From contig CALWVN010000013.1 in NCBI GenBank assembly GCA_944384995.1, positions 1 through 48,978 of the forward strand: DNA of 48,978 bases. Direction: 5' to 3'. Within the stretch, counting starts at the first letter, position 1; each line of letters begins with the position of its first letter. The DNA is from an uncultured Clostridia bacterium. GTDB taxonomy: Bacteria; Bacillota; Clostridia; Oscillospirales; Acutalibacteraceae. The notes beneath the pieces are model-generated. The model was not told where the DNA came from and searched no databases. It worked only from the letters and a program-made list of their open reading frames with translations. This document shows, piece by piece, positions 1 through 48,978 of the stretch. The translations under genes and the position numbers were made by a program.

Positions 1-110
1 GGGGGCGGAAAAAGCAGGGCTTTGCGCAGGAAGAAACAAGGAGCGCCGCGCAGCGCTCCCAAGCGCGCGGGGCGACTATGTTTCTGACCGAGGTGTCCTG
101 CGGGAAGAAC
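1..110 (+). repeat. 110-bp structured repeat, copy A (cut by window edge)
   Basis: This stretch is repeated at 237-346, offset by 236 bases, with a single difference (A at 78, G at 314). The 5' part of the unit lies outside the window: the left arm of the stem that pairs with 14-27 is missing here but present in copy B. It is followed directly by an intrinsic terminator, so it behaves like the 3' part of a short transcript. The family was not recognised. Confidence 0.85.
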
Positions 111-123
111 AGAGGGAATTAAG

Positions 124-152
124 AAAAGGGATGCCTTTGGCATCCCTTTTTC
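124..152 (+). terminator. Intrinsic terminator after repeat copy A
   Basis: A perfect 12-bp stem (124-135 with 139-150) with a three-base loop ends in a T tract at 147-151. It lies 13 bases past the end of the repeat unit and would end a rightward transcript running through copy A. Confidence 0.8.
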
Positions 153-174
153 TTGGCTTTCTTTGTTTGTGCAC

Positions 175-363
175 GCACCTACAGCTCTGGTTAACAGCCG
201 CGGCGGCTGTTAACCGGCGCAAAGCCCTGCGCCGCCGGGGGCGGAAAAAGCAGGGCTTTGCGCAGGAAGAAACAAGGAGCGCCGCGCAGCGCTCCCAAGC
301 GCGCGGGGCGACTGTGTTTCTGACCGAGGTGTCCTGCGGGAAGAACCAAGCATAATAAGGGAA
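175..363 (+). ncRNA. Candidate structured RNA (repeat copy B and its 5' part), family unknown
   Basis: The region between the two terminators is rich in self-complementarity. There is a 12-bp palindromic hairpin at 189-215. A 14-bp perfect stem pairs 217-230 with 250-263. A competing stem pairs 261-267 with 332-338 and 268-273 with 316-321, leaving a bulge at 322-331. A small stem pairs 276-281 with 290-295. Bases 261-263 are used by two alternative stems, which suggests either a conformational switch or chance. The 3' end runs into a terminator. I do not recognise 6S, SRP, RNase P, tmRNA or a known riboswitch. Promoter and exact ends are not determined. Confidence 0.4.
237..346 (+). repeat. 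110-bp structured repeat, copy B
   Basis: Second copy of the unit at 1-110, differing at one base. The similarity ends abruptly at 346, after which each copy has its own different terminator. Near-identity over 110 bases with unrelated flanks points to a recent duplication of an RNA-like unit, or to a genome-wide repeat family. Confidence 0.85.
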
Positions 364-388
364 GCGGAACCTTTGGGCTCCGCCTTTT
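364..388 (+). terminator. Intrinsic terminator after repeat copy B
   Basis: An 8-bp stem with one A-C mismatch (364-371 with 376-383) is followed by TTTT at 385-388 and a second T run a few bases on. It closes the structured region before the fructose operon promoter. Confidence 0.7.
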
Positions 389-472
389 GTCTTTTCTTGT
401 GGAGAAAACGCTTGAAAAAAGCGCCAAAAGCTGCTCCCTGCTTCTGCACAGACAGGTTATATTTGCCTATAG

Positions 473-535
473 TTGAAATATCTTGAAAGAAATTGAAAGA
501 AAATGCTTGACAATGATAAAACTTGCATATATAAT
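473..535 (+). promoter_or_regulatory. Fructose operon promoter with three phased TTGAAA operator half-sites
   Basis: The core is consensus: TTGACA at 507-512, 17 bases, TATAAT at 530-535. Just upstream TTGAAA occurs at 473, 483 and 493, exactly one helical turn apart and mostly continuing as GAAAG. DeoR-family sugar-phosphate repressors commonly bind phased direct repeats of this kind, so these are inferred operators of the DeoR protein encoded 40 bases downstream. Confidence 0.8.
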
Positions 536-575
536 TAAGGCGAAGTTGGATAAAGTATACTGAGGGCATAAAAAT

Positions 576-1337
576 ATGATGTTTGAAGAAAGAGCCGCCA
601 AAATTTTGGAGATCGTCAACAGCCGCCGTACCGCGAGCATCGCGGACTTAGCGGCCGCTTTGGGCACGAGCGAGTCGACCGTGCGCCGCGATGTGATCGA
701 GCTTGACCGCCGCGGGCAGTTAAAGCGCGTGCGCGGCGGCGCCGCAGGCGCGGCGAACCCGGTGGTCACCGGCGAATACGACGTGCAGACCAAGGCGGGC
801 ATCCACGCCGACTTAAAGCAGCGTATCGCAAAGTACGCCGCTGCCGCCATCCGCAGCGACGACCTCGTTTATCTCGACGCGGGCACGACTACGCTGACCA
901 TGATCCCTTACATCGAAGCCCCGGGCGCGGTGTTCGTGACCAACGGCTTTTCCCACGCCAAGGCGCTCACCCAGCGCGGCTACGTGGTGTATATCACGGG
1001 CGGGCGGCTCAAGCTGACGACCGAGGCGATCGTGGGGGACGGTGCGGTACGGTCGATTGAAAGGTACAATTTTACCAAATGCTTTATGGGCACGAACGGT
1101 ATTGATGAAACGCGCGGTTTCACCACGCCCGATATCGACGAGGCGCTCATCAAGGAGGCCGCCATGCAGCATGCCTATATCTCCTATGTGCTGGCGGATT
1201 CCTCCAAATTCCGCAAGGTCTCCTCGGTGACGTTTGCCAAGCTCGGCAGCGCGTGCATCATTACGGACGCCGTCCCCGATGAGCGCTATAAAAAGCTGAC
1301 CGTTATCAAGACGGTGGAGGGAGAGAACAGCCTATGA
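576..1337 (+). CDS. fruR: DeoR-family repressor of the fructose operon
   Basis: A cytoplasmic transcription factor of 253 residues, the usual DeoR length. The N-terminal winged helix is at about residues 7-57 (SIADLAAALGTSESTVRRDV is the recognition part). The DeoRC sensor domain follows, with the phosphosugar-isomerase-like loop DAGTTTLTMI near residue 100 and TNGF and GGRL downstream. Family members sense a phosphorylated sugar; its place as first gene of a fructose operon suggests fructose-1-phosphate. The stop overlaps the start of fruK by four bases (ATGA). It probably represses its own operon through the TTGAAA repeats at 473-498. ATG codons occur at both 576 and 579, so the start is uncertain by one codon. 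Confidence 0.9.
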   Translation: MMFEERAAKILEIVNSRRTASIADLAAALGTSESTVRRDVIELDRRGQLKRVRGGAAGAANPVVTGEYDVQTKAGIHADLKQRIAKYAAAAIRSDDLVYLDAGTTTLTMIPYIEAPGAVFVTNGFSHAKALTQRGYVVYITGGRLKLTTEAIVGDGAVRSIERYNFTKCFMGTNGIDETRGFTTPDIDEALIKEAAMQHAYISYVLADSSKFRKVSSVTFAKLGSACIITDAVPDERYKKLTVIKTVEGENSL

Positions 1338-2227
1338 TCTATACCCTGACTTTTAACCCTGCGATCGATTATGTCATGCGCATCGATCGTCTGCACCGCG
1401 GCGAGACGAATCGCTCGAAGTCTGAGGAAATCCAGTTCGGCGGCAAGGGCATCAACGTCTCCACGGTGCTTGCGAACCTCGGGTGCGAGACGGTCGCGCT
1501 GGGCTTTATCGCGGGATTTACGGGCGAGGCGCTCGACCGCGCCGTGACGGGCCGCGGCGTGCGCACAGACTTTATACGACTGTCCGCGGGCAACACGCGC
1601 ATCAATGTCAAGCTCAAAAGTGATGCGGAGACCGAGATCAACGCCCAAGGGCCTGCAATTGGCGAACAGGATCTTGCAAAGCTTTATGAAAAGCTGGATG
1701 CGATCACCGACGGTGACACGCTGGTGCTCGCGGGCAGCGTCCCCGGCACGCTGCCGCAGGATGTGTACGAGCAGATCCTGTCGCGCTTACAAGGGCGGGG
1801 TATTCGCTTTGTCGTAGATGCGACCGGGGAGCTTTTAACAAATGTGCTGAAATATCACCCATTTTTAATCAAGCCCAACCGCGCGGAGCTTGAGGAGATC
1901 TGTGGAAGAACGCTTGCAACGGATGAGGAGATCGCCGAAGCGGCGCGGGAGCTGAAAGCAGGGGGCGCGCAGAACGTGCTCGTGTCCCTGGGCGGCGACG
2001 GCGCGCTCTTGGTAGACGAATATGACCGCGTGCACCGGCAGGCTGCTTTCAAAGGCAGGGTGGTCAATACCGTCGGCTCGGGCGATTCGATGGTGGCGGG
2101 CTTTTTGGTCGGCGCCGCGCGCGACTATGACTATGCACTGACGCTCGGCAACGCGGCGGGCAGCGCCACGGCGTTTTCTTCGGAACTCGCAACAAAAGAG
2201 GAAATTATGGCCTTGTGCCAAAAATAA
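1334..2227 (+). CDS. fruK: 1-phosphofructokinase
   Basis: Converts fructose-1-phosphate and ATP to fructose-1,6-bisphosphate in the cytoplasm, the step after PTS uptake. At 297 residues it is a normal PfkB-family (ribokinase fold) enzyme. The N-terminal substrate motif GGKGINVSTVLANLG is near residue 36. The C-terminal anion-hole and catalytic-base motif NTVGSGDSMVAG is near residue 245, with the Asp in GSGDS. It overlaps fruR by four bases and precedes fruA by 15, so the three are translated from one message. PfkB kinases can be confused with tagatose-6-phosphate kinases; the fructose PTS beside it decides the call. Confidence 0.93.
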   Translation: MIYTLTFNPAIDYVMRIDRLHRGETNRSKSEEIQFGGKGINVSTVLANLGCETVALGFIAGFTGEALDRAVTGRGVRTDFIRLSAGNTRINVKLKSDAETEINAQGPAIGEQDLAKLYEKLDAITDGDTLVLAGSVPGTLPQDVYEQILSRLQGRGIRFVVDATGELLTNVLKYHPFLIKPNRAELEEICGRTLATDEEIAEAARELKAGGAQNVLVSLGGDGALLVDEYDRVHRQAAFKGRVVNTVGSGDSMVAGFLVGAARDYDYALTLGNAAGSATAFSSELATKEEIMALCQK

Positions 2228-2242
2228 GAAAGGAGCAAAACG

Positions 2243-4195
2243 ATGCGTATTGTGGATCTGTTGAAGCCGGAAGCCATCAGGCTTCACCAAACGCTTGCCG
2301 ACAAGTCGGAAGCGATCGAACGACTGATCGACCTGCATGCGTCGGTCGGAAATGTACGGGATAAGGAGGTGTTCCGCGCAGAGATCCTCAAGCGCGAGGA
2401 ACTCGGTTCCACCGCGGTCGGCGACGGCATTGCCATCCCGCACGCCAAGAGCGAAACGGTCGCCGCGCCCGGCCTTGCGGCCATGACCGTGCCGAACGGC
2501 GTGGATTACGGTGCGCCGGACGGCAAGCCCTCCGACATTCTGTTTATGATCGCGGCACCGCTGGACGGTGACCTGCATTTAGAGGTGCTCTCGCGCCTGA
2601 TGACCTTATTGATGGACGAGGGGCTTCGCGCGAAGCTCAAGGCGGCGAAAACGCCCGAGGAATTTTTGACGGCGATCGATGACATGGAGCGCGAACGCTT
2701 TGACGAGCCGAAAGCAGAAGCAAAGCAGGACGGCTACCGCGTACTTGCCGTGACGGCGTGCCCGACCGGCATCGCGCACACGTACATGGCGGCGGAGGCG
2801 CTCGAAAAGGCGGGGAAAGCGATGGGCTATCCCCTCAAAGCGGAGACCAACGGCTCGGCAGGTGCGAAAAACGTGCTGACCGCCGACGAGATCGCCGCTT
2901 GCGACGGTATCATCGTCGCCGCAGACAAAAGCGTGGAAATGAGCCGTTTTGACGGCAAACCCGTGCTTTCCGTTTCCGTTTCGGACGGTATCAACAAGCC
3001 TGAAGAGCTGATCGAAAAAATCCGCAGCGGCTCTGTGCCTGTCTATCATCACACGGGTGCGAAGGTTGCTGTTGCGTCCGGGCAAAAGGAAAGCTTCGGC
3101 AGACAAATTTACAAGCATTTAATGAACGGCGTTTCCCATATGCTGCCGTTCGTGGTTGCGGGCGGTATCTTTATTGCACTGGCGTTCCTCATTGATACGG
3201 CCATGGGCGTTGACCCGCAGGCAGCGGGCGGCGCGTTCGGCACCGTGACGCCGGTTGCCGCCTGGTTCAAGAATATCGGGAACTTTGCGTTTAACCTGAT
3301 GATCCCCGTCCTTGCGGGCTTTATCGCGATGAGTATCGCGGACCGACCCGGCTTTCTTGTGGGTATGGTCGGCGGTATCCTTGCCACAAACGGCGCGACC
3401 TTCTCTGACCCCGCCGCAGCAAATACGATCCCGTCGGGCTTCCTCGGCGCACTGCTGGCAAGCTTTGTGGCGGGCTACCTGATGTGCGGACTTGAAAGGC
3501 TTTGCGACCGGCTCCCGCGCTCTTTGGAGGGCATCAAGCCCGTGCTCATTTATCCGCTTGCGGGTCTTGGTATCGTCGCGCTGATGATGTGCGCGGTCAA
3601 CCCCTTCATGGGTATGATCAACAGCGCCATGAATGATGGCCTGATGTGGTTGAGCGCACGTCACCTCGACGTCCTGCTGGGTGCAATCGTTGCGGGCATG
3701 ATGGCCATCGATATGGGCGGCCCGTTCAACAAAGCGGCATATGTGTTCGGCAGTACGGTCATGCTCGGACAGGCAGCCTCCATGGCTGACCCGAATGTGG
3801 CGTATCAGATCATGGCGGCGGTCATGATCGGCGGTATGGTTCCGCCCATTGCGATCGCACTTTCCACGACCTTCTTCAAAAACAGATGGACAGCCGAAGA
3901 GCGCAAAAACGGCGTAGTCAACTATATCATGGGCTTGAGCTTTATCACCGAGGGCGCGATCCCCTACGCCGCATCCTACCCGCTCGCCGTCATCCCCTCG
4001 TGCATCGTCGGCTCGGCAGTCGCGGGCGCACTCTCCGTAGTGTTTAAATGCACCCTGATGGCGCCGCACGGCGGGATCTTCGTGTTCGCCGTGGTGGGCA
4101 ACTGGTATTGGTATCTGCTGGCGCTCGCCGTCGGCTCGGTCGTCAGCATGCTGATGCTCGCGCTGCTTAAGAAAAAGCCGCAGACGGCAGCCTGA
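2243..4195 (+). CDS. fruA: PTS fructose transporter, fused EIIABC
   Basis: Membrane permease that imports fructose while phosphorylating it at C1. The 650 residues carry three domains in the order A-B-C. EIIA spans about 1-150, with the phosphorylated His67 in GIAIPHAKS. EIIB spans about 164-262, with the phospho-Cys173 in VTACPTGIAHT. EIIC fills about 275-640 with multiple hydrophobic segments and the typical glycine-rich entry MNGVSHMLPFVVAGG. The chain of phosphate transfer is Enzyme I, HPr, His67, Cys173, sugar, and genes for the first two lie directly downstream. An AAAGGAG ribosome site precedes the ATG. Confidence 0.95.
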   Translation: MRIVDLLKPEAIRLHQTLADKSEAIERLIDLHASVGNVRDKEVFRAEILKREELGSTAVGDGIAIPHAKSETVAAPGLAAMTVPNGVDYGAPDGKPSDILFMIAAPLDGDLHLEVLSRLMTLLMDEGLRAKLKAAKTPEEFLTAIDDMERERFDEPKAEAKQDGYRVLAVTACPTGIAHTYMAAEALEKAGKAMGYPLKAETNGSAGAKNVLTADEIAACDGIIVAADKSVEMSRFDGKPVLSVSVSDGINKPEELIEKIRSGSVPVYHHTGAKVAVASGQKESFGRQIYKHLMNGVSHMLPFVVAGGIFIALAFLIDTAMGVDPQAAGGAFGTVTPVAAWFKNIGNFAFNLMIPVLAGFIAMSIADRPGFLVGMVGGILATNGATFSDPAAANTIPSGFLGALLASFVAGYLMCGLERLCDRLPRSLEGIKPVLIYPLAGLGIVALMMCAVNPFMGMINSAMNDGLMWLSARHLDVLLGAIVAGMMAIDMGGPFNKAAYVFGSTVMLGQAASMADPNVAYQIMAAVMIGGMVPPIAIALSTTFFKNRWTAEERKNGVVNYIMGLSFITEGAIPYAASYPLAVIPSCIVGSAVAGALSVVFKCTLMAPHGGIFVFAVVGNWYWYLLALAVGSVVSMLMLALLKKKPQTAA

Positions 4196-4217
4196 ATACG
4201 AAAGGCAGGAAAAAACA

Positions 4218-4484
4218 ATGGTATCGAAAACCGTTACAGTTGTGAACTCGCAGGGGTTCCATATGCGTCCCGCCGCCGCATTTGCGGCGGAGATGGGTAA
4301 GTTTAAGTCGCACATCCTTTTGGAAAGCGGCGGCAAAAACGCCGACGGCAAAAGCCTGATGAACATTATTGCGGCGTGCATCAAATGCGGCGCAGAGGTC
4401 AAGGTGACCGCATCGGGCGAGGATGAGGATGCGGCGCTCGAAAAGGCCGTGTCCATGATCGAAGCAGGGCTTGGTGAGGCGTAA
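4218..4484 (+). CDS. ptsH: Phosphocarrier protein HPr
   Basis: Small cytoplasmic PTS phosphocarrier of 88 residues. His15 in NSQGFHMRPA accepts phosphate from Enzyme I and passes it to EIIA. Ser46 in DGKSLMN is the regulatory site used by HPr kinase in Gram-positives, so carbon catabolite control is probably possible. The TAA stop shares its last base with the ATG of ptsI (TAATG), indicating coupled translation. Finding ptsH inside a fructose operon means this HPr is either the only general HPr or a fructose-induced one; nothing in the window settles which. Confidence 0.95.
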   Translation: MVSKTVTVVNSQGFHMRPAAAFAAEMGKFKSHILLESGGKNADGKSLMNIIAACIKCGAEVKVTASGEDEDAALEKAVSMIEAGLGEA

Positions 4485-6175
4485 TGCTCAAGGGAATCGG
4501 AGCGTCCGAGGGCGTCGGTATCGGCAAGGCGCGTAAGCTTTTAGAAAAGCCGATCGTGTATACGGACAAAGCGCCGGCGGATACGGCGGCGGAAAAAGAG
4601 CGCCTGCGCTCGGCGGTACAGACCTTTTGCGAAAAAAATGAAGCGCGCGCCGCGCGCATGGATGCGTGCGGTGCGGACGGCGACATTCTGCGCGGGCACA
4701 TCGCCATGCTTTCAGACCCTTACATGCTCTCGCAAATGCAGGAGAGTATCGAAACCGGCGTGTGCGCGGAAAAAGCGGTGGAAACGGTCTGCGATATGTT
4801 TATCGCGGTGTTCTCCGGCACGGACGATGAGCTGACACAGCAGCGTGCCGTGGATGTGGCGGACATCAAAAAGCAGCTGCAAAAAATATTGCTCGGTATC
4901 GAAGATATGGATCTCGGCTGCCTGCCGCCGGATACGGTGCTGATCGTGGAAGAGCTGACGCCGTCCATGACCGTCGAGCTCGACCGGGAAAACGTGGCGG
5001 GGATCGTCACGGAACGCGGGGGCAGGACCTCACACGCAGCGATCCTTTCCCGCTCGCTGAAAATTCCTGCGGTACTCAGCGTGGAAAATGCACTCACGCT
5101 GATCCCATCGGAAAAGGAACTGATCGTAGACGGCGGTACGGGCGAGGTCTATACCGACATCGACGACGCGACAAAAGCACGCTTCTTGGAAGTGCAAAAG
5201 CGTTTTGCCGAAAAGGCCGCGCGCGAGGAGACTTATCGCGGGAAACCTACCGCCACAAAGGACGGCGTGCCGAAAAAGCTGTATGCCAACATCGGCTCGC
5301 ATAAGGATCTGGAGGCGGTGCTCGCAAGCGACGCGGAGGGTGTCGGGCTGTTCCGCACCGAGTTCCTGTTCATGGACAGAGCCGCTATGCCGACCGAAGA
5401 AGAACAGTTTGAAGCGTACAAGGCGGTCGCCGCAGGCCTGCACGGCAAGGAAGTCATCATCCGCACGCTGGACGTCGGCGGGGATAAAGACATCCCATAC
5501 CTCAACCTCAAGCACGAGGAAAACCCGTTTTTGGGGTTCCGTGCGGTGCGGTACTGCCTGAAAAACCGCGATGCATACAAGGTGCAGCTTCGCGCAATTT
5601 TACGTGCCTCGGCATTCGGCAACGTCGCCGTTATGGTGCCGCTGGTGACGCGCGTGGACGAACTGCTTGCAGTGCGCGCACTGGTGGAGGAGATCAAAGC
5701 GGAGCTGGATACACAAAATATCCCGTATAAAAAGGATATACAGATCGGCGTGATGATGGAGACGCCCGCCGCCTGCATGATCGCGGATCTGCTGGCGGCG
5801 CACGCGGACTTTTTCAGCATCGGCACCAATGACCTGACGGGGTACATCATGGCGGCGGACCGCGGCAACGCGGATGTCGGGTATCTGTATTCGACGTTTG
5901 ACCCGGCGGTGCTGCGCGCGATCAAGCGGATCATCGCCGCCGCAAACGACCGCGGGATCCCCTGCGGGATGTGCGGCGAAGCGGCAGCCGACCCACACCT
6001 TTTGCCGCTGCTCGTGTCGTTCGGTCTGGACGAATGCAGCGTCAATCCCGCAAGCGTCCTTTCGGTGCGCAGCACGCTCGCCGAACTCGACCGAAAGACC
6101 TGCGATGCGATCGCGCAAAAGGCGCTCTCTTTAGAGAGCGAAGCGGAGGTTTCCGCCTATCTCACATCGCTGTAA
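4484..6175 (+). CDS. ptsI: PTS Enzyme I, phosphoenolpyruvate-protein phosphotransferase
   Basis: Starts the PTS relay by taking phosphate from phosphoenolpyruvate and giving it to HPr. Length (563 residues) is close to the family norm. The phosphorylated His184 lies in GGRTSHAAILSRSL. The C-terminal PEP-binding barrel shows FRTEFLFMDR, GANDLT-like GTNDLTGYIMAADRGN and the conserved Cys motif GIPCGMCGEAA near residue 500. It is the last gene of the operon; a large stem-loop follows 28 bases after the stop. Confidence 0.96.
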   Translation: MLKGIGASEGVGIGKARKLLEKPIVYTDKAPADTAAEKERLRSAVQTFCEKNEARAARMDACGADGDILRGHIAMLSDPYMLSQMQESIETGVCAEKAVETVCDMFIAVFSGTDDELTQQRAVDVADIKKQLQKILLGIEDMDLGCLPPDTVLIVEELTPSMTVELDRENVAGIVTERGGRTSHAAILSRSLKIPAVLSVENALTLIPSEKELIVDGGTGEVYTDIDDATKARFLEVQKRFAEKAAREETYRGKPTATKDGVPKKLYANIGSHKDLEAVLASDAEGVGLFRTEFLFMDRAAMPTEEEQFEAYKAVAAGLHGKEVIIRTLDVGGDKDIPYLNLKHEENPFLGFRAVRYCLKNRDAYKVQLRAILRASAFGNVAVMVPLVTRVDELLAVRALVEEIKAELDTQNIPYKKDIQIGVMMETPAACMIADLLAAHADFFSIGTNDLTGYIMAADRGNADVGYLYSTFDPAVLRAIKRIIAAANDRGIPCGMCGEAAADPHLLPLLVSFGLDECSVNPASVLSVRSTLAELDRKTCDAIAQKALSLESEAEVSAYLTSL

Positions 6176-6202
6176 CGAATGACATACGCAAAAGCATAAA
6201 CC

Positions 6203-6263
6203 GCAAACACGCACACGGCAGAAGCCGTGTGCGTGTTTGCGTGCCAAAAAGGATAAGCTTTTT
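6203..6263 (+). terminator. Stem-loop ending the fructose operon
   Basis: A perfect 17-bp stem (6203-6219 with 6224-6240) closed by the tetraloop AGAA. The T run is not adjacent but follows 17 bases later at 6258-6263, so it may work as a terminator with a spacer or as an mRNA 3' stabiliser. Confidence 0.55.
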
Positions 6264-6278
6264 TGTGGAAATTCCCCG

Positions 6279-6307
6279 TTGCCGCACAGCTTTTCCAATG
6301 GTAAGAT
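6279..6307 (+). promoter_or_regulatory. Putative promoter of the metallophosphoesterase gene
   Basis: TTGCCG at 6279-6284, 17 bases, TAAGAT at 6302-6307. The spacing is ideal and the boxes are near consensus. It lies 65 bases before the chosen ATG. Confidence 0.5.
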
Positions 6308-6372
6308 AAAGACAGGGCGCGAAAGCGCATACCGAAAAGCAACGCATGTATACGAGTGGAAAGGGAGGAGAA

Positions 6373-7320
6373 ATGATGTCCCGCATTTTGCGTTTTTTTG
6401 CAGCGATCTTGGCGTTCTTTATTTTTTCACCGTCTGACGCCCAAATCATGCCGTATGAACCGTTGGACAAAGACGATCTGCAAATCAGCTTTACAGTGAT
6501 CTCGGACGGGCATCTGGAGTCCAACAACGCCGAACGCCACAACAATTACGGCGAGGGCTTTTTGGATATGGCGCGTGCCGAGGTGCCGTCCCGTGCGCTG
6601 GTCATGGTCGGGGACAACACCATGAACGGGCAGCTGTTTGAACAGGGAATGCTTTACGGCCTTTTGCGCAAATACAACACGATCGAAAACGTCCTTATGG
6701 CGGCGGGCAACCATGACATTTGCGGCAGCGATTACAATATGGCGGATTACGACCGCTTGAAGAAGCGCTTTATTCGCTATAACAATGCCTTTCTGGATCA
6801 TCAGATCGACGAGCTGTACCATTATGCGGTCATTGACGGATATTATTTTGTTGTGCTTGGTTCCGACAAAGACGCGGGCGTTGAGCAATACATTTCGCCT
6901 GAGCAGTTCTCGTGGCTGGACGGCGTGCTCAAGGAAGCGTCGGCAAGCGGCAAGCCGGTGTTCCTGTTCAACCATTGGCCTTTGAACGATGTGTTCCCGG
7001 AGGTGTGGACGGAGGGACATGTCGGCGCGCAGAGCGACGAGCTGAAGGCCGCGCTGCAAAAATACGGCAGCCGCATTTTTTATTTCAGCGGGCATTTACA
7101 TATGGGTGTGTTTGAAGGCGACGGCGGCTATAAAGAGGAGGGTTTGATCACCTATATCAACGTGCCTTCCTTCGGTTCGGAAAACACCAACGGGGATGCG
7201 GATGCGCAGGAAACGGGGCTTGGCTTGCAGGTCGAGGTGTATGAAAATGAGCTGGTGGTGCGCGTGCGCAATTTTGTGCAGCACGAATGGACGGACTATG
7301 AATATCGGTTTGCATTATGA
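6373..7320 (+). CDS. Exported calcineurin-like metallophosphoesterase
   Basis: Predicted to hydrolyse a phosphate ester outside the cytoplasm. The start at 6373 is chosen because GGGAGGAG sits just before it and because it begins a short hydrophobic export signal (ILRFFAAILAFFIF) ending near SDAQ. All five metallophosphoesterase blocks are visible in order: SDGH, GDN, GNHD, NHW and GHLH, which supply the two-metal site. Substrate is unknown; 315 residues is normal for secreted phosphohydrolases of this superfamily. It stands alone between the fructose and agr loci, with its own promoter and terminator. An upstream ATG at 6346 would add nine residues without a better ribosome site. Confidence 0.85.
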   Translation: MMSRILRFFAAILAFFIFSPSDAQIMPYEPLDKDDLQISFTVISDGHLESNNAERHNNYGEGFLDMARAEVPSRALVMVGDNTMNGQLFEQGMLYGLLRKYNTIENVLMAAGNHDICGSDYNMADYDRLKKRFIRYNNAFLDHQIDELYHYAVIDGYYFVVLGSDKDAGVEQYISPEQFSWLDGVLKEASASGKPVFLFNHWPLNDVFPEVWTEGHVGAQSDELKAALQKYGSRIFYFSGHLHMGVFEGDGGYKEEGLITYINVPSFGSENTNGDADAQETGLGLQVEVYENELVVRVRNFVQHEWTDYEYRFAL

Positions 7321-7342
7321 CCGCATATAAGGGTTACGGCTT

Positions 7343-7380
7343 GCGCGGGACAGGGCTGCTTGCCTTGTCCCGCGCGGCCT
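7343..7380 (+). terminator. Intrinsic terminator after the metallophosphoesterase gene
   Basis: A 14-bp stem (7343-7356 with 7362-7375) with one G-T wobble is followed by CCTTTT. The rest of the gap to 7470 shows only AT-rich DNA with TTGCAA-type motifs (for example 7443-7450) that may belong to the agr promoter. Confidence 0.65.
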
Positions 7381-7472
7381 TTTGGCGCAAACGGCGGCGC
7401 TTCGACTTACTTTTGCAAGATGTTGCGCTTTATCTCAAATTCTTGCAAAAATATACAAAATTATTCTCGACA

Positions 7473-7508
7473 ACTTGATTTTGACAAAAAATAAGATATA
7501 CTTAATAT
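7473..7508 (+). promoter_or_regulatory. Promoter of the agr regulator-kinase genes, shared element
   Basis: TTGACA at 7481-7486 and TAATAT at 7503-7508 with 16 bases between. The preceding ACTTGATTTT (7473-7482) and much of the spacer recur at 9708-9743 in front of agrB: 26 of 32 aligned bases match by hand count. This points to a common regulator, most simply the LytTR protein encoded here. Confidence 0.65.
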
Positions 7509-7614
7509 ATAAAAAAACAAGTTATCTGTAACGCAGCGGGGCACATTTTCCGAGCCGCTTTGCAAGACTGTTGGCAGACGCAGAACCGCCCAAACGGGTA
7601 AAGGGGGAGCAACC

Positions 7615-8325
7615 ATGCGGGTCGCCGTTTGTGACAATGACCGAGCGTTCCGGGAACGCCTGCTGCGCGCATTGGCGCCGCATACGAAAATTTCGCCTGA
7701 TGATCTGTTCGACAGCGGCGCGGCGCTGCTTGCGGCGATGCCCGAAAGGGAATACGATGCCGTGTATCTGGATATCGAAATGCCCGGCATGAACGGGCTG
7801 GAGGTCGCGCAGCAGCTGCAGCAGCTTCGCCCGGGCGTGATCATCATCTTTGTCTCCGGCTACACGAGCTATGTGTCCGGTGCGTTTAAGATCAACGCCT
7901 TTCAATATCTTGTGAAAGGCGCTGCAACGGACGAGGAGATCGTTGCGGAGCTTCGGCGGGCGGAAAAGCGCTATGCCGAGGACCACTACCTGTATACCTT
8001 TTATAACCATGCCGAAGCGACCAAGATCCGCATCCAGCACATCGTGTATATCGAGTCCCGAAACCGGCATTTGTATGTGCACACGAGCGACGGGCAGTGT
8101 CATGAATTTCGTGGGCGGCTGGATGCGGAGGAAAACAAACTGCGGCCGTTTCGGTTTGTGCGTGTCCACAAAAGCTATTTGGTCAATATGGCGTATATCG
8201 CCCGCATCGGCAAGCTGTCGCTGACACTGGAGGATGAAGCGCAGACGGAGCTGACCATCAGCCGCACCTATCAGGAAAATCTGCTGCTGACATACAATAC
8301 ATATATCACCGGGTGCAGCATATGA
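7615..8325 (+). CDS. AgrA-like response regulator with LytTR DNA-binding domain
   Basis: Cytoplasmic regulator of 236 residues that should be phosphorylated by the kinase encoded next and then activate agr genes. The receiver domain (about 1-120) has acidic residues at D7 and D9, the phospho-acceptor D53 in YLDIEMPGMNG, and the conserved Lys near residue 100 in YLVKGA. The LytTR domain (about 135-230) shows the family features IVYIES, HEFRGRL and RVHKSYLVN. A strong GGGGGAG ribosome site precedes the ATG. The stop overlaps the kinase start. LytTR regulators bind direct repeats upstream of -35 boxes, fitting the shared ACTTGATTTT elements. Confidence 0.92.
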   Translation: MRVAVCDNDRAFRERLLRALAPHTKISPDDLFDSGAALLAAMPEREYDAVYLDIEMPGMNGLEVAQQLQQLRPGVIIIFVSGYTSYVSGAFKINAFQYLVKGAATDEEIVAELRRAEKRYAEDHYLYTFYNHAEATKIRIQHIVYIESRNRHLYVHTSDGQCHEFRGRLDAEENKLRPFRFVRVHKSYLVNMAYIARIGKLSLTLEDEAQTELTISRTYQENLLLTYNTYITGCSI

Positions 8326-9617
8326 GCAGGGATTATGTATGGATGCAGGTCATCGGCGTCTTGGGCGAGACGCTCGTGATGTACAGCTTTTTCGACGCGC
8401 TTTTGCCCGCGCCGCCGCGCACGCGGAAATTTCGCCCGTGGATGGCGTATCTGCTGTTTGCCGTTACCTTTTTCACGGTCAAAATGATAACGGACAATAC
8501 TATCGCGGGGATGCTCGGCTTTCTGCTGCTTACCTTCGCGGTCAGTATGGTCTATGCCGGAAACTGGAAAAATAAATTTGCTTTAAGCGCACTGCTGCTT
8601 TTGATCTCCGGGCTGTGTGAAATGGGCGTAGGTATGGTGCTGTCTATGCGTACTTCCGACAGCGTTGCCAATATGAAAAGCGATGCCCTGTTTTATTTTC
8701 AAGGCGTTTTCATCTCCAAGCTGGTGGAGCTGATCATCGTCAAGGTGATTGGGCGCTTTCGCAATAAGTATGTGTATGCCCTCAAGCTGCGGACCTGGCT
8801 CGGCATCATGTTGATTCCTGTTACCAACATCATCATTACGATTGAGCTCAATGACCTCGCCTACCAAAGCAGCGACATGCGAAATAAGTTAAGACTGTTT
8901 TTTATCTTTTTGTGTATGCTGGCGACGACTGCCGTAGCGTTCCATTTGTTTGAAAACGAGCTGAAAACCGTAGAACGGAATGTCCGTCTGGATATGCTGG
9001 AAAAACAGATCGGTAACGAACAGGCGTATTACAAAGACATTGCCCGCACACAGACCGAGCTGCAAAAGACCGCGCACGATATGAAAAACGCCCTGCTGGC
9101 GGTGCTCGGCACCGTGTCGGACGGCAATGCGCCCGCCGCCGAAGACAAGCTGCGCGACATGCTGCAGGTGGCGACCGACAGCCTGCAAACGGTCTACACG
9201 GGCAGAGCTACCGTGGACGCCATGCTGAACGCCAAGGTCAGACGCATGCGCGAGAAGCACATTCGCTTTGAGCCGATCTGCTTTCTGCGCAAGGAAATGG
9301 CGCTGGACGATATGGATTTCTGCATCTTTTTGGGCAACGCGCTCGACAATGCCATTGAAGCCTGCGAAAAGCTGCCGGAAGAAAAGCGGTATATTCAGTT
9401 AAAGCTGTTGGAAAGCGACGGTACGCTCTCGTGCAGCGTAGAAAATCCGACCGACGGTGCACTGCCCGAAAACGGCGCGCGGACAACGAAGCGCGACCGG
9501 CGCCGCCACGGCTTCGGCTTGGAGAATATGCGCGAGATCGTGCGCAAAAACGGCGGCGAAATGGAAGTGCGCAGTGCAGACGGAAAGTTCGTCTTGCTGG
9601 CGATGTTCCTGCTGTGA
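8322..9617 (+). CDS. AgrC-like GHKL sensor histidine kinase
   Basis: Membrane kinase that in agr systems binds the autoinducing peptide outside and phosphorylates the LytTR regulator inside. The N-terminal half (about 1-215) has roughly six hydrophobic segments. A helix with HDMKNALLAVLG carries the likely phospho-His252. The GHKL ATPase follows, with N box FLGNALDNAIEACEK and G box HGFGLENMREIVRKNGG. The start at 8322 is chosen because it gives the ATGA overlap with the regulator stop; an ATG at 8313 is also possible. Length (431 residues) matches AgrC proteins. Confidence 0.92.
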   Translation: MSRDYVWMQVIGVLGETLVMYSFFDALLPAPPRTRKFRPWMAYLLFAVTFFTVKMITDNTIAGMLGFLLLTFAVSMVYAGNWKNKFALSALLLLISGLCEMGVGMVLSMRTSDSVANMKSDALFYFQGVFISKLVELIIVKVIGRFRNKYVYALKLRTWLGIMLIPVTNIIITIELNDLAYQSSDMRNKLRLFFIFLCMLATTAVAFHLFENELKTVERNVRLDMLEKQIGNEQAYYKDIARTQTELQKTAHDMKNALLAVLGTVSDGNAPAAEDKLRDMLQVATDSLQTVYTGRATVDAMLNAKVRRMREKHIRFEPICFLRKEMALDDMDFCIFLGNALDNAIEACEKLPEEKRYIQLKLLESDGTLSCSVENPTDGALPENGARTTKRDRRRHGFGLENMREIVRKNGGEMEVRSADGKFVLLAMFLL

Positions 9618-9634
9618 GCCCCATTCCCGAATCA

Positions 9635-9665
9635 CAACGCCCCAAGGCACAGCCTTGGGGCGTTG
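9635..9665 (+). terminator. Stem-loop between the kinase gene and agrB
   Basis: A perfect 14-bp stem (9635-9648 with 9652-9665) with loop ACA, 17 bases after the kinase stop. No T run follows, so it may only separate or stabilise the message from the agrBD transcript that starts at the promoter near 9743. Confidence 0.45.
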
Positions 9666-9707
9666 CTGCGCTGTTTGTGCAAAAAAATGCGTAAAAAAGG
9701 AAAAAAG

Positions 9708-9743
9708 ACTTGATTTTATCGAAAAATGAGGTATGCTTATAAT
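9708..9743 (+). promoter_or_regulatory. agrBD promoter with shared regulator element
   Basis: TATAAT at 9738-9743 is consensus, but the -35 position holds TTATCG (9716-9721), a weak match. Directly upstream ACTTGATTTT (9708-9717) repeats the element at 7473. A good -10 with a poor -35 and an adjacent conserved site is typical of an activator-dependent promoter, consistent with autoinduction by the LytTR regulator. Confidence 0.65.
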
Positions 9744-9818
9744 AAAGGATGTGTCTAAACGTCACAATCGATGCCGGGGCAGGGGGATTCGCGCGGCACA
9801 GGGGAACGGAGGGTTATA

Positions 9819-10481
9819 TTGCTTGCGAAATTGGCTGCCCGTCTTACGGCGCACTTCATCCGAACGGGTGCGGTGCAGGCGGCGGAGCGCGAGGTTTACG
9901 AATATCACTTTGAAGTGATGCTGGCGGAAGCGCTCAATTTTGCGGCGCTGCTGGTCGGCGGGCTTTTGTCGGGGGAGCTTTTGTGCACCCTGCTGTTTAC
10001 GGCGAGCTTTTTGGTGTTCCGCTCGGTGGGCGGCGGCTTTCATGCAAGCACCCACCTGCGCTGCTTCTTGACGCTGGCGGCGGTCTATGGCGCGTTGCTT
10101 TTGCTGCTTCGCTTCGGCACGGAAACGCTGCTGCGCTTCGGCGCGGTTGTGATGCTGCTTGCGGGGACGATCCTGCTGTTCTTTTTGGCGCCCGCGATTC
10201 ATGAAAACAACCCGATGGAGGAAACGCAGCGCGCGCGATTGTCCGCGCGGGCAAGACTGCTGTCTTTGCTGTTCGCGTTGGTGGGGATGACGCTTTTGTC
10301 GGCTATGCCGCAGGCTGCGCCGTGGCTGTTTGCCTGCGTTTACGGCATGTTTTCTGTCGCCGTGTCCGTGCTTGTTGCCCGCATTTTGCAGGCGCGCCGG
10401 GTACAAAGCGCCGCGCGTGCGGGTTCGGATGAGAAAAAATACAGCGAACCCCTCGATCAAACCGGCAAAAAAATCGGGTAA
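9819..10481 (+). CDS. agrB: AgrB-like peptide-processing membrane protease
   Basis: Membrane cysteine protease that cuts the AgrD precursor, closes its thiolactone ring and helps export it. A TTG at 9819 is taken as start because GGAGGG ends five bases before it. With this start the catalytic His is residue 75 and Cys residue 82 (GGGFHASTHLRC), close to the H77/C84 of staphylococcal AgrB. Several hydrophobic segments follow. The in-frame ATG at 9771 lacks a ribosome site. The product is 220 residues. It precedes agrD by 70 bases. Confidence 0.93.
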   Translation: MLAKLAARLTAHFIRTGAVQAAEREVYEYHFEVMLAEALNFAALLVGGLLSGELLCTLLFTASFLVFRSVGGGFHASTHLRCFLTLAAVYGALLLLLRFGTETLLRFGAVVMLLAGTILLFFLAPAIHENNPMEETQRARLSARARLLSLLFALVGMTLLSAMPQAAPWLFACVYGMFSVAVSVLVARILQARRVQSAARAGSDEKKYSEPLDQTGKKIG

Positions 10482-10551
10482 AACGCAAAGTCTTGTGAAT
10501 CCTGCCAATGCGGGGTAAAACACAATAATCCATTCAAAAGGAGGATGCAAT

Positions 10552-10692
10552 ATGAAACAGGTCAAACAGACCGGCAAGCTTCTTCCGAAGCTCGCCAAAA
10601 AGTGCGGCGACGCCTCGCTGAAGGCGGCATGCGTTTCTTGGTTCTGCCAGCCCAAGGTTCCGGCACAGCTGGACCGCACGAAGCGCAAGTAA
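10552..10692 (+). CDS. agrD: AgrD-type cyclic lactone autoinducer precursor
   Basis: A 46-residue pre-peptide with the three AgrD parts: a basic amphipathic N-terminus (MKQVKQTGKLLPKLAKK), a core, and an acidic or polar tail after QPKVP. The core reads AACVSWFC-QPKVP. Aligned with clostridial precursors in which a five-residue ring precedes a QP-x-x-P tail, the signal is predicted to be a thiolactone ring of C27-V-S-W-F31, perhaps with AA as exocyclic tail. C32 just beyond the inferred cut site is unusual. A very strong AAAGGAGG site lies eight bases before the ATG, fitting high expression of a signal peptide. Confidence 0.92.
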   Translation: MKQVKQTGKLLPKLAKKCGDASLKAACVSWFCQPKVPAQLDRTKRK

Positions 10693-10711
10693 AGCTTGCG
10701 GTCAAGAAAAA

Positions 10712-10747
10712 CAAACGGGCGGGAAGCATATGCTTCCCGCCCGTTTG
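10712..10747. terminator. Long palindromic stem-loop after agrD
   Basis: A perfect 17-bp stem (10712-10728 with 10731-10747) with a two-base centre. On the plus strand no T run follows; on the minus strand it is followed by TTTGTTTTTCTT. It therefore looks more like a minus-strand terminator, perhaps protecting agrD from read-through of the convergent small gene, while still forming in the agrBD message. Confidence 0.6.
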
Positions 10748-10802
10748 CCGCATAGTGCGTAAGGGGAATTCGGCGCTTAAAGCGCCAAAAAAGAGAGGAA
10801 AA

Positions 10803-10827
10803 CAATATAGAAACCCGCTTGCGCGGG
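10803..10827 (-). terminator. Short terminator of the 40-residue gene
   Basis: On the minus strand the stem CCCGC-GCAA-GCGGG is followed by TTTCTATATTGTTTT. The stem is short but GC-pure, with a stable GNRA loop, and lies 25 bases after the stop codon at 10853. Confidence 0.45.
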
Positions 10828-10852
10828 AGGTTCGTCCGTTTCGGGCGGCAGC

Positions 10853-10975
10853 TTAAAGCTGCTCGGTGAGCGCGGTAAGCTGCAACGCCTTCCACAGAGA
10901 TTTCCACGACAGCTTGGACGCGACCAATTCGCTGACCAGCTTGCGCACTTCGCGTTCTCTTTCTTCGTACAGCAT
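10853..10975 (-). CDS. Unknown 40-residue protein convergent with agrD
   Basis: The function is not recognised. The predicted protein begins MLYEEREREVRKLVSELV, is strongly charged in its first 15 residues, and then forms a likely amphipathic helix containing LSWKSLWKALQL. It has no export signal and no cysteine. It is called a gene because every expression signal is present on the minus strand: a perfect promoter (TTGACA, 17 bases, TATAAT) 33 bases upstream, the ribosome site AAAGGAGTG at proper distance from the ATG at 10975, and two downstream hairpins with T runs. Its 3' end faces agrD. A role in controlling agr, as peptide or as RNA, is only a guess. Confidence 0.65.
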   Translation of the reverse strand: MLYEEREREVRKLVSELVASKLSWKSLWKALQLTALTEQL

Positions 10976-11007
10976 TCTGTTCACTCCTTTCCTGTTTTCT
11001 ACCTGTA

Positions 11008-11036
11008 TTATATGGCGGTCTATCGGATTTGTCAAG
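11008..11036 (-). promoter_or_regulatory. Perfect promoter for the 40-residue gene
   Basis: Read on the minus strand: TTGACA at 11036-11031, 17 bases, TATAAT at 11013-11008. All twelve core bases match the housekeeping consensus. Confidence 0.85.
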
Positions 11037-11040
11037 TCTT

Positions 11041-11387
11041 TTTTACCAAAAAATTCAAAATATTTTTGTGCAACATTATATTAACAATTTGGACAAAAAT
11101 GCATCGAACTCAAGAAACAAGGGCGATTTTGCCGGAAAACCTATGGTTTTCACGCCAACAGGTGAATTGATATTCGCTAATTCGATAAAACATTTTCGTC
11201 ATGTCGACGAATTCGAGATCCGCTGTCTGATAAAGTCGGGAAGGGATGTTTTCTGTGCGAAAGTGTGCGTAAAGCGCGGCACTGCGGGGAAAATAAACGC
11301 GGGAGCAAACGGCTGCGAAACGGGAAAAATATCCAAATCTTTTTACCCGCAGCAGCCATATTTCGGCTGTTTTCGGCGCGTTGAGGT
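11041..11387. other. Intergenic DNA, no gene supported
   Basis: About 350 bases between two back-to-back promoters. Open frames exist on both strands, but none has a ribosome site or recognisable protein. The left part is AT-rich and would suit regulator binding for either promoter. I see no clear repeat or RNA here. Confidence 0.5.
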
Positions 11388-11416
11388 TTGACAAGCCGCC
11401 GTACAAACAGTATAAT
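11388..11416 (+). promoter_or_regulatory. Promoter of the aldolase gene
   Basis: TTGACA at 11388-11393, 17 bases, TATAAT at 11411-11416, a perfect housekeeping promoter, as expected for a highly expressed glycolytic gene. About 60 bases of GC-rich leader follow before the ribosome site. Confidence 0.85.
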
Positions 11417-11486
11417 AAAGCTGTACCTGCGCGGCGCGGCGGACAAAGCGCGCGGCGCGCCGCAATTTTGTAAGGAGTGAAAACAA

Positions 11487-12422
11487 ATGCCTTTAGTCAC
11501 CACTACCGAAATGTTCAAAAAAGCTTATGAAGGCGGTTACGCCGTCGGCGCGTTCAACGTCAACAATATGGAGATCATTCAGGGCATCACCCGTGCCGCC
11601 AAGAAGCACAATGCCCCTGTGATCCTGCAGGTCTCTGCGGGCGCGCGCAAATATGCGTCCCACGGGTATCTGGTCGCCATGGTGAAGGCCGCTGCCGAAG
11701 AAACGGGTCTGCCCATTGCGCTGCACCTTGATCACGGTCCGGATTTTGAGACCTGCAAGGCGTGCATCGACGGCGGCTTTACCTCCGTGATGATCGACGG
11801 CAGCCACCTGCCGTATGAAGAAAATGTTGCGCTGACCAAAAAGGTCGTCGATTACGCCCACGCGCACGGTGTGGTGGTCGAAGGCGAACTCGGTCAGCTT
11901 GCGGGCATTGAGGATGACGTCAACGTCAGCGAGGACGACGCGCATTTCACGGATCCCGATCAGGTCTATGACTTCGTAACCCGCACCGGCGTGGACTCCC
12001 TTGCCATTGCCATCGGTACGAGCCACGGCGCTTATAAATTCAAGCCCGGCCAGAAGCCGCAGCTTCGCTTTGACATTTTGCAGGAAGTGGCGGACAAGCT
12101 CCCCGGCTTCCCGATCGTCCTGCACGGCGCAAGCTCCGTAAATCAGGAAGATGTCAAGACCATCAACCGGTACGGCGGTCAGATGCCCGACGCCATCGGC
12201 ATCCCCGAGGATATGCTGCGCAAGGCTTCCTCCATGGCAGTCTGCAAGATCAATGTGGATTCCGACATCCGCATCGCCATGACGGCGGCGATCCGCAAGC
12301 ACTTTGCCGAGAATCCGACCCACTTCGATCCGCGCCAGTACCTGACCCCCGCGCGCGACGCGATCGAGGGCGTGGTTTCCCACAAGATCGAGACCGTGCT
12401 TGGCTGCGAGGGCAAGGCGTAA
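11487..12422 (+). CDS. fba: Class II fructose-1,6-bisphosphate aldolase
   Basis: Zinc enzyme of glycolysis that splits fructose-1,6-bisphosphate into dihydroxyacetone phosphate and glyceraldehyde-3-phosphate. At 311 residues it fits the class IIB group. Metal and active-site motifs are visible in order: LHLDHGPDFE, IDGSHLPYEEN, VEGELGQLAGIEDDV, AIGTSHGAYKF and VLHGASSV. AAGGAG precedes the ATG. It has its own promoter and terminator. It is the next step after the product of fruK, although not in the same operon. Tagatose-bisphosphate aldolases are close relatives; the length and motifs favour the glycolytic enzyme. Confidence 0.94.
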   Translation: MPLVTTTEMFKKAYEGGYAVGAFNVNNMEIIQGITRAAKKHNAPVILQVSAGARKYASHGYLVAMVKAAAEETGLPIALHLDHGPDFETCKACIDGGFTSVMIDGSHLPYEENVALTKKVVDYAHAHGVVVEGELGQLAGIEDDVNVSEDDAHFTDPDQVYDFVTRTGVDSLAIAIGTSHGAYKFKPGQKPQLRFDILQEVADKLPGFPIVLHGASSVNQEDVKTINRYGGQMPDAIGIPEDMLRKASSMAVCKINVDSDIRIAMTAAIRKHFAENPTHFDPRQYLTPARDAIEGVVSHKIETVLGCEGKA

Positions 12423-12449
12423 GCGGCAAAAACGATATGCCTTATAGCG

Positions 12450-12482
12450 GCGGCGTGTACCGAAAGGTACGCGCCGCTTTTT
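12450..12482 (+). terminator. Intrinsic terminator after fba
   Basis: A 12-bp stem with one wobble (12450-12461 with 12466-12477), a GAAA loop, and TTTTT directly after. A classic rho-independent terminator. From here to 12680 I see no gene, only AT-rich sequence leading to the repeated element. Confidence 0.85.
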
Positions 12483-12683
12483 GCCGGCGCCGCGGGTAAA
12501 TCAACACGATCACCGCTTGTGTGCGATACGAGGCGGACGGATTCGCCCGTGTGGAGCACCTGTGCATACACGCTGTCCAATATAGAAAAAACATCCAAAA
12601 AATGTAAAAAAGACGGCAAAAAAATCGACAAAATCGGCGGGCAAAATTCTATAAAAAAGGACTTTTATTTTTGATGCGTCGGT

Positions 12684-12790
12684 GGTATAATAACCTTGCG
12701 ACACTCTAAAGAAAGCAAAGCTTTCAAGAGTGTCGAAGAACATTGTACCATGCCCGCCTCACACTTGCGCGTTCGGCGACATGGTATAAT
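12684..12790 (+). repeat. Two-hairpin intergenic element, copy 1 (upstream of murA)
   Basis: Relative of the units at 48763-48960. The first hairpin has a perfect 9-bp outer stem (12699-12707 with 12727-12735) and a 6-bp inner stem (12711-12716 with 12720-12725). The second pairs 12748-12752 with 12780-12784 and 12755-12758 with 12775-12778. The linker AGAACATTGTA and the block CACTTGCGCG are conserved between copies. The unit is flanked on both sides by GGTATAATA. The right-hand TATAAT (12785-12790) lies 17 bases from CACTTG and could serve as the -10 of a murA promoter. Confidence 0.75.
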
Positions 12791-12944
12791 ACTAAAGGTT
12801 AACTACGGGCTTTTCATTTGCCCGGCCGGCGTTTTGCCGGCGGATTTTGAATGAACTGATTTTGATTTTTTCTGCCCCGCGTCATAGATGCGGCTTTTTT
12901 GTGCGGGGTGTTACATAGATTCGGATGTAGGGAGTGAGCCGTCT

Positions 12945-14240
12945 TTGGAGAAGTTTGTCATTACCGGCGGTCAACGGCTGACCGGCGAGGTTTCCGTCAG
13001 CGGGGCGAAAAACGCAGTCGTTGCGATTTTACCCGCCACAATTTTGGCACAGGACGTTTGCAGAATTGAAAATATTCCGAACATCAGCGATGTCACGGCT
13101 ATGGTGAAGATCCTCAAAACCATGGGCGCAGGCATCAAATATATCAATCGAACAACGCTCGAGATCGACACGCGTCATGTTGGTTCCTTTGTGGTGGAGC
13201 ATGAGCTGACGCGGCAGCTGCGCGCTTCGTATTACCTCATCGGCGCGCTCATCGGGCGTTTTTCGCGCGCGCGCGTTGCGATGCCCGGCGGGTGCTATTT
13301 GGGACTTCGTCCCATCGACCAGCATATCAAGGGCTTTGAGGCGCTGGGTGCAGACGTTACCATGGAGGAAAACGCCATGGTGCACGTCGAAGCGGAAAAC
13401 CTGATGGGCAATTCCGTGTATCTCGATGTTGTTTCCGTCGGCGCGACGATCAATGTGATGCTCGCAGCGGTCAAGGCGCCGGGACTTACCGTGATCGAAA
13501 ATGCCGCCAAGGAACCGCATATCGTCGATCTGGCGAACTTTTTGAACACTATGGGCGCGGACGTCCGCGGCGCGGGCACCGATGTGATCAAGATCCGCGG
13601 CGTGCAAAACCTGCACGGCTGCGAATATTCCATCATCCCCGACCAGATCGAGGCGGGCACCTACATGGTCGCGGCGGCGGCAACGCGCGGCGACGTGCTG
13701 GTGAAGAACGTCATCCCCAAGCACCTCGAGTCCATCACCGCGAAGCTCATCGAAGCGGGCGCAACGGTGGAGGAATTCGATGAGGCGGTGCGTGTGAAAA
13801 TGGATCGCCGCCCGGGGCACTGCAACATCAAAACCATGCCGCACCCCGGCTTCCCGACGGATATGCAGCCGCAGTTCTCCACGTTCCTGTGTCTGGCAGA
13901 GGGCACGAGTATCGTTTCCGAAAGCGTGTGGGACAACCGTTTCCGCTATGCCGAGCAATTACAGCGCATGGGCGCGAACATCCACGTCAACGGCAAGACC
14001 GCGGTGATTGAGGGCGTAGAAAGGCTCAAGGGCGCGCCGATCCGTGCGGACGACCTGCGGGCGGGCGCGGCAATGCTCATCGCCGCCATGTCGGCAAGCG
14101 GCGTTTCGGAGATTGAGGAAATCCAGCACATTGAGCGCGGCTATGAAAATGTCGTGGACAAATTTCGCACACTCGGTGCCAAGATCGAGCGCCGCAACTT
14201 CCCCGACGAGGACGAGGATGTGCAGCGCACGGCAGGCTGA
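12945..14240 (+). CDS. murA: UDP-N-acetylglucosamine 1-carboxyvinyltransferase
   Basis: Cytoplasmic enzyme that transfers enolpyruvate from PEP to UDP-GlcNAc, the first committed step of peptidoglycan synthesis and the target of fosfomycin. The TTG at 12945 is chosen because TAGGGAG precedes it and because it places the catalytic pair at exactly K22-N23 (SGAKNA), the family numbering. The PEP-reactive Cys is residue 117 in PGGCYLG, so fosfomycin sensitivity is expected. The product is 431 residues with a normal C-terminus. An in-frame ATG at 12888 has no ribosome site. Transcription probably starts at the repeated element upstream. Many Bacillota carry two MurA enzymes; whether this is the main one is not known. 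Confidence 0.94.
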   Translation: MEKFVITGGQRLTGEVSVSGAKNAVVAILPATILAQDVCRIENIPNISDVTAMVKILKTMGAGIKYINRTTLEIDTRHVGSFVVEHELTRQLRASYYLIGALIGRFSRARVAMPGGCYLGLRPIDQHIKGFEALGADVTMEENAMVHVEAENLMGNSVYLDVVSVGATINVMLAAVKAPGLTVIENAAKEPHIVDLANFLNTMGADVRGAGTDVIKIRGVQNLHGCEYSIIPDQIEAGTYMVAAAATRGDVLVKNVIPKHLESITAKLIEAGATVEEFDEAVRVKMDRRPGHCNIKTMPHPGFPTDMQPQFSTFLCLAEGTSIVSESVWDNRFRYAEQLQRMGANIHVNGKTAVIEGVERLKGAPIRADDLRAGAAMLIAAMSASGVSEIEEIQHIERGYENVVDKFRTLGAKIERRNFPDEDEDVQRTAG

Positions 14241-14255
14241 ACGAAAATACAATAG

Positions 14256-14293
14256 GGGACGGTTCTGTTCATACAGAACCGTCCCTGTTTTTT
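14256..14293. terminator. REP-like palindrome acting as terminator after murA
   Basis: A perfect 13-bp stem GGGACGGTTCTGT (14256-14268 with 14273-14285) with loop TCAT and then TGTTTTTT. It sits between two convergent genes. The GGGGACGGTTCT arm resembles a palindromic repeat I recall from many clostridial genomes, so it may be a dispersed repeat recruited as terminator. Confidence 0.75.
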
Positions 14294-14302
14294 GCTTATG
14301 TT

Positions 14303-15433
14303 TTAGGCTTTACGCAAAACGCGTTCGCAGATCTGCTTTGCGGCTTCGCACAGGTAGATGGCAGCATTCTGAATCGCATCCGCCGCAGTCCTGCCGCCCG
14401 TTTGCAGTGCGGCGGCATCGCAAAAGCCGAACCGTGCGGGGGAAAAGTCCGCTGTGATCGCGCCCGAAATAAGCGCGCAGGGCGTTCCCTGTTCCTTTGC
14501 GAGCGCGCACACGCGCGCGGGCAGCTTTCCGTATGCAGTCTGCTCGTCTGTTCTGCCCTCGCCCGTGATTACAAGATCGGCAGCGGCGATTTCCGCTGCC
14601 AAATCGCAACTTTCCGCCAAGATCGAAAACCCGCTTTGCACTTCGCCGCCGAACGCTGCATACAGCCCGCCGCAAAGCCCGCCCGCCGCACCCATGGCGG
14701 GCTTTTTGCGTATATCCCGCCCGAACGCGGCATGATATGCGTCGGCCAGTTGGCGAAGCCCCACGTCGAGTGTCCGTACCTCGTCGGGCGTCGCACCTTT
14801 TTGCGGGGCGAACACGAACGCCGCGCCGGTTTCCCCGTAAAACGGGTTCTGCACGTCGCAGGCGTAGGTAAACTGCAAGGAACGGTAGGCTTCAAATGCG
14901 GGGGAAGTTTGTATCGTGTGCACGCACGCCATATTTGCGCCGGTCGGGGCAAGGCGGTTACCGTCTATATTGAAAAACGACACGCCGAGCGCCTTGAGCG
15001 CGCCCATGCCGCCGTCGGTGGTCGCGCTGCCGCCGAGCCCGACGACGATCTGCGTGCAGCCCATACCTGCCGCCGCCGCGATCAACTCGCCCACACCGTA
15101 TGTGGAGGCGTTTTTTGTGTGCAGATCATTTTTATCTATCCCCTGTAAGCCCGCCGCCTGCGCCGTTTCAATGTAAGCGGTCGTGCCGTCGGGGGAGACG
15201 GCGAAGTGCGCCTGCTTTTGATGAAAATACGCGTCCTGCACCGTGCAGGTATGCAAGACCCCGCGCGTCACCGCCGCCGCCGAGACCGCAAAGCCCTCGC
15301 CGCCGTCGGAAAGGGGTATTTGCAAAACTTCTGCGTCCGGTTTTGCCTCGCGCACGCCGGCAGTAAGCGCCGCACAGACCTGTTTTGCGGGAAGGCAGCC
15401 CTTAAACGAATCCGGGCAAAGCAATATGCGCAC
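14303..15433 (-). CDS. glxK: Glycerate kinase
   Basis: Phosphorylates D-glycerate with ATP, linking glyoxylate, serine or sugar-acid breakdown to glycolysis. The protein begins with the family hallmark RILLCPDSFKGCL and has PLSDGGEGF, GLGGSATTDGGMGAL and ITGEGRTDEQTAYGK in the right order. The start chosen is the GTG at 15433, with the ribosome site AAGGTGG just before it; an in-frame GTG at 15445 would add four residues and lacks such a site. The product is 376 residues. It lies 14 bases after the mfd stop, at the end of a long minus-strand gene series. Confidence 0.9.
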   Translation of the reverse strand: MRILLCPDSFKGCLPAKQVCAALTAGVREAKPDAEVLQIPLSDGGEGFAVSAAAVTRGVLHTCTVQDAYFHQKQAHFAVSPDGTTAYIETAQAAGLQGIDKNDLHTKNASTYGVGELIAAAAGMGCTQIVVGLGGSATTDGGMGALKALGVSFFNIDGNRLAPTGANMACVHTIQTSPAFEAYRSLQFTYACDVQNPFYGETGAAFVFAPQKGATPDEVRTLDVGLRQLADAYHAAFGRDIRKKPAMGAAGGLCGGLYAAFGGEVQSGFSILAESCDLAAEIAAADLVITGEGRTDEQTAYGKLPARVCALAKEQGTPCALISGAITADFSPARFGFCDAAALQTGGRTAADAIQNAAIYLCEAAKQICERVLRKA

Positions 15434-15447
15434 CGCTTCCACCACCT

Positions 15448-18400
15448 TTAGATTGTCAGATAGCTGAAAATTTCGCGCAGGGTGTCAAGCGGCTGCTGGT
15501 TTTCCGCCATTTTTACGGCGATATGCTTTTTGCCGAAATCCGCCACCGAAACGCGTGCGCGCATCGCGCCCGAAAGGGTCAGCACCATCGAGGTGTCGAG
15601 TTCTTTGACATACAAAATAACAGTCTGCCCTTTCTGCCCGATCTCGTAAATGCCTTTTGCCGCCGCTGCGTTGCGCAGAAGGGAAATGTCCATCAAGCCC
15701 TCGACCGAGCGCGGGATCTCACCGAAGCGGTCGCGCAGCTCGTCGCGTACGTCGGCGGCGTCCTCTTCGGAACGGATGTCCGCAATGCGGCGGTAGATCG
15801 CAAGCCGCTGCGGGAGGCTGTCGATGTAATGCTCGGGGATGTGCGCGTCTACCTGCATATCGATGAGGCATTCCTTTTGGCGCACGGGGCTTTTCTCGCC
15901 CTTTTCCTCGCTGACTGCCTCGCCTAAAAGCTGTAAGTACATGTCGTAGCCGACCGCTTCCATATGCCCGTGCTGCTGTGCGCCGAGCACGCTGCCCGCG
16001 CCGCGGATCTCGAGGTCGCGCATGGCAATCTTAAAGCCCGAGCCGAATTCCGTGTATTCGCGGATCGCCGAAAGCCGTCGCGCTGCGATGTCGGAAAGCT
16101 CCTTGCCGCGCGTGAACGTGAAATAAGCGCTCGCACGCCGCGTGCTTCTGCCGACGCGCCCGCGGATCTGGTGGAGCTGTGCAAGACCGAGACGGTCTGC
16201 ATCCTCAATGATCAGTGTGTTGCAGTTGGGCACATCCACGCCCGTTTCGATGATCGTGGTGCACACGAGAATATCGATCTCGTCCTCCAAAAGCCTGCGC
16301 CAGATGTCGCTGAGCTTTTCCTCCGGCATTTTGCCGTGCGCTACGGCGACGCGCGCGTCGGGCAGCAGCGCGGAAATCTCGCCCGCACGCTTTTCGATCG
16401 TCTCCACGCGGTTGTGGAGGAAATACACCTGCCCGCCGCGGCGAAGCTCCTTTTCCATCGCCTGTACCAGGATCCCCATGTCGTATTCGAGCACATAGGT
16501 CTGCACGGGGAAGCGGTCCTGCGGGGCTTCTTCGATCACGGACATGTCGCGGATACCGGTCATCGCCATGTTCAGCGTGCGCGGGATGGGCGTTGCGGAG
16601 AGCGTCAGCACGTCCACCGCGGGGAACAGCTCTTTGAGCTTTTCTTTCTGTGCCACGCCGAAGCGCTGTTCCTCGTCTACGATCAACAGCCCTAAGTCCT
16701 TGAACTGTACGTCCTTGGAGACGAGGCGGTGCGTGCCGACAATCAAATCGATGCTGCCGCGCCGCAGGTCTTTTAAGATCTTCTCCTGCTGGCGCGGGGT
16801 ACGAAAGCGCGAGATCATTTCCACGTTGACGGGAAAGCCCTCGAAGCGGTTGAGGATCGTGCGGTAGTGCTGGAGCGCAAGGATCGTCGTCGGCACGAGC
16901 ACGGCGCACTGCTTGCCGTCCGCCACGCATTTGAACGCGGCGCGCAGCGCGACCTCCGTCTTACCGAAGCCCACGTCGCCGCACAGCAGGCGGTCCATGG
17001 GATAGGGCTTTTCCATATCGCCCTTGATCTCGTCCACAGCGTGCAGCTGATCGACCGTTTCGTCATAGGGGAAGCGACGCTCAAAGTCGTTCTGCATGTC
17101 GATATCCGGCGAAAAGGCGTGTCCCTGAATGCTCTGGCGCTTCGCGTACAGCGCAATGAGCTGATCTGCCATATCCTTGACCGCACTGCGCACGCGCGAA
17201 CGGGTCTTTTCCCATTCTGCGCCGCCGATGCGGTTGAGCTTGACGGTACGCCCCGTCTCTTCGTGCGGGCCGATGTATTTGGAGACCAAATCAAGCTGAG
17301 TGACGGGCACATACAGCACATCGCCCTTCGCATACCGAATTTTGATGTAATCTTTCGTGATCTTACCGACCTCTAACTTCTGGATGCCGTCAAAGATCCC
17401 GATGCCATGCGCGGCGTGCACCACATAGTCGCCTTTTTTCAGGTCATCGAGCGAGTGCAGCCCCTGCCCCTGCTTAAAGCGCGCGCGGGATTTCCGCCCC
17501 GCCTGCAGGCGCGTCTTGCCGTAGGTATACACATAGAATTTCTCGTGCGGGTAGCAAAAGCCGCCCGAAAGCGCGCCGGGCAGCACCGTGACCATCCCGC
17601 GCGGGAATTCGTTCGGCACAAGGGGGAAGTATACCGCCGTGAGCCCCTCGGCAGACAGGTCCTCCGACAGCGTTTTAGCAGATTTTCCCGTACCGCCGAA
17701 CACCACGACCGTGGCGTCCTTTTGCAGCACAGGCGAAATGTCCTCTAACAGGACATCCAGCTTGCCGTTCCAGACAGGGAGCTGTGTTGCCGTAAAGGTA
17801 ATGAGCTCTTTTACAGGCGTATCAAAGCTGCCGCGCGCGAAGTTATCCACATACAGCGCGCCCTTGTCTGCATACAGCTTGAACAGGTCAGCCTCAGATA
17901 GATAAAAATTATCTAATCCCTTGCACAGTGTTCCTTCCTCGAACAGCGCCTTGACGTCCTCCAAAAGCAGCTTGACAGCGTTTGCGGCGCGCTCACGGCA
18001 GTTTGCACTCTCGCACACGAGCAGCAGACCGTCTTTTTCCAAATAATCAAACACGGTCGCCGCCTCGTTGTAGATCAGCGGCAGATATTTGTCGGCGGAG
18101 CCGAAATTCGCCCCGCCGCGCAGGCGGTCTGCATCGTTATACAGCGTCTCTTTCTGCTTCGCGGCGTGCTTACCCTTTAACAAAGCGGCGAGAGCTTCGA
18201 TTTTCTGCGCCAGTTCTTCCGCAGACGGCAGCAGCACCTCGGTGCCGGGCATCAAGGAAAATTTGTCCAAACGCGCTGTGCGTCGCTGGCTTTGCACGTC
18301 AAAGCAGGAAATGCTTTCGATCGTATCGCCGAAAAATTCGATGCGCACAGGGGTGTCGTTGCCCGGCGAAAAGATGTCCGCAATGCCGCCGCGTACGGAA

Positions 18401-18918
18401 AACTGCCCTACGCCCTCCACCGCGTCGCAGCGTTCATAGCCGCTTGCCGTCAGGGTTTCAAGCAGGGTCGAAAGCGGGAGATCCGCCCCCTTTTGGAGTG
18501 TAAGCGCGTGACGGCGCAAAATGTCGGGCGGCACGGTGCGCTGTATGGCGGCCTCCGCCGAGCACACCACGACATCCGCCGTGCCGTCCAGCATGGCGGT
18601 AAGCGCCCGCAGCCGGCGCTGCTCGTATTCATGTGACCGGCTTTCGGTCTCGGTGTGAAATACAAATTCGCGCGCGGGGTACAAAAACGCGCGCAGCCCA
18701 AAAGTCCGTAAATCCTCGGTCAGCTTGGTCGCCGTTGCCTCATCAGGCAGCAGAAGCAGCGCCCTGCGGCCGAGATCCCCGCAGAGCGTAGCTGTCAGAT
18801 GTGCTTTTTGCGTGCCCGCAAGCCCCAAAGCGCCAAGTGGAAGACGCTTCTTTTGCACAGCAAGGGAAAGCGCCTGATACTCGGGCGAGGCTTTGAGGGG
18901 TTCTTGAAATCCCGACAT
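15448..18918 (-). CDS. mfd: Transcription-repair coupling factor
   Basis: DNA translocase that pushes stalled RNA polymerase off damaged DNA and recruits UvrA. The 1156 residues show the usual architecture. A UvrB-like N-terminal module occupies about 1-330. The RNA-polymerase-interacting domain at about 490-555 has KKGDYVVHAAHGIGIF. The RecG-type helicase follows, with Walker A GDVGFGKTE near 646, Walker B VDEEQRFG near 750 and QIRGRVGR later on. The C-terminal D7-like domain closes the protein. Read with a GGGAGA ribosome site before the ATG. It lies between pth and the glycerate kinase gene. Confidence 0.97.
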   Translation of the reverse strand: MSGFQEPLKASPEYQALSLAVQKKRLPLGALGLAGTQKAHLTATLCGDLGRRALLLLPDEATATKLTEDLRTFGLRAFLYPAREFVFHTETESRSHEYEQRRLRALTAMLDGTADVVVCSAEAAIQRTVPPDILRRHALTLQKGADLPLSTLLETLTASGYERCDAVEGVGQFSVRGGIADIFSPGNDTPVRIEFFGDTIESISCFDVQSQRRTARLDKFSLMPGTEVLLPSAEELAQKIEALAALLKGKHAAKQKETLYNDADRLRGGANFGSADKYLPLIYNEAATVFDYLEKDGLLLVCESANCRERAANAVKLLLEDVKALFEEGTLCKGLDNFYLSEADLFKLYADKGALYVDNFARGSFDTPVKELITFTATQLPVWNGKLDVLLEDISPVLQKDATVVVFGGTGKSAKTLSEDLSAEGLTAVYFPLVPNEFPRGMVTVLPGALSGGFCYPHEKFYVYTYGKTRLQAGRKSRARFKQGQGLHSLDDLKKGDYVVHAAHGIGIFDGIQKLEVGKITKDYIKIRYAKGDVLYVPVTQLDLVSKYIGPHEETGRTVKLNRIGGAEWEKTRSRVRSAVKDMADQLIALYAKRQSIQGHAFSPDIDMQNDFERRFPYDETVDQLHAVDEIKGDMEKPYPMDRLLCGDVGFGKTEVALRAAFKCVADGKQCAVLVPTTILALQHYRTILNRFEGFPVNVEMISRFRTPRQQEKILKDLRRGSIDLIVGTHRLVSKDVQFKDLGLLIVDEEQRFGVAQKEKLKELFPAVDVLTLSATPIPRTLNMAMTGIRDMSVIEEAPQDRFPVQTYVLEYDMGILVQAMEKELRRGGQVYFLHNRVETIEKRAGEISALLPDARVAVAHGKMPEEKLSDIWRRLLEDEIDILVCTTIIETGVDVPNCNTLIIEDADRLGLAQLHQIRGRVGRSTRRASAYFTFTRGKELSDIAARRLSAIREYTEFGSGFKIAMRDLEIRGAGSVLGAQQHGHMEAVGYDMYLQLLGEAVSEEKGEKSPVRQKECLIDMQVDAHIPEHYIDSLPQRLAIYRRIADIRSEEDAADVRDELRDRFGEIPRSVEGLMDISLLRNAAAAKGIYEIGQKGQTVILYVKELDTSMVLTLSGAMRARVSVADFGKKHIAVKMAENQQPLDTLREIFSYLTI

Positions 18919-18984
18919 AGTTGAAATTTGTCTCCCGTTCTGTGTATGTATCAGTAAAGTTAATTTTTATCTATACAAATGCGG

Positions 18985-19596
18985 TTAGGAATTGCAGCGG
19001 TTCATCGCCTCGTCGATCTTGCCGTCCAAAATCAGCGGTACGGCCTCGCAGGCACGCTCCAGCGCGGCTTTCAATGGGTGCTGTTCGTCTTTTTTAAAGC
19101 TTGTAAGCACCCAGTCGGCAAGGTCGTAATCGGGGTGCGGCTTTTTGCCGACGCCGATTTTGATGCGGGGAAAAGCATCGCTGTTTAAGTGATAAATAAT
19201 GCTTTTGATCCCGTTGTGCCCGCCGTCCGTGCCCTTGCGGCGGACGCGCAGCCGCCCGACGTCCAGCGAAACGTCGTCGAATATCACCAGAATGCGCTCG
19301 GGCGGTATTTTATAGAAGTCGGCGGCATCGCGCACCGCCTCACCCGAATTGTTCATAAAGGTCTGCGGCTTGAGCACCAGACAGCGGTGCCCGGCAAGCG
19401 TTATATCCGCCGTCAGTGAACGGAATTTGAGACGCTTTAGGGAAAACCCGTGCTGCTGGGCAAGCAGATCCACGCACAAAAAGCCCGCGTTGTGGCGGGT
19501 AAAGCTGTATTTTTCGCCGGGGTTTCCAAGGCCTACGATCAGGAATTCCGGTGCGCCGCTTGTCGGCGCGGGTTTTGGTTTTCGTCGAAACAGCAT
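18985..19596 (-). CDS. pth: Peptidyl-tRNA hydrolase
   Basis: Cytoplasmic enzyme that recycles peptidyl-tRNAs released from stalled ribosomes. Conserved pieces are IVGLGNPGEKYSFTRHNAGF with the catalytic His, KPQTFMNNSGEAV, IFDDVSLDVGRLRVR and GGHNGIKSI. At 203 residues it is slightly long because about 16 residues (MLFRRKPKPAPTSGAP) precede the normal start of the fold. The pairing pth-mfd on one strand is common in Bacillota. Confidence 0.96.
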   Translation of the reverse strand: MLFRRKPKPAPTSGAPEFLIVGLGNPGEKYSFTRHNAGFLCVDLLAQQHGFSLKRLKFRSLTADITLAGHRCLVLKPQTFMNNSGEAVRDAADFYKIPPERILVIFDDVSLDVGRLRVRRKGTDGGHNGIKSIIYHLNSDAFPRIKIGVGKKPHPDYDLADWVLTSFKKDEQHPLKAALERACEAVPLILDGKIDEAMNRCNS

Positions 19597-19628
19597 AGCG
19601 GTTTGCTACCTCTCAAACGCCTTGGGCG

Positions 19629-20864
19629 TTACTTTTTTTCTTCCTTAAAGCGGCGGCTCCAGCCGTCTTTATTGACCTGCCGTGCACGCGCAATGCCCAG
19701 CGCGTCGGCGGGAATGTCCTCCGTGATCGTGGAACCCGCAGCGGTATACGCGCCGTCGCCCACCTTTACGGGCGCAACCAAGTTCGTATTGCAGCCGATA
19801 AAAGCGTCGTCGCCGATCGTGGTACGGAACTTCGCTTTGCCCGTATAGTTGACCGTGACCGTGCCGCAGCCGAAGTTGACGCGTTTGCCGACGTCGGAAT
19901 CGCCGACATAGGTCAGGTGCGAGACCTTGGTGCCTGTGTCAATATTGGAGTTTTTGACCTCTACAAAGTTGCCCAAGTGCACGTTCTCGCCGACGACGGA
20001 ATTCGGGCGGATGTGCACGAACGGCCCGATATTTACGCCGCTTTGCACGCGGGAACGGTAGCACTGCGTGCTGTTTAAGACGGCGTTTTCGCCGATCTCG
20101 CTGTCCTCTATGAGCGTGTTCGGCCCCAAGACAGAACCTGCGCCCACCGTCGTGCGCCCGCGTAAGATCGTACCGGGCAGCAGCGTTGCCCCCGCTTTGA
20201 CGGTCACATCGGGCCCGACCAGCACACCGTCCATAGAGGGGATCTCCACGCCCGCGTCCAGAAGGGATTCTAAAATATTGCGCCGCACATAGGCGGTGAT
20301 CGTGTTGCGGCTGCGTGCCGTGTCGGTGCACAGTGCGGCTTCCGGGAACGGCGCTTCCAGCGTCTGCACCTTGCCGCCCGCTTTTTGCAAAATTTCCGAC
20401 AGCCGCACAAGCGGGCAGCCGCTTCCTGTAAGCGATGCGTTCGCTGCCGCGTTTTCGAGCGCCGACCGGCGCACCCACGCGGCAAGCAGCGCGCCGCCCT
20501 CGCGCGGGCAGCAGAATGCCGTCATATCGTTTTTGTTTTTTTGATGTGCATCATATGCCGCGTGGATAAACAGTTCATGCATAAGCGGCATGTCGCCGCG
20601 CAAAAACAGGATGTCACGCGGCTGCTCTTGTGCGAAAACACGAAGTACCGCTGTGCAGCTGTTATCCGCATCGCTTTCCGGCGCCAGGCAATCTGCTCCC
20701 GCGTTCTCCGCTAAGGCGCGCACTTCCGTGCTTGCCGTCAACACCGTAAGATCCTCGATCTTACAGTCGCGCACCGCGTCGAGCACCCACAAAAGCGATG
20801 GTTTGAACAAAATGGGCTGCGTCGCGTTTGGATTTCCGAAGATCAAGGCTCTACAAAATTCCAT
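19629..20864 (-). CDS. glmU: GlmU-like protein: intact acetyltransferase, degenerate uridylyltransferase domain
   Basis: GlmU normally acetylates glucosamine-1-phosphate and then makes UDP-GlcNAc. Here the C-terminal left-handed beta-helix (about 225-400) keeps the acetyltransferase residues: IRPNS, GNFVEVKNS, KVSHLTYVGD, NFGCGTVTVNYTGK and AAGSTITEDIP. The N-terminal domain (about 1-215) keeps the Rossmann outline and a GDMPL metal motif. However, the nucleotide-binding loop (usually LAAGxGTRMxSxxPK) is replaced by IFGNPNATQPILFKP, so uridylyltransferase activity is doubtful. The length of 411 is short of the usual 450 or so. It may be a mono-functional acetyltransferase, with another enzyme supplying UDP transfer. 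Confidence 0.85.
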   Translation of the reverse strand: MEFCRALIFGNPNATQPILFKPSLLWVLDAVRDCKIEDLTVLTASTEVRALAENAGADCLAPESDADNSCTAVLRVFAQEQPRDILFLRGDMPLMHELFIHAAYDAHQKNKNDMTAFCCPREGGALLAAWVRRSALENAAANASLTGSGCPLVRLSEILQKAGGKVQTLEAPFPEAALCTDTARSRNTITAYVRRNILESLLDAGVEIPSMDGVLVGPDVTVKAGATLLPGTILRGRTTVGAGSVLGPNTLIEDSEIGENAVLNSTQCYRSRVQSGVNIGPFVHIRPNSVVGENVHLGNFVEVKNSNIDTGTKVSHLTYVGDSDVGKRVNFGCGTVTVNYTGKAKFRTTIGDDAFIGCNTNLVAPVKVGDGAYTAAGSTITEDIPADALGIARARQVNKDGWSRRFKEEKK

Positions 20865-20900
20865 CCCAAGTTCCTCCTGTCTGTTTGCCGCATAGCAGTA

Positions 20901-21101
20901 TCAGTTTTGCCGTTCGACCATTTTGTATTCTTCATAAAAGCGGAAATACGGGCAGTTCTGCGTGCTGTAAGAAAGGAAGCTTTGCATCTCGTCCTCGTCG
21001 AGGTCAATCTCGCACACGTACTGCTCGGTTTTCTCGTCGTAGTCATAATAGGCGCACATGTCACAGCGCGACTGCGGCACGACTTCCGGCTTTTTATTCA
21101 T
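20901..21101 (-). CDS. Small Cys-rich protein, DUF6472-like
   Basis: A 66-residue acidic protein with no signal or membrane segment. Its core CDMCAYYDYDEKTEQYVCEI and the later NCPYFRFYEEYK contain four cysteines spaced like a small metal-binding fold. This resembles a short family (recalled as DUF6472) common in Clostridia and of unknown function. The ATG at 21101 is chosen because it overlaps the stop of the preceding FAD enzyme as ATGA; an earlier in-frame start inside that gene is unlikely. It sits between the FAD enzyme and the glmU-like gene. Confidence 0.75.
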   Translation of the reverse strand: MNKKPEVVPQSRCDMCAYYDYDEKTEQYVCEIDLDEDEMQSFLSYSTQNCPYFRFYEEYKMVERQN

Positions 21102-22657
21102 GCATCCCCGCCCGCTTTCGTTTCGTGGTACGCTTTCTCTGTGTTGACGCTCCACACCGCCGTTTTGTCCGGATTGCCGCTTATAATACCGTCTGCGGCG
21201 GCGAACGCGGTCAGCATGGAGTGGTCCATGTTGTTGTAGCGGTGCTGCCCGTTGCGCCCGATGCAGTAAAGATTGCCGAGCCCGTCAAGAAAGTTGCGCA
21301 CGCGCGGCAGTTCCTCGTAGGTGTCAAAATAGGCGGGGTAGGCTTTTGGGACTTTTTCGCAGTGGCTGTCCAAAATCGGCTCGTTTTCGTCTAAAAGCCC
21401 GATTTTCACAAGGTCATCGCGCCCGCGTGCGGCAAGCGTCTCAGCGTCCGTGTTCCAAAAATCGTCGCCCTCGCGGCAAAAATATTCGAGCCCCACAAAT
21501 ACCGTATCCTGCGGGTCTTTGACCATATAGGGCGACCAGTTGTTAAAGATCTGCACGCGTCCGAGCTTCACGCCCCGATCCTGCACATAGATCCAGCAGT
21601 CGGGGATCAGTGTGCCGAGCGCGCGCATGGTTGTTTCGTTTTTCGGGCGCAGCCGCCGTACAAGCAGCCCGACCGTCACAAAATCGCGGTAGGGAAGCCC
21701 CGCCGCCGCAGTCTGCACGCTGTCTGGCACAGGGATGCCCTGCAGCGCCGCGACCAGCTCGCAAAGGGGCATGGAGGAGAGCACAAAGTCGGCGGGATAC
21801 GTTTTTTGCCCGTCGCGCTCTTTAGCGCACACCGCCGAAAGACGCCCGTTTTCCGTTTGCAGCGCCGTCACGCGGCTTTGCAGCACCAGGTGCCCGCCGC
21901 GCTCCCGGAATTCCGCCGCCGCGCGCTCCCAAAGCTGCCCGGGGCCGAATTTCGGGTATTTGAATTGTTCAATGAGCGACGTTTCACGCGCCTTATGATC
22001 AAGCCCCAGGGCATTTTTGAGTACCGCCGCAACAGAAAGCCCCTTGACGCGCTGTGCGCCCCAGTCGGCGGAAATGACGGATGGGTGTCGCCCCCAAAGC
22101 TTTTCGGTGTAGTCCTCGAAAAACATTTCATATAAAGGCCGTCCGAAGCGGTTGATGTAGAAATTTTCAAGTGAAGTTTCCGGTCGCTTTTTGGCGCACG
22201 CGGCAAAATATCCCAAACCTGCGCGCACGGTGCGCGCAAGCCCGAGATTACGGAAGGTCTGCGGTTTTACGGAGATCGGATAATCAAAGAATTTACCGAG
22301 ATAGTATATGCGCGAAACGCGGTCGCGCAGCAGCATGACGCTGTCTGTTTTTTCGGGGTCGGGACCGCCGGGCAAAAATGCTTTTTGGCGGTTTAACAGG
22401 CAGTCGTCAATCGCGGGCGCACCCTGCGTGAGCAGCAGGCTTTCCCAAAAGGCGTTGACGCGCGCATCTTTCGAGAAAAAGCGGTGCCCGCCGATGTCCA
22501 TGCGGTTGCCGTTGTGTGTGACCGTGCGCGAGATACCGCCCAAAGCGCTGCTCGCTTCCAGAATCGTGACGGCGTATTGCTGCGGCGCGCGGCGCAGGAG
22601 CTCAAGCCCTGCCGTCAGTCCTGCCGGACCCGCGCCGATAATAACGATTTGTTGCAT
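21098..22657 (-). CDS. FAD-dependent oxidoreductase, amine-oxidase / UDP-galactopyranose-mutase type
   Basis: A 519-residue soluble flavoprotein. The N-terminal dinucleotide-binding motif is IVIIGAGPAGLTAGLELL, followed by EASSALGGISRT and the motif MDIGGHRFFSK. The C-terminal FAD contact is GNLYCIGRNGQHRYNNMDHS. The family groups protoporphyrinogen-oxidase-like and UDP-galactopyranose-mutase-like enzymes and is often found in polysaccharide or envelope clusters; the exact substrate cannot be read. It overlaps the small Cys-rich gene downstream by four bases and follows the cyclase by 24. Confidence 0.8.
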   Translation of the reverse strand: MQQIVIIGAGPAGLTAGLELLRRAPQQYAVTILEASSALGGISRTVTHNGNRMDIGGHRFFSKDARVNAFWESLLLTQGAPAIDDCLLNRQKAFLPGGPDPEKTDSVMLLRDRVSRIYYLGKFFDYPISVKPQTFRNLGLARTVRAGLGYFAACAKKRPETSLENFYINRFGRPLYEMFFEDYTEKLWGRHPSVISADWGAQRVKGLSVAAVLKNALGLDHKARETSLIEQFKYPKFGPGQLWERAAAEFRERGGHLVLQSRVTALQTENGRLSAVCAKERDGQKTYPADFVLSSMPLCELVAALQGIPVPDSVQTAAAGLPYRDFVTVGLLVRRLRPKNETTMRALGTLIPDCWIYVQDRGVKLGRVQIFNNWSPYMVKDPQDTVFVGLEYFCREGDDFWNTDAETLAARGRDDLVKIGLLDENEPILDSHCEKVPKAYPAYFDTYEELPRVRNFLDGLGNLYCIGRNGQHRYNNMDHSMLTAFAAADGIISGNPDKTAVWSVNTEKAYHETKAGGDA

Positions 22658-22681
22658 AAGCGTTGCGTTGTCCCTTTCTTC

Positions 22682-23299
22682 TTAGACAAGCGGGGATTTG
22701 CCACTCCAAAAAATATAATCCGAAACGAGCACGGCGCGCGTGAACGCCGCCTCTGCCTCACCGATCTTGACGGGCGGCGCGATCAGGAAATATTCCCCGT
22801 TGTGCACCGACGCGAGGTTGAGCCCCTCTAAGATCACGACGTTTTCCCGCAGGAACGCGCAGTGCGCCGCGCCGGTCTCGTCGTAATCGGGGTCTATGCT
22901 CAGCGCATCCGTACCTACGAGCTTACAGCCGTAGTAGGTCATCGCCTGCGCGGCAGTCTCGTGGATGAAAGCTCTTCCGGAGGATTTCAAAAGCAGACGC
23001 TCGCACCCGCGCGGGAAAGAGTTTTCCACGACCTCGCCCGTGATGATGCCGGGCGTGACTTCTAAAACGCGGCACGGACCGATGCACACATCCAAAGGAA
23101 TCTGCGCGGCGTCCGCCCCGCCGTCGAGAAAATGCAGCGGCGCGTCCATGTGCGTGCCGTTGTGCAGGCCCGCATACAGGGCGTTGAGGTTATAACGGTC
23201 GCCGTTTCCCAAAGATTTAAGTGCGTGCAGCTCGGGCACGGGGTCGCCTGCATATACCTCCGCCGCGAGCAGGTCGTTGGAAATATCGATGATCTTCAT
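22682..23299 (-). CDS. Cyclase-family metal hydrolase (kynurenine formamidase-like)
   Basis: A 205-residue protein of the swivelling beta/alpha/beta cyclase superfamily. The signature HNGTHMDAPLHF provides the metal-binding His and Asp residues. Relatives hydrolyse N-formylkynurenine or cyclic amides, but in Clostridia most have no assigned substrate. Lying in a series with asparagine synthase and a racemase, it might act on an amino-acid derivative, which is inference only. No signal peptide. Confidence 0.85.
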   Translation of the reverse strand: MKIIDISNDLLAAEVYAGDPVPELHALKSLGNGDRYNLNALYAGLHNGTHMDAPLHFLDGGADAAQIPLDVCIGPCRVLEVTPGIITGEVVENSFPRGCERLLLKSSGRAFIHETAAQAMTYYGCKLVGTDALSIDPDYDETGAAHCAFLRENVVILEGLNLASVHNGEYFLIAPPVKIGEAEAAFTRAVLVSDYIFWSGKSPLV

Positions 23300-23324
23300 A
23301 AAGCGCCCCCTTGTTGTGCGGCAG

Positions 23325-25169
23325 TCAGTTTTGAATGAAATAGGCTTCGTACCAGAGTAAGAAGCAGTAGATCGACCAGATCTTTTTCATGTTGTGCGCC
23401 GTACCGGCCTTGTGGTCGTCGAGAAGCTTCAGAATAAAGTCCGTATTGAAAAAACGCTTCGCGGTGTTGCTTTCAAATTTTTCCTTGACACGCGCATAGA
23501 ATTCATCGCGACGCAGCCAGTCGTTGAGTGGCGTTAAGAAGCCGGTCTTGCGCATGTGCGCGGTCTTTTCGGGAAGCTGCTTTGCCGCAGCCCCGCGCAG
23601 GGCGACCTTGGTCGTCTCTTGGTTGACACGGTATTTCGAGGGGATCTGCAGCGCGAGCCGCAGCATTTCGCGATCGAGGAACGGGACACGCAGCTCCAAA
23701 GAATTCGCCATGCTCATGCGGTCGGCTTTGACGAGGATGTCCTGCACAAGCCAGGTGCGGATATCCGCATACTGCATTTTGGTGATGTCGTCCTCGTTTT
23801 TCACCTCGTCAAAATAGGGCTTGGTGAATTCCGAGGGGTCGGGCGCGTCTACGGGCTGCGCCAGAACTTTATTGACTTCCGCATGGCGGTAGACGTAATT
23901 GTTGCGGATGTACCGTTTTTCGATGGGGAACTGTCCGCGCATCAAAAAGCGCTTGCCGTGGAAATTCGGCATTTTAGATGCAAGCCCCGCCAAAGCGCGG
24001 CGCAGGGACAGCGGCAAACGCATGTACTTCTCAAAGTCAAGCGGTTCACGGTAATAGTGGTAGCCGCCGAACAGTTCGTCCGCGCCCTCGCCGGAAAGCA
24101 CGACCTTGACCTGTTCACTTGCCAATTTCGCGAGGAAATACAGCGCGATGGCGGAGGGGTTCGGCAGCGGCTCATCCATATAATACTGTACGGCGGGCGT
24201 GGCGTCGAAATACTCTTGTGCCGTGATTTTCTTTGTGAAATTCAGCACGCCCTCGGTCTTGGCAAATTCCTCTGCAGAGGAAAGCTCCGAATATTTTTCC
24301 TCGGCGTAGCCCACGGAAAAGGTGCGCACACGGTTGCGCTTCGCCATTTCGTGCACGACGTAGCTCGAATCCACGCCGCTTGACAGGAAGCAGCCGACCT
24401 CAACGTCGGCGATGCCGTGCGCCGCGGTCGAGTCGCGAAACGTCTCATCGATCAGCGTTTCCCACTCGGCAAGGGTCTTTTCGTTGTCGATGTCGTATTC
24501 GGGCGTGTAATAGCGCGCCGTCTCAAAGCGCCCGTCCTGCCAGGTGAAGTACGCGCCCGGCTCCATTTTGTAGACGTGCTTGAAGAGCGTCTCCGTGTTC
24601 GGGATATACTCAAAGCACAGATATTCGGGTAAGCGCTCCTTGTTGAGTTCCTTTTTGAACAGCGGGTTGTCAAGGAACGCCTTGATCTCGGAGGCGAACA
24701 GAAAGTTCCCCTCGTGCATGTAATAGAAAAACGGCTTGATGCCGAAAATGTCGCGCGCCCCGAACAGGCGGTTTGCTGCCTTGTCCCAAATGACAAAGGC
24801 GAACATGCCGCGCAGCTTTAGAAGCAGGTCTTTGCCCCATTCCTCGTAGCCGTGCAGCAGCACCTCGGAGTCGGTGCGGGTCTTAAAGACATGCCCTTTT
24901 TCGAGCAGCTCTTCTCGAAGCGGCTGGAAGTTGTAAATTTCACCGTTGAAAACCAGCACCTTTGTGCTGTCCTCGTTCGTAATGGGCTGGCTGCCGCCCG
25001 CAAGGTCGATGATGCTCAATCTCCGAAAGCCCAGCGATACCTTGTCATCTACATAATAGTCTTCCTGATCGGGCCCGCGGTGCGTAATGCGTGCCGCCAT
25101 GGCGCGCACCACCGCTTCATTTTTTGTTGTATCGGGCGTATCGTTGAGAAAGCCTACAAATCCGCACAT
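23325..25169 (-). CDS. asnB: Glutamine-dependent asparagine synthase, possible D-Asp amidating enzyme
   Basis: Transfers the amide of glutamine to an aspartate carboxyl activated with ATP. The 614 residues have the class II glutaminase domain with nucleophile Cys2 (MCGFVGFL), RRLSIIDL and FNGEIYN. The synthetase domain has the PP-loop LSSGVDSS near 261 and VLSGEGADELFGGYHYY. It could be ordinary AsnB. However, it directly follows an Asp/Glu racemase and a D-aspartate-ligase-like gene, the same trio that in Lactococcus (racD, aslA, asnH) makes and amidates the D-Asp bridge of peptidoglycan. The gap to the racemase is 32 bases. Confidence 0.92.
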   Translation of the reverse strand: MCGFVGFLNDTPDTTKNEAVVRAMAARITHRGPDQEDYYVDDKVSLGFRRLSIIDLAGGSQPITNEDSTKVLVFNGEIYNFQPLREELLEKGHVFKTRTDSEVLLHGYEEWGKDLLLKLRGMFAFVIWDKAANRLFGARDIFGIKPFFYYMHEGNFLFASEIKAFLDNPLFKKELNKERLPEYLCFEYIPNTETLFKHVYKMEPGAYFTWQDGRFETARYYTPEYDIDNEKTLAEWETLIDETFRDSTAAHGIADVEVGCFLSSGVDSSYVVHEMAKRNRVRTFSVGYAEEKYSELSSAEEFAKTEGVLNFTKKITAQEYFDATPAVQYYMDEPLPNPSAIALYFLAKLASEQVKVVLSGEGADELFGGYHYYREPLDFEKYMRLPLSLRRALAGLASKMPNFHGKRFLMRGQFPIEKRYIRNNYVYRHAEVNKVLAQPVDAPDPSEFTKPYFDEVKNEDDITKMQYADIRTWLVQDILVKADRMSMANSLELRVPFLDREMLRLALQIPSKYRVNQETTKVALRGAAAKQLPEKTAHMRKTGFLTPLNDWLRRDEFYARVKEKFESNTAKRFFNTDFILKLLDDHKAGTAHNMKKIWSIYCFLLWYEAYFIQN

Positions 25170-25201
25170 AGTCCGTTTACCTCGTTATGTTGACGGAACC
25201 G

Positions 25202-25918
25202 TCAGCTCGGTTCCTTGATTTTTTTGCCGCAGAACAGGATGCTCGCGCGCGCCAGACACTCCATGGAATCCACGATGTCCGGCTGCATAAGGTTAAAATC
25301 CTTGCGGATGATCGACAATTCCGTACAGCCGAGCACCACCGCGTCGCACCCCGCCTTTTTGAGCGCGCCGACGATGCGCAAAAATTCGCAGATATCCGCT
25401 TTTTCACCCGCCTTGACCTGGTCGTAGATGATGTGCATCAGCGAAGCCTGATCTTCTTTGGTCGGCAGGCGGTAGTCGAGATTGTGCTTTTGGATGACGC
25501 TTTGGTACGCGCCCGAGACGACCGTGCCCTCGGTCGCAAGGATGCCGATGCAGCGCAAATTCGGCACAGTCTTTTCGGCATAGGAGACGGTCTCCTCCAG
25601 AATGTTGAGAATGGGAATTTCCACGCTCGCCTGCATGGCGTCGTAAAAATAGTGCGCCGTGTTGCAGGGGATGACGATACAGCTGCATCCGTCCGCCTGC
25701 AAGCGCTTGGCATCCGCGATCATCACGGGCAGGGGGTCGGGCTTGGAGTTGTCCAAAATATACGCCGTGCGGTCAGGGATGGATGCATGATTCAAGATGA
25801 CCATGGGAATGTGCTCCTGATCGGTCTTCGCCTCAGTCATCTTGATGACGAGATCGGCAAAATAGACAGTCGCCAAAGGACCTACGCCGCCGAGCACGCC
25901 CAAAATTTTTTCCTGCAT
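25202..25918 (-). CDS. racD: Aspartate/glutamate racemase
   Basis: Cofactor-independent racemase of 238 residues that interconverts L- and D-Asp or Glu using two cysteines. The N-terminal motif is LGVLGGVGPLATVYF. The catalytic Cys pair is in IPCNTAHYF (about residue 85) and LGCTELSII (about residue 198). It lies 18 bases after the ATP-grasp gene, which needs D-Asp if it is a D-aspartate ligase; that context favours aspartate over glutamate. Separation of Asp from Glu specificity by sequence alone is not safe. Confidence 0.88.
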   Translation of the reverse strand: MQEKILGVLGGVGPLATVYFADLVIKMTEAKTDQEHIPMVILNHASIPDRTAYILDNSKPDPLPVMIADAKRLQADGCSCIVIPCNTAHYFYDAMQASVEIPILNILEETVSYAEKTVPNLRCIGILATEGTVVSGAYQSVIQKHNLDYRLPTKEDQASLMHIIYDQVKAGEKADICEFLRIVGALKKAGCDAVVLGCTELSIIRKDFNLMQPDIVDSMECLARASILFCGKKIKEPS

Positions 25919-25936
25919 GGAAAACCCTTCTCCGTC

Positions 25937-27172
25937 TTAAAAATACTTTTTGAATTTGCGGTACTGGTTGAAGAATGCCGCCGTTGCGTAAAAGCGGTGC
26001 TTGAGATTCTTGTCCGCCTTGTAAAACAGCGGGGACGAGACCTTTTTTGCCTTATAAAGCGCCTTTGCCTGCGCCTTTAATTCCGGGTCGGATACATACT
26101 TCATGATCACACCCTTGGGCACGACCGTGTAAAGGCAGATGTTGTCCGCCACGGTGTATTCGGGCAGATCGTTATAGATATAGTCGTCCACGATCCACTT
26201 GACCGCGTTGAAGCCGCTGCCCGTCACATAGAAGTTGCTGCGTCCCAAGCGCACGTTGATCTCAAAGAATTTGTATTTCCCGTCGCGGCGGTCATATTTG
26301 ATGTCGAAATTTGCAAAGCCGACATAGCCGATGTGCTCTAAGAACTTGGTCGCCGCCGCTACGATGTCGGGATTGACCTCGTTGATGATCGCAACGGGGT
26401 TGCCGATGGCAGTCGGCGTGTGATCTTCGAGGAGTGTGCGCCCGAGCGCCGCGAAACGAACCTTCGAATTGCGGTCGCAGTAGCAGGTCAAAACGCGCAT
26501 ATAGGTGTCATCGCCGGGAATCTTGTCCTGGATGAGGAATTTATAGTCGTAGCTCGACTGCTCTAAATTGCCGAGCATCTCGCGCAAAGACGCTTCATCG
26601 TCAAAGCTGAACACCTTGCGCTTGCCGGGGAACTTTGCATAGTGGTATTTTGCGCTGTTCGCGGGCTTGGCGATGACGGGGTAGTCAAAGTCAAATTGCA
26701 GGTCGTTTTCCTTGCCGCATTCGTAGACATAGGTTTTGGGGTAGTCGAGTCCCAATTCCTCAAAGATCTCGTAGAACTTGTCCTTCAAAACGATCTCGTT
26801 GAGCAGATCTTCATTGATGTAGGGGACGATGTAATACGGCTCCAGCACCGCCTTGCTCTCGATGAGCGCGCGGACGTACCAGTCCCCGCAGCCGAGCACG
26901 ATGAGCTTCTTTTTCCCCTCAAATTCTTTGCCGACCTCTAAAAGGTGCTCGATGAGCACGTCCTTGTTTTCAAGACCGGGAAATACGCGGTTCTCGATAA
27001 TGTCGGAATTGGCGATATAGCCGCCCCTTGCCATGCTCAAAACCAGCGATTTTACGCCGTATTCCTCATGAAAGCTGCGTGCGAGCGAATAGGCGGTGAT
27101 GTCCGCGCCCAAAATGACGGGCAAAAATTCACGTTCGGCAAACTGCATATCCAAAAAGCCCTTCTTTTCCAT
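25937..27172 (-). CDS. ATP-grasp carboxylate-amine ligase, likely D-aspartate ligase of peptidoglycan
   Basis: A 411-residue cytoplasmic ATP-grasp enzyme. Such ligases join a carboxylate to an amine via an acyl phosphate. Visible features are the N-terminal domain LPVILGADITAYSLARSF, the ATP-binding segment DYPVIAKPANSA, and the metal-binding block FFEINVRLGRSNFY near 310. Length and layout match the Enterococcus/Lactococcus ligase that adds D-Asp to the Lys of UDP-MurNAc-pentapeptide. Racemase and asparagine synthase genes follow immediately. First gene of the long minus-strand series, with a perfect promoter 26 bases upstream. The D-Asp assignment is inference from context and family. Confidence 0.75.
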   Translation of the reverse strand: MEKKGFLDMQFAEREFLPVILGADITAYSLARSFHEEYGVKSLVLSMARGGYIANSDIIENRVFPGLENKDVLIEHLLEVGKEFEGKKKLIVLGCGDWYVRALIESKAVLEPYYIVPYINEDLLNEIVLKDKFYEIFEELGLDYPKTYVYECGKENDLQFDFDYPVIAKPANSAKYHYAKFPGKRKVFSFDDEASLREMLGNLEQSSYDYKFLIQDKIPGDDTYMRVLTCYCDRNSKVRFAALGRTLLEDHTPTAIGNPVAIINEVNPDIVAAATKFLEHIGYVGFANFDIKYDRRDGKYKFFEINVRLGRSNFYVTGSGFNAVKWIVDDYIYNDLPEYTVADNICLYTVVPKGVIMKYVSDPELKAQAKALYKAKKVSSPLFYKADKNLKHRFYATAAFFNQYRKFKKYF

Positions 27173-27197
27173 TTTATGTCATTCGTATTATCTGTTT

Positions 27198-27226
27198 ATT
27201 ATAAGGTATTACCCACCCGATGTCAA
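27198..27226 (-). promoter_or_regulatory. Perfect promoter of the ligase-racemase-asparagine synthase series
   Basis: Minus strand: TTGACA at 27226-27221, 17 bases, TATAAT at 27203-27198. All twelve core bases match consensus. No other strong promoter was noticed within the following 12 kb on this strand, though internal ones cannot be excluded. Confidence 0.85.
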
Positions 27227-27458
27227 ATATATTCAGGGATTTTCTTAAGCTGCCGAGAATCGAACCCGATATGCCGAAAACGCGCCGGCACAGCGGGATT
27301 TTCGTTTTCGGTGCGCAGCAGTTTTGGACGAGAGGATTTTTGTGCGGGCAAGGCACAAATGCGCCGGAATACTGCCGTATGGCAAGCATTTTAACGCGGC
27401 CCGCGCGGAAAGCATCCGCCTAAAACCATATTGTGTTCGATTCGCGACAGCTTAAAGC
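27227..27458. other. Intergenic region with a hairpin upstream of the ligase promoter
   Basis: No gene is supported. A 9-bp stem (27274-27282 with 27303-27311), flanked by GCTGC and GCAGC, lies 48 bases upstream of the -35 box. The minus strand of 27254-27268 reads GGGTTCGATTCTCGG, like a tRNA T-arm, but no tRNA cloverleaf can be drawn. The rest is plain sequence. Confidence 0.4.
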
Positions 27459-27486
27459 AACGGGATGCCCGCAGGAGCATCCCGTT
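27459..27486 (-). terminator. Terminator after the patatin gene
   Basis: A perfect 10-bp stem AACGGGATGC / GCATCCCGTT (27459-27468 with 27477-27486), seven bases beyond the stop codon. On the minus strand it is followed only by TTGCTTT-like sequence, so it is weaker than a classical terminator. Confidence 0.55.
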
Positions 27487-27493
27487 AAAACCA

Positions 27494-28342
27494 TTATTTC
27501 CCTACAAGCTTTAAAATATCCGCCATGACATGCTTGGCGTCGCGCAGCCCCTCATAATAGCAGTGCTCAAGCTTTTCGGTGTCGGTGCTGAACTTATCCA
27601 CGGAAAGCGGATATTCGGGCGCAATGACGACCGCTTTGCCCGCTTCCTCCAGCTCGCGGCATAGCCGCAGCGATTCGTTGTAGCGCAGGTGCCGCGTGTC
27701 GAGCGTTGCGATCATGTTCGGGTGCTCGCGCAGCACGCGCGTATACACGTGCCGCAGGGATTCGGGCTTTTTAACATAATCGCGCGGCCTCGTGCGCACG
27801 ATCAGAAGGCGTTCGCAGCCGTCCTGCAGTGCGCGCTCGACGGGGATACTGTCCGCCGCACCGCCGTCAAAATATTTGCGACCCTCAAATTCCACGGGCG
27901 GTGTGAACATCGGCAGCGCCGCCGAGGCCTTCAGCGGGGTGAAATCCGTGCCCACGAGCTTGTCCTTGCCGAAATATACCGGCTCGCCCGTTTCGGCATC
28001 GGTCACCACGGCATAGAATTCCGTTTTATCGCGGAAAAACGCATCATAGTCAAAGGGGTCGAGTTCCTGCGGGATGGTGTCGTAGATGAAATCCAGCCCG
28101 AACACGGACTTTTTATGCAGGATCGGGTCAATGCCGATATACCGCTTATCTTTGACGTACTGCGTGTTGACGCGAAGCCCTCTGCCGCGCTGCCCCGATA
28201 GGTACGAGACCGCGTTGCCCGCGCCCGCCGAAACACCGATGCAGTAATCGAAATGCACATCGTTGTCCAAAAGCGCGTCCAACACCCCGACGGTGTAGAT
28301 GCCGCGCATCCCGCCGCCCTCCAGCACAAGCCCTGTTTTCAT
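27494..28342 (-). CDS. Patatin-like phospholipase
   Basis: Serine acyl-hydrolase of 282 residues using a Ser-Asp dyad. The oxyanion hole GGGMRGIYTVGVLD is at the N-terminus. The nucleophile elbow GVSAGAGNAVSY carries the catalytic Ser near residue 40, and the Asp lies in YFDGGAADSIPV near 160. It matches the bacterial RssA/YlbK-like cytoplasmic patatins; substrates are usually unknown lipids. It is the last gene of a NUDIX-maf-patatin series and starts 19 bases after maf. Confidence 0.9.
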   Translation of the reverse strand: MKTGLVLEGGGMRGIYTVGVLDALLDNDVHFDYCIGVSAGAGNAVSYLSGQRGRGLRVNTQYVKDKRYIGIDPILHKKSVFGLDFIYDTIPQELDPFDYDAFFRDKTEFYAVVTDAETGEPVYFGKDKLVGTDFTPLKASAALPMFTPPVEFEGRKYFDGGAADSIPVERALQDGCERLLIVRTRPRDYVKKPESLRHVYTRVLREHPNMIATLDTRHLRYNESLRLCRELEEAGKAVVIAPEYPLSVDKFSTDTEKLEHCYYEGLRDAKHVMADILKLVGK

Positions 28343-28361
28343 AGGTTTTCAGCTTCCTTTC

Positions 28362-28916
28362 TCAGAACCCATATGCCTCAAGCTCCCGCGCCGTGCGCGC
28401 AAGCGGCAGCCCGACGATATTCAGATAATCCCCGGCAACGCGGCGCACCAGCAGTGCTCCGCGTCCTTGTATTGCGTACCCGCCTGCTTTATCCAGAGGC
28501 TCGTGTGTGCGCACATAGGTTTCGATCTGCGCAGACGAGAGTGGATAAAAGGTGACGGCGCTGCGTTCGTAAAACAGCGTCTCGCGTGAGCCGTCCGTGA
28601 TGTAAACGCCCGTGTAAACATGGTGTGTGCGCCCCGAAAGCAGGCGCAGCATCCGTGTGGCATCCGCGTCGTTTTCGGGCTTGCCTAAGATCTGCCCGGC
28701 GCAGACGACCACCGTGTCGGCGGCAAGCACCACCTCGCCGGGGCCGCAGTCCACCGCCTGCCCTTTACGCTTTGCCAAACGGCGCACCGCCGCAGCGGGA
28801 GAAAGCGCTGCAGATATGTTTTCATCCGCTTGAGAAACACGTGTCACGAACGAATACCCGCCCTGCCGCAGAATGTCCGCGCGGCGCGGCGAAGCGGAAG
28901 CGAGCACTAAAATCAT
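28362..28916 (-). CDS. maf: Maf-family nucleoside triphosphate pyrophosphatase
   Basis: Hydrolyses modified or non-canonical nucleoside triphosphates (dTTP/UTP or m7GTP type) to the monophosphate. The 184 residues begin with the signature LVLASASPRRADIL, and AADTVVVC, RTHHVYTGV and KAGGYAIQGRG follow. Its ATG overlaps the NUDIX stop as ATGA, so the two housecleaning enzymes are co-translated. Which nucleotide it prefers cannot be told. Confidence 0.93.
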   Translation of the reverse strand: MILVLASASPRRADILRQGGYSFVTRVSQADENISAALSPAAAVRRLAKRKGQAVDCGPGEVVLAADTVVVCAGQILGKPENDADATRMLRLLSGRTHHVYTGVYITDGSRETLFYERSAVTFYPLSSAQIETYVRTHEPLDKAGGYAIQGRGALLVRRVAGDYLNIVGLPLARTARELEAYGF

Positions 28917-29458
28917 ACCAAGCCCTCCTTGACCAGCTGATAGGTTTTTAAGATGCCGACCTGCGTTTTCGCGTCGGCGATTTTATTTTCCATGACCATG
29001 TGGAAAGCTTCGGCAAGCGGGATGCGGCGCAGTTCTAAAAATTCGTCGTCATCGGGGTGCTGTGCCGAAAAGGTGAGGTCTGTTGCCAAATACAGGTGGA
29101 TGATCTCGCCGCAGTAGCCGGGCGTGGGATACAGCTTCCCGAGGGAGCGATAGTCCTTTGCGGCAGCGCCCGTTTCCTCCTGCAGCTCCCGCTTGCCTGC
29201 TTCCAACGGATCCTCGCCGTATTCGAGCTTGCCGGCGGGCAGCTCGAGAACGACCTCCCCGTAAGGGTAGCGGAACTGCTCGACGAACAAAAGCTCCCTT
29301 TGTTCGGTCAGCGCGGCAATGCATACGCCGCCCGGATGTTCGACGACCTCACGCTTTGCGGTCCTGCCGTCGGGAAGCATAGCGTCGTCCACGCGCATAT
29401 TGATAATGCGTCCTTTGTAAATATAGGATTTGCCGAGCGTTTTTTCCGTAAGATCCAT
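28913..29458 (-). CDS. NUDIX hydrolase, ADP-ribose pyrophosphatase type
   Basis: Cleaves a nucleoside diphosphate linked to another moiety; the ADP-ribose group is suggested by overall similarity (ELPAGKLEYGED before the box). The NUDIX box GKLEYGEDPLEAGKRELQEETG is complete, with the REL-EE-G metal-binding core. The 181 residues are normal. A strong AAAGGAGG site precedes the ATG. It is divergent from the M14-like gene across a gap of 79 bases that contains a small inverted repeat (TGTGGG with CCCACA at 29492-29509), a possible operator. Confidence 0.9.
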   Translation of the reverse strand: MDLTEKTLGKSYIYKGRIINMRVDDAMLPDGRTAKREVVEHPGGVCIAALTEQRELLFVEQFRYPYGEVVLELPAGKLEYGEDPLEAGKRELQEETGAAAKDYRSLGKLYPTPGYCGEIIHLYLATDLTFSAQHPDDDEFLELRRIPLAEAFHMVMENKIADAKTQVGILKTYQLVKEGLV

Positions 29459-29537
29459 ACTAATTGCGGCCTCCTTTGCATATATGTGAAATGTGGGACT
29501 TGCCCCACAAGTTATCGCCGGAAAGTTGGAATTTTAT

Positions 29538-30437
29538 ATGTCGGTCGAGTACGAACCCTTTACTTACCCATATGCCAAGCGGCTTTGCGCGCAGCTGCTG
29601 AACAAGTATCCGTTTGCCGCCGTTTCGGTGCTCGGCAGGACGGTCTCGAAGCGCGCGATCTTTGCGCTGTCTGCGGGCGATGCGTCCGGAGAATCGGTGC
29701 TGTTCGTATCGGGGCTTTCCGGTGCGGACGGTGTGCAGAGTCTGCTTTTATACCGCTTCTTTGAGCGGATCTGCCATGCGACGGCGCACGACGGCACACT
29801 TTGCGGCGTAAAGCTGCGAAAGTCCCTGCGCGGCAGGCGCGTGGTGATCGTGCCGTGCTTGAACCCGGACGCGCCGGAGATCCGCCGGGCTGGCCCCTTA
29901 GGCGCGGGAACTTACGCGGGTATGGTGAGCCGCGCGGGCACGGAGGATTATTCGCACTGGTGCGCCAATGCGCGCGGGGTACATATCGAACACAATTTTG
30001 CCTTCTGCCATACGCCGTACCCGTTTCAGACGGTCGGCGCACAGACCGACGGGGAAACGGTGTATGCGGGCCCCGCCCCAGAAAGCGAAGCGGAAACGCA
30101 GGCGCTCGTGCGCCTGTGCCGCAGCACGCCGTTCCGGCACGGCATTTTGCTGCACGGCACGGGCGGGCGCATTTTCGGGAGCACGCCCGTCTCGCCCGCG
30201 ACAAGCGATGATGTGCCGTTAATGGCGCGCATCCTTGCCGCGGCGGGGGAATATACCCTGTCTGCAAAAACGCCGCCGCTTTCCTGCGGGAGCTTTCCCG
30301 AATGGTTTTCCGCCGACTGCGGCGCACCCGCATTTGAGCTGTCCGCCGTGCGCGCCGCCGAGCCGGAAACACAGGCGGAGTTTGACGCGCTTTGGCAAGA
30401 GACGCAGGAGGTCCTGCTGCTGTCGGCGATGCTGTAA
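29538..30437 (+). CDS. M14-family (MpaA-like) carboxypeptidase homologue lacking two zinc ligands
   Basis: The protein (299 residues) aligns along its length with gamma-D-glutamyl-L-diamino-acid peptidases that trim cell-wall peptides: VSVLGRTVSKRAIFAL, VVIVPCLNPDAPEI, DYSHWCANARGVHIEHNF, ILLHGTGG and a C-terminal FELSA. The zinc motif expected as HGxEW reads SGLSGADG, so the His and Glu ligands are Ser and Asp. DLNxNF has become HIEHNF. The third His (LLHG) and the catalytic Glu (FELS) remain. It is probably a non-catalytic binding protein or has changed chemistry. No signal peptide. The ATG at 29538 is preferred over 29493, for which no ribosome site is seen. It ends four bases from the ubiquitin-like gene, tail to tail. 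Confidence 0.75.
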   Translation: MSVEYEPFTYPYAKRLCAQLLNKYPFAAVSVLGRTVSKRAIFALSAGDASGESVLFVSGLSGADGVQSLLLYRFFERICHATAHDGTLCGVKLRKSLRGRRVVIVPCLNPDAPEIRRAGPLGAGTYAGMVSRAGTEDYSHWCANARGVHIEHNFAFCHTPYPFQTVGAQTDGETVYAGPAPESEAETQALVRLCRSTPFRHGILLHGTGGRIFGSTPVSPATSDDVPLMARILAAAGEYTLSAKTPPLSCGSFPEWFSADCGAPAFELSAVRAAEPETQAEFDALWQETQEVLLLSAML

Positions 30438-30441
30438 AACG

Positions 30442-31158
30442 CTATGCAGCCTCGACAGTGTAAATCAATGTGGTGTGATATGTCCCGACGGGGACGGCGT
30501 CCCAGGCTGCCTGTGCGACCGAAAAGGTGACGGCGGCGGAAGCCTGCACGCCGTCTGTTACGGCAGGGAAGGTTTGGCTGGCATTTGTCAGCGCGGAATA
30601 CGCGATCCCCGCGTAGTCCGCTGCCTGGGCTTCTGCATTTGTGAACAGCCGTTCGCCTTCCGGCGCGACCGACACAGACAGCTGCTGCCCGATCGCGAGT
30701 GCCGTCTCTACCGCATAGCTCGCATCAATGGGATCGGTCGTGCCCCACGCGACCGAAAAATCGGCGGGGATGGACGCGATATAAGATATGTCCGTTTCCG
30801 AAAAGGTTGTGACCACCTGTGTGTCCGCCGTGGCGGGGCTGCCGTCCTCGATCGTTACGGTATAGCTTTGTTCGGGGCTTACCAAATGCAGGGTGCTGCC
30901 TTTCAAAATGGCATAATCCTGTAAGGTGTGGCCGCCCTCTAAGTGCTTCCCTGCAAAAATCAAGGTCTGGTTTTCTGCGGGGATGCCCTCTTTTTCTTCA
31001 ATCATTGCCTTGACGGCATCAATTGTGTCCGTCGGCTCGACCTCCAGCATGATATGCTTGCCGGTCAGCGTTTTCACAAGGATCTGCATGGCAAAGGCGG
31101 GCACGCACAGCGCATATAGCAGTACGGCGGTCAATAGAAAACTGAGCAGCTTTTTCAT
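30442..31158 (-). CDS. Secreted protein with N-terminal ubiquitin domain
   Basis: A 238-residue precursor. Residues 1-23 are a clear signal peptide ([18 protein letters not shown], then VPAFA). Cleavage after AFA would leave Met-Gln as the new N-terminus, exactly like ubiquitin. Residues 24-93 read [19 protein letters not shown]... and match eukaryotic ubiquitin at 50 of 70 positions by my own count. Six of the seven ubiquitin lysines (6, 11, 27, 33, 48, 63) and the L8-I44-V70 patch are kept. The LRLRGG tail is absent (SPEQSY instead), so it should not be conjugated. Residues 94-238 form a Thr/Ser/Ala-rich beta-type domain ([38 protein letters not shown]) like those of surface proteins. There is no sorting motif. 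Its AAGGAGG site abuts the murD-type stop, ten bases away. Confidence 0.93.
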
Positions 31159-31168
31159 AGCGTCCTCC

Positions 31169-32464
31169 TTATTTGTCCGCGTATTGTTTGACAAGCGATT
31201 TGAAATGTCGTCCCTTTTCCTCAAAGTTTTTATAAACATTATAGCTTGATGCGGCGGGGGAGAGCAGACAGCTTTTCCCCGCTGCGGTATATCGGTACGC
31301 AAGGCGTACCGCCTCGTCGAGATCGGCGGCGGTGACAGCGTTCTTTTCGGGATTCAGCGCTTGCACGGCGCGCACAATGGAAAAGCCCGTTTCGGGTGTG
31401 CCAATGATGTTTTGGATACCGCTTTCAGCGAGCGCTTTGTCAAATCCCGCATAGGAGATGCCGCGGTCCATGCCGCCGACGATGAGCGTATCCACGCTGC
31501 CGATCGCCTCGACCGCACACAGCACAGCGTGCGGGATGGTGGCGATGCAGTCGTTGTAAAAGGTGATTCCCCGAAACGTGCCGACCTTTTCCATGCGGTG
31601 CTCGATGCCCGCAAAGCTCTGCACGGCGCGTTCGACCTGTTCGTCCGTCACGCCGAACCGCTTGGCGGCGGCGCGGGCAAACAGCACGTCCTGACGGTTG
31701 TGCCGCCCGGCGAGGTGTTCGTTTGTGATAGCAAAAGGCAAGGCGTCGTCCGCGCGGATCCCCAGCTTTTCGGCAGACGTGCCGGCAATGCCCTCGAACG
31801 CGTCCAAGCCCTGATCCGCGTTGTAAATGAGCAGATCGCCCGCTTTCTGGTAGAGCGCGATGTGTGACTTTGCGCGCGCGTAGCCCGCAAACCCGCCGCG
31901 GTAATGCTCCAAATGTTCCTCGTACAGATTCGTGATCACGGCGACCTCGGGGGAGGCGTGCGTGAATTCCAGCTGGTGCGACGACATTTCGATGACGGCG
32001 ATGCTGTCTTTTGTGACTTCCTCGAGCGCCTCAAACACGGGCACCCCGATGTTGCCGATCAGGCGGCTGTCCTTTCCCGCCGCAGTCAGACACAGGTGTA
32101 TGAGCGTCGAGGTCGTGGTCTTGCCCTTCGAGCCGGTGATGCCGACCTTGCGGCAGGGCGCGAAGCGCAGGAACAGGTCGACCTGGCAGGTGATCTCGGC
32201 ATGCCCCGTATCCCGGACATCCTTGAACGAAATGCCGGGGCTTTTGAGCACCACGTCGTAATCGGCAAGGTGCGAAAGATAATCCGCGCCGCTGAAAACG
32301 ACAACATGCGGGTCATTCACGGACACGGGATTTTTGTCGGCAACAGCAATTTCCTTTTCGGGGAAAAAACGGCGGATATAGCGGTAGGAGGACTGCCCCT
32401 CGCGCCCGAAGCCGACGAGCAGCACGGTCTTGTTTTGCAGGTATTCAGCGATCGGCGGCAACAA
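31169..32464 (-). CDS. MurD-type UDP-MurNAc-L-Ala:glutamate ligase (MurD2-like)
   Basis: Mur ligase of 431 residues that adds glutamate to UDP-MurNAc-L-alanine. The N-terminal Rossmann part has [12 protein letters not shown]. The ATP loop is [13 protein letters not shown] at 108-120, and later [41 protein letters not shown] and [19 protein letters not shown] follow. The start is a TTG at 32464 with AAGGAG ten bases before it. It overlaps the MurL-like gene by 20 bases. In Xanthomonas the pair MurD2-MurL adds L-Glu and then epimerises it to D-Glu, bypassing glutamate racemase; the overlap argues for the same pair here. Whether it takes L- or D-Glu cannot be seen directly. Confidence 0.88.
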
Positions 32465-33818
32465 AGCGATACATCTCCTTTACGGCAGGCAGGAATTCGG
32501 CGGGGATATTGTGCTGTTCGTTCCAATATTGCAGCGGATTTTCCTTAAGGCTTTGCGCGCGTTCACAGAAATGCGCCAAAAGCGCGGGCAGCGCGCGTCC
32601 TTCGTTTTGCAGTTTTTCGGCGGTCATCCACAGCGCGGCGCAGAGCTCCGAAGCCGTACCGACGCACTCAAAGGGCTTGACGGGCGCAAACCCGCAGAGG
32701 CCCTCAAAATCCGCAAGCAGCTCGCGGTCATCCAAAAGATCCGCCCCGAAAATGCCGCACAGGCGGCCGTAATCCATAAACGGGGAAAGGATGGAAAACA
32801 CGAACAGGCATTTCGCGCACTTGCCGCACCAGACATTCTGCTTGCTCCCGCGGTTGCAGCTGCGGAACGTGTCGTGGTACTGCGGCAGGGCGGCGAATTG
32901 CTTTGCGATCTGCAATTCCGTGAACGGGCGCAGCAGGCTGAAATAGCGGATGTCGCCCGTAAGGCTGCGCGCGCAGTACGCGGCAAAATCACATTCAAAA
33001 TCGTAAGACTTGGAATATTGGTGGTTGACTTCCGTCCCCGCGATGTTCGATTCGTTCGCGCTCGCCTCGTTCGAGAGCACGATGTCCGTCGCCCCGATGA
33101 GATAGGCGCAGTAGTAGGAAAGAAAGGCGACGATCGCCGAAAACGGCGTGTGCCCGTTTAAAAAGCCTTTGGCGTTTAAATCCAAAAGTGTGCGGTCAAT
33201 GGTGCGGTAGGTGCGCACCATTTCTTTTTCCGTGTACCCCGCCGCCAGTACCGTATCGGTGCGCGCTTTCTGGTCGTTGACCGTGAAAAAGCGGTTGCTT
33301 TGGGGCTTGTCGTGCAGGAGCGAAGCGGTCACGCAGCTATCCTTGCCGCCGCCCACGGGGACAAGGCGCAGACCTGCCGAACGAAAGACGGGGGAGGCCT
33401 CTTCTTCGGCGCCGCAGGAGACGAGCTCCATAAAATCGTCCTCGGTCGTGTGAACGCCGTTTCGATAGAAAAACTCCGAAAGCCCGCGGAAATACAGGCG
33501 CTTCCAAAAATGAATGTCCTCATCGGAAAGTGCGCCGCAGTGCACCTCGACGCGCTTCGGGCAGGCGGCTTTCCAATAGCTGACGAGCTCCACCATCCCC
33601 AGCGCGAACACCACGCGGCGCGCAAGCGGGGAATCCGGGTCGTTTAAAAGGTTCAGATTTTCCGTTTCGATCTCGGTCGTCGGCGCAAAGCGGCAAAGCC
33701 CCTTTACGGAAAAATGAAAGGTCAGCCGCACGCGCGTGCCCGCGCGTGTGATCGTGTAATCGTCATAAGAAAATACGGGATATTGCTTTCGTAAAGCTTC
33801 AAACTGTTGTTGGGGCAT
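32445..33818 (-). CDS. murL: MurL-like UDP-MurNAc-L-Ala-L-Glu epimerase
   Basis: A 457-residue cytoplasmic protein. Near residue 155 it has VPVGGGKDSCVT, an ATP-pyrophosphatase PP-loop. Further on come VLSNEASANESN, FSLLRPFTELQIAK and a Cys cluster VWCGKCAKCLFVF near 340. This combination, together with a fused-overlap to a MurD-type ligase, matches MurL, which uses ATP to invert the L-Glu of UDP-MurNAc-L-Ala-L-Glu. An alternative is another PP-loop enzyme of unknown task. The ATG at 33818 is chosen for its GGGAGGG site; an ATG at 33869 would lie upstream of the -10 box. First gene of the murL-murD-ubiquitin operon. Confidence 0.82.
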   Translation of the reverse strand: MPQQQFEALRKQYPVFSYDDYTITRAGTRVRLTFHFSVKGLCRFAPTTEIETENLNLLNDPDSPLARRVVFALGMVELVSYWKAACPKRVEVHCGALSDEDIHFWKRLYFRGLSEFFYRNGVHTTEDDFMELVSCGAEEEASPVFRSAGLRLVPVGGGKDSCVTASLLHDKPQSNRFFTVNDQKARTDTVLAAGYTEKEMVRTYRTIDRTLLDLNAKGFLNGHTPFSAIVAFLSYYCAYLIGATDIVLSNEASANESNIAGTEVNHQYSKSYDFECDFAAYCARSLTGDIRYFSLLRPFTELQIAKQFAALPQYHDTFRSCNRGSKQNVWCGKCAKCLFVFSILSPFMDYGRLCGIFGADLLDDRELLADFEGLCGFAPVKPFECVGTASELCAALWMTAEKLQNEGRALPALLAHFCERAQSLKENPLQYWNEQHNIPAEFLPAVKEMYRFVAADR

Positions 33819-33840
33819 ACGATCCCTCCCATTCTTTTCT

Positions 33841-33869
33841 ATTATACGAAGAAACCGACGCGAATGCAA
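33841..33869 (-). promoter_or_regulatory. Promoter of the murL-murD-ubiquitin operon
   Basis: Minus strand: TTGCAT at 33869-33864, 17 bases, TATAAT at 33846-33841. The -10 lies only 22 bases before the ATG, leaving a short leader just long enough for the ribosome site. Confidence 0.75.
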
Positions 33870-33964
33870 GGCGCGCGGTGCAAAATCCCCAAAAAATCCG
33901 TCCCGAAATCCGCAAAAAAAGCATATTGCTATTTTTGGGCAGATGTGCTACAATTTTTTCATAC

Positions 33965-33994
33965 TTGTCGAAATTGTTATCGTTTTTATATAAT
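33965..33994 (+). promoter_or_regulatory. Promoter of the EF-G-like gene
   Basis: TTGTCG at 33965-33970, 18 bases, TATAAT at 33989-33994. About 45 bases of leader precede the start codon at 34040. Confidence 0.65.
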
Positions 33995-34039
33995 AAGCGG
34001 CCAATAACCGGCAGGGATTTTGAAACAGGAGGCGTTTTT

Positions 34040-36109
34040 ATGAAAGCCTATTCTTCCGAACATATCCGCAACATTGCCGTCGTCGGGCACGGCGGCAAGG
34101 GTAAGACCACGCTTTGCGAAGCGATGCTGTATGTCGCGGGGGCGACCGACCGCCTCGGGCGTGTGGCAGACGGCAACACCGTGCTCGACTTTGACGCGGA
34201 GGAAAAACGGCGTAAGTCCTCCGTATCCTCCGCCATGGCGGCGATCGAATGGGACAACACCAAGCTCAATATCATTGACGCGCCCGGCCTTTTCGACTTT
34301 GAGGGCGGCGTTGCGGAAGCCGTGCGCGCGGCAGAAGCCGTGCTCATCGTGACTTCCGCAGGCTCCGGCGTGGACGTCGGCACAATGAAGGCGTTCAAGG
34401 CGGCGGAGAAAAAGGGCGCGGCGAAATTTTTTGCCATCACCAAAACGGACTCCGACCACCGCAGCTTTTATAAGACTTTTGACGCACTCAAGGAGGTCTA
34501 CGGCAACAAGCTGTGCCCGACCATCATTCCCTATATGGAGGGGAATCTCGTAAAATGCTATGTCAACCTTATGACGGGCATGGCATATGCGTATGAAGAC
34601 GGCAAGGCCACGCGCGTGGAACTGCCCGACGACCCCGTGATCGCGGATATGACCTCCGCCTTTATGGAAGCGGTCGCCACCACGGACGACGCGCTCATGG
34701 AAAAATTCTTTGAGGGTGAAGCGTTCACGCCCGAGGAGATCCTCAAAGGTCTTTGCATCGGCATTTTTGACGGTTCGATCTATCCCGTTTACGCAGTTTC
34801 GGGCCTGACGACCGCAGCGGTGGATCAGCTCCTGTACGGGCTTGCGTGGTCCGCGCCCGGCGCTTACGGCTATGCGGGCGAGTACGCGGCAGACGCAAAC
34901 GGCGAGGAAGAAATTTTGCCCTGCAACGTTTCAGGTCCCCTTGCGGCAGTGTGCTTTAAGACCGTCGCCGACCCGTTCGTCGGGAAAATGTCGTTTTTCA
35001 AGGTCGTTTCGGGCAAGCTGACCGCGGACAGCGCGGCATATAACCCGCGCACGGGCGAGACGGAAAAGATCGGCAAGATCATCACCGTCAAGGGCGCCAA
35101 GCAGGAGGACGCGAAGGAGATCATCGCGGGCGACATCGGCGTGCTCACAAAGCTTGCCAAGGTCAAGACCGGCGATACGCTGTGCGACCCGAAAAACATC
35201 CGCGTCTTAAAAGGCGTCGATTTCCCCGAGCCCTGCCTTTCCATGGCGGTCAAGGTCACGAAAAAGGGCGAGGAGGAAAAGGTCGCCGCAGGGCTTCTGC
35301 GCCTGATGGAGGAAGACCCGACCATTCGCTATACCAACAATACCGAGACCCGCGAGCAGGTGCTCTCGGGTATGGGCGAGCAGCATTTGGACGTCATCGT
35401 CTCAAAGCTCAAAAACAAATTCGGCGTAGATGTGACGCTCGAAGTACCGAAGGTCGCCTACCGCGAGACCATCCGCAAGGCGGTCGAGGCACAGGGGCGG
35501 CATAAGAAGCAGTCCGGCGGGCACGGGCAGTACGGCGACGTGTGGGTCAAATTCGAGCCGTGCGACAGCGACGAGCTGGTGTTTGAGACTGCGGTCGTCG
35601 GCGGCAGCGTACCGAAGAACTTCTTCCCCGCCGTTGAAAAGGGCTTGCGCGAATGTGTGGAAAAGGGCTTCGCCGCAGGCTACCCGATGGTCGGGCTCAA
35701 GGCGACGCTGTACGACGGTTCCTATCACCCCGTGGACTCCTCGGAAATGGCGTTCAAAACGGCGGCGTCTCTCGCATTCAAAAATGCCATGCCCAAAGCC
35801 GATGTGGCGATTCTCGAACCCATCGGCACGCTTACGGCGATCATGCCGGACGATAATCTCGGCGATATTATGGGCGACATCACCAAGCGTCGCGGCAGGG
35901 TGCTCGGTATGGGTCCTGCGGAAGAACCGAAAATGCAGGAGCTTTCCGCCGAGGTGCCCATGGCGGAAATGGGCGATTTCTCGACGGTGCTGCGCTCCGT
36001 GACGGCGGGCAGAGGCAGCTATACGCTTACCTTTGCGCGGTATGAGCAGGCGCCGAAGGACGTGGCGGATAAGGTCATCGCCGAGCGCGCCGCCGAACGC
36101 GCGGAATAA
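34040..36109 (+). CDS. Elongation-factor-G-like translational GTPase
   Basis: A 689-residue GTPase of the EF-G family, acting on the ribosome. The P-loop is VVGHGGKGKTTL near residue 17, switch II reads IIDAPGLFDF instead of the usual DTPGHVDF, and the base-specificity motif is ITKTDSD instead of NKxD. Domain IV (GGHGQYGDVWVKFEP) and domain V follow normally. These departures place it with the EF-G-like paralogues seen in clostridia rather than the main FusA. AGGAGG precedes the ATG at 34040, which removes an unsupported N-terminal extension. Alternatives are a ribosome-protection type protein, but the domain IV motif favours EF-G-like. Confidence 0.88.
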   Translation: MKAYSSEHIRNIAVVGHGGKGKTTLCEAMLYVAGATDRLGRVADGNTVLDFDAEEKRRKSSVSSAMAAIEWDNTKLNIIDAPGLFDFEGGVAEAVRAAEAVLIVTSAGSGVDVGTMKAFKAAEKKGAAKFFAITKTDSDHRSFYKTFDALKEVYGNKLCPTIIPYMEGNLVKCYVNLMTGMAYAYEDGKATRVELPDDPVIADMTSAFMEAVATTDDALMEKFFEGEAFTPEEILKGLCIGIFDGSIYPVYAVSGLTTAAVDQLLYGLAWSAPGAYGYAGEYAADANGEEEILPCNVSGPLAAVCFKTVADPFVGKMSFFKVVSGKLTADSAAYNPRTGETEKIGKIITVKGAKQEDAKEIIAGDIGVLTKLAKVKTGDTLCDPKNIRVLKGVDFPEPCLSMAVKVTKKGEEEKVAAGLLRLMEEDPTIRYTNNTETREQVLSGMGEQHLDVIVSKLKNKFGVDVTLEVPKVAYRETIRKAVEAQGRHKKQSGGHGQYGDVWVKFEPCDSDELVFETAVVGGSVPKNFFPAVEKGLRECVEKGFAAGYPMVGLKATLYDGSYHPVDSSEMAFKTAASLAFKNAMPKADVAILEPIGTLTAIMPDDNLGDIMGDITKRRGRVLGMGPAEEPKMQELSAEVPMAEMGDFSTVLRSVTAGRGSYTLTFARYEQAPKDVADKVIAERAAERAE

Positions 36110-36134
36110 AACGAAACTTAGCATTTTTAACAAG

Positions 36135-36170
36135 ATATGGGAGTCGGGTTTGTGCCGACTCCCATATTTT
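36135..36170 (+). terminator. Intrinsic terminator after the EF-G-like gene
   Basis: A perfect 13-bp stem (36135-36147 with 36155-36167) with a seven-base loop, ending in TTTT. Confidence 0.85.
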
Positions 36171-36191
36171 CGGCGCTACGCGGATTTTATT

Positions 36192-36220
36192 TTGCCTTTT
36201 TCGGCCGGATGTGCTACAAT
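36192..36220 (+). promoter_or_regulatory. Promoter of the DUF3048 lipoprotein gene
   Basis: TTGCCT at 36192-36197, 17 bases, TACAAT at 36215-36220, 52 bases before the start codon. Confidence 0.65.
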
Positions 36221-36272
36221 ATAAAAACAGACGAAAATGTACATTGCGCAGAAAAAGGACAGGAACAGAGAA

Positions 36273-37334
36273 ATGAGCAAAAAATTCGGATTGAAATTGA
36301 CGGCGGGGCTTTTGAGCGCCGCCTTGGCATTGACGGCGTTTTCCGCCTGCGGCGGGGAGGAAGAGCCTGCCGCCGAGACGACCACCGCACCCGTGACCGA
36401 GGCGGCCGCCGGTCCTGCGAACCCGTTGACGGGGGAGGAAATACGCGCCGAAGCGGTCGGCAAACGCCCCGTGGCGATCATGGTGGAAAACTCTCCGCAG
36501 GCTCGCCCGCAGTGGGGATTGAGCACGCCCGATATCGTGATCGAAGGGCTTGCCGAGGGCGGCATCACACGCATGATGTGGCTGTATGCCGATACGGCGG
36601 ATATTCCAAGCCAGGTCGGCCCCACGCGCAGCGCGCGGCACGATTATGTGGAGCTTGCCGAGGGCTTTGACGCGATCTATGTTCACTTCGGCGGCAGCAC
36701 CTATGCCTATGACACCATAAAAAGCGATGATGTGGACGATATCGACGGCATGTACGACGGTGCCTATTTCGCGCGCGACAAGTCCCGCAACGTCGCCAGC
36801 GAGCACACCGCATATACCACCGGCGTAAACATTATCGAGGCGATCACCGAAATGGAGATCCGTGAGGAGCTTGCGGACGGCTATGCGGCGCCGTTTACGT
36901 TCGCTTCGGAGAAGCGCACGCTGTCCGGGGGCGCGTGCACAAGCATTTTTGCAGAGTTTTCAGACGATTACACACATACGTTCCGCTACAATGCCGAGGA
37001 CGGGCTCTATTACAATTATATGAATTCCTCCGAGATGAAGGACGCGGACGGCACGACCATGGCGGTCGCGAATGTGCTGGTGCTGTATACGGACGTATCG
37101 CGCGTCAGCGGCTCGTCAAGCGGTCATGTGGATTGGGACCTGCAAAGCGGTACGGGCGTGTATGTGTCCAACGGGACGTATCAGAACATCCGCTGGTCGA
37201 AAGGCACGTCGTCGAACGCCGACGCACCGCTTGTGCTCACCGATGAAAGCGGCGCGACGCTCGAACTCAATACCGGCAAATCCTGGATCGGCTTTGTGCC
37301 GACGGCGAACAGCGGGTTGACCACGATCGCCTGA
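36273..37334 (+). CDS. DUF3048 (YerB-like) lipoprotein
   Basis: A membrane-anchored lipoprotein of 353 residues. It starts with a basic and hydrophobic signal (MSKKFGLKLTAGLLSAAL) ending in the lipobox FSAC, with Cys about residue 26. A Thr/Glu/Ala-rich linker follows, then the two DUF3048 halves: NPLTGEE, RPVAIMVENSPQARPQWG, GLAEGGITRMMWLY, VGPTRSARHDYVELA, and WDLQSGTGVYVSNGTYQNIRWSKG near the end. The family is widespread in Bacillota and its role is not established. The ATG at 36273 begins the signal peptide directly; an ATG at 36237 lies further upstream without a clear ribosome site. Confidence 0.9.
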   Translation: MSKKFGLKLTAGLLSAALALTAFSACGGEEEPAAETTTAPVTEAAAGPANPLTGEEIRAEAVGKRPVAIMVENSPQARPQWGLSTPDIVIEGLAEGGITRMMWLYADTADIPSQVGPTRSARHDYVELAEGFDAIYVHFGGSTYAYDTIKSDDVDDIDGMYDGAYFARDKSRNVASEHTAYTTGVNIIEAITEMEIREELADGYAAPFTFASEKRTLSGGACTSIFAEFSDDYTHTFRYNAEDGLYYNYMNSSEMKDADGTTMAVANVLVLYTDVSRVSGSSSGHVDWDLQSGTGVYVSNGTYQNIRWSKGTSSNADAPLVLTDESGATLELNTGKSWIGFVPTANSGLTTIA

Positions 37335-37366
37335 TTTGGCGGAAGGATACATGTATAAAACAAGGT

Positions 37367-37395
37367 GCCCCGCAGCACAGAATGTGCTGCGGGGC
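37367..37395. terminator. Bidirectional terminator between the lipoprotein gene and gdhA
   Basis: A perfect 13-bp GC-rich stem (37367-37379 with 37383-37395) with loop GAA. T-rich sequence follows on both strands (TTGTTT on plus, TTGTTTT on minus), fitting the two convergent genes. Confidence 0.85.
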
Positions 37396-37431
37396 TTGTT
37401 TCATATGCTGTTGCAGGATTGTGCCGGTGTC

Positions 37432-38802
<1,371 letters not shown>

Positions 38803-38812
38803 TCACTCTGCT

Positions 38813-38841
38813 ATTTTACTGCAATAAAGTGCAGATTACAA
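38813..38841 (-). promoter_or_regulatory. gdhA promoter with a dyad in the spacer
   Basis: Minus strand: TTGTAA at 38841-38836, 17 bases, TAAAAT at 38818-38813. The spacer is almost wholly the dyad CTGCACTTTATTGCAG (outer arms CTGCA and TGCAG), a position typical of a repressor operator. Confidence 0.6.
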
Positions 38842-38960
38842 GTAAACGGAAAAATAAATTCGGTAATTTGAGAAAAAATTTTTTGTGAAAAATGCTAAAT
38901 AGGCAGCTGTGGCACAAGGTTCCAAAGTGTGTTGCTGCCATGTGTTTCAACGCATATAAA

Positions 38961-39075
38961 AATAGGAAAAGCCCCGGCTGAAACCGGGGCTTTCCCTATT
39001 GAGGGGTTGCTTGAGGAGGGGGTATAAATACTCAGTCGAAAGGGTTGCGGCACCCTCTCTGTCGAGTACATCTAC
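38961..39075 (-). ncRNA. Candidate small RNA with C-rich anti-Shine-Dalgarno loops
   Basis: On the minus strand a hairpin (39068-39064 with 39033-39029, inner 39056-39052 with 39045-39041) is followed by CCCCCTCCTC (39022-39013) and CCCCTC (39006-39001). A strong stem then pairs 39000-38984 with 38977-38961, and TTTTTATA comes after it. This is the form of trans-acting RNAs that block ribosome sites with C-rich loops. No gene runs into this terminator otherwise. A clear promoter was not found, so the 5' end is a guess. Confidence 0.4.
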
Positions 39076-39182
39076 AGCATACAGAAAAATTGTGAATAAA
39101 CTATGAACAAACCGAAAAAAAGAGAAATTTTTACGGGAATTTGTCAACTTTTTATTCGGGAGAAAATTTTTTGCAAAAACGC

Positions 39183-39241
39183 CAAACAAATGTTTGCATT
39201 TTCAGAACATTTGTGCTACAATAGAGACGAACAAATACTAT
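39183..39241 (+). promoter_or_regulatory. lexA promoter with LexA boxes
   Basis: Promoter TTGCAT at 39194-39199, 17 bases, TACAAT at 39217-39222. A near-consensus Gram-positive LexA box CAAACAAATGTTTG (39183-39196) overlaps the -35. AGAACATTTGTGCT (39204-39217) lies in the spacer. CGAACAAATACTAT (39228-39241), a good half-site, lies past the -10. This arrangement implies autorepression. Confidence 0.8.
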
Positions 39242-39282
39242 CCCATCGAAAAAACGCACGGAAGCGTTTGAAAGGGGTTCTT

Positions 39283-39873
39283 ATGAATACGATCAACAAA
39301 ACACAAAAGAAGATCTATGAATACTTAATGGAGCGCTGTCGCAGCGGCATCCCGCCCTCAGTGCGCGAAATCGGCGCGGCGGTAGGGCTCAAATCCACCT
39401 CGTCCGTGCAGGCGAATCTCGACGCGCTCGAAGATGCCGGCTTCATTGAGCGCGATCCGATGCTCAAGCGTTCCATTCGCGTTTTGGGCGAGGCGGAAAA
39501 CGTCACGAACGTGCCCCTTTTGGGTACGGTCACGGCGGGCGCACCGATCCTGGCCGTGGAACAGATCGAAAGCTATCTGCCGTACAGCGGGCGCGGCGCA
39601 AAGGACAAAACCCTGTTTGCCCTGCGCGTGCGCGGGGACAGTATGGTGAACGCCGGCATTTTGAGTGGCGATATCGTAATTGTTGAAAAAACGCCCGCCG
39701 CACAGAACGGCGAGATCGTCGTTGCCATGATCGAGGATGAGGCGACCGTGAAACGTTTCTATAAGGAAAAAGGTCATTTTCGTTTGCAACCGGAAAACGA
39801 TGCTTATGAACCGATCATCGTCAGCGAGGTTATCATCCTCGGCAAGGTGATTGCCCTTTTGCGGAATTATTAA
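39283..39873 (+). CDS. lexA: SOS repressor LexA
   Basis: Repressor of the DNA-damage response that cleaves itself when RecA is activated. The 196 residues start with TINKTQKKIYEYLMERC and a winged helix at about 10-65 (PSVREIGAAVGLKSTSSVQANL). The cleavage site is the Ala-Gly in VTAGAP near residue 85, the catalytic Ser is in RGDSMVNAGI and the Lys in EATVKRFY. The ATG at 39283, with GAAAGGGG before it, is chosen; an upstream in-frame ATG would run through the operator region. No other SOS gene is in the window. Confidence 0.95.
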   Translation: MNTINKTQKKIYEYLMERCRSGIPPSVREIGAAVGLKSTSSVQANLDALEDAGFIERDPMLKRSIRVLGEAENVTNVPLLGTVTAGAPILAVEQIESYLPYSGRGAKDKTLFALRVRGDSMVNAGILSGDIVIVEKTPAAQNGEIVVAMIEDEATVKRFYKEKGHFRLQPENDAYEPIIVSEVIILGKVIALLRNY

Positions 39874-39899
39874 GGGAAAGTTTGTCCGTAAAATCCAAT

Positions 39900-39937
39900 C
39901 GGCACGGGAACGCAAAAGCGTCCCGTGCCGGTTTTTT
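39900..39937 (+). terminator. Intrinsic terminator after lexA
   Basis: A 13-bp stem with one bulged A (39900-39913 with 39918-39930), loop AAAA, and then GTTTTTTG. It also separates lexA from the convergent GH35 gene. Confidence 0.85.
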
Positions 39938-39966
39938 GTTTTGCCGGGTTTGTTGTGTCCTGTCGG

Positions 39967-42054
39967 TCAAAGCGTTTCCTGCGTTTTTGTGACCTCCCAC
40001 GCGTGGCGGAGCGTCAGCGCATTGCTGTGCAGGGGGATCGGGATCTCGTTGTACACATTAGAAACGCCGAACCGCGTTTTCGGCGCGGTGCGCAGGGTGA
40101 GCACGGGATTTTTTCGCAAGTATGCCGCATAGTCGCGCAGATACATCACAAACCGCCCGTCGATGTTGAAATAATCGTTGATGAGCGTCGTGCTGCTGAA
40201 CACCTGTAAATTTAACCCTTCAAAATCGAATTCCAGACGCACGTCAAAGCGGTTTTCCAATATGTTTTCGGGCAGATGCAATTCATAATACGCCCGCCGC
40301 CCATGCGAATACAAATAGGAATTGTAGGGAAGCGCTTTGCGCGCACAGGGCGTGAGCGTGATGTCCTTTTTCAGATCTGTTTCGGTGATGCGCTCACAGA
40401 TGACGGTATCGCCGTCGCAGTAGACCGTTCCGTCGGTAAAAACGACCTTGCCATTTATCACATGGAAACGCTTGGCTTCCTCTATGGGCAGCACGACAAT
40501 GCGCACATCGCCGACCTTTACACCGTCGCGCCCGACGGGCAGCGCGATTTCCCTGTTGTCGGTTTTGCAGCGCGGGGGGATACCCTCGCATTCTGCGAAC
40601 CAGCAGACTGTCTCGCCGTTGTCACGGAGTTTGGCAATGGGCTGGGCAAGGATATAATCAAAATGCGTGTTCCCAAGCGTAAGATCAAAGGGATAGAAGA
40701 ACATCGCGCCCGCTTTTACCTCGATAGGCGGCAGCTTGACCTGTTTTTCATCAAAGTCCACCCGCACGCGCACATCGTGAAAGTCCTTGTAGGTAAGCCC
40801 TTTTTCGTAAGCGGAGGCAAAGAAGTAGCCGCTGCCCGACGCATCGGCGCGCACGGAGCATTTCAAAAACGAAATATCCGTGGGGTCGCTTGATGCCCAC
40901 TTCGGGAAAAACGCCTGTTTTAACGCGATACGGTCGTCGAATTCCCGAATAAACAAGTGCAGCAGCCGCAGCCGGTCGCCGTGCGGGCGGCACTCGCCGT
41001 AGCGGGAAATGGGCGCCTGAAAATCGTAGTCGATCAGGGAATAGTTATTCGGGTAGCCCGTGCGGCGGCTCTCCTGCATGGGGCGGTCGTTCGGGTTCGT
41101 GCCGCCGCAGAACATATAGTAGCCGAGCCACTGCATCCCCGAAGCGAACTTGGCAAAGCCTACGCCGTACCCGTCCTTTTCGGAAATATACGGGCGGCGG
41201 TGCTGCGTGACCTGGTTGCCCGGCCCCGTTTCGCAGGAGGCGTACGGAACGTGGTCGTAGACGCCCTTTTTCGCAATGCGGTTTTTGTGCAGATCCGCGC
41301 CGATCTCATCCTCCGACTTCGCAGGGGTGATGGCAAAACGGTTGTTCGGTTTCAGCGCCTTTTTCCCCATGTTCCAAGGGCCGTCCGGGTAACCGCCCAT
41401 CGTGGGCAGGAATTCGCGGTCGGGCACGCCGCTGGGCCATGCGGTCATGGTGAAAAACGGCACACGAAAGCCGATCTCCTCCGCGATCTTCCGTAAAGTA
41501 TGCAGGTGAGAGGTCTTGCCCGTGTACTCGTTTTCCAGCTGCATGCCGATCACGGTCTCGCCGTCTAAGAAGGGGGCAACCTCTTTGTAAAGCCCCGTCC
41601 AGAATTCGCGTACCTCGGCAAGGTATTTCGGGTTATCGGTGCGCTTGCCGCGCATGCGGTTGATGCGCTTCGGAAAGCCCCCGCGCACCACCTCACCGTG
41701 GCACCACGGGCCGATACGCAGAATGCAGGGCATCCGGATCTCGCGGCAAAGCTGCAAAAACGCGGCAACGTCGCGGTCACCTGAAAAGTTGAAAACGCCC
41801 TTTTGCTCCTCGTGGTAATTCCAGAACACATAGGTGGATACGGTGTTGATGCCGCAGTCACGCATTTTCAAAAGCGTGCTTTTCCACCGTGCGCGCGGGC
41901 AGCGCGAAAAGTGCAGCTCGCCCGCTATCACGGTAAAGGGTTCGCCGTCCTTTGTAAAGTACTGCGTGTTCACGCCGTAGGCGCTTTCTATGTTGCCGTA
42001 GTGAAAATCACCCGCCTCGACGGGCTTCAGCTTTGCCCGGATCAGGATGTCCAT
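39967..42054 (-). CDS. GH35-type beta-galactosidase
   Basis: Glycoside hydrolase of 695 residues expected to release terminal beta-galactose. The TIM-barrel begins with FTVIAGELHFSRCPRARW, LLKMRDCGINTVSTYVFWNYHE and RIGPWCHGE, all GH35 hallmarks. The acid/base Glu is in GMQLENEY near 171 and the nucleophile is probably the Glu in SCETGPG near 275. C-terminal beta domains follow. There is no signal peptide, so it acts inside the cell on imported sugars. It is the third gene of a minus-strand series, ten bases after a metallophosphoesterase. Confidence 0.9.
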   Translation of the reverse strand: MDILIRAKLKPVEAGDFHYGNIESAYGVNTQYFTKDGEPFTVIAGELHFSRCPRARWKSTLLKMRDCGINTVSTYVFWNYHEEQKGVFNFSGDRDVAAFLQLCREIRMPCILRIGPWCHGEVVRGGFPKRINRMRGKRTDNPKYLAEVREFWTGLYKEVAPFLDGETVIGMQLENEYTGKTSHLHTLRKIAEEIGFRVPFFTMTAWPSGVPDREFLPTMGGYPDGPWNMGKKALKPNNRFAITPAKSEDEIGADLHKNRIAKKGVYDHVPYASCETGPGNQVTQHRRPYISEKDGYGVGFAKFASGMQWLGYYMFCGGTNPNDRPMQESRRTGYPNNYSLIDYDFQAPISRYGECRPHGDRLRLLHLFIREFDDRIALKQAFFPKWASSDPTDISFLKCSVRADASGSGYFFASAYEKGLTYKDFHDVRVRVDFDEKQVKLPPIEVKAGAMFFYPFDLTLGNTHFDYILAQPIAKLRDNGETVCWFAECEGIPPRCKTDNREIALPVGRDGVKVGDVRIVVLPIEEAKRFHVINGKVVFTDGTVYCDGDTVICERITETDLKKDITLTPCARKALPYNSYLYSHGRRAYYELHLPENILENRFDVRLEFDFEGLNLQVFSSTTLINDYFNIDGRFVMYLRDYAAYLRKNPVLTLRTAPKTRFGVSNVYNEIPIPLHSNALTLRHAWEVTKTQETL

Positions 42055-42064
42055 AATTCCTCCG

Positions 42065-43156
42065 TTATTGTGCGGTTTTGTCGGTGATGACGATATGCTC
42101 GATTGAGACCGCCTGGTTTTCTCCCGAGCCCGTTACGGTCACAAGCGTGCCGCCCGTTTGCTCGGCGCCGTTCCAGGGCGCGGGCGAGGGCCCGGTCTTT
42201 AACCCGTAGGTCATGGTGATCCCCTCATAGGTAATGCTCGCGTTGTTTTCGTGGTCATGCCCGCAGAACAGGTGTTTTGTGGAGCCGAGTTCTTTACACT
42301 TGTCAAAGAAGCCGGAATCCACCTTGGCGCAGCCGGGCAGGTAGGCGCATTCGCCGAAGCCGAATTCTTCCGGCACGGTGTAGCTGCCGTCTTCGTTCTG
42401 TACGGCAAGGGTCTCGATCGCCTCGCGGAATTCCGGCTGGGCAAAATGGGTGAAGACCATGGACGGTACGACCCTGCCCGCCGCATCCGCGATGCCGTTT
42501 ACGTTCCATTCGTACCACGCGATCTGTTCGTAGCCCATGGGGACTTCTCCCGTCGAGCCGTCGTCATATTCCGTGTATTCGCCGTTGTCCATCAAAAACA
42601 GGGTGTAAACGGGCGCGCCGTCCTCCGTGATATTCACGACATAGTTTCCGCTGCCGTAGAGATTGGACGGTCCTTTCTGAAACAGGCAGTATTCGGAGTC
42701 CGTGTAGCAGTCGCCCTGCCAGTTTTTGGAATTTGTCGGGATCTCCTCGTCGTGGTTGCCGTATACGGGCGCCCAGGGGATGCCGTATGCGTCTATGTGC
42801 CGGATGAAATTTTTTAACGAGAACCGGCTCGCGAAAGCAGAGACGTTGTCGCCCGGCAGCACGATGAGGTCAGGCTGCGTTTTTTTGACCAGCGCATCCA
42901 TTTCCTCGTAGCACGCCTTGTTGTCGCTGAGATTTGACCAAAGCTGCGTGTCGGTGAACATTAAAATTTTGAAGTCCTCGCGTTCTTTTGCGACCGTTTG
43001 AAGCTTCGAGAGCTCAAATGTCTGACCGACGCCCCAGACTTCGACATGCTTTTCGCCCATCAGCGGGAAAAACAATACGCCCGCTACGATCACGACGGCT
43101 GCAAGCAGCACGCACACGGTGATCTTGAGCCCCTTTACGACTTTCGCCTTCTGCAT
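42065..43156 (-). CDS. Membrane-anchored metallophosphoesterase
   Basis: A 363-residue protein with an N-terminal transmembrane anchor (about 9-31, ITVCVLLAAVVIVAGVLFF) and an external calcineurin-like domain. The metal motifs are TDTQLWS, PGDNVSAF, YGNHDEE, FTHFAQPEF and CGHDHENN. The ATG at 43156, preceded by AGGTGAGG, begins the anchor; the open frame continues upstream only through the neighbouring gene. Substrate unknown. Together with the phosphodiesterase lipoprotein before it, it could release phosphate from extracellular esters. Confidence 0.88.
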   Translation of the reverse strand: MQKAKVVKGLKITVCVLLAAVVIVAGVLFFPLMGEKHVEVWGVGQTFELSKLQTVAKEREDFKILMFTDTQLWSNLSDNKACYEEMDALVKKTQPDLIVLPGDNVSAFASRFSLKNFIRHIDAYGIPWAPVYGNHDEEIPTNSKNWQGDCYTDSEYCLFQKGPSNLYGSGNYVVNITEDGAPVYTLFLMDNGEYTEYDDGSTGEVPMGYEQIAWYEWNVNGIADAAGRVVPSMVFTHFAQPEFREAIETLAVQNEDGSYTVPEEFGFGECAYLPGCAKVDSGFFDKCKELGSTKHLFCGHDHENNASITYEGITMTYGLKTGPSPAPWNGAEQTGGTLVTVTGSGENQAVSIEHIVITDKTAQ

Positions 43157-43163
43157 TTTTACC

Positions 43164-44321
43164 TCACCTTTCCTGTGCCGTAAAGCCGTCATAGTCTTCG
43201 GCAAAATACGCTTCGTCCAAGAGGCGGTTCGTGGCGATCCAGGTGGTGCGCTCTTCCAGCGTCTGCCCGCCGTGCCCCTGGCCGATGCCGCCGTGGTCGT
43301 TGGCAAAGACCACCAGCCACTCCTCATTATACAGGCTTTCGCGCTCGGCGACAACCTGTAAAATTTCATAGGCATAGGTATCGCAGGTGTATACGGCGTT
43401 TTTGTACTGCGCATTCTGCGGGGAAAACTCGTAATTGTGCCCCGCGGTGTCTATGTTGTGGAAAATGCCGCATACCACGTCGTCGCCCGCCGCTATGCGC
43501 GCAAGCACCCAGTCGCGCATGCCGCTGTCAAAGGGCGCGTCGGGGGAGGGGCTCTCCGATGCGACGAAATTGTAAAGCTCCAGCGTTTCGGCCTCGGTCT
43601 TTTTGAGCTTATCCTTCGTTTCGCGGTCTATGTCGCAGAACAGCACGGGCAGCTGCGGGTTAGAAAGCGCCAGCTTTACCTCTTCTTTTAAGTTGACGTC
43701 CAGATATTGATCCCAGTCGAACGCCAGCGCCGTATGTAAGCCCTGCTCGGCGTACTCCAAAATAAAGGTCTTGTATTGCAGGTTCTTGACGTCGTCGTTG
43801 GTCTTGATCCCGTGTGAAGTGCCCCAAACGCCTGTAAACTGAGACGTCCAGCTTGCCGAAGTCGAGGTGGTCTGCTCGGTATCCGTTCCCGTTTCGCCGC
43901 CGCAGTAGGCAAGGTAGATGCCGCCCTCTGCAGCGAGCGTGCGGATGCCGCTTGCAGCCTGCCGCCCGCCGCCGAGGCTTTGGTCAAATACGTTTGCCCC
44001 TTCGAAAAGCTGCAGCGCCGCGTCTGCGCGCATGCCGTCAAAGCCCAAAAAGAGCACCTTGCGCGTTTTGCCATCGGGCGAGACGGCGCTGCCGTTTTCT
44101 ATGGTGCATTCGTCTAAAAATGCGTGCACGTGGTGGTATACCTGATATTCCGGTACGGATGCGGAGGCGGAGTTCACCCAGATGTCCGACTGATCCAGCG
44201 TTTGCAGGTAAGAGGCGTCCGACACGGGCGTTTCTTCTTTTTGGCAGCAGGCGAGCGCCGTTATAGCGAGCGCCGCGGCAGAGACCACCGCGCCTGCCTT
44301 CAAAACGGTTTTCCAATGCAT
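43164..44321 (-). CDS. Phosphodiesterase / alkaline-phosphatase-superfamily lipoprotein
   Basis: A 385-residue exported lipoprotein. The signal WKTVLKAGAVVSAAALAIT ends in ALAC, with Cys near residue 25. The alkaline phosphatase-fold metal sites are visible: LFLGFDGMRADA with the first Asp, HNIDTAGHNYEF with the Asp-His pair, and FANDHGGIGQGHGG with the last Asp-His. The fold includes nucleotide pyrophosphatases and sulfatases; the lack of a sulfatase CxPxR favours a phosphodiesterase. The ATG at 44321 has AGGAGTG before it. First gene of the phosphodiesterase-phosphoesterase-GH35 series. Confidence 0.85.
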   Translation of the reverse strand: MHWKTVLKAGAVVSAAALAITALACCQKEETPVSDASYLQTLDQSDIWVNSASASVPEYQVYHHVHAFLDECTIENGSAVSPDGKTRKVLFLGFDGMRADAALQLFEGANVFDQSLGGGRQAASGIRTLAAEGGIYLAYCGGETGTDTEQTTSTSASWTSQFTGVWGTSHGIKTNDDVKNLQYKTFILEYAEQGLHTALAFDWDQYLDVNLKEEVKLALSNPQLPVLFCDIDRETKDKLKKTEAETLELYNFVASESPSPDAPFDSGMRDWVLARIAAGDDVVCGIFHNIDTAGHNYEFSPQNAQYKNAVYTCDTYAYEILQVVAERESLYNEEWLVVFANDHGGIGQGHGGQTLEERTTWIATNRLLDEAYFAEDYDGFTAQER

Positions 44322-44346
44322 AAGGTCACTCCTCTCTTTTGCTTTC

Positions 44347-44488
44347 ATTATAAAAGAAGCCGCGTGCCGCCGCTTTCAAAAAGCGCGCAAAACCTTTCGA
44401 TTTCCTGCCGTTATTCCGAAAGGAAAGCGGAAAATCGAAAGTTTGCGATATGTTTTTGAAAGTGCCCGCCGCGTCTGTATGCTACAAT
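44347..44488. promoter_or_regulatory. Divergent control region between the phosphodiesterase and GH2 genes
   Basis: A -10 TATAAT for the minus genes lies at 44352-44347 and a -10 TACAAT for the plus gene at 44483-44488. Neither has a good -35 at proper distance. Between them is an inverted repeat CTTTCGATTTCC / GGAAAATCGAAAG (44394-44405 with 44429-44441). Two weak promoters around a dyad suggest activator control, perhaps by the AraC protein encoded at 47891-48739. Confidence 0.55.
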
Positions 44489-44510
44489 GGCAAAAAAGGA
44501 GTGTGCCGCT

Positions 44511-44762
44511 ATGGTTGATTTTACAAATCCCGTTTGGGAAACGCCGATCCTTCCGCTCGTGCCCGGAACGGTGCGCGGCGCGGCGGCAAGCCTGCCGCTC
44601 GCTGACCGAAAAAAGCGGGTGCGTTCCGCCTGGTTGTCGGCGTCGCGGACATCGAGGGAAAGGATAAGGGAATCTGGAACCCCGACGGGCAGAAGGTCAG
44701 CGACGGCGCGTGGGCAAGCTATTACGCGCACCACAACATCGGCGGTATTTTGCGCGGGGTGA
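44511..44762 (+). pseudogene. Zero-frame 5' fragment of the GH2 gene
   Basis: The ATG at 44511 has AAGGAG nine bases before it and follows a TACAAT box, so this is the real translation start. The frame encodes MVDFTNPVWETPILPLVP... and after codon 35 (AAG at 44613-44615) reads non-homologous sequence to a stop at 44760-44762, giving 83 residues. One frame earlier, from 44615 on, comes AGAFRLVVGVADIEGK, typical of the GH2 sugar-binding domain. The change of frame falls at an A6 run (44609-44614). The 35 encoded residues also lack the signal peptide that the C-terminal sorting motif would need, so more than a single base seems lost. Confidence 0.7.
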
Positions 44763-47281
44763 CGCTGTTCGTGCTGCCCGAAAGCGCGCTTGTGCGTATG
44801 CACTTAAACGCCGAACCCGATCCCGCTTCACAAAACGGCACGCTGACCGCTGAACTGCTTGCCGACGCGGACGCGGAAGATTTAGAAGTCCAAATGGAGC
44901 TGTTTGCGGGCAACCGCTGCATCGGCGCCGTGCGCGAGGCTTTTTCCCTTGACGAAGTGCAGACCGGCTGCGCGCGGCATGCACTGGATGTCACGCGGGA
45001 GGCGCGCTTTTGTGAATATGAAAAGAATGATCGAAAATTCCAAGCGCGCTATCTGCCGCCGAAGCCGTACCAATTCCGAGGTAAGTCCCACGGGCTGAAG
45101 CTGACGCTGTTTGTGCAAAACCCGCTGCTTTGGGACGCCGAGCACCCGAATCTCTACCGCGTGCGCCTGACGCTTTTCAGAAACGGTGAAGCGATAGAGA
45201 CGGTGGAAGCCGACGTCGGCTTTCGGAAGATCACCTACGGCGGGGCGGACGGAACGGCGAAAAACAAGGTATATGTAAACGGCAGGGAAGTCAAACTGCG
45301 CGGCGTGTGCCGTCACGACGTTTCGGGGCGGTACGGAAGAAGCATGGACGAAGCGGAGATGCGGCGGGAAATTCTCGCCTATAAAAATTGCAACGTCAAT
45401 TTCATCCGCACCTCGCACTACCCGGCGGACGATTGCCTGCTGCGCCTGTGCGACGAATACGGGCTGTATGTGGAGCAGGAAAACAGCGCTTGCTTCAAAG
45501 GCGCGAACGGCATGGGAATCTATTCCCCGCCGGAGGACTTCCTCAATTCCTTTGCCGAAATGGTCGAGACCGCGCGCAACCACCCGAGCGTGCTCATCTG
45601 GTCGCTTGCCAACGAATCGGGCTTTGAGCACACCTGTGCGTTCCGCCGGGAATACGAATACATAAAGGCCGCAGACCTTTCGCGCCCCGTAATTTTTTCG
45701 TATCCCTTCACAGTCAAAACCAAGCCTGTGCCCTATGACATCTTCAGCAAGCACTACGCCAAGGTGACGGGCAACCTCGGCGGCAAGGACTGCCCCGTAC
45801 TGCACGACGAGTTTGCGCACGTCGCCTGCTATAACCTCGACAGCCTGAAAACCGGCGACGGCTGTCGTACATTTTGGGGCGAGAGCATCCGTAAGGGCTG
45901 GGACAACATTTTAAAAACAGACGGCGCGCTCGGCTGCGCGATCTGGGCGGCGGTCGACGATGTGTTCCGCTTGCCCGAGGGCGTCTCGGAACGGCACCAG
46001 CACCATGCAACAGGCACGGCGGCGGGCTATGGTGAGTGGGGCTGCATTTTGGACGCGTTCGGGCGCGAAAAGCCGGAAGCGTATTTGACAAAAAAAGCAT
46101 TTTCACCTCTGCGCGTTACCAACGTTCTGTGCAGTGGGGGACATGTGCAGCTGTGGGTGGAAAGCCGCTTTGACCATACGAATTTGAACGAGGGCACAGT
46201 GCGTGCTTTGTCTGCGGGCGGTGAAACGCTCGGCGAATATCCGCTGACCGCCGACATAAAGCCGCATGAAACGGGGGTTCTGTATTTGGAACACATCCCG
46301 TGCGGCGCCGACCGTTTGGAATTTCGGTTCGGCGGGTTTTCCGTGGAGACCTGCGCCCTGCCGCCGAAGACTGAACACGCCGCCGAAGAAGTGCAAGGGC
46401 GGGAAATCCCGCTGTGCGCAAGGGCTGTCGGCGCGACGCTTGTGCTGCAAAGCGCGGCAGGGACGGCACGGCTGCGGTTCTTTTCGGGAAAATATGCAGG
46501 TCACGAAGCAAAGGTGCGTGTGCTGCAAGCCGATGCGAAAGGCGTCACTGCGTTGTTGCACGCAGAACACGGCAAGACCTATCGTCTGCATTTGCGTAAT
46601 GCAAGCGGAATGGTAGAGACTTCCGTTTTCCCGGCAAGCCCCGCGGCATATTTCGGAACACTGCGCGCGGAACTTATGCTGCCCGCACGCGCCGCACGCA
46701 TTGCATGGAAAAAGCAGTCGCTCTATGACGTATATCCGCTTTCGCATATCGACCGACCCATCGGCGAAGCGCGCCGCCTGCCCGCGCATGCGGTTCCCGA
46801 ACGGTATGGAAAGGCACCGACATGGGACTGGGCGCAGGATACGGAAAACTTTTTCCTGTACAAAGCCGACGCTCCGCACAACCGCATGGCAACGCGGGTC
46901 TTCCGCTGCCGGCGTGATCGGATCGAGTGGTTCGCAGCGCAAATGGAAAACGGATACGCCCTGCAAGCGTCTGCGAAGCAAAGCCGGCTCGGCGCAGGGA
47001 TCACCTGCGAAAAAGCGGGCGACCGTCTGTGTCTGGTGCACGGCTGGGGCTACCCGGATCTCCAATGGGGCAATTACACAGGCGACGCCCACCCCTTCCT
47101 GCGGCAGCCGCGCTTTGCATTTTGTCTGCGGCTGTGTGCGGACACCGAGACCCCGGTGAAGGATGCCGACATCCCGAAGACGGGTGCTGCTGCAAGCATC
47201 GGCTTCGGCGCGCTGTCTCTGGCAGCTGCCGGCGCGCTGGTTCTGCTGCGCGTCCGTGCAAAGAAGAACAACGTCATCTGA
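44750..47281 (+). CDS. GH2 beta-galactosidase-like enzyme with C-terminal sorting signal, N-terminus broken
   Basis: Homology to GH2 starts at 44615 (after the frame change); the first usable in-frame start is a TTG at 44750, giving 843 residues. The immunoglobulin-like domain is followed by the barrel: VYVNGREVKLRGVCRHD, NFIRTSHYPADD, acid/base Glu in SLANESGFEH near 287, nucleophile Glu in VLHDEFAH near 351. The C-terminus ends IPKTG, a hydrophobic stretch (ASIGFGALSLAAAGALVLL) and RVRAKKN, an LPxTG-like sortase signal, so the intact enzyme was displayed on the wall. No export signal is seen at the N-terminus. It may be a decaying gene or need a -1 frameshift for synthesis. Confidence 0.85.
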   Translation: MRGVTLFVLPESALVRMHLNAEPDPASQNGTLTAELLADADAEDLEVQMELFAGNRCIGAVREAFSLDEVQTGCARHALDVTREARFCEYEKNDRKFQARYLPPKPYQFRGKSHGLKLTLFVQNPLLWDAEHPNLYRVRLTLFRNGEAIETVEADVGFRKITYGGADGTAKNKVYVNGREVKLRGVCRHDVSGRYGRSMDEAEMRREILAYKNCNVNFIRTSHYPADDCLLRLCDEYGLYVEQENSACFKGANGMGIYSPPEDFLNSFAEMVETARNHPSVLIWSLANESGFEHTCAFRREYEYIKAADLSRPVIFSYPFTVKTKPVPYDIFSKHYAKVTGNLGGKDCPVLHDEFAHVACYNLDSLKTGDGCRTFWGESIRKGWDNILKTDGALGCAIWAAVDDVFRLPEGVSERHQHHATGTAAGYGEWGCILDAFGREKPEAYLTKKAFSPLRVTNVLCSGGHVQLWVESRFDHTNLNEGTVRALSAGGETLGEYPLTADIKPHETGVLYLEHIPCGADRLEFRFGGFSVETCALPPKTEHAAEEVQGREIPLCARAVGATLVLQSAAGTARLRFFSGKYAGHEAKVRVLQADAKGVTALLHAEHGKTYRLHLRNASGMVETSVFPASPAAYFGTLRAELMLPARAARIAWKKQSLYDVYPLSHIDRPIGEARRLPAHAVPERYGKAPTWDWAQDTENFFLYKADAPHNRMATRVFRCRRDRIEWFAAQMENGYALQASAKQSRLGAGITCEKAGDRLCLVHGWGYPDLQWGNYTGDAHPFLRQPRFAFCLRLCADTETPVKDADIPKTGAAASIGFGALSLAAAGALVLLRVRAKKNNVI

Positions 47282-47304
47282 TCTTCCTTTCGATAGATAA
47301 GTAA

Positions 47305-47338
47305 GACAGCCCCGCGGCATTTGCGCCGCGGGGCTGTC
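47305..47338. terminator. GC-rich stem-loop between convergent genes
   Basis: A perfect 14-bp stem (47305-47318 with 47325-47338) with loop ATTTGC, 24 bases after the GH2 stop. T runs are lacking on both strands, so termination would rest on stem strength. Confidence 0.5.
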
Positions 47339-47394
47339 GTCATTGGATCGTTACCGGCTTGGCCGGGTTGCGTTCTCCCTGATAAAAAGGGAGG

Positions 47395-47859
47395 TTATTG
47401 TTCCAATTCTTCCTTTGTGGGGATTTCAAATAAGCCCGACCATTTATCAAATTCTTCTTTCGCAACATAAAATATCGCGTTTTTTCCGGCTGATTTATTA
47501 CGGGCGGCCAATCGCTGCCAAATTGTGTCGGCAGGAACATCCATATAATGCATTTTGAAATCTGCGCCAAAGGAATGGGCTTTTTGCCGAAAATCCTCTC
47601 GTTCTGATTTTGTCCAAAACCCAAAATCGAGGATGACATCGACGCCTGCTTTTAGAGCCTTTACAGCGACTTCCCACATGAGCTTTTCAATTTTGGTGTG
47701 GCGCTCATCATGCTCCGGGTCTGAAATATCATGCCCGAACAGAAAATACTGCCATTCATCGGGCGTTAATCGCAATGCTTTGTGTTGGTATTCTAATTTT
47801 ATTGCTTCTGTAGTTTTCCCACTGCCCGGCAAACCTACCATCAAATGAAGCGTCGCCAT
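47395..47859 (-). CDS. Small P-loop ATPase/kinase
   Basis: A 154-residue protein with the Walker A motif LMVGLPGSGKTTEAIKL at the N-terminus, LTPDEWQYFLFG, and DVILDFGFWTKSEREDF, a pattern of small AAA/zeta-like kinases that phosphorylate small molecules or RNA ends. A late Arg motif (WQRLAARN) may form the lid. Function in the cell unknown. Its DNA is visibly more AT-rich than its neighbours and contains different codon choices, pointing to recent acquisition. It lies alone between GH2 and the AraC gene. Confidence 0.8.
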   Translation of the reverse strand: MATLHLMVGLPGSGKTTEAIKLEYQHKALRLTPDEWQYFLFGHDISDPEHDERHTKIEKLMWEVAVKALKAGVDVILDFGFWTKSEREDFRQKAHSFGADFKMHYMDVPADTIWQRLAARNKSAGKNAIFYVAKEEFDKWSGLFEIPTKEELEQ

Positions 47860-47890
47860 AGTATACCTCGTTGAAATTTGTTTTCACGTG

Positions 47891-48739
47891 TCAGAATTTC
47901 AGCCTGCGGAATTTTCCCGGGGAAATTCCGACATTGGTGGTGAAAAAGTAGATGAAATTGGATTCGCTGTTAAAGCCCGTTTCATAGGCAATCTCCGAGA
48001 CCGTCATGGAAGTACGCTGTAAAAGCTCTTTGGCGCGGTTGAGGCGCACGATGAGCACATAATCATACGGCGAAAAGCCCGTCTGCTGCTTGAACACGCG
48101 TGAAAAATGCGAGGGGCTCATGTGCATGCAGTCGGCAAGCTCCTGCACGGTAAGATTTTTTTGCAGATGCGCGGAGATGTATTCGCGCACCTCCTGTACG
48201 CTGTCCTCATAGCTTACCTTGTTTTTACCGCGCACGGTCGAGGGGGAGGAAAGTTCGGCAAGCAGCTTGTAGATGTCCAAGGACAGCTGCATTTCCGAAA
48301 CGGGGTTTTCTCCACCAATACCCGAAAACAGACGGAACAGCAGGCGCCGAACGTGCTCGCGGTCGCTGCATTTGAGCAGGCAGCCCGAAACTTTTGTGAT
48401 CTCCGTATACAGCTGCTCGGCATTGGAGCCCGCAAAATGCACCCAGATGGATTCTAAATGGTCCTTGGTGTAGTATTCGTGCGGGACGCGGCAGTCTAAA
48501 AACACCGTGTCGCCCTCGCGTGCGGTGATGTGCTTGCCGTCCTTTACGAACGTGAACGTGCCGTCGATGACATACAGCACCAAAAAGCTGTCGTAATTTT
48601 CGCGCACCAGATGATAGTTTTTGCTGTAGAAAAAATGTCCCGCGCTGATTGGGTAAAAATACAGCCGTTTCGCCGTCGGGGACGGTGTGGAAAAGTACAG
48701 ATCCGACTTTCGCAGGACGCCGCTTTCCGAGGATTTCAT
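47891..48739 (-). CDS. AraC-family transcriptional regulator
   Basis: A 282-residue activator. The N-terminal cupin-like ligand domain (about 20-150) has SFLVLYVIDGTFTFVKDG and FLDCRVPHEYY. The C-terminal two-helix-turn-helix DNA-binding domain (about 185-282) shows LTVQELADCMHMSPSHFSRVFK, TGFSPYDYV and SEIAYETGFNSESNFIYFF, ending GISPGKFRRLKF. Such regulators usually sense a sugar and activate nearby glycosidase genes, so the divergent GH2/GH35 control region at 44347-44488 is the likely target. This is inferred from position. Confidence 0.92.
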   Translation of the reverse strand: MKSSESGVLRKSDLYFSTPSPTAKRLYFYPISAGHFFYSKNYHLVRENYDSFLVLYVIDGTFTFVKDGKHITAREGDTVFLDCRVPHEYYTKDHLESIWVHFAGSNAEQLYTEITKVSGCLLKCSDREHVRRLLFRLFSGIGGENPVSEMQLSLDIYKLLAELSSPSTVRGKNKVSYEDSVQEVREYISAHLQKNLTVQELADCMHMSPSHFSRVFKQQTGFSPYDYVLIVRLNRAKELLQRTSMTVSEIAYETGFNSESNFIYFFTTNVGISPGKFRRLKF

Positions 48740-48762
48740 GCCGATGCCTCGCTTTGTAACAG

Positions 48763-48978
48763 AATAACCTCACGAAACACTACGGAAGTAAAACTTCCAA
48801 GTGTTTCGGAGAACGTTGTATGATTCCCGCTTCGCACTTGCGCGCTCGCGGAAATAGTATAACAACCTCACGAATCTCTAAAAAGCCAAGCTTTTAAGAG
48901 CTTCGGAGAACGTTGTATGATTCCCGCTTCGCACTTGCGCGCTCGCGGAAATAATATAATAGGATTTCTAAAAAGTTC
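48763..48978 (+). repeat. Tandem array of two-hairpin elements (two full units, start of a third)
   Basis: Unit 2 runs from about 48763 to 48863 and unit 3 from about 48861 to 48960, period 97; sequence from 48961 resembles the start of another unit cut by the window end. Each unit has a first hairpin (48773-48781 with 48800-48808; 48873-48879 with 48897-48905) of differing sequence but kept pairing. The shared linker GGAGAACGTTGTATGATTCC comes next, then CACTTGCGCGCTCGCGGAAATA, of which CACTTG and TATAAC/TATAAT are 17 bases apart. A relative lies at 12684-12790. Confidence 0.85.

What the first reader, a model, noticed from the sequence alone, without database searches (positions are those of the whole stretch)
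30442..31158. Secreted bacterial ubiquitin fused to a surface-type domain
Seen: after a signal peptide the mature protein starts Met-Gln and matches human ubiquitin at 50 of 70 positions (hand comparison with the ubiquitin sequence from memory). It keeps Lys 6, 11, 27, 33, 48 and 63 and the L8-I44-V70 patch, but SPEQSY replaces LRLRGG. A 145-residue beta-type domain follows. Known: Bacteroides fragilis secretes a ubiquitin homologue acquired from a eukaryote. Inference: this is an independent or related transfer into a Gram-positive gut bacterium. Without RGG it cannot be conjugated, so it probably binds ubiquitin-recognising proteins of the host, or acts against rival bacteria as a decoy.
Basis: partly seen in the sequence, partly recalled or inferred. 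Interest (0 to 1): 0.97.

Follow-up and report, generated by a model that had tools for sequence, protein, structure and literature searches.

The report
Exported ubiquitin on bacterial surface proteins
A bacterium of the clostridial class carries a gene for an exported protein whose tip is a copy of ubiquitin, a protein best known from animal, plant and fungal cells, joined to a bacterial surface-type domain, and many other bacterial genomes carry the same export-signal-plus-ubiquitin layout, so ubiquitin seems to have been reused as an outward-facing bacterial domain.

Summary
Confirmed: minus strand, window 31158-30442, 238 aa: signal peptide (AFA|M), ubiquitin domain (50/70 identical to human; Pfam 79.7 bits), then 145 aa. 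Not a contaminant: it lies 10 bp after murD, with orthologues at the same locus in four other genomes of the genus (5 of 39 with the window). Not unique: of 80 ubiquitin loci kept from 84,980 bacterial and archaeal genomes, 73 put a signal-peptidase-like site exactly before ubiquitin Met1, ahead of barrels, S-layer domains, sorting tails or short tails. The window's ubiquitin belongs to one supported bacterial lineage (26 rows). Its C-terminal part is an unnamed domain that also forms a tandem array of small exported proteins near a giant protein and a membrane-anchored partner, laid out like WxL clusters. Best reading: ubiquitin is the exposed head of a wall-associated subunit and binds an unknown extracellular partner. 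Conjugation is excluded on sequence (no LRLRGG). Host-receptor mimicry is disfavoured: the I44 patch is more variable than the other surface here. Antibacterial action (as BfUbb) stays open. Against function: two orthologues lack the in-frame ATG, one genome keeps a remnant, and in close pairs ubiquitin changes faster than its partner domain. No structure was obtained.

The parts
30442..31158 (-). Complete gene: signal peptide + ubiquitin domain + 145-aa C-terminal domain (238 aa, ATG start, stop at 30442-30444)
   Evidence: orthologues
31090..31158 (-). Sec-type signal peptide, residues 1-23, ending AFA just before ubiquitin Met1
   Evidence: sequence; 73 of 80 related loci have a site at the same place, 0 of 80 when the site is moved 1-8 residues downstream and 10-41 of 80 when moved upstream. 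Rule of hydrophobicity and small residues at -3/-1, not SignalP
30880..31089 (-). Ubiquitin domain, residues 24-93 (ubiquitin positions 1-70)
   Evidence: Pfam PF00240 E 1.3e-22; 50/70 identical to human
30862..30879 (-). SPEQSY in place of the conjugation tail LRLRGG (ubiquitin positions 71-76)
30445..30879 (-). C-terminal domain (145 aa), homologous to an array of small exported proteins elsewhere in the same genome; no Pfam or NCBIfam family over its cut-off
31164..31169 (-). Shine-Dalgarno-like AGGAGG, 5 nt before the ATG, sharing its first base with the murD stop codon
   Evidence: sequence
31169..32464 (-). murD (name by reading), 10 nt upstream on the same strand; co-transcription likely but not tested
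   Evidence: a match in 39 of 39 genus genomes
29493..30437 (+). Convergent neighbour (M14-peptidase-like by reading, not tested in Pfam); follows murD at 7-52 nt in five genus genomes that lack the ubiquitin gene there

Best explanation
The protein is exported by the Sec pathway and cleaved just before ubiquitin Met1, so ubiquitin becomes the free N-terminal head. The C-terminal domain ties it to the cell envelope: the same domain makes up a tandem array of small exported proteins and the C-terminus of a giant exported protein, next to a partner with a C-terminal membrane segment, the layout of the WxL small/large/anchor clusters. Ubiquitin is thus the exchangeable ligand-facing head of a wall-associated subunit. 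It is not conjugated (no LRLRGG) and does not depend on the canonical I44 patch; it binds some extracellular partner (host, protist or other bacterium) through another face. Shown: export-signal layout, domain homology, synteny, lineage, loss of the tail, variability of the patch. Inferred: cleavage, wall attachment, display and binding.
For: Signal-peptide-like site exactly before Ub Met1 in 73 of 80 loci, 0 of 80 at +1 to +8; among the 8 NZ_ (strain) records of those 80, 7 show it. C-terminal parts of 10 of the 80 scanned in Pfam: autotransporter barrel in 3, S-layer homology in 2, a secretion-system sorting tail in 1, none of these in 4. C-terminal domain: 5 further places in the own genome at E<=1, all in one array of 7 small proteins; the 1,848-aa protein upstream ends in it. 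The fusion lies among such proteins in R. albus 7 plasmid pRUMAL01, G141 and Ruminococcus RUG12221; these three fusions are reached by a second, broader profile (E 7.7e-14, 8.6e-10, 2.1e-12 in a small custom set), the first profile did not report the R. albus one. The membrane-anchored partner is alike in three clusters (65.2 and 34.4 bits). All 5 genus genomes with the ubiquitin gene also have other matches to the domain, against 15 of 34 without it (chance about 0.027 by my arithmetic, not corrected for kinship). Ub is more conserved than the C-terminal domain in distant pairs: 69 vs 54% (window-G235), 57 vs 39% (window-G200). dN/dS of Ub 0.11-0.24 in nine of ten pairs, the tenth having dS 0.
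Against: No structure or localisation data. In the two close pairs the relation is reversed: Ub 74% vs C-terminal domain 83% identical (window-G223, window-G236), so the head changes faster than its carrier there. In the window genus the gene lies at murD, not inside the array. Pfam WxL does not hit the own genome. In G235 and G236 no ATG is in frame at the expected start, and G201 keeps only the start and last part of the gene: decay or dispensability in part of the genus. dS is near saturation in distant pairs. The Ub part of G223 and G236 is 99% identical in DNA with dS 0 while their C-terminal part is 91% with dS 0.305, so exchange confounds rates.
Confidence: 0.5

Rival explanations
1. 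Interbacterial weapon: like Bacteroides fragilis BfUbb, the exported ubiquitin inhibits competing bacteria, with the C-terminal domain holding it at the surface for contact or release.
For: BfUbb, a signal-peptide ubiquitin cleaved just before Met1 and lacking the terminal glycine, inhibits other B. fragilis strains, and the synthetic protein is active (PMC5705921, abstract and discussion read). A genome of the same family (G093) has four tandem ORFs with a bacteriocin-type double-glycine leader, three of them over the Pfam ubiquitin cut-off, and one C39-peptidase match of the exporter kind. Fast change of the head in close pairs would suit an arms race.
Against: The window form is fused to a surface-type domain, BfUbb is free; several carriers are environmental by name. 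The lack of an obvious immunity gene nearby says little, since BfUbb too is thought not to need one. No activity data for any fused form.
Confidence: 0.22
2. Host mimicry or decoy: displayed ubiquitin engages host ubiquitin-binding proteins, deubiquitinases or extracellular-ubiquitin receptors.
For: The window copy keeps L8, I44, H68, V70 and six lysines; roles of extracellular ubiquitin are reviewed in PMC10892293 (passages read). Bacterial ubiquitins outside the lineage keep the patch (variability 0.131 vs 0.185 for other surface).
Against: Within the five genus orthologues only 1 of 8 patch positions is invariant against 19 of 48 other and 11 of 14 core positions (position sets recalled); in the H12/Q57 lineage the patch is more variable than the rest of the surface (0.411 vs 0.204, permutation p 0.02); F4 is Leu in the window; carriers include free-living bacteria by name.
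Confidence: 0.1
3. Inert stable cap: ubiquitin's rigid fold serves only as a protease-resistant N-terminal spacer on surface proteins and binds nothing specific.
For: Core is the best kept part (11 of 14 invariant) while surface drifts; diverse C-terminal parts and repeated use; gene loss and altered starts in relatives.
Against: Of the surface positions tested (9-27 and 36-70), nine never vary in 26 lineage sequences: 12 and 57 (which define the group), 20, G47, D58, Y59, K63, S65 and T66; some may be kept for the fold.
Confidence: 0.18

Closest known systems
BfUbb (ubb) of Bacteroides fragilis
   Same: Signal sequence placed so that the mature protein starts at ubiquitin Met1; ubiquitin 63% identical to human (48 of 76; window 50 of 70); no terminal Gly-Gly (PMC3352274, PMC5705921)
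   Different: BfUbb is a free 76-aa protein with a C-terminal cysteine in a Bacteroidota; the window protein carries a 145-aa surface-type domain. The BfUbb sequence was not in hand for the tree, so its place relative to the window's lineage is unknown.
RUMAL_RS21475 'ubiquitin family protein' of Ruminococcus albus 7 (plasmid pRUMAL01)
   Same: Signal peptide + ubiquitin + a C-terminal domain of the same family by the second profile (E 7.7e-14), among other such proteins
   Different: Ubiquitin of the other (T12, N60) type; plasmid-borne; the record gives only a family name and ontology terms of electronic origin
WxL protein clusters of Gram-positive bacteria
   Same: Small exported domain-only proteins, a large protein with the same domain at its C-terminus, and a membrane-anchored partner (PMC10599100, abstract read)
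   Different: No Pfam WxL match in the own genome; the partner has no DUF916/DUF3324 match listed in Pfam
Bacterial ubiquitin-like conjugation operons and Pup (recalled)
   Same: Beta-grasp proteins or protein tags in bacteria
   Different: Those are cytoplasmic conjugation systems; here there is an export signal and no C-terminal glycines. An E2 search of the own genome found none, but its control rang nowhere, so this shows little

Membership tests
Ubiquitin family (Pfam PF00240) | Profile match over the curated cut-off | tested here: met
   79.7 bits against 25.4
Conjugatable ubiquitin | C-terminal LRLRGG ending | tested here: not met
   SPEQSY followed by 139 residues; 7 of 80 relatives keep LRLRGG, 4 of these with the signal-peptide layout
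Secreted bacterial ubiquitin (BfUbb type) | Signal peptide ending directly before ubiquitin Met1 | tested here: met
   AFA|MQ in sequence and the 73 of 80 rule; cleavage itself not measured
Secreted bacterial ubiquitin (BfUbb type) | Free 76-aa mature protein | tested here: not met
   145 further residues after position 70
Secreted bacterial ubiquitin (BfUbb type) | Antibacterial activity | not testable with these tools
   needs protein
WxL proteins | Pfam WxL domain match | tested here: not met
   no match at E<=1 in the own genome; the control rang in Lactococcus lactis
WxL proteins | Cluster layout: small, large and membrane-anchored members | tested here: met
   own genome C8 has all three kinds; in G141 and R. 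albus small members and the anchored partner were seen, a large member was not looked for (works like, not member of)
WxL proteins | Peptidoglycan binding | not testable with these tools
   needs protein

The most novel reading that the evidence does not exclude
Bacteria of many phyla share an undescribed class of envelope proteins in which a signal-peptidase site is placed exactly before ubiquitin Met1, so that ubiquitin is displayed as the outermost head on whatever anchor the lineage uses; in some Clostridia it has become a ligand-binding head of a new WxL-like surface array, with its classical recognition patch released from constraint and a new binding face around D58/K63/S65 fixed.
Probability: 0.42. 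Interest if true: 0.9.

Novelty: new variant of a known kind. Interest (0 to 1): 0.74.

Why it matters
Ubiquitin is textbook eukaryotic; one exported bacterial copy (BfUbb) is described, and its authors call B. fragilis one of a few bacteria with such a protein. Here 73 of 80 kept loci follow one design rule with several kinds of C-terminal anchor, seven of them strain records, and Ruminococcus albus 7 has one on a plasmid, so the role of extracellular bacterial ubiquitin becomes testable in a cultured organism. Antibodies or proteomics that treat ubiquitin in gut samples as host protein might also pick up bacterial copies.

Tried and rejected
Eukaryotic contamination or chimera: rejected; bacterial flanks, a Shine-Dalgarno-like site, codon adaptation 0.641 (second lowest but inside the range of 12 neighbours, 0.616-0.774, which were also the reference set; GC3 0.678 vs 0.665-0.773), and syntenic orthologues.

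Phage or plasmid origin of the window copy: phages no match; plasmids 2 records. Eight viral-collection contigs encode ubiquitin, 5 of 8 with the signal-peptide layout; I found no link to this locus.

WxL membership: no Pfam match. A Pfam or NCBIfam name for the C-terminal domain: none over cut-off. The second PF00240 hit in the own genome (C7) is below the cut-off and partly a lysine-rich stretch; I do not take it for ubiquitin.

Literature: nine searches; I saw the listed rows only (20 of 8,030; 15 of 15; 1; 4; 0; 8 of 48, this one about WxL; 25 of 53; 15 of 215; 3). No listed title was about surface-anchored bacterial ubiquitin other than BfUbb. Most subscription papers are not held.

A search of the order of G621 (Bacteroidales by record title) for a BfUbb-like copy hit 5 of 393 genomes, 3 over cut-off; I did not inspect these further and BfUbb was not in hand.

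Bias to note: the 80 loci are the best of 368 relatives among 534 stretches found with patterns MQI[FL]VKTL and [AT][KM]I[QE][DE]KEG, so positions 1-8 and 28-35 are conserved by the search; those were left out of the variability test. Record labels of assembled genomes may be misbinned (for example Nomurabacteria L046, or L079 with undetermined residues). E-values refer to small custom sets.

Full report
OBSERVATION. The gene is at window 31158-30442 on the minus strand: 238 aa = 23-aa signal peptide ending AFA, 70 ubiquitin residues (50/70 identical to human; Pfam PF00240 79.7 bits), then 145 residues with no Pfam or NCBIfam family over cut-off. The ATG follows AGGAGG by 5 nt; the motif shares a base with the murD stop codon, and murD ends 10 nt upstream on the same strand.

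NOT AN ARTEFACT. In the genus, 5 of 39 genomes encode a full-length homologue (window; G223 and G236 82%, G235 60%, G200 45% identical). In all five it lies between murD and the same convergent gene. I examined the 30 murD loci returned out of 39: five have the gene; G201 keeps only its first codons and its last part; in five (G228, G234, G233, G226, G232) the convergent gene follows murD at 7-52 nt; in the other 19 that gene lies further off, or the NUDIX gene comes first, or neither was found within 1.5 kb. Codon use is inside the range of the neighbours, near its low end.

A CLASS, NOT A ONE-OFF. A scan of a collection of 84,980 bacterial and archaeal genomes gave 534 pattern stretches and 368 relatives, of which the best 80 were kept. 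In 73 of 80 a signal-peptide-like site (hydrophobic core plus small residues at -3 and -1) falls exactly before ubiquitin Met1; moving the assumed site by +1 to +8 gives 0 of 80, by -1 to -8 gives 10 to 41. What follows differs: of ten proteins scanned, three have an autotransporter barrel, two S-layer homology domains, one a secretion-system sorting tail, four none of these; others end in sorting-like motifs or short hydrophobic tails by eye. Seven of 80 keep LRLRGG, four of them with the signal-peptide layout; one of these, Dyella sp. OK004, would export an otherwise native free ubiquitin. Seven of the eight strain (NZ_) records fit the rule, so binning error is not the whole cause. Eight carriers searched whole had one copy each, but G015, G245 and RUG13820 have two. 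Over the Pfam cut-off, carriers are 11 of 200 genomes sampled in the family (not all of this layout), 5 of 391 in the class (the window included), and 3 of 393 in the order of G621.

LINEAGE. In a tree of 91 distinct ubiquitin sequences the 26 rows with H12 and Q57, the window and its orthologues among them, lie on one side of a branch with 99/97 support, and 98/96 when those two columns are left out; there are only 70 or 68 columns, bootstraps had not settled, and the root is unknown. The rows are labelled Clostridia, Bacilli, Erysipelotrichaceae and Alphaproteobacteria, plus one Nomurabacteria bin that may be misplaced. Sources are mostly not told; three names point to mouse or rabbit gut (caecimuris, iMGMC, Lapin; my reading of the names). 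So the window copy looks like a diverged member of a bacterial lineage that has moved between phyla, not a recent catch from a host.

THE C-TERMINAL DOMAIN. It hits five other places in the own genome at E<=1, all in a tandem array of seven exported 150-162-aa proteins at G000:C8 5.9-9.5 kb; a 1,848-aa protein just upstream ends in the same domain, and a 317-aa protein with a C-terminal membrane segment follows. In the genus 20 of 39 genomes have matches to the window protein at E<=1e-5; the five ubiquitin carriers each have further matches to the domain. In R. albus 7 (plasmid pRUMAL01), G141 and Ruminococcus RUG12221 a signal-peptide-ubiquitin-domain gene sits among such proteins (the fusions' own domains were reached by a second profile), and the membrane-anchored partner is alike in the own genome, G141 and R. 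albus (65.2 and 34.4 bits). This is the layout of WxL clusters (PMC10599100, abstract) without a Pfam WxL match.

WHICH SURFACE IS KEPT. In the five genus orthologues 1 of 8 I44-patch positions is invariant, 11 of 14 core and 19 of 48 other positions (position sets recalled from ubiquitin structure work). Over the 26-row lineage mean variability is 0.411 for the patch, 0.089 core, 0.204 other surface (20,000 permutations, p 0.02, one of two groups tested and uncorrected); in 57 sequences outside the lineage the patch is not more variable (0.131 vs 0.185). Ubiquitin is more conserved than the C-terminal domain in the distant pairs (69 vs 54%, 57 vs 39% with the window) but less in the close ones (74 vs 83% for window-G223 and window-G236). 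G223 and G236 share a signal-peptide-ubiquitin part that is 99-100% identical in DNA, with dS 0 in ubiquitin, but differ in the C-terminal part (91%, dS 0.305), which suggests exchange of the head by recombination.

MECHANISM. Shown: export-signal layout, head position, homology of the tail domain, loss of the conjugation tail, weak constraint on the classical patch. Inferred: cleavage, wall attachment through the tail domain, and binding of an unknown partner by another face. Rivals are BfUbb-like antagonism, host decoy and inert cap. Against all functional readings: in G235 and G236 no in-frame ATG stands at the expected start and G201 has a remnant, so the gene is being lost in parts of the genus, or those assemblies have errors.

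NOVELTY. The nearest described thing is BfUbb (read: abstracts of PMC5705921 and PMC3352274, the discussion and some passages of the former, part 1 of 2 of the results of the latter), whose authors speak of a few bacteria with a eukaryotic-like ubiquitin. Nine paper searches listed no account of other surface-anchored bacterial ubiquitins (listed rows only). I rate it a new variant of a known kind, with the class-level rule as the more novel part.

Noticed in passing
L025 (G093:C22) 4497-6003, minus strand: Four tandem ORFs (103-123 aa) with a shared bacteriocin-like double-glycine leader (LSEEELELVIGG) followed by ubiquitin-like domains, three over the Pfam cut-off, two ending in MMRLRG/LLRLMG; the genome has one C39-peptidase match in a 722-aa frame, of the exporter kind. 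Possible ubiquitin-like bacteriocins.
   Followed up: partly
L085 6001-6228: Dyella sp. OK004 encodes signal peptide + full ubiquitin ending in LRLRGG stop: a potentially conjugatable exported ubiquitin.
   Followed up: no
L126 292-10536 (own genome, contig C8): Unnamed surface-type system: a 1,848-aa protein, seven small exported proteins of one domain family, and a membrane-anchored protein with an NGEDVT motif; no Pfam family over cut-off for the giant, the anchored one or the small one scanned.
   Followed up: partly
L156 (G201), just after murD: Remnant of the ubiquitin gene: first codons of the signal peptide run in frame into the last ~40 residues, ubiquitin missing.
   Followed up: partly
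L148 and L149 (G236, G235): Orthologues in which no in-frame ATG stands at the expected start; decay, unusual start, slippage or assembly error not distinguished.
   Followed up: partly
L114-L116, L118, L119: Viral-collection contigs carrying signal peptide + ubiquitin with a short IPTL/PEP-CTERM-like tail (by eye) or a ~490-aa protein; may be misassigned bacterial DNA.
   Followed up: no
L018, L019 (G015): Two giant exported proteins (1,693- and 1,154-aa frames) in one genome, each headed by a ubiquitin followed by LRLKG or LRLGG and then by GLUG-like repeats (by eye).
   Followed up: no
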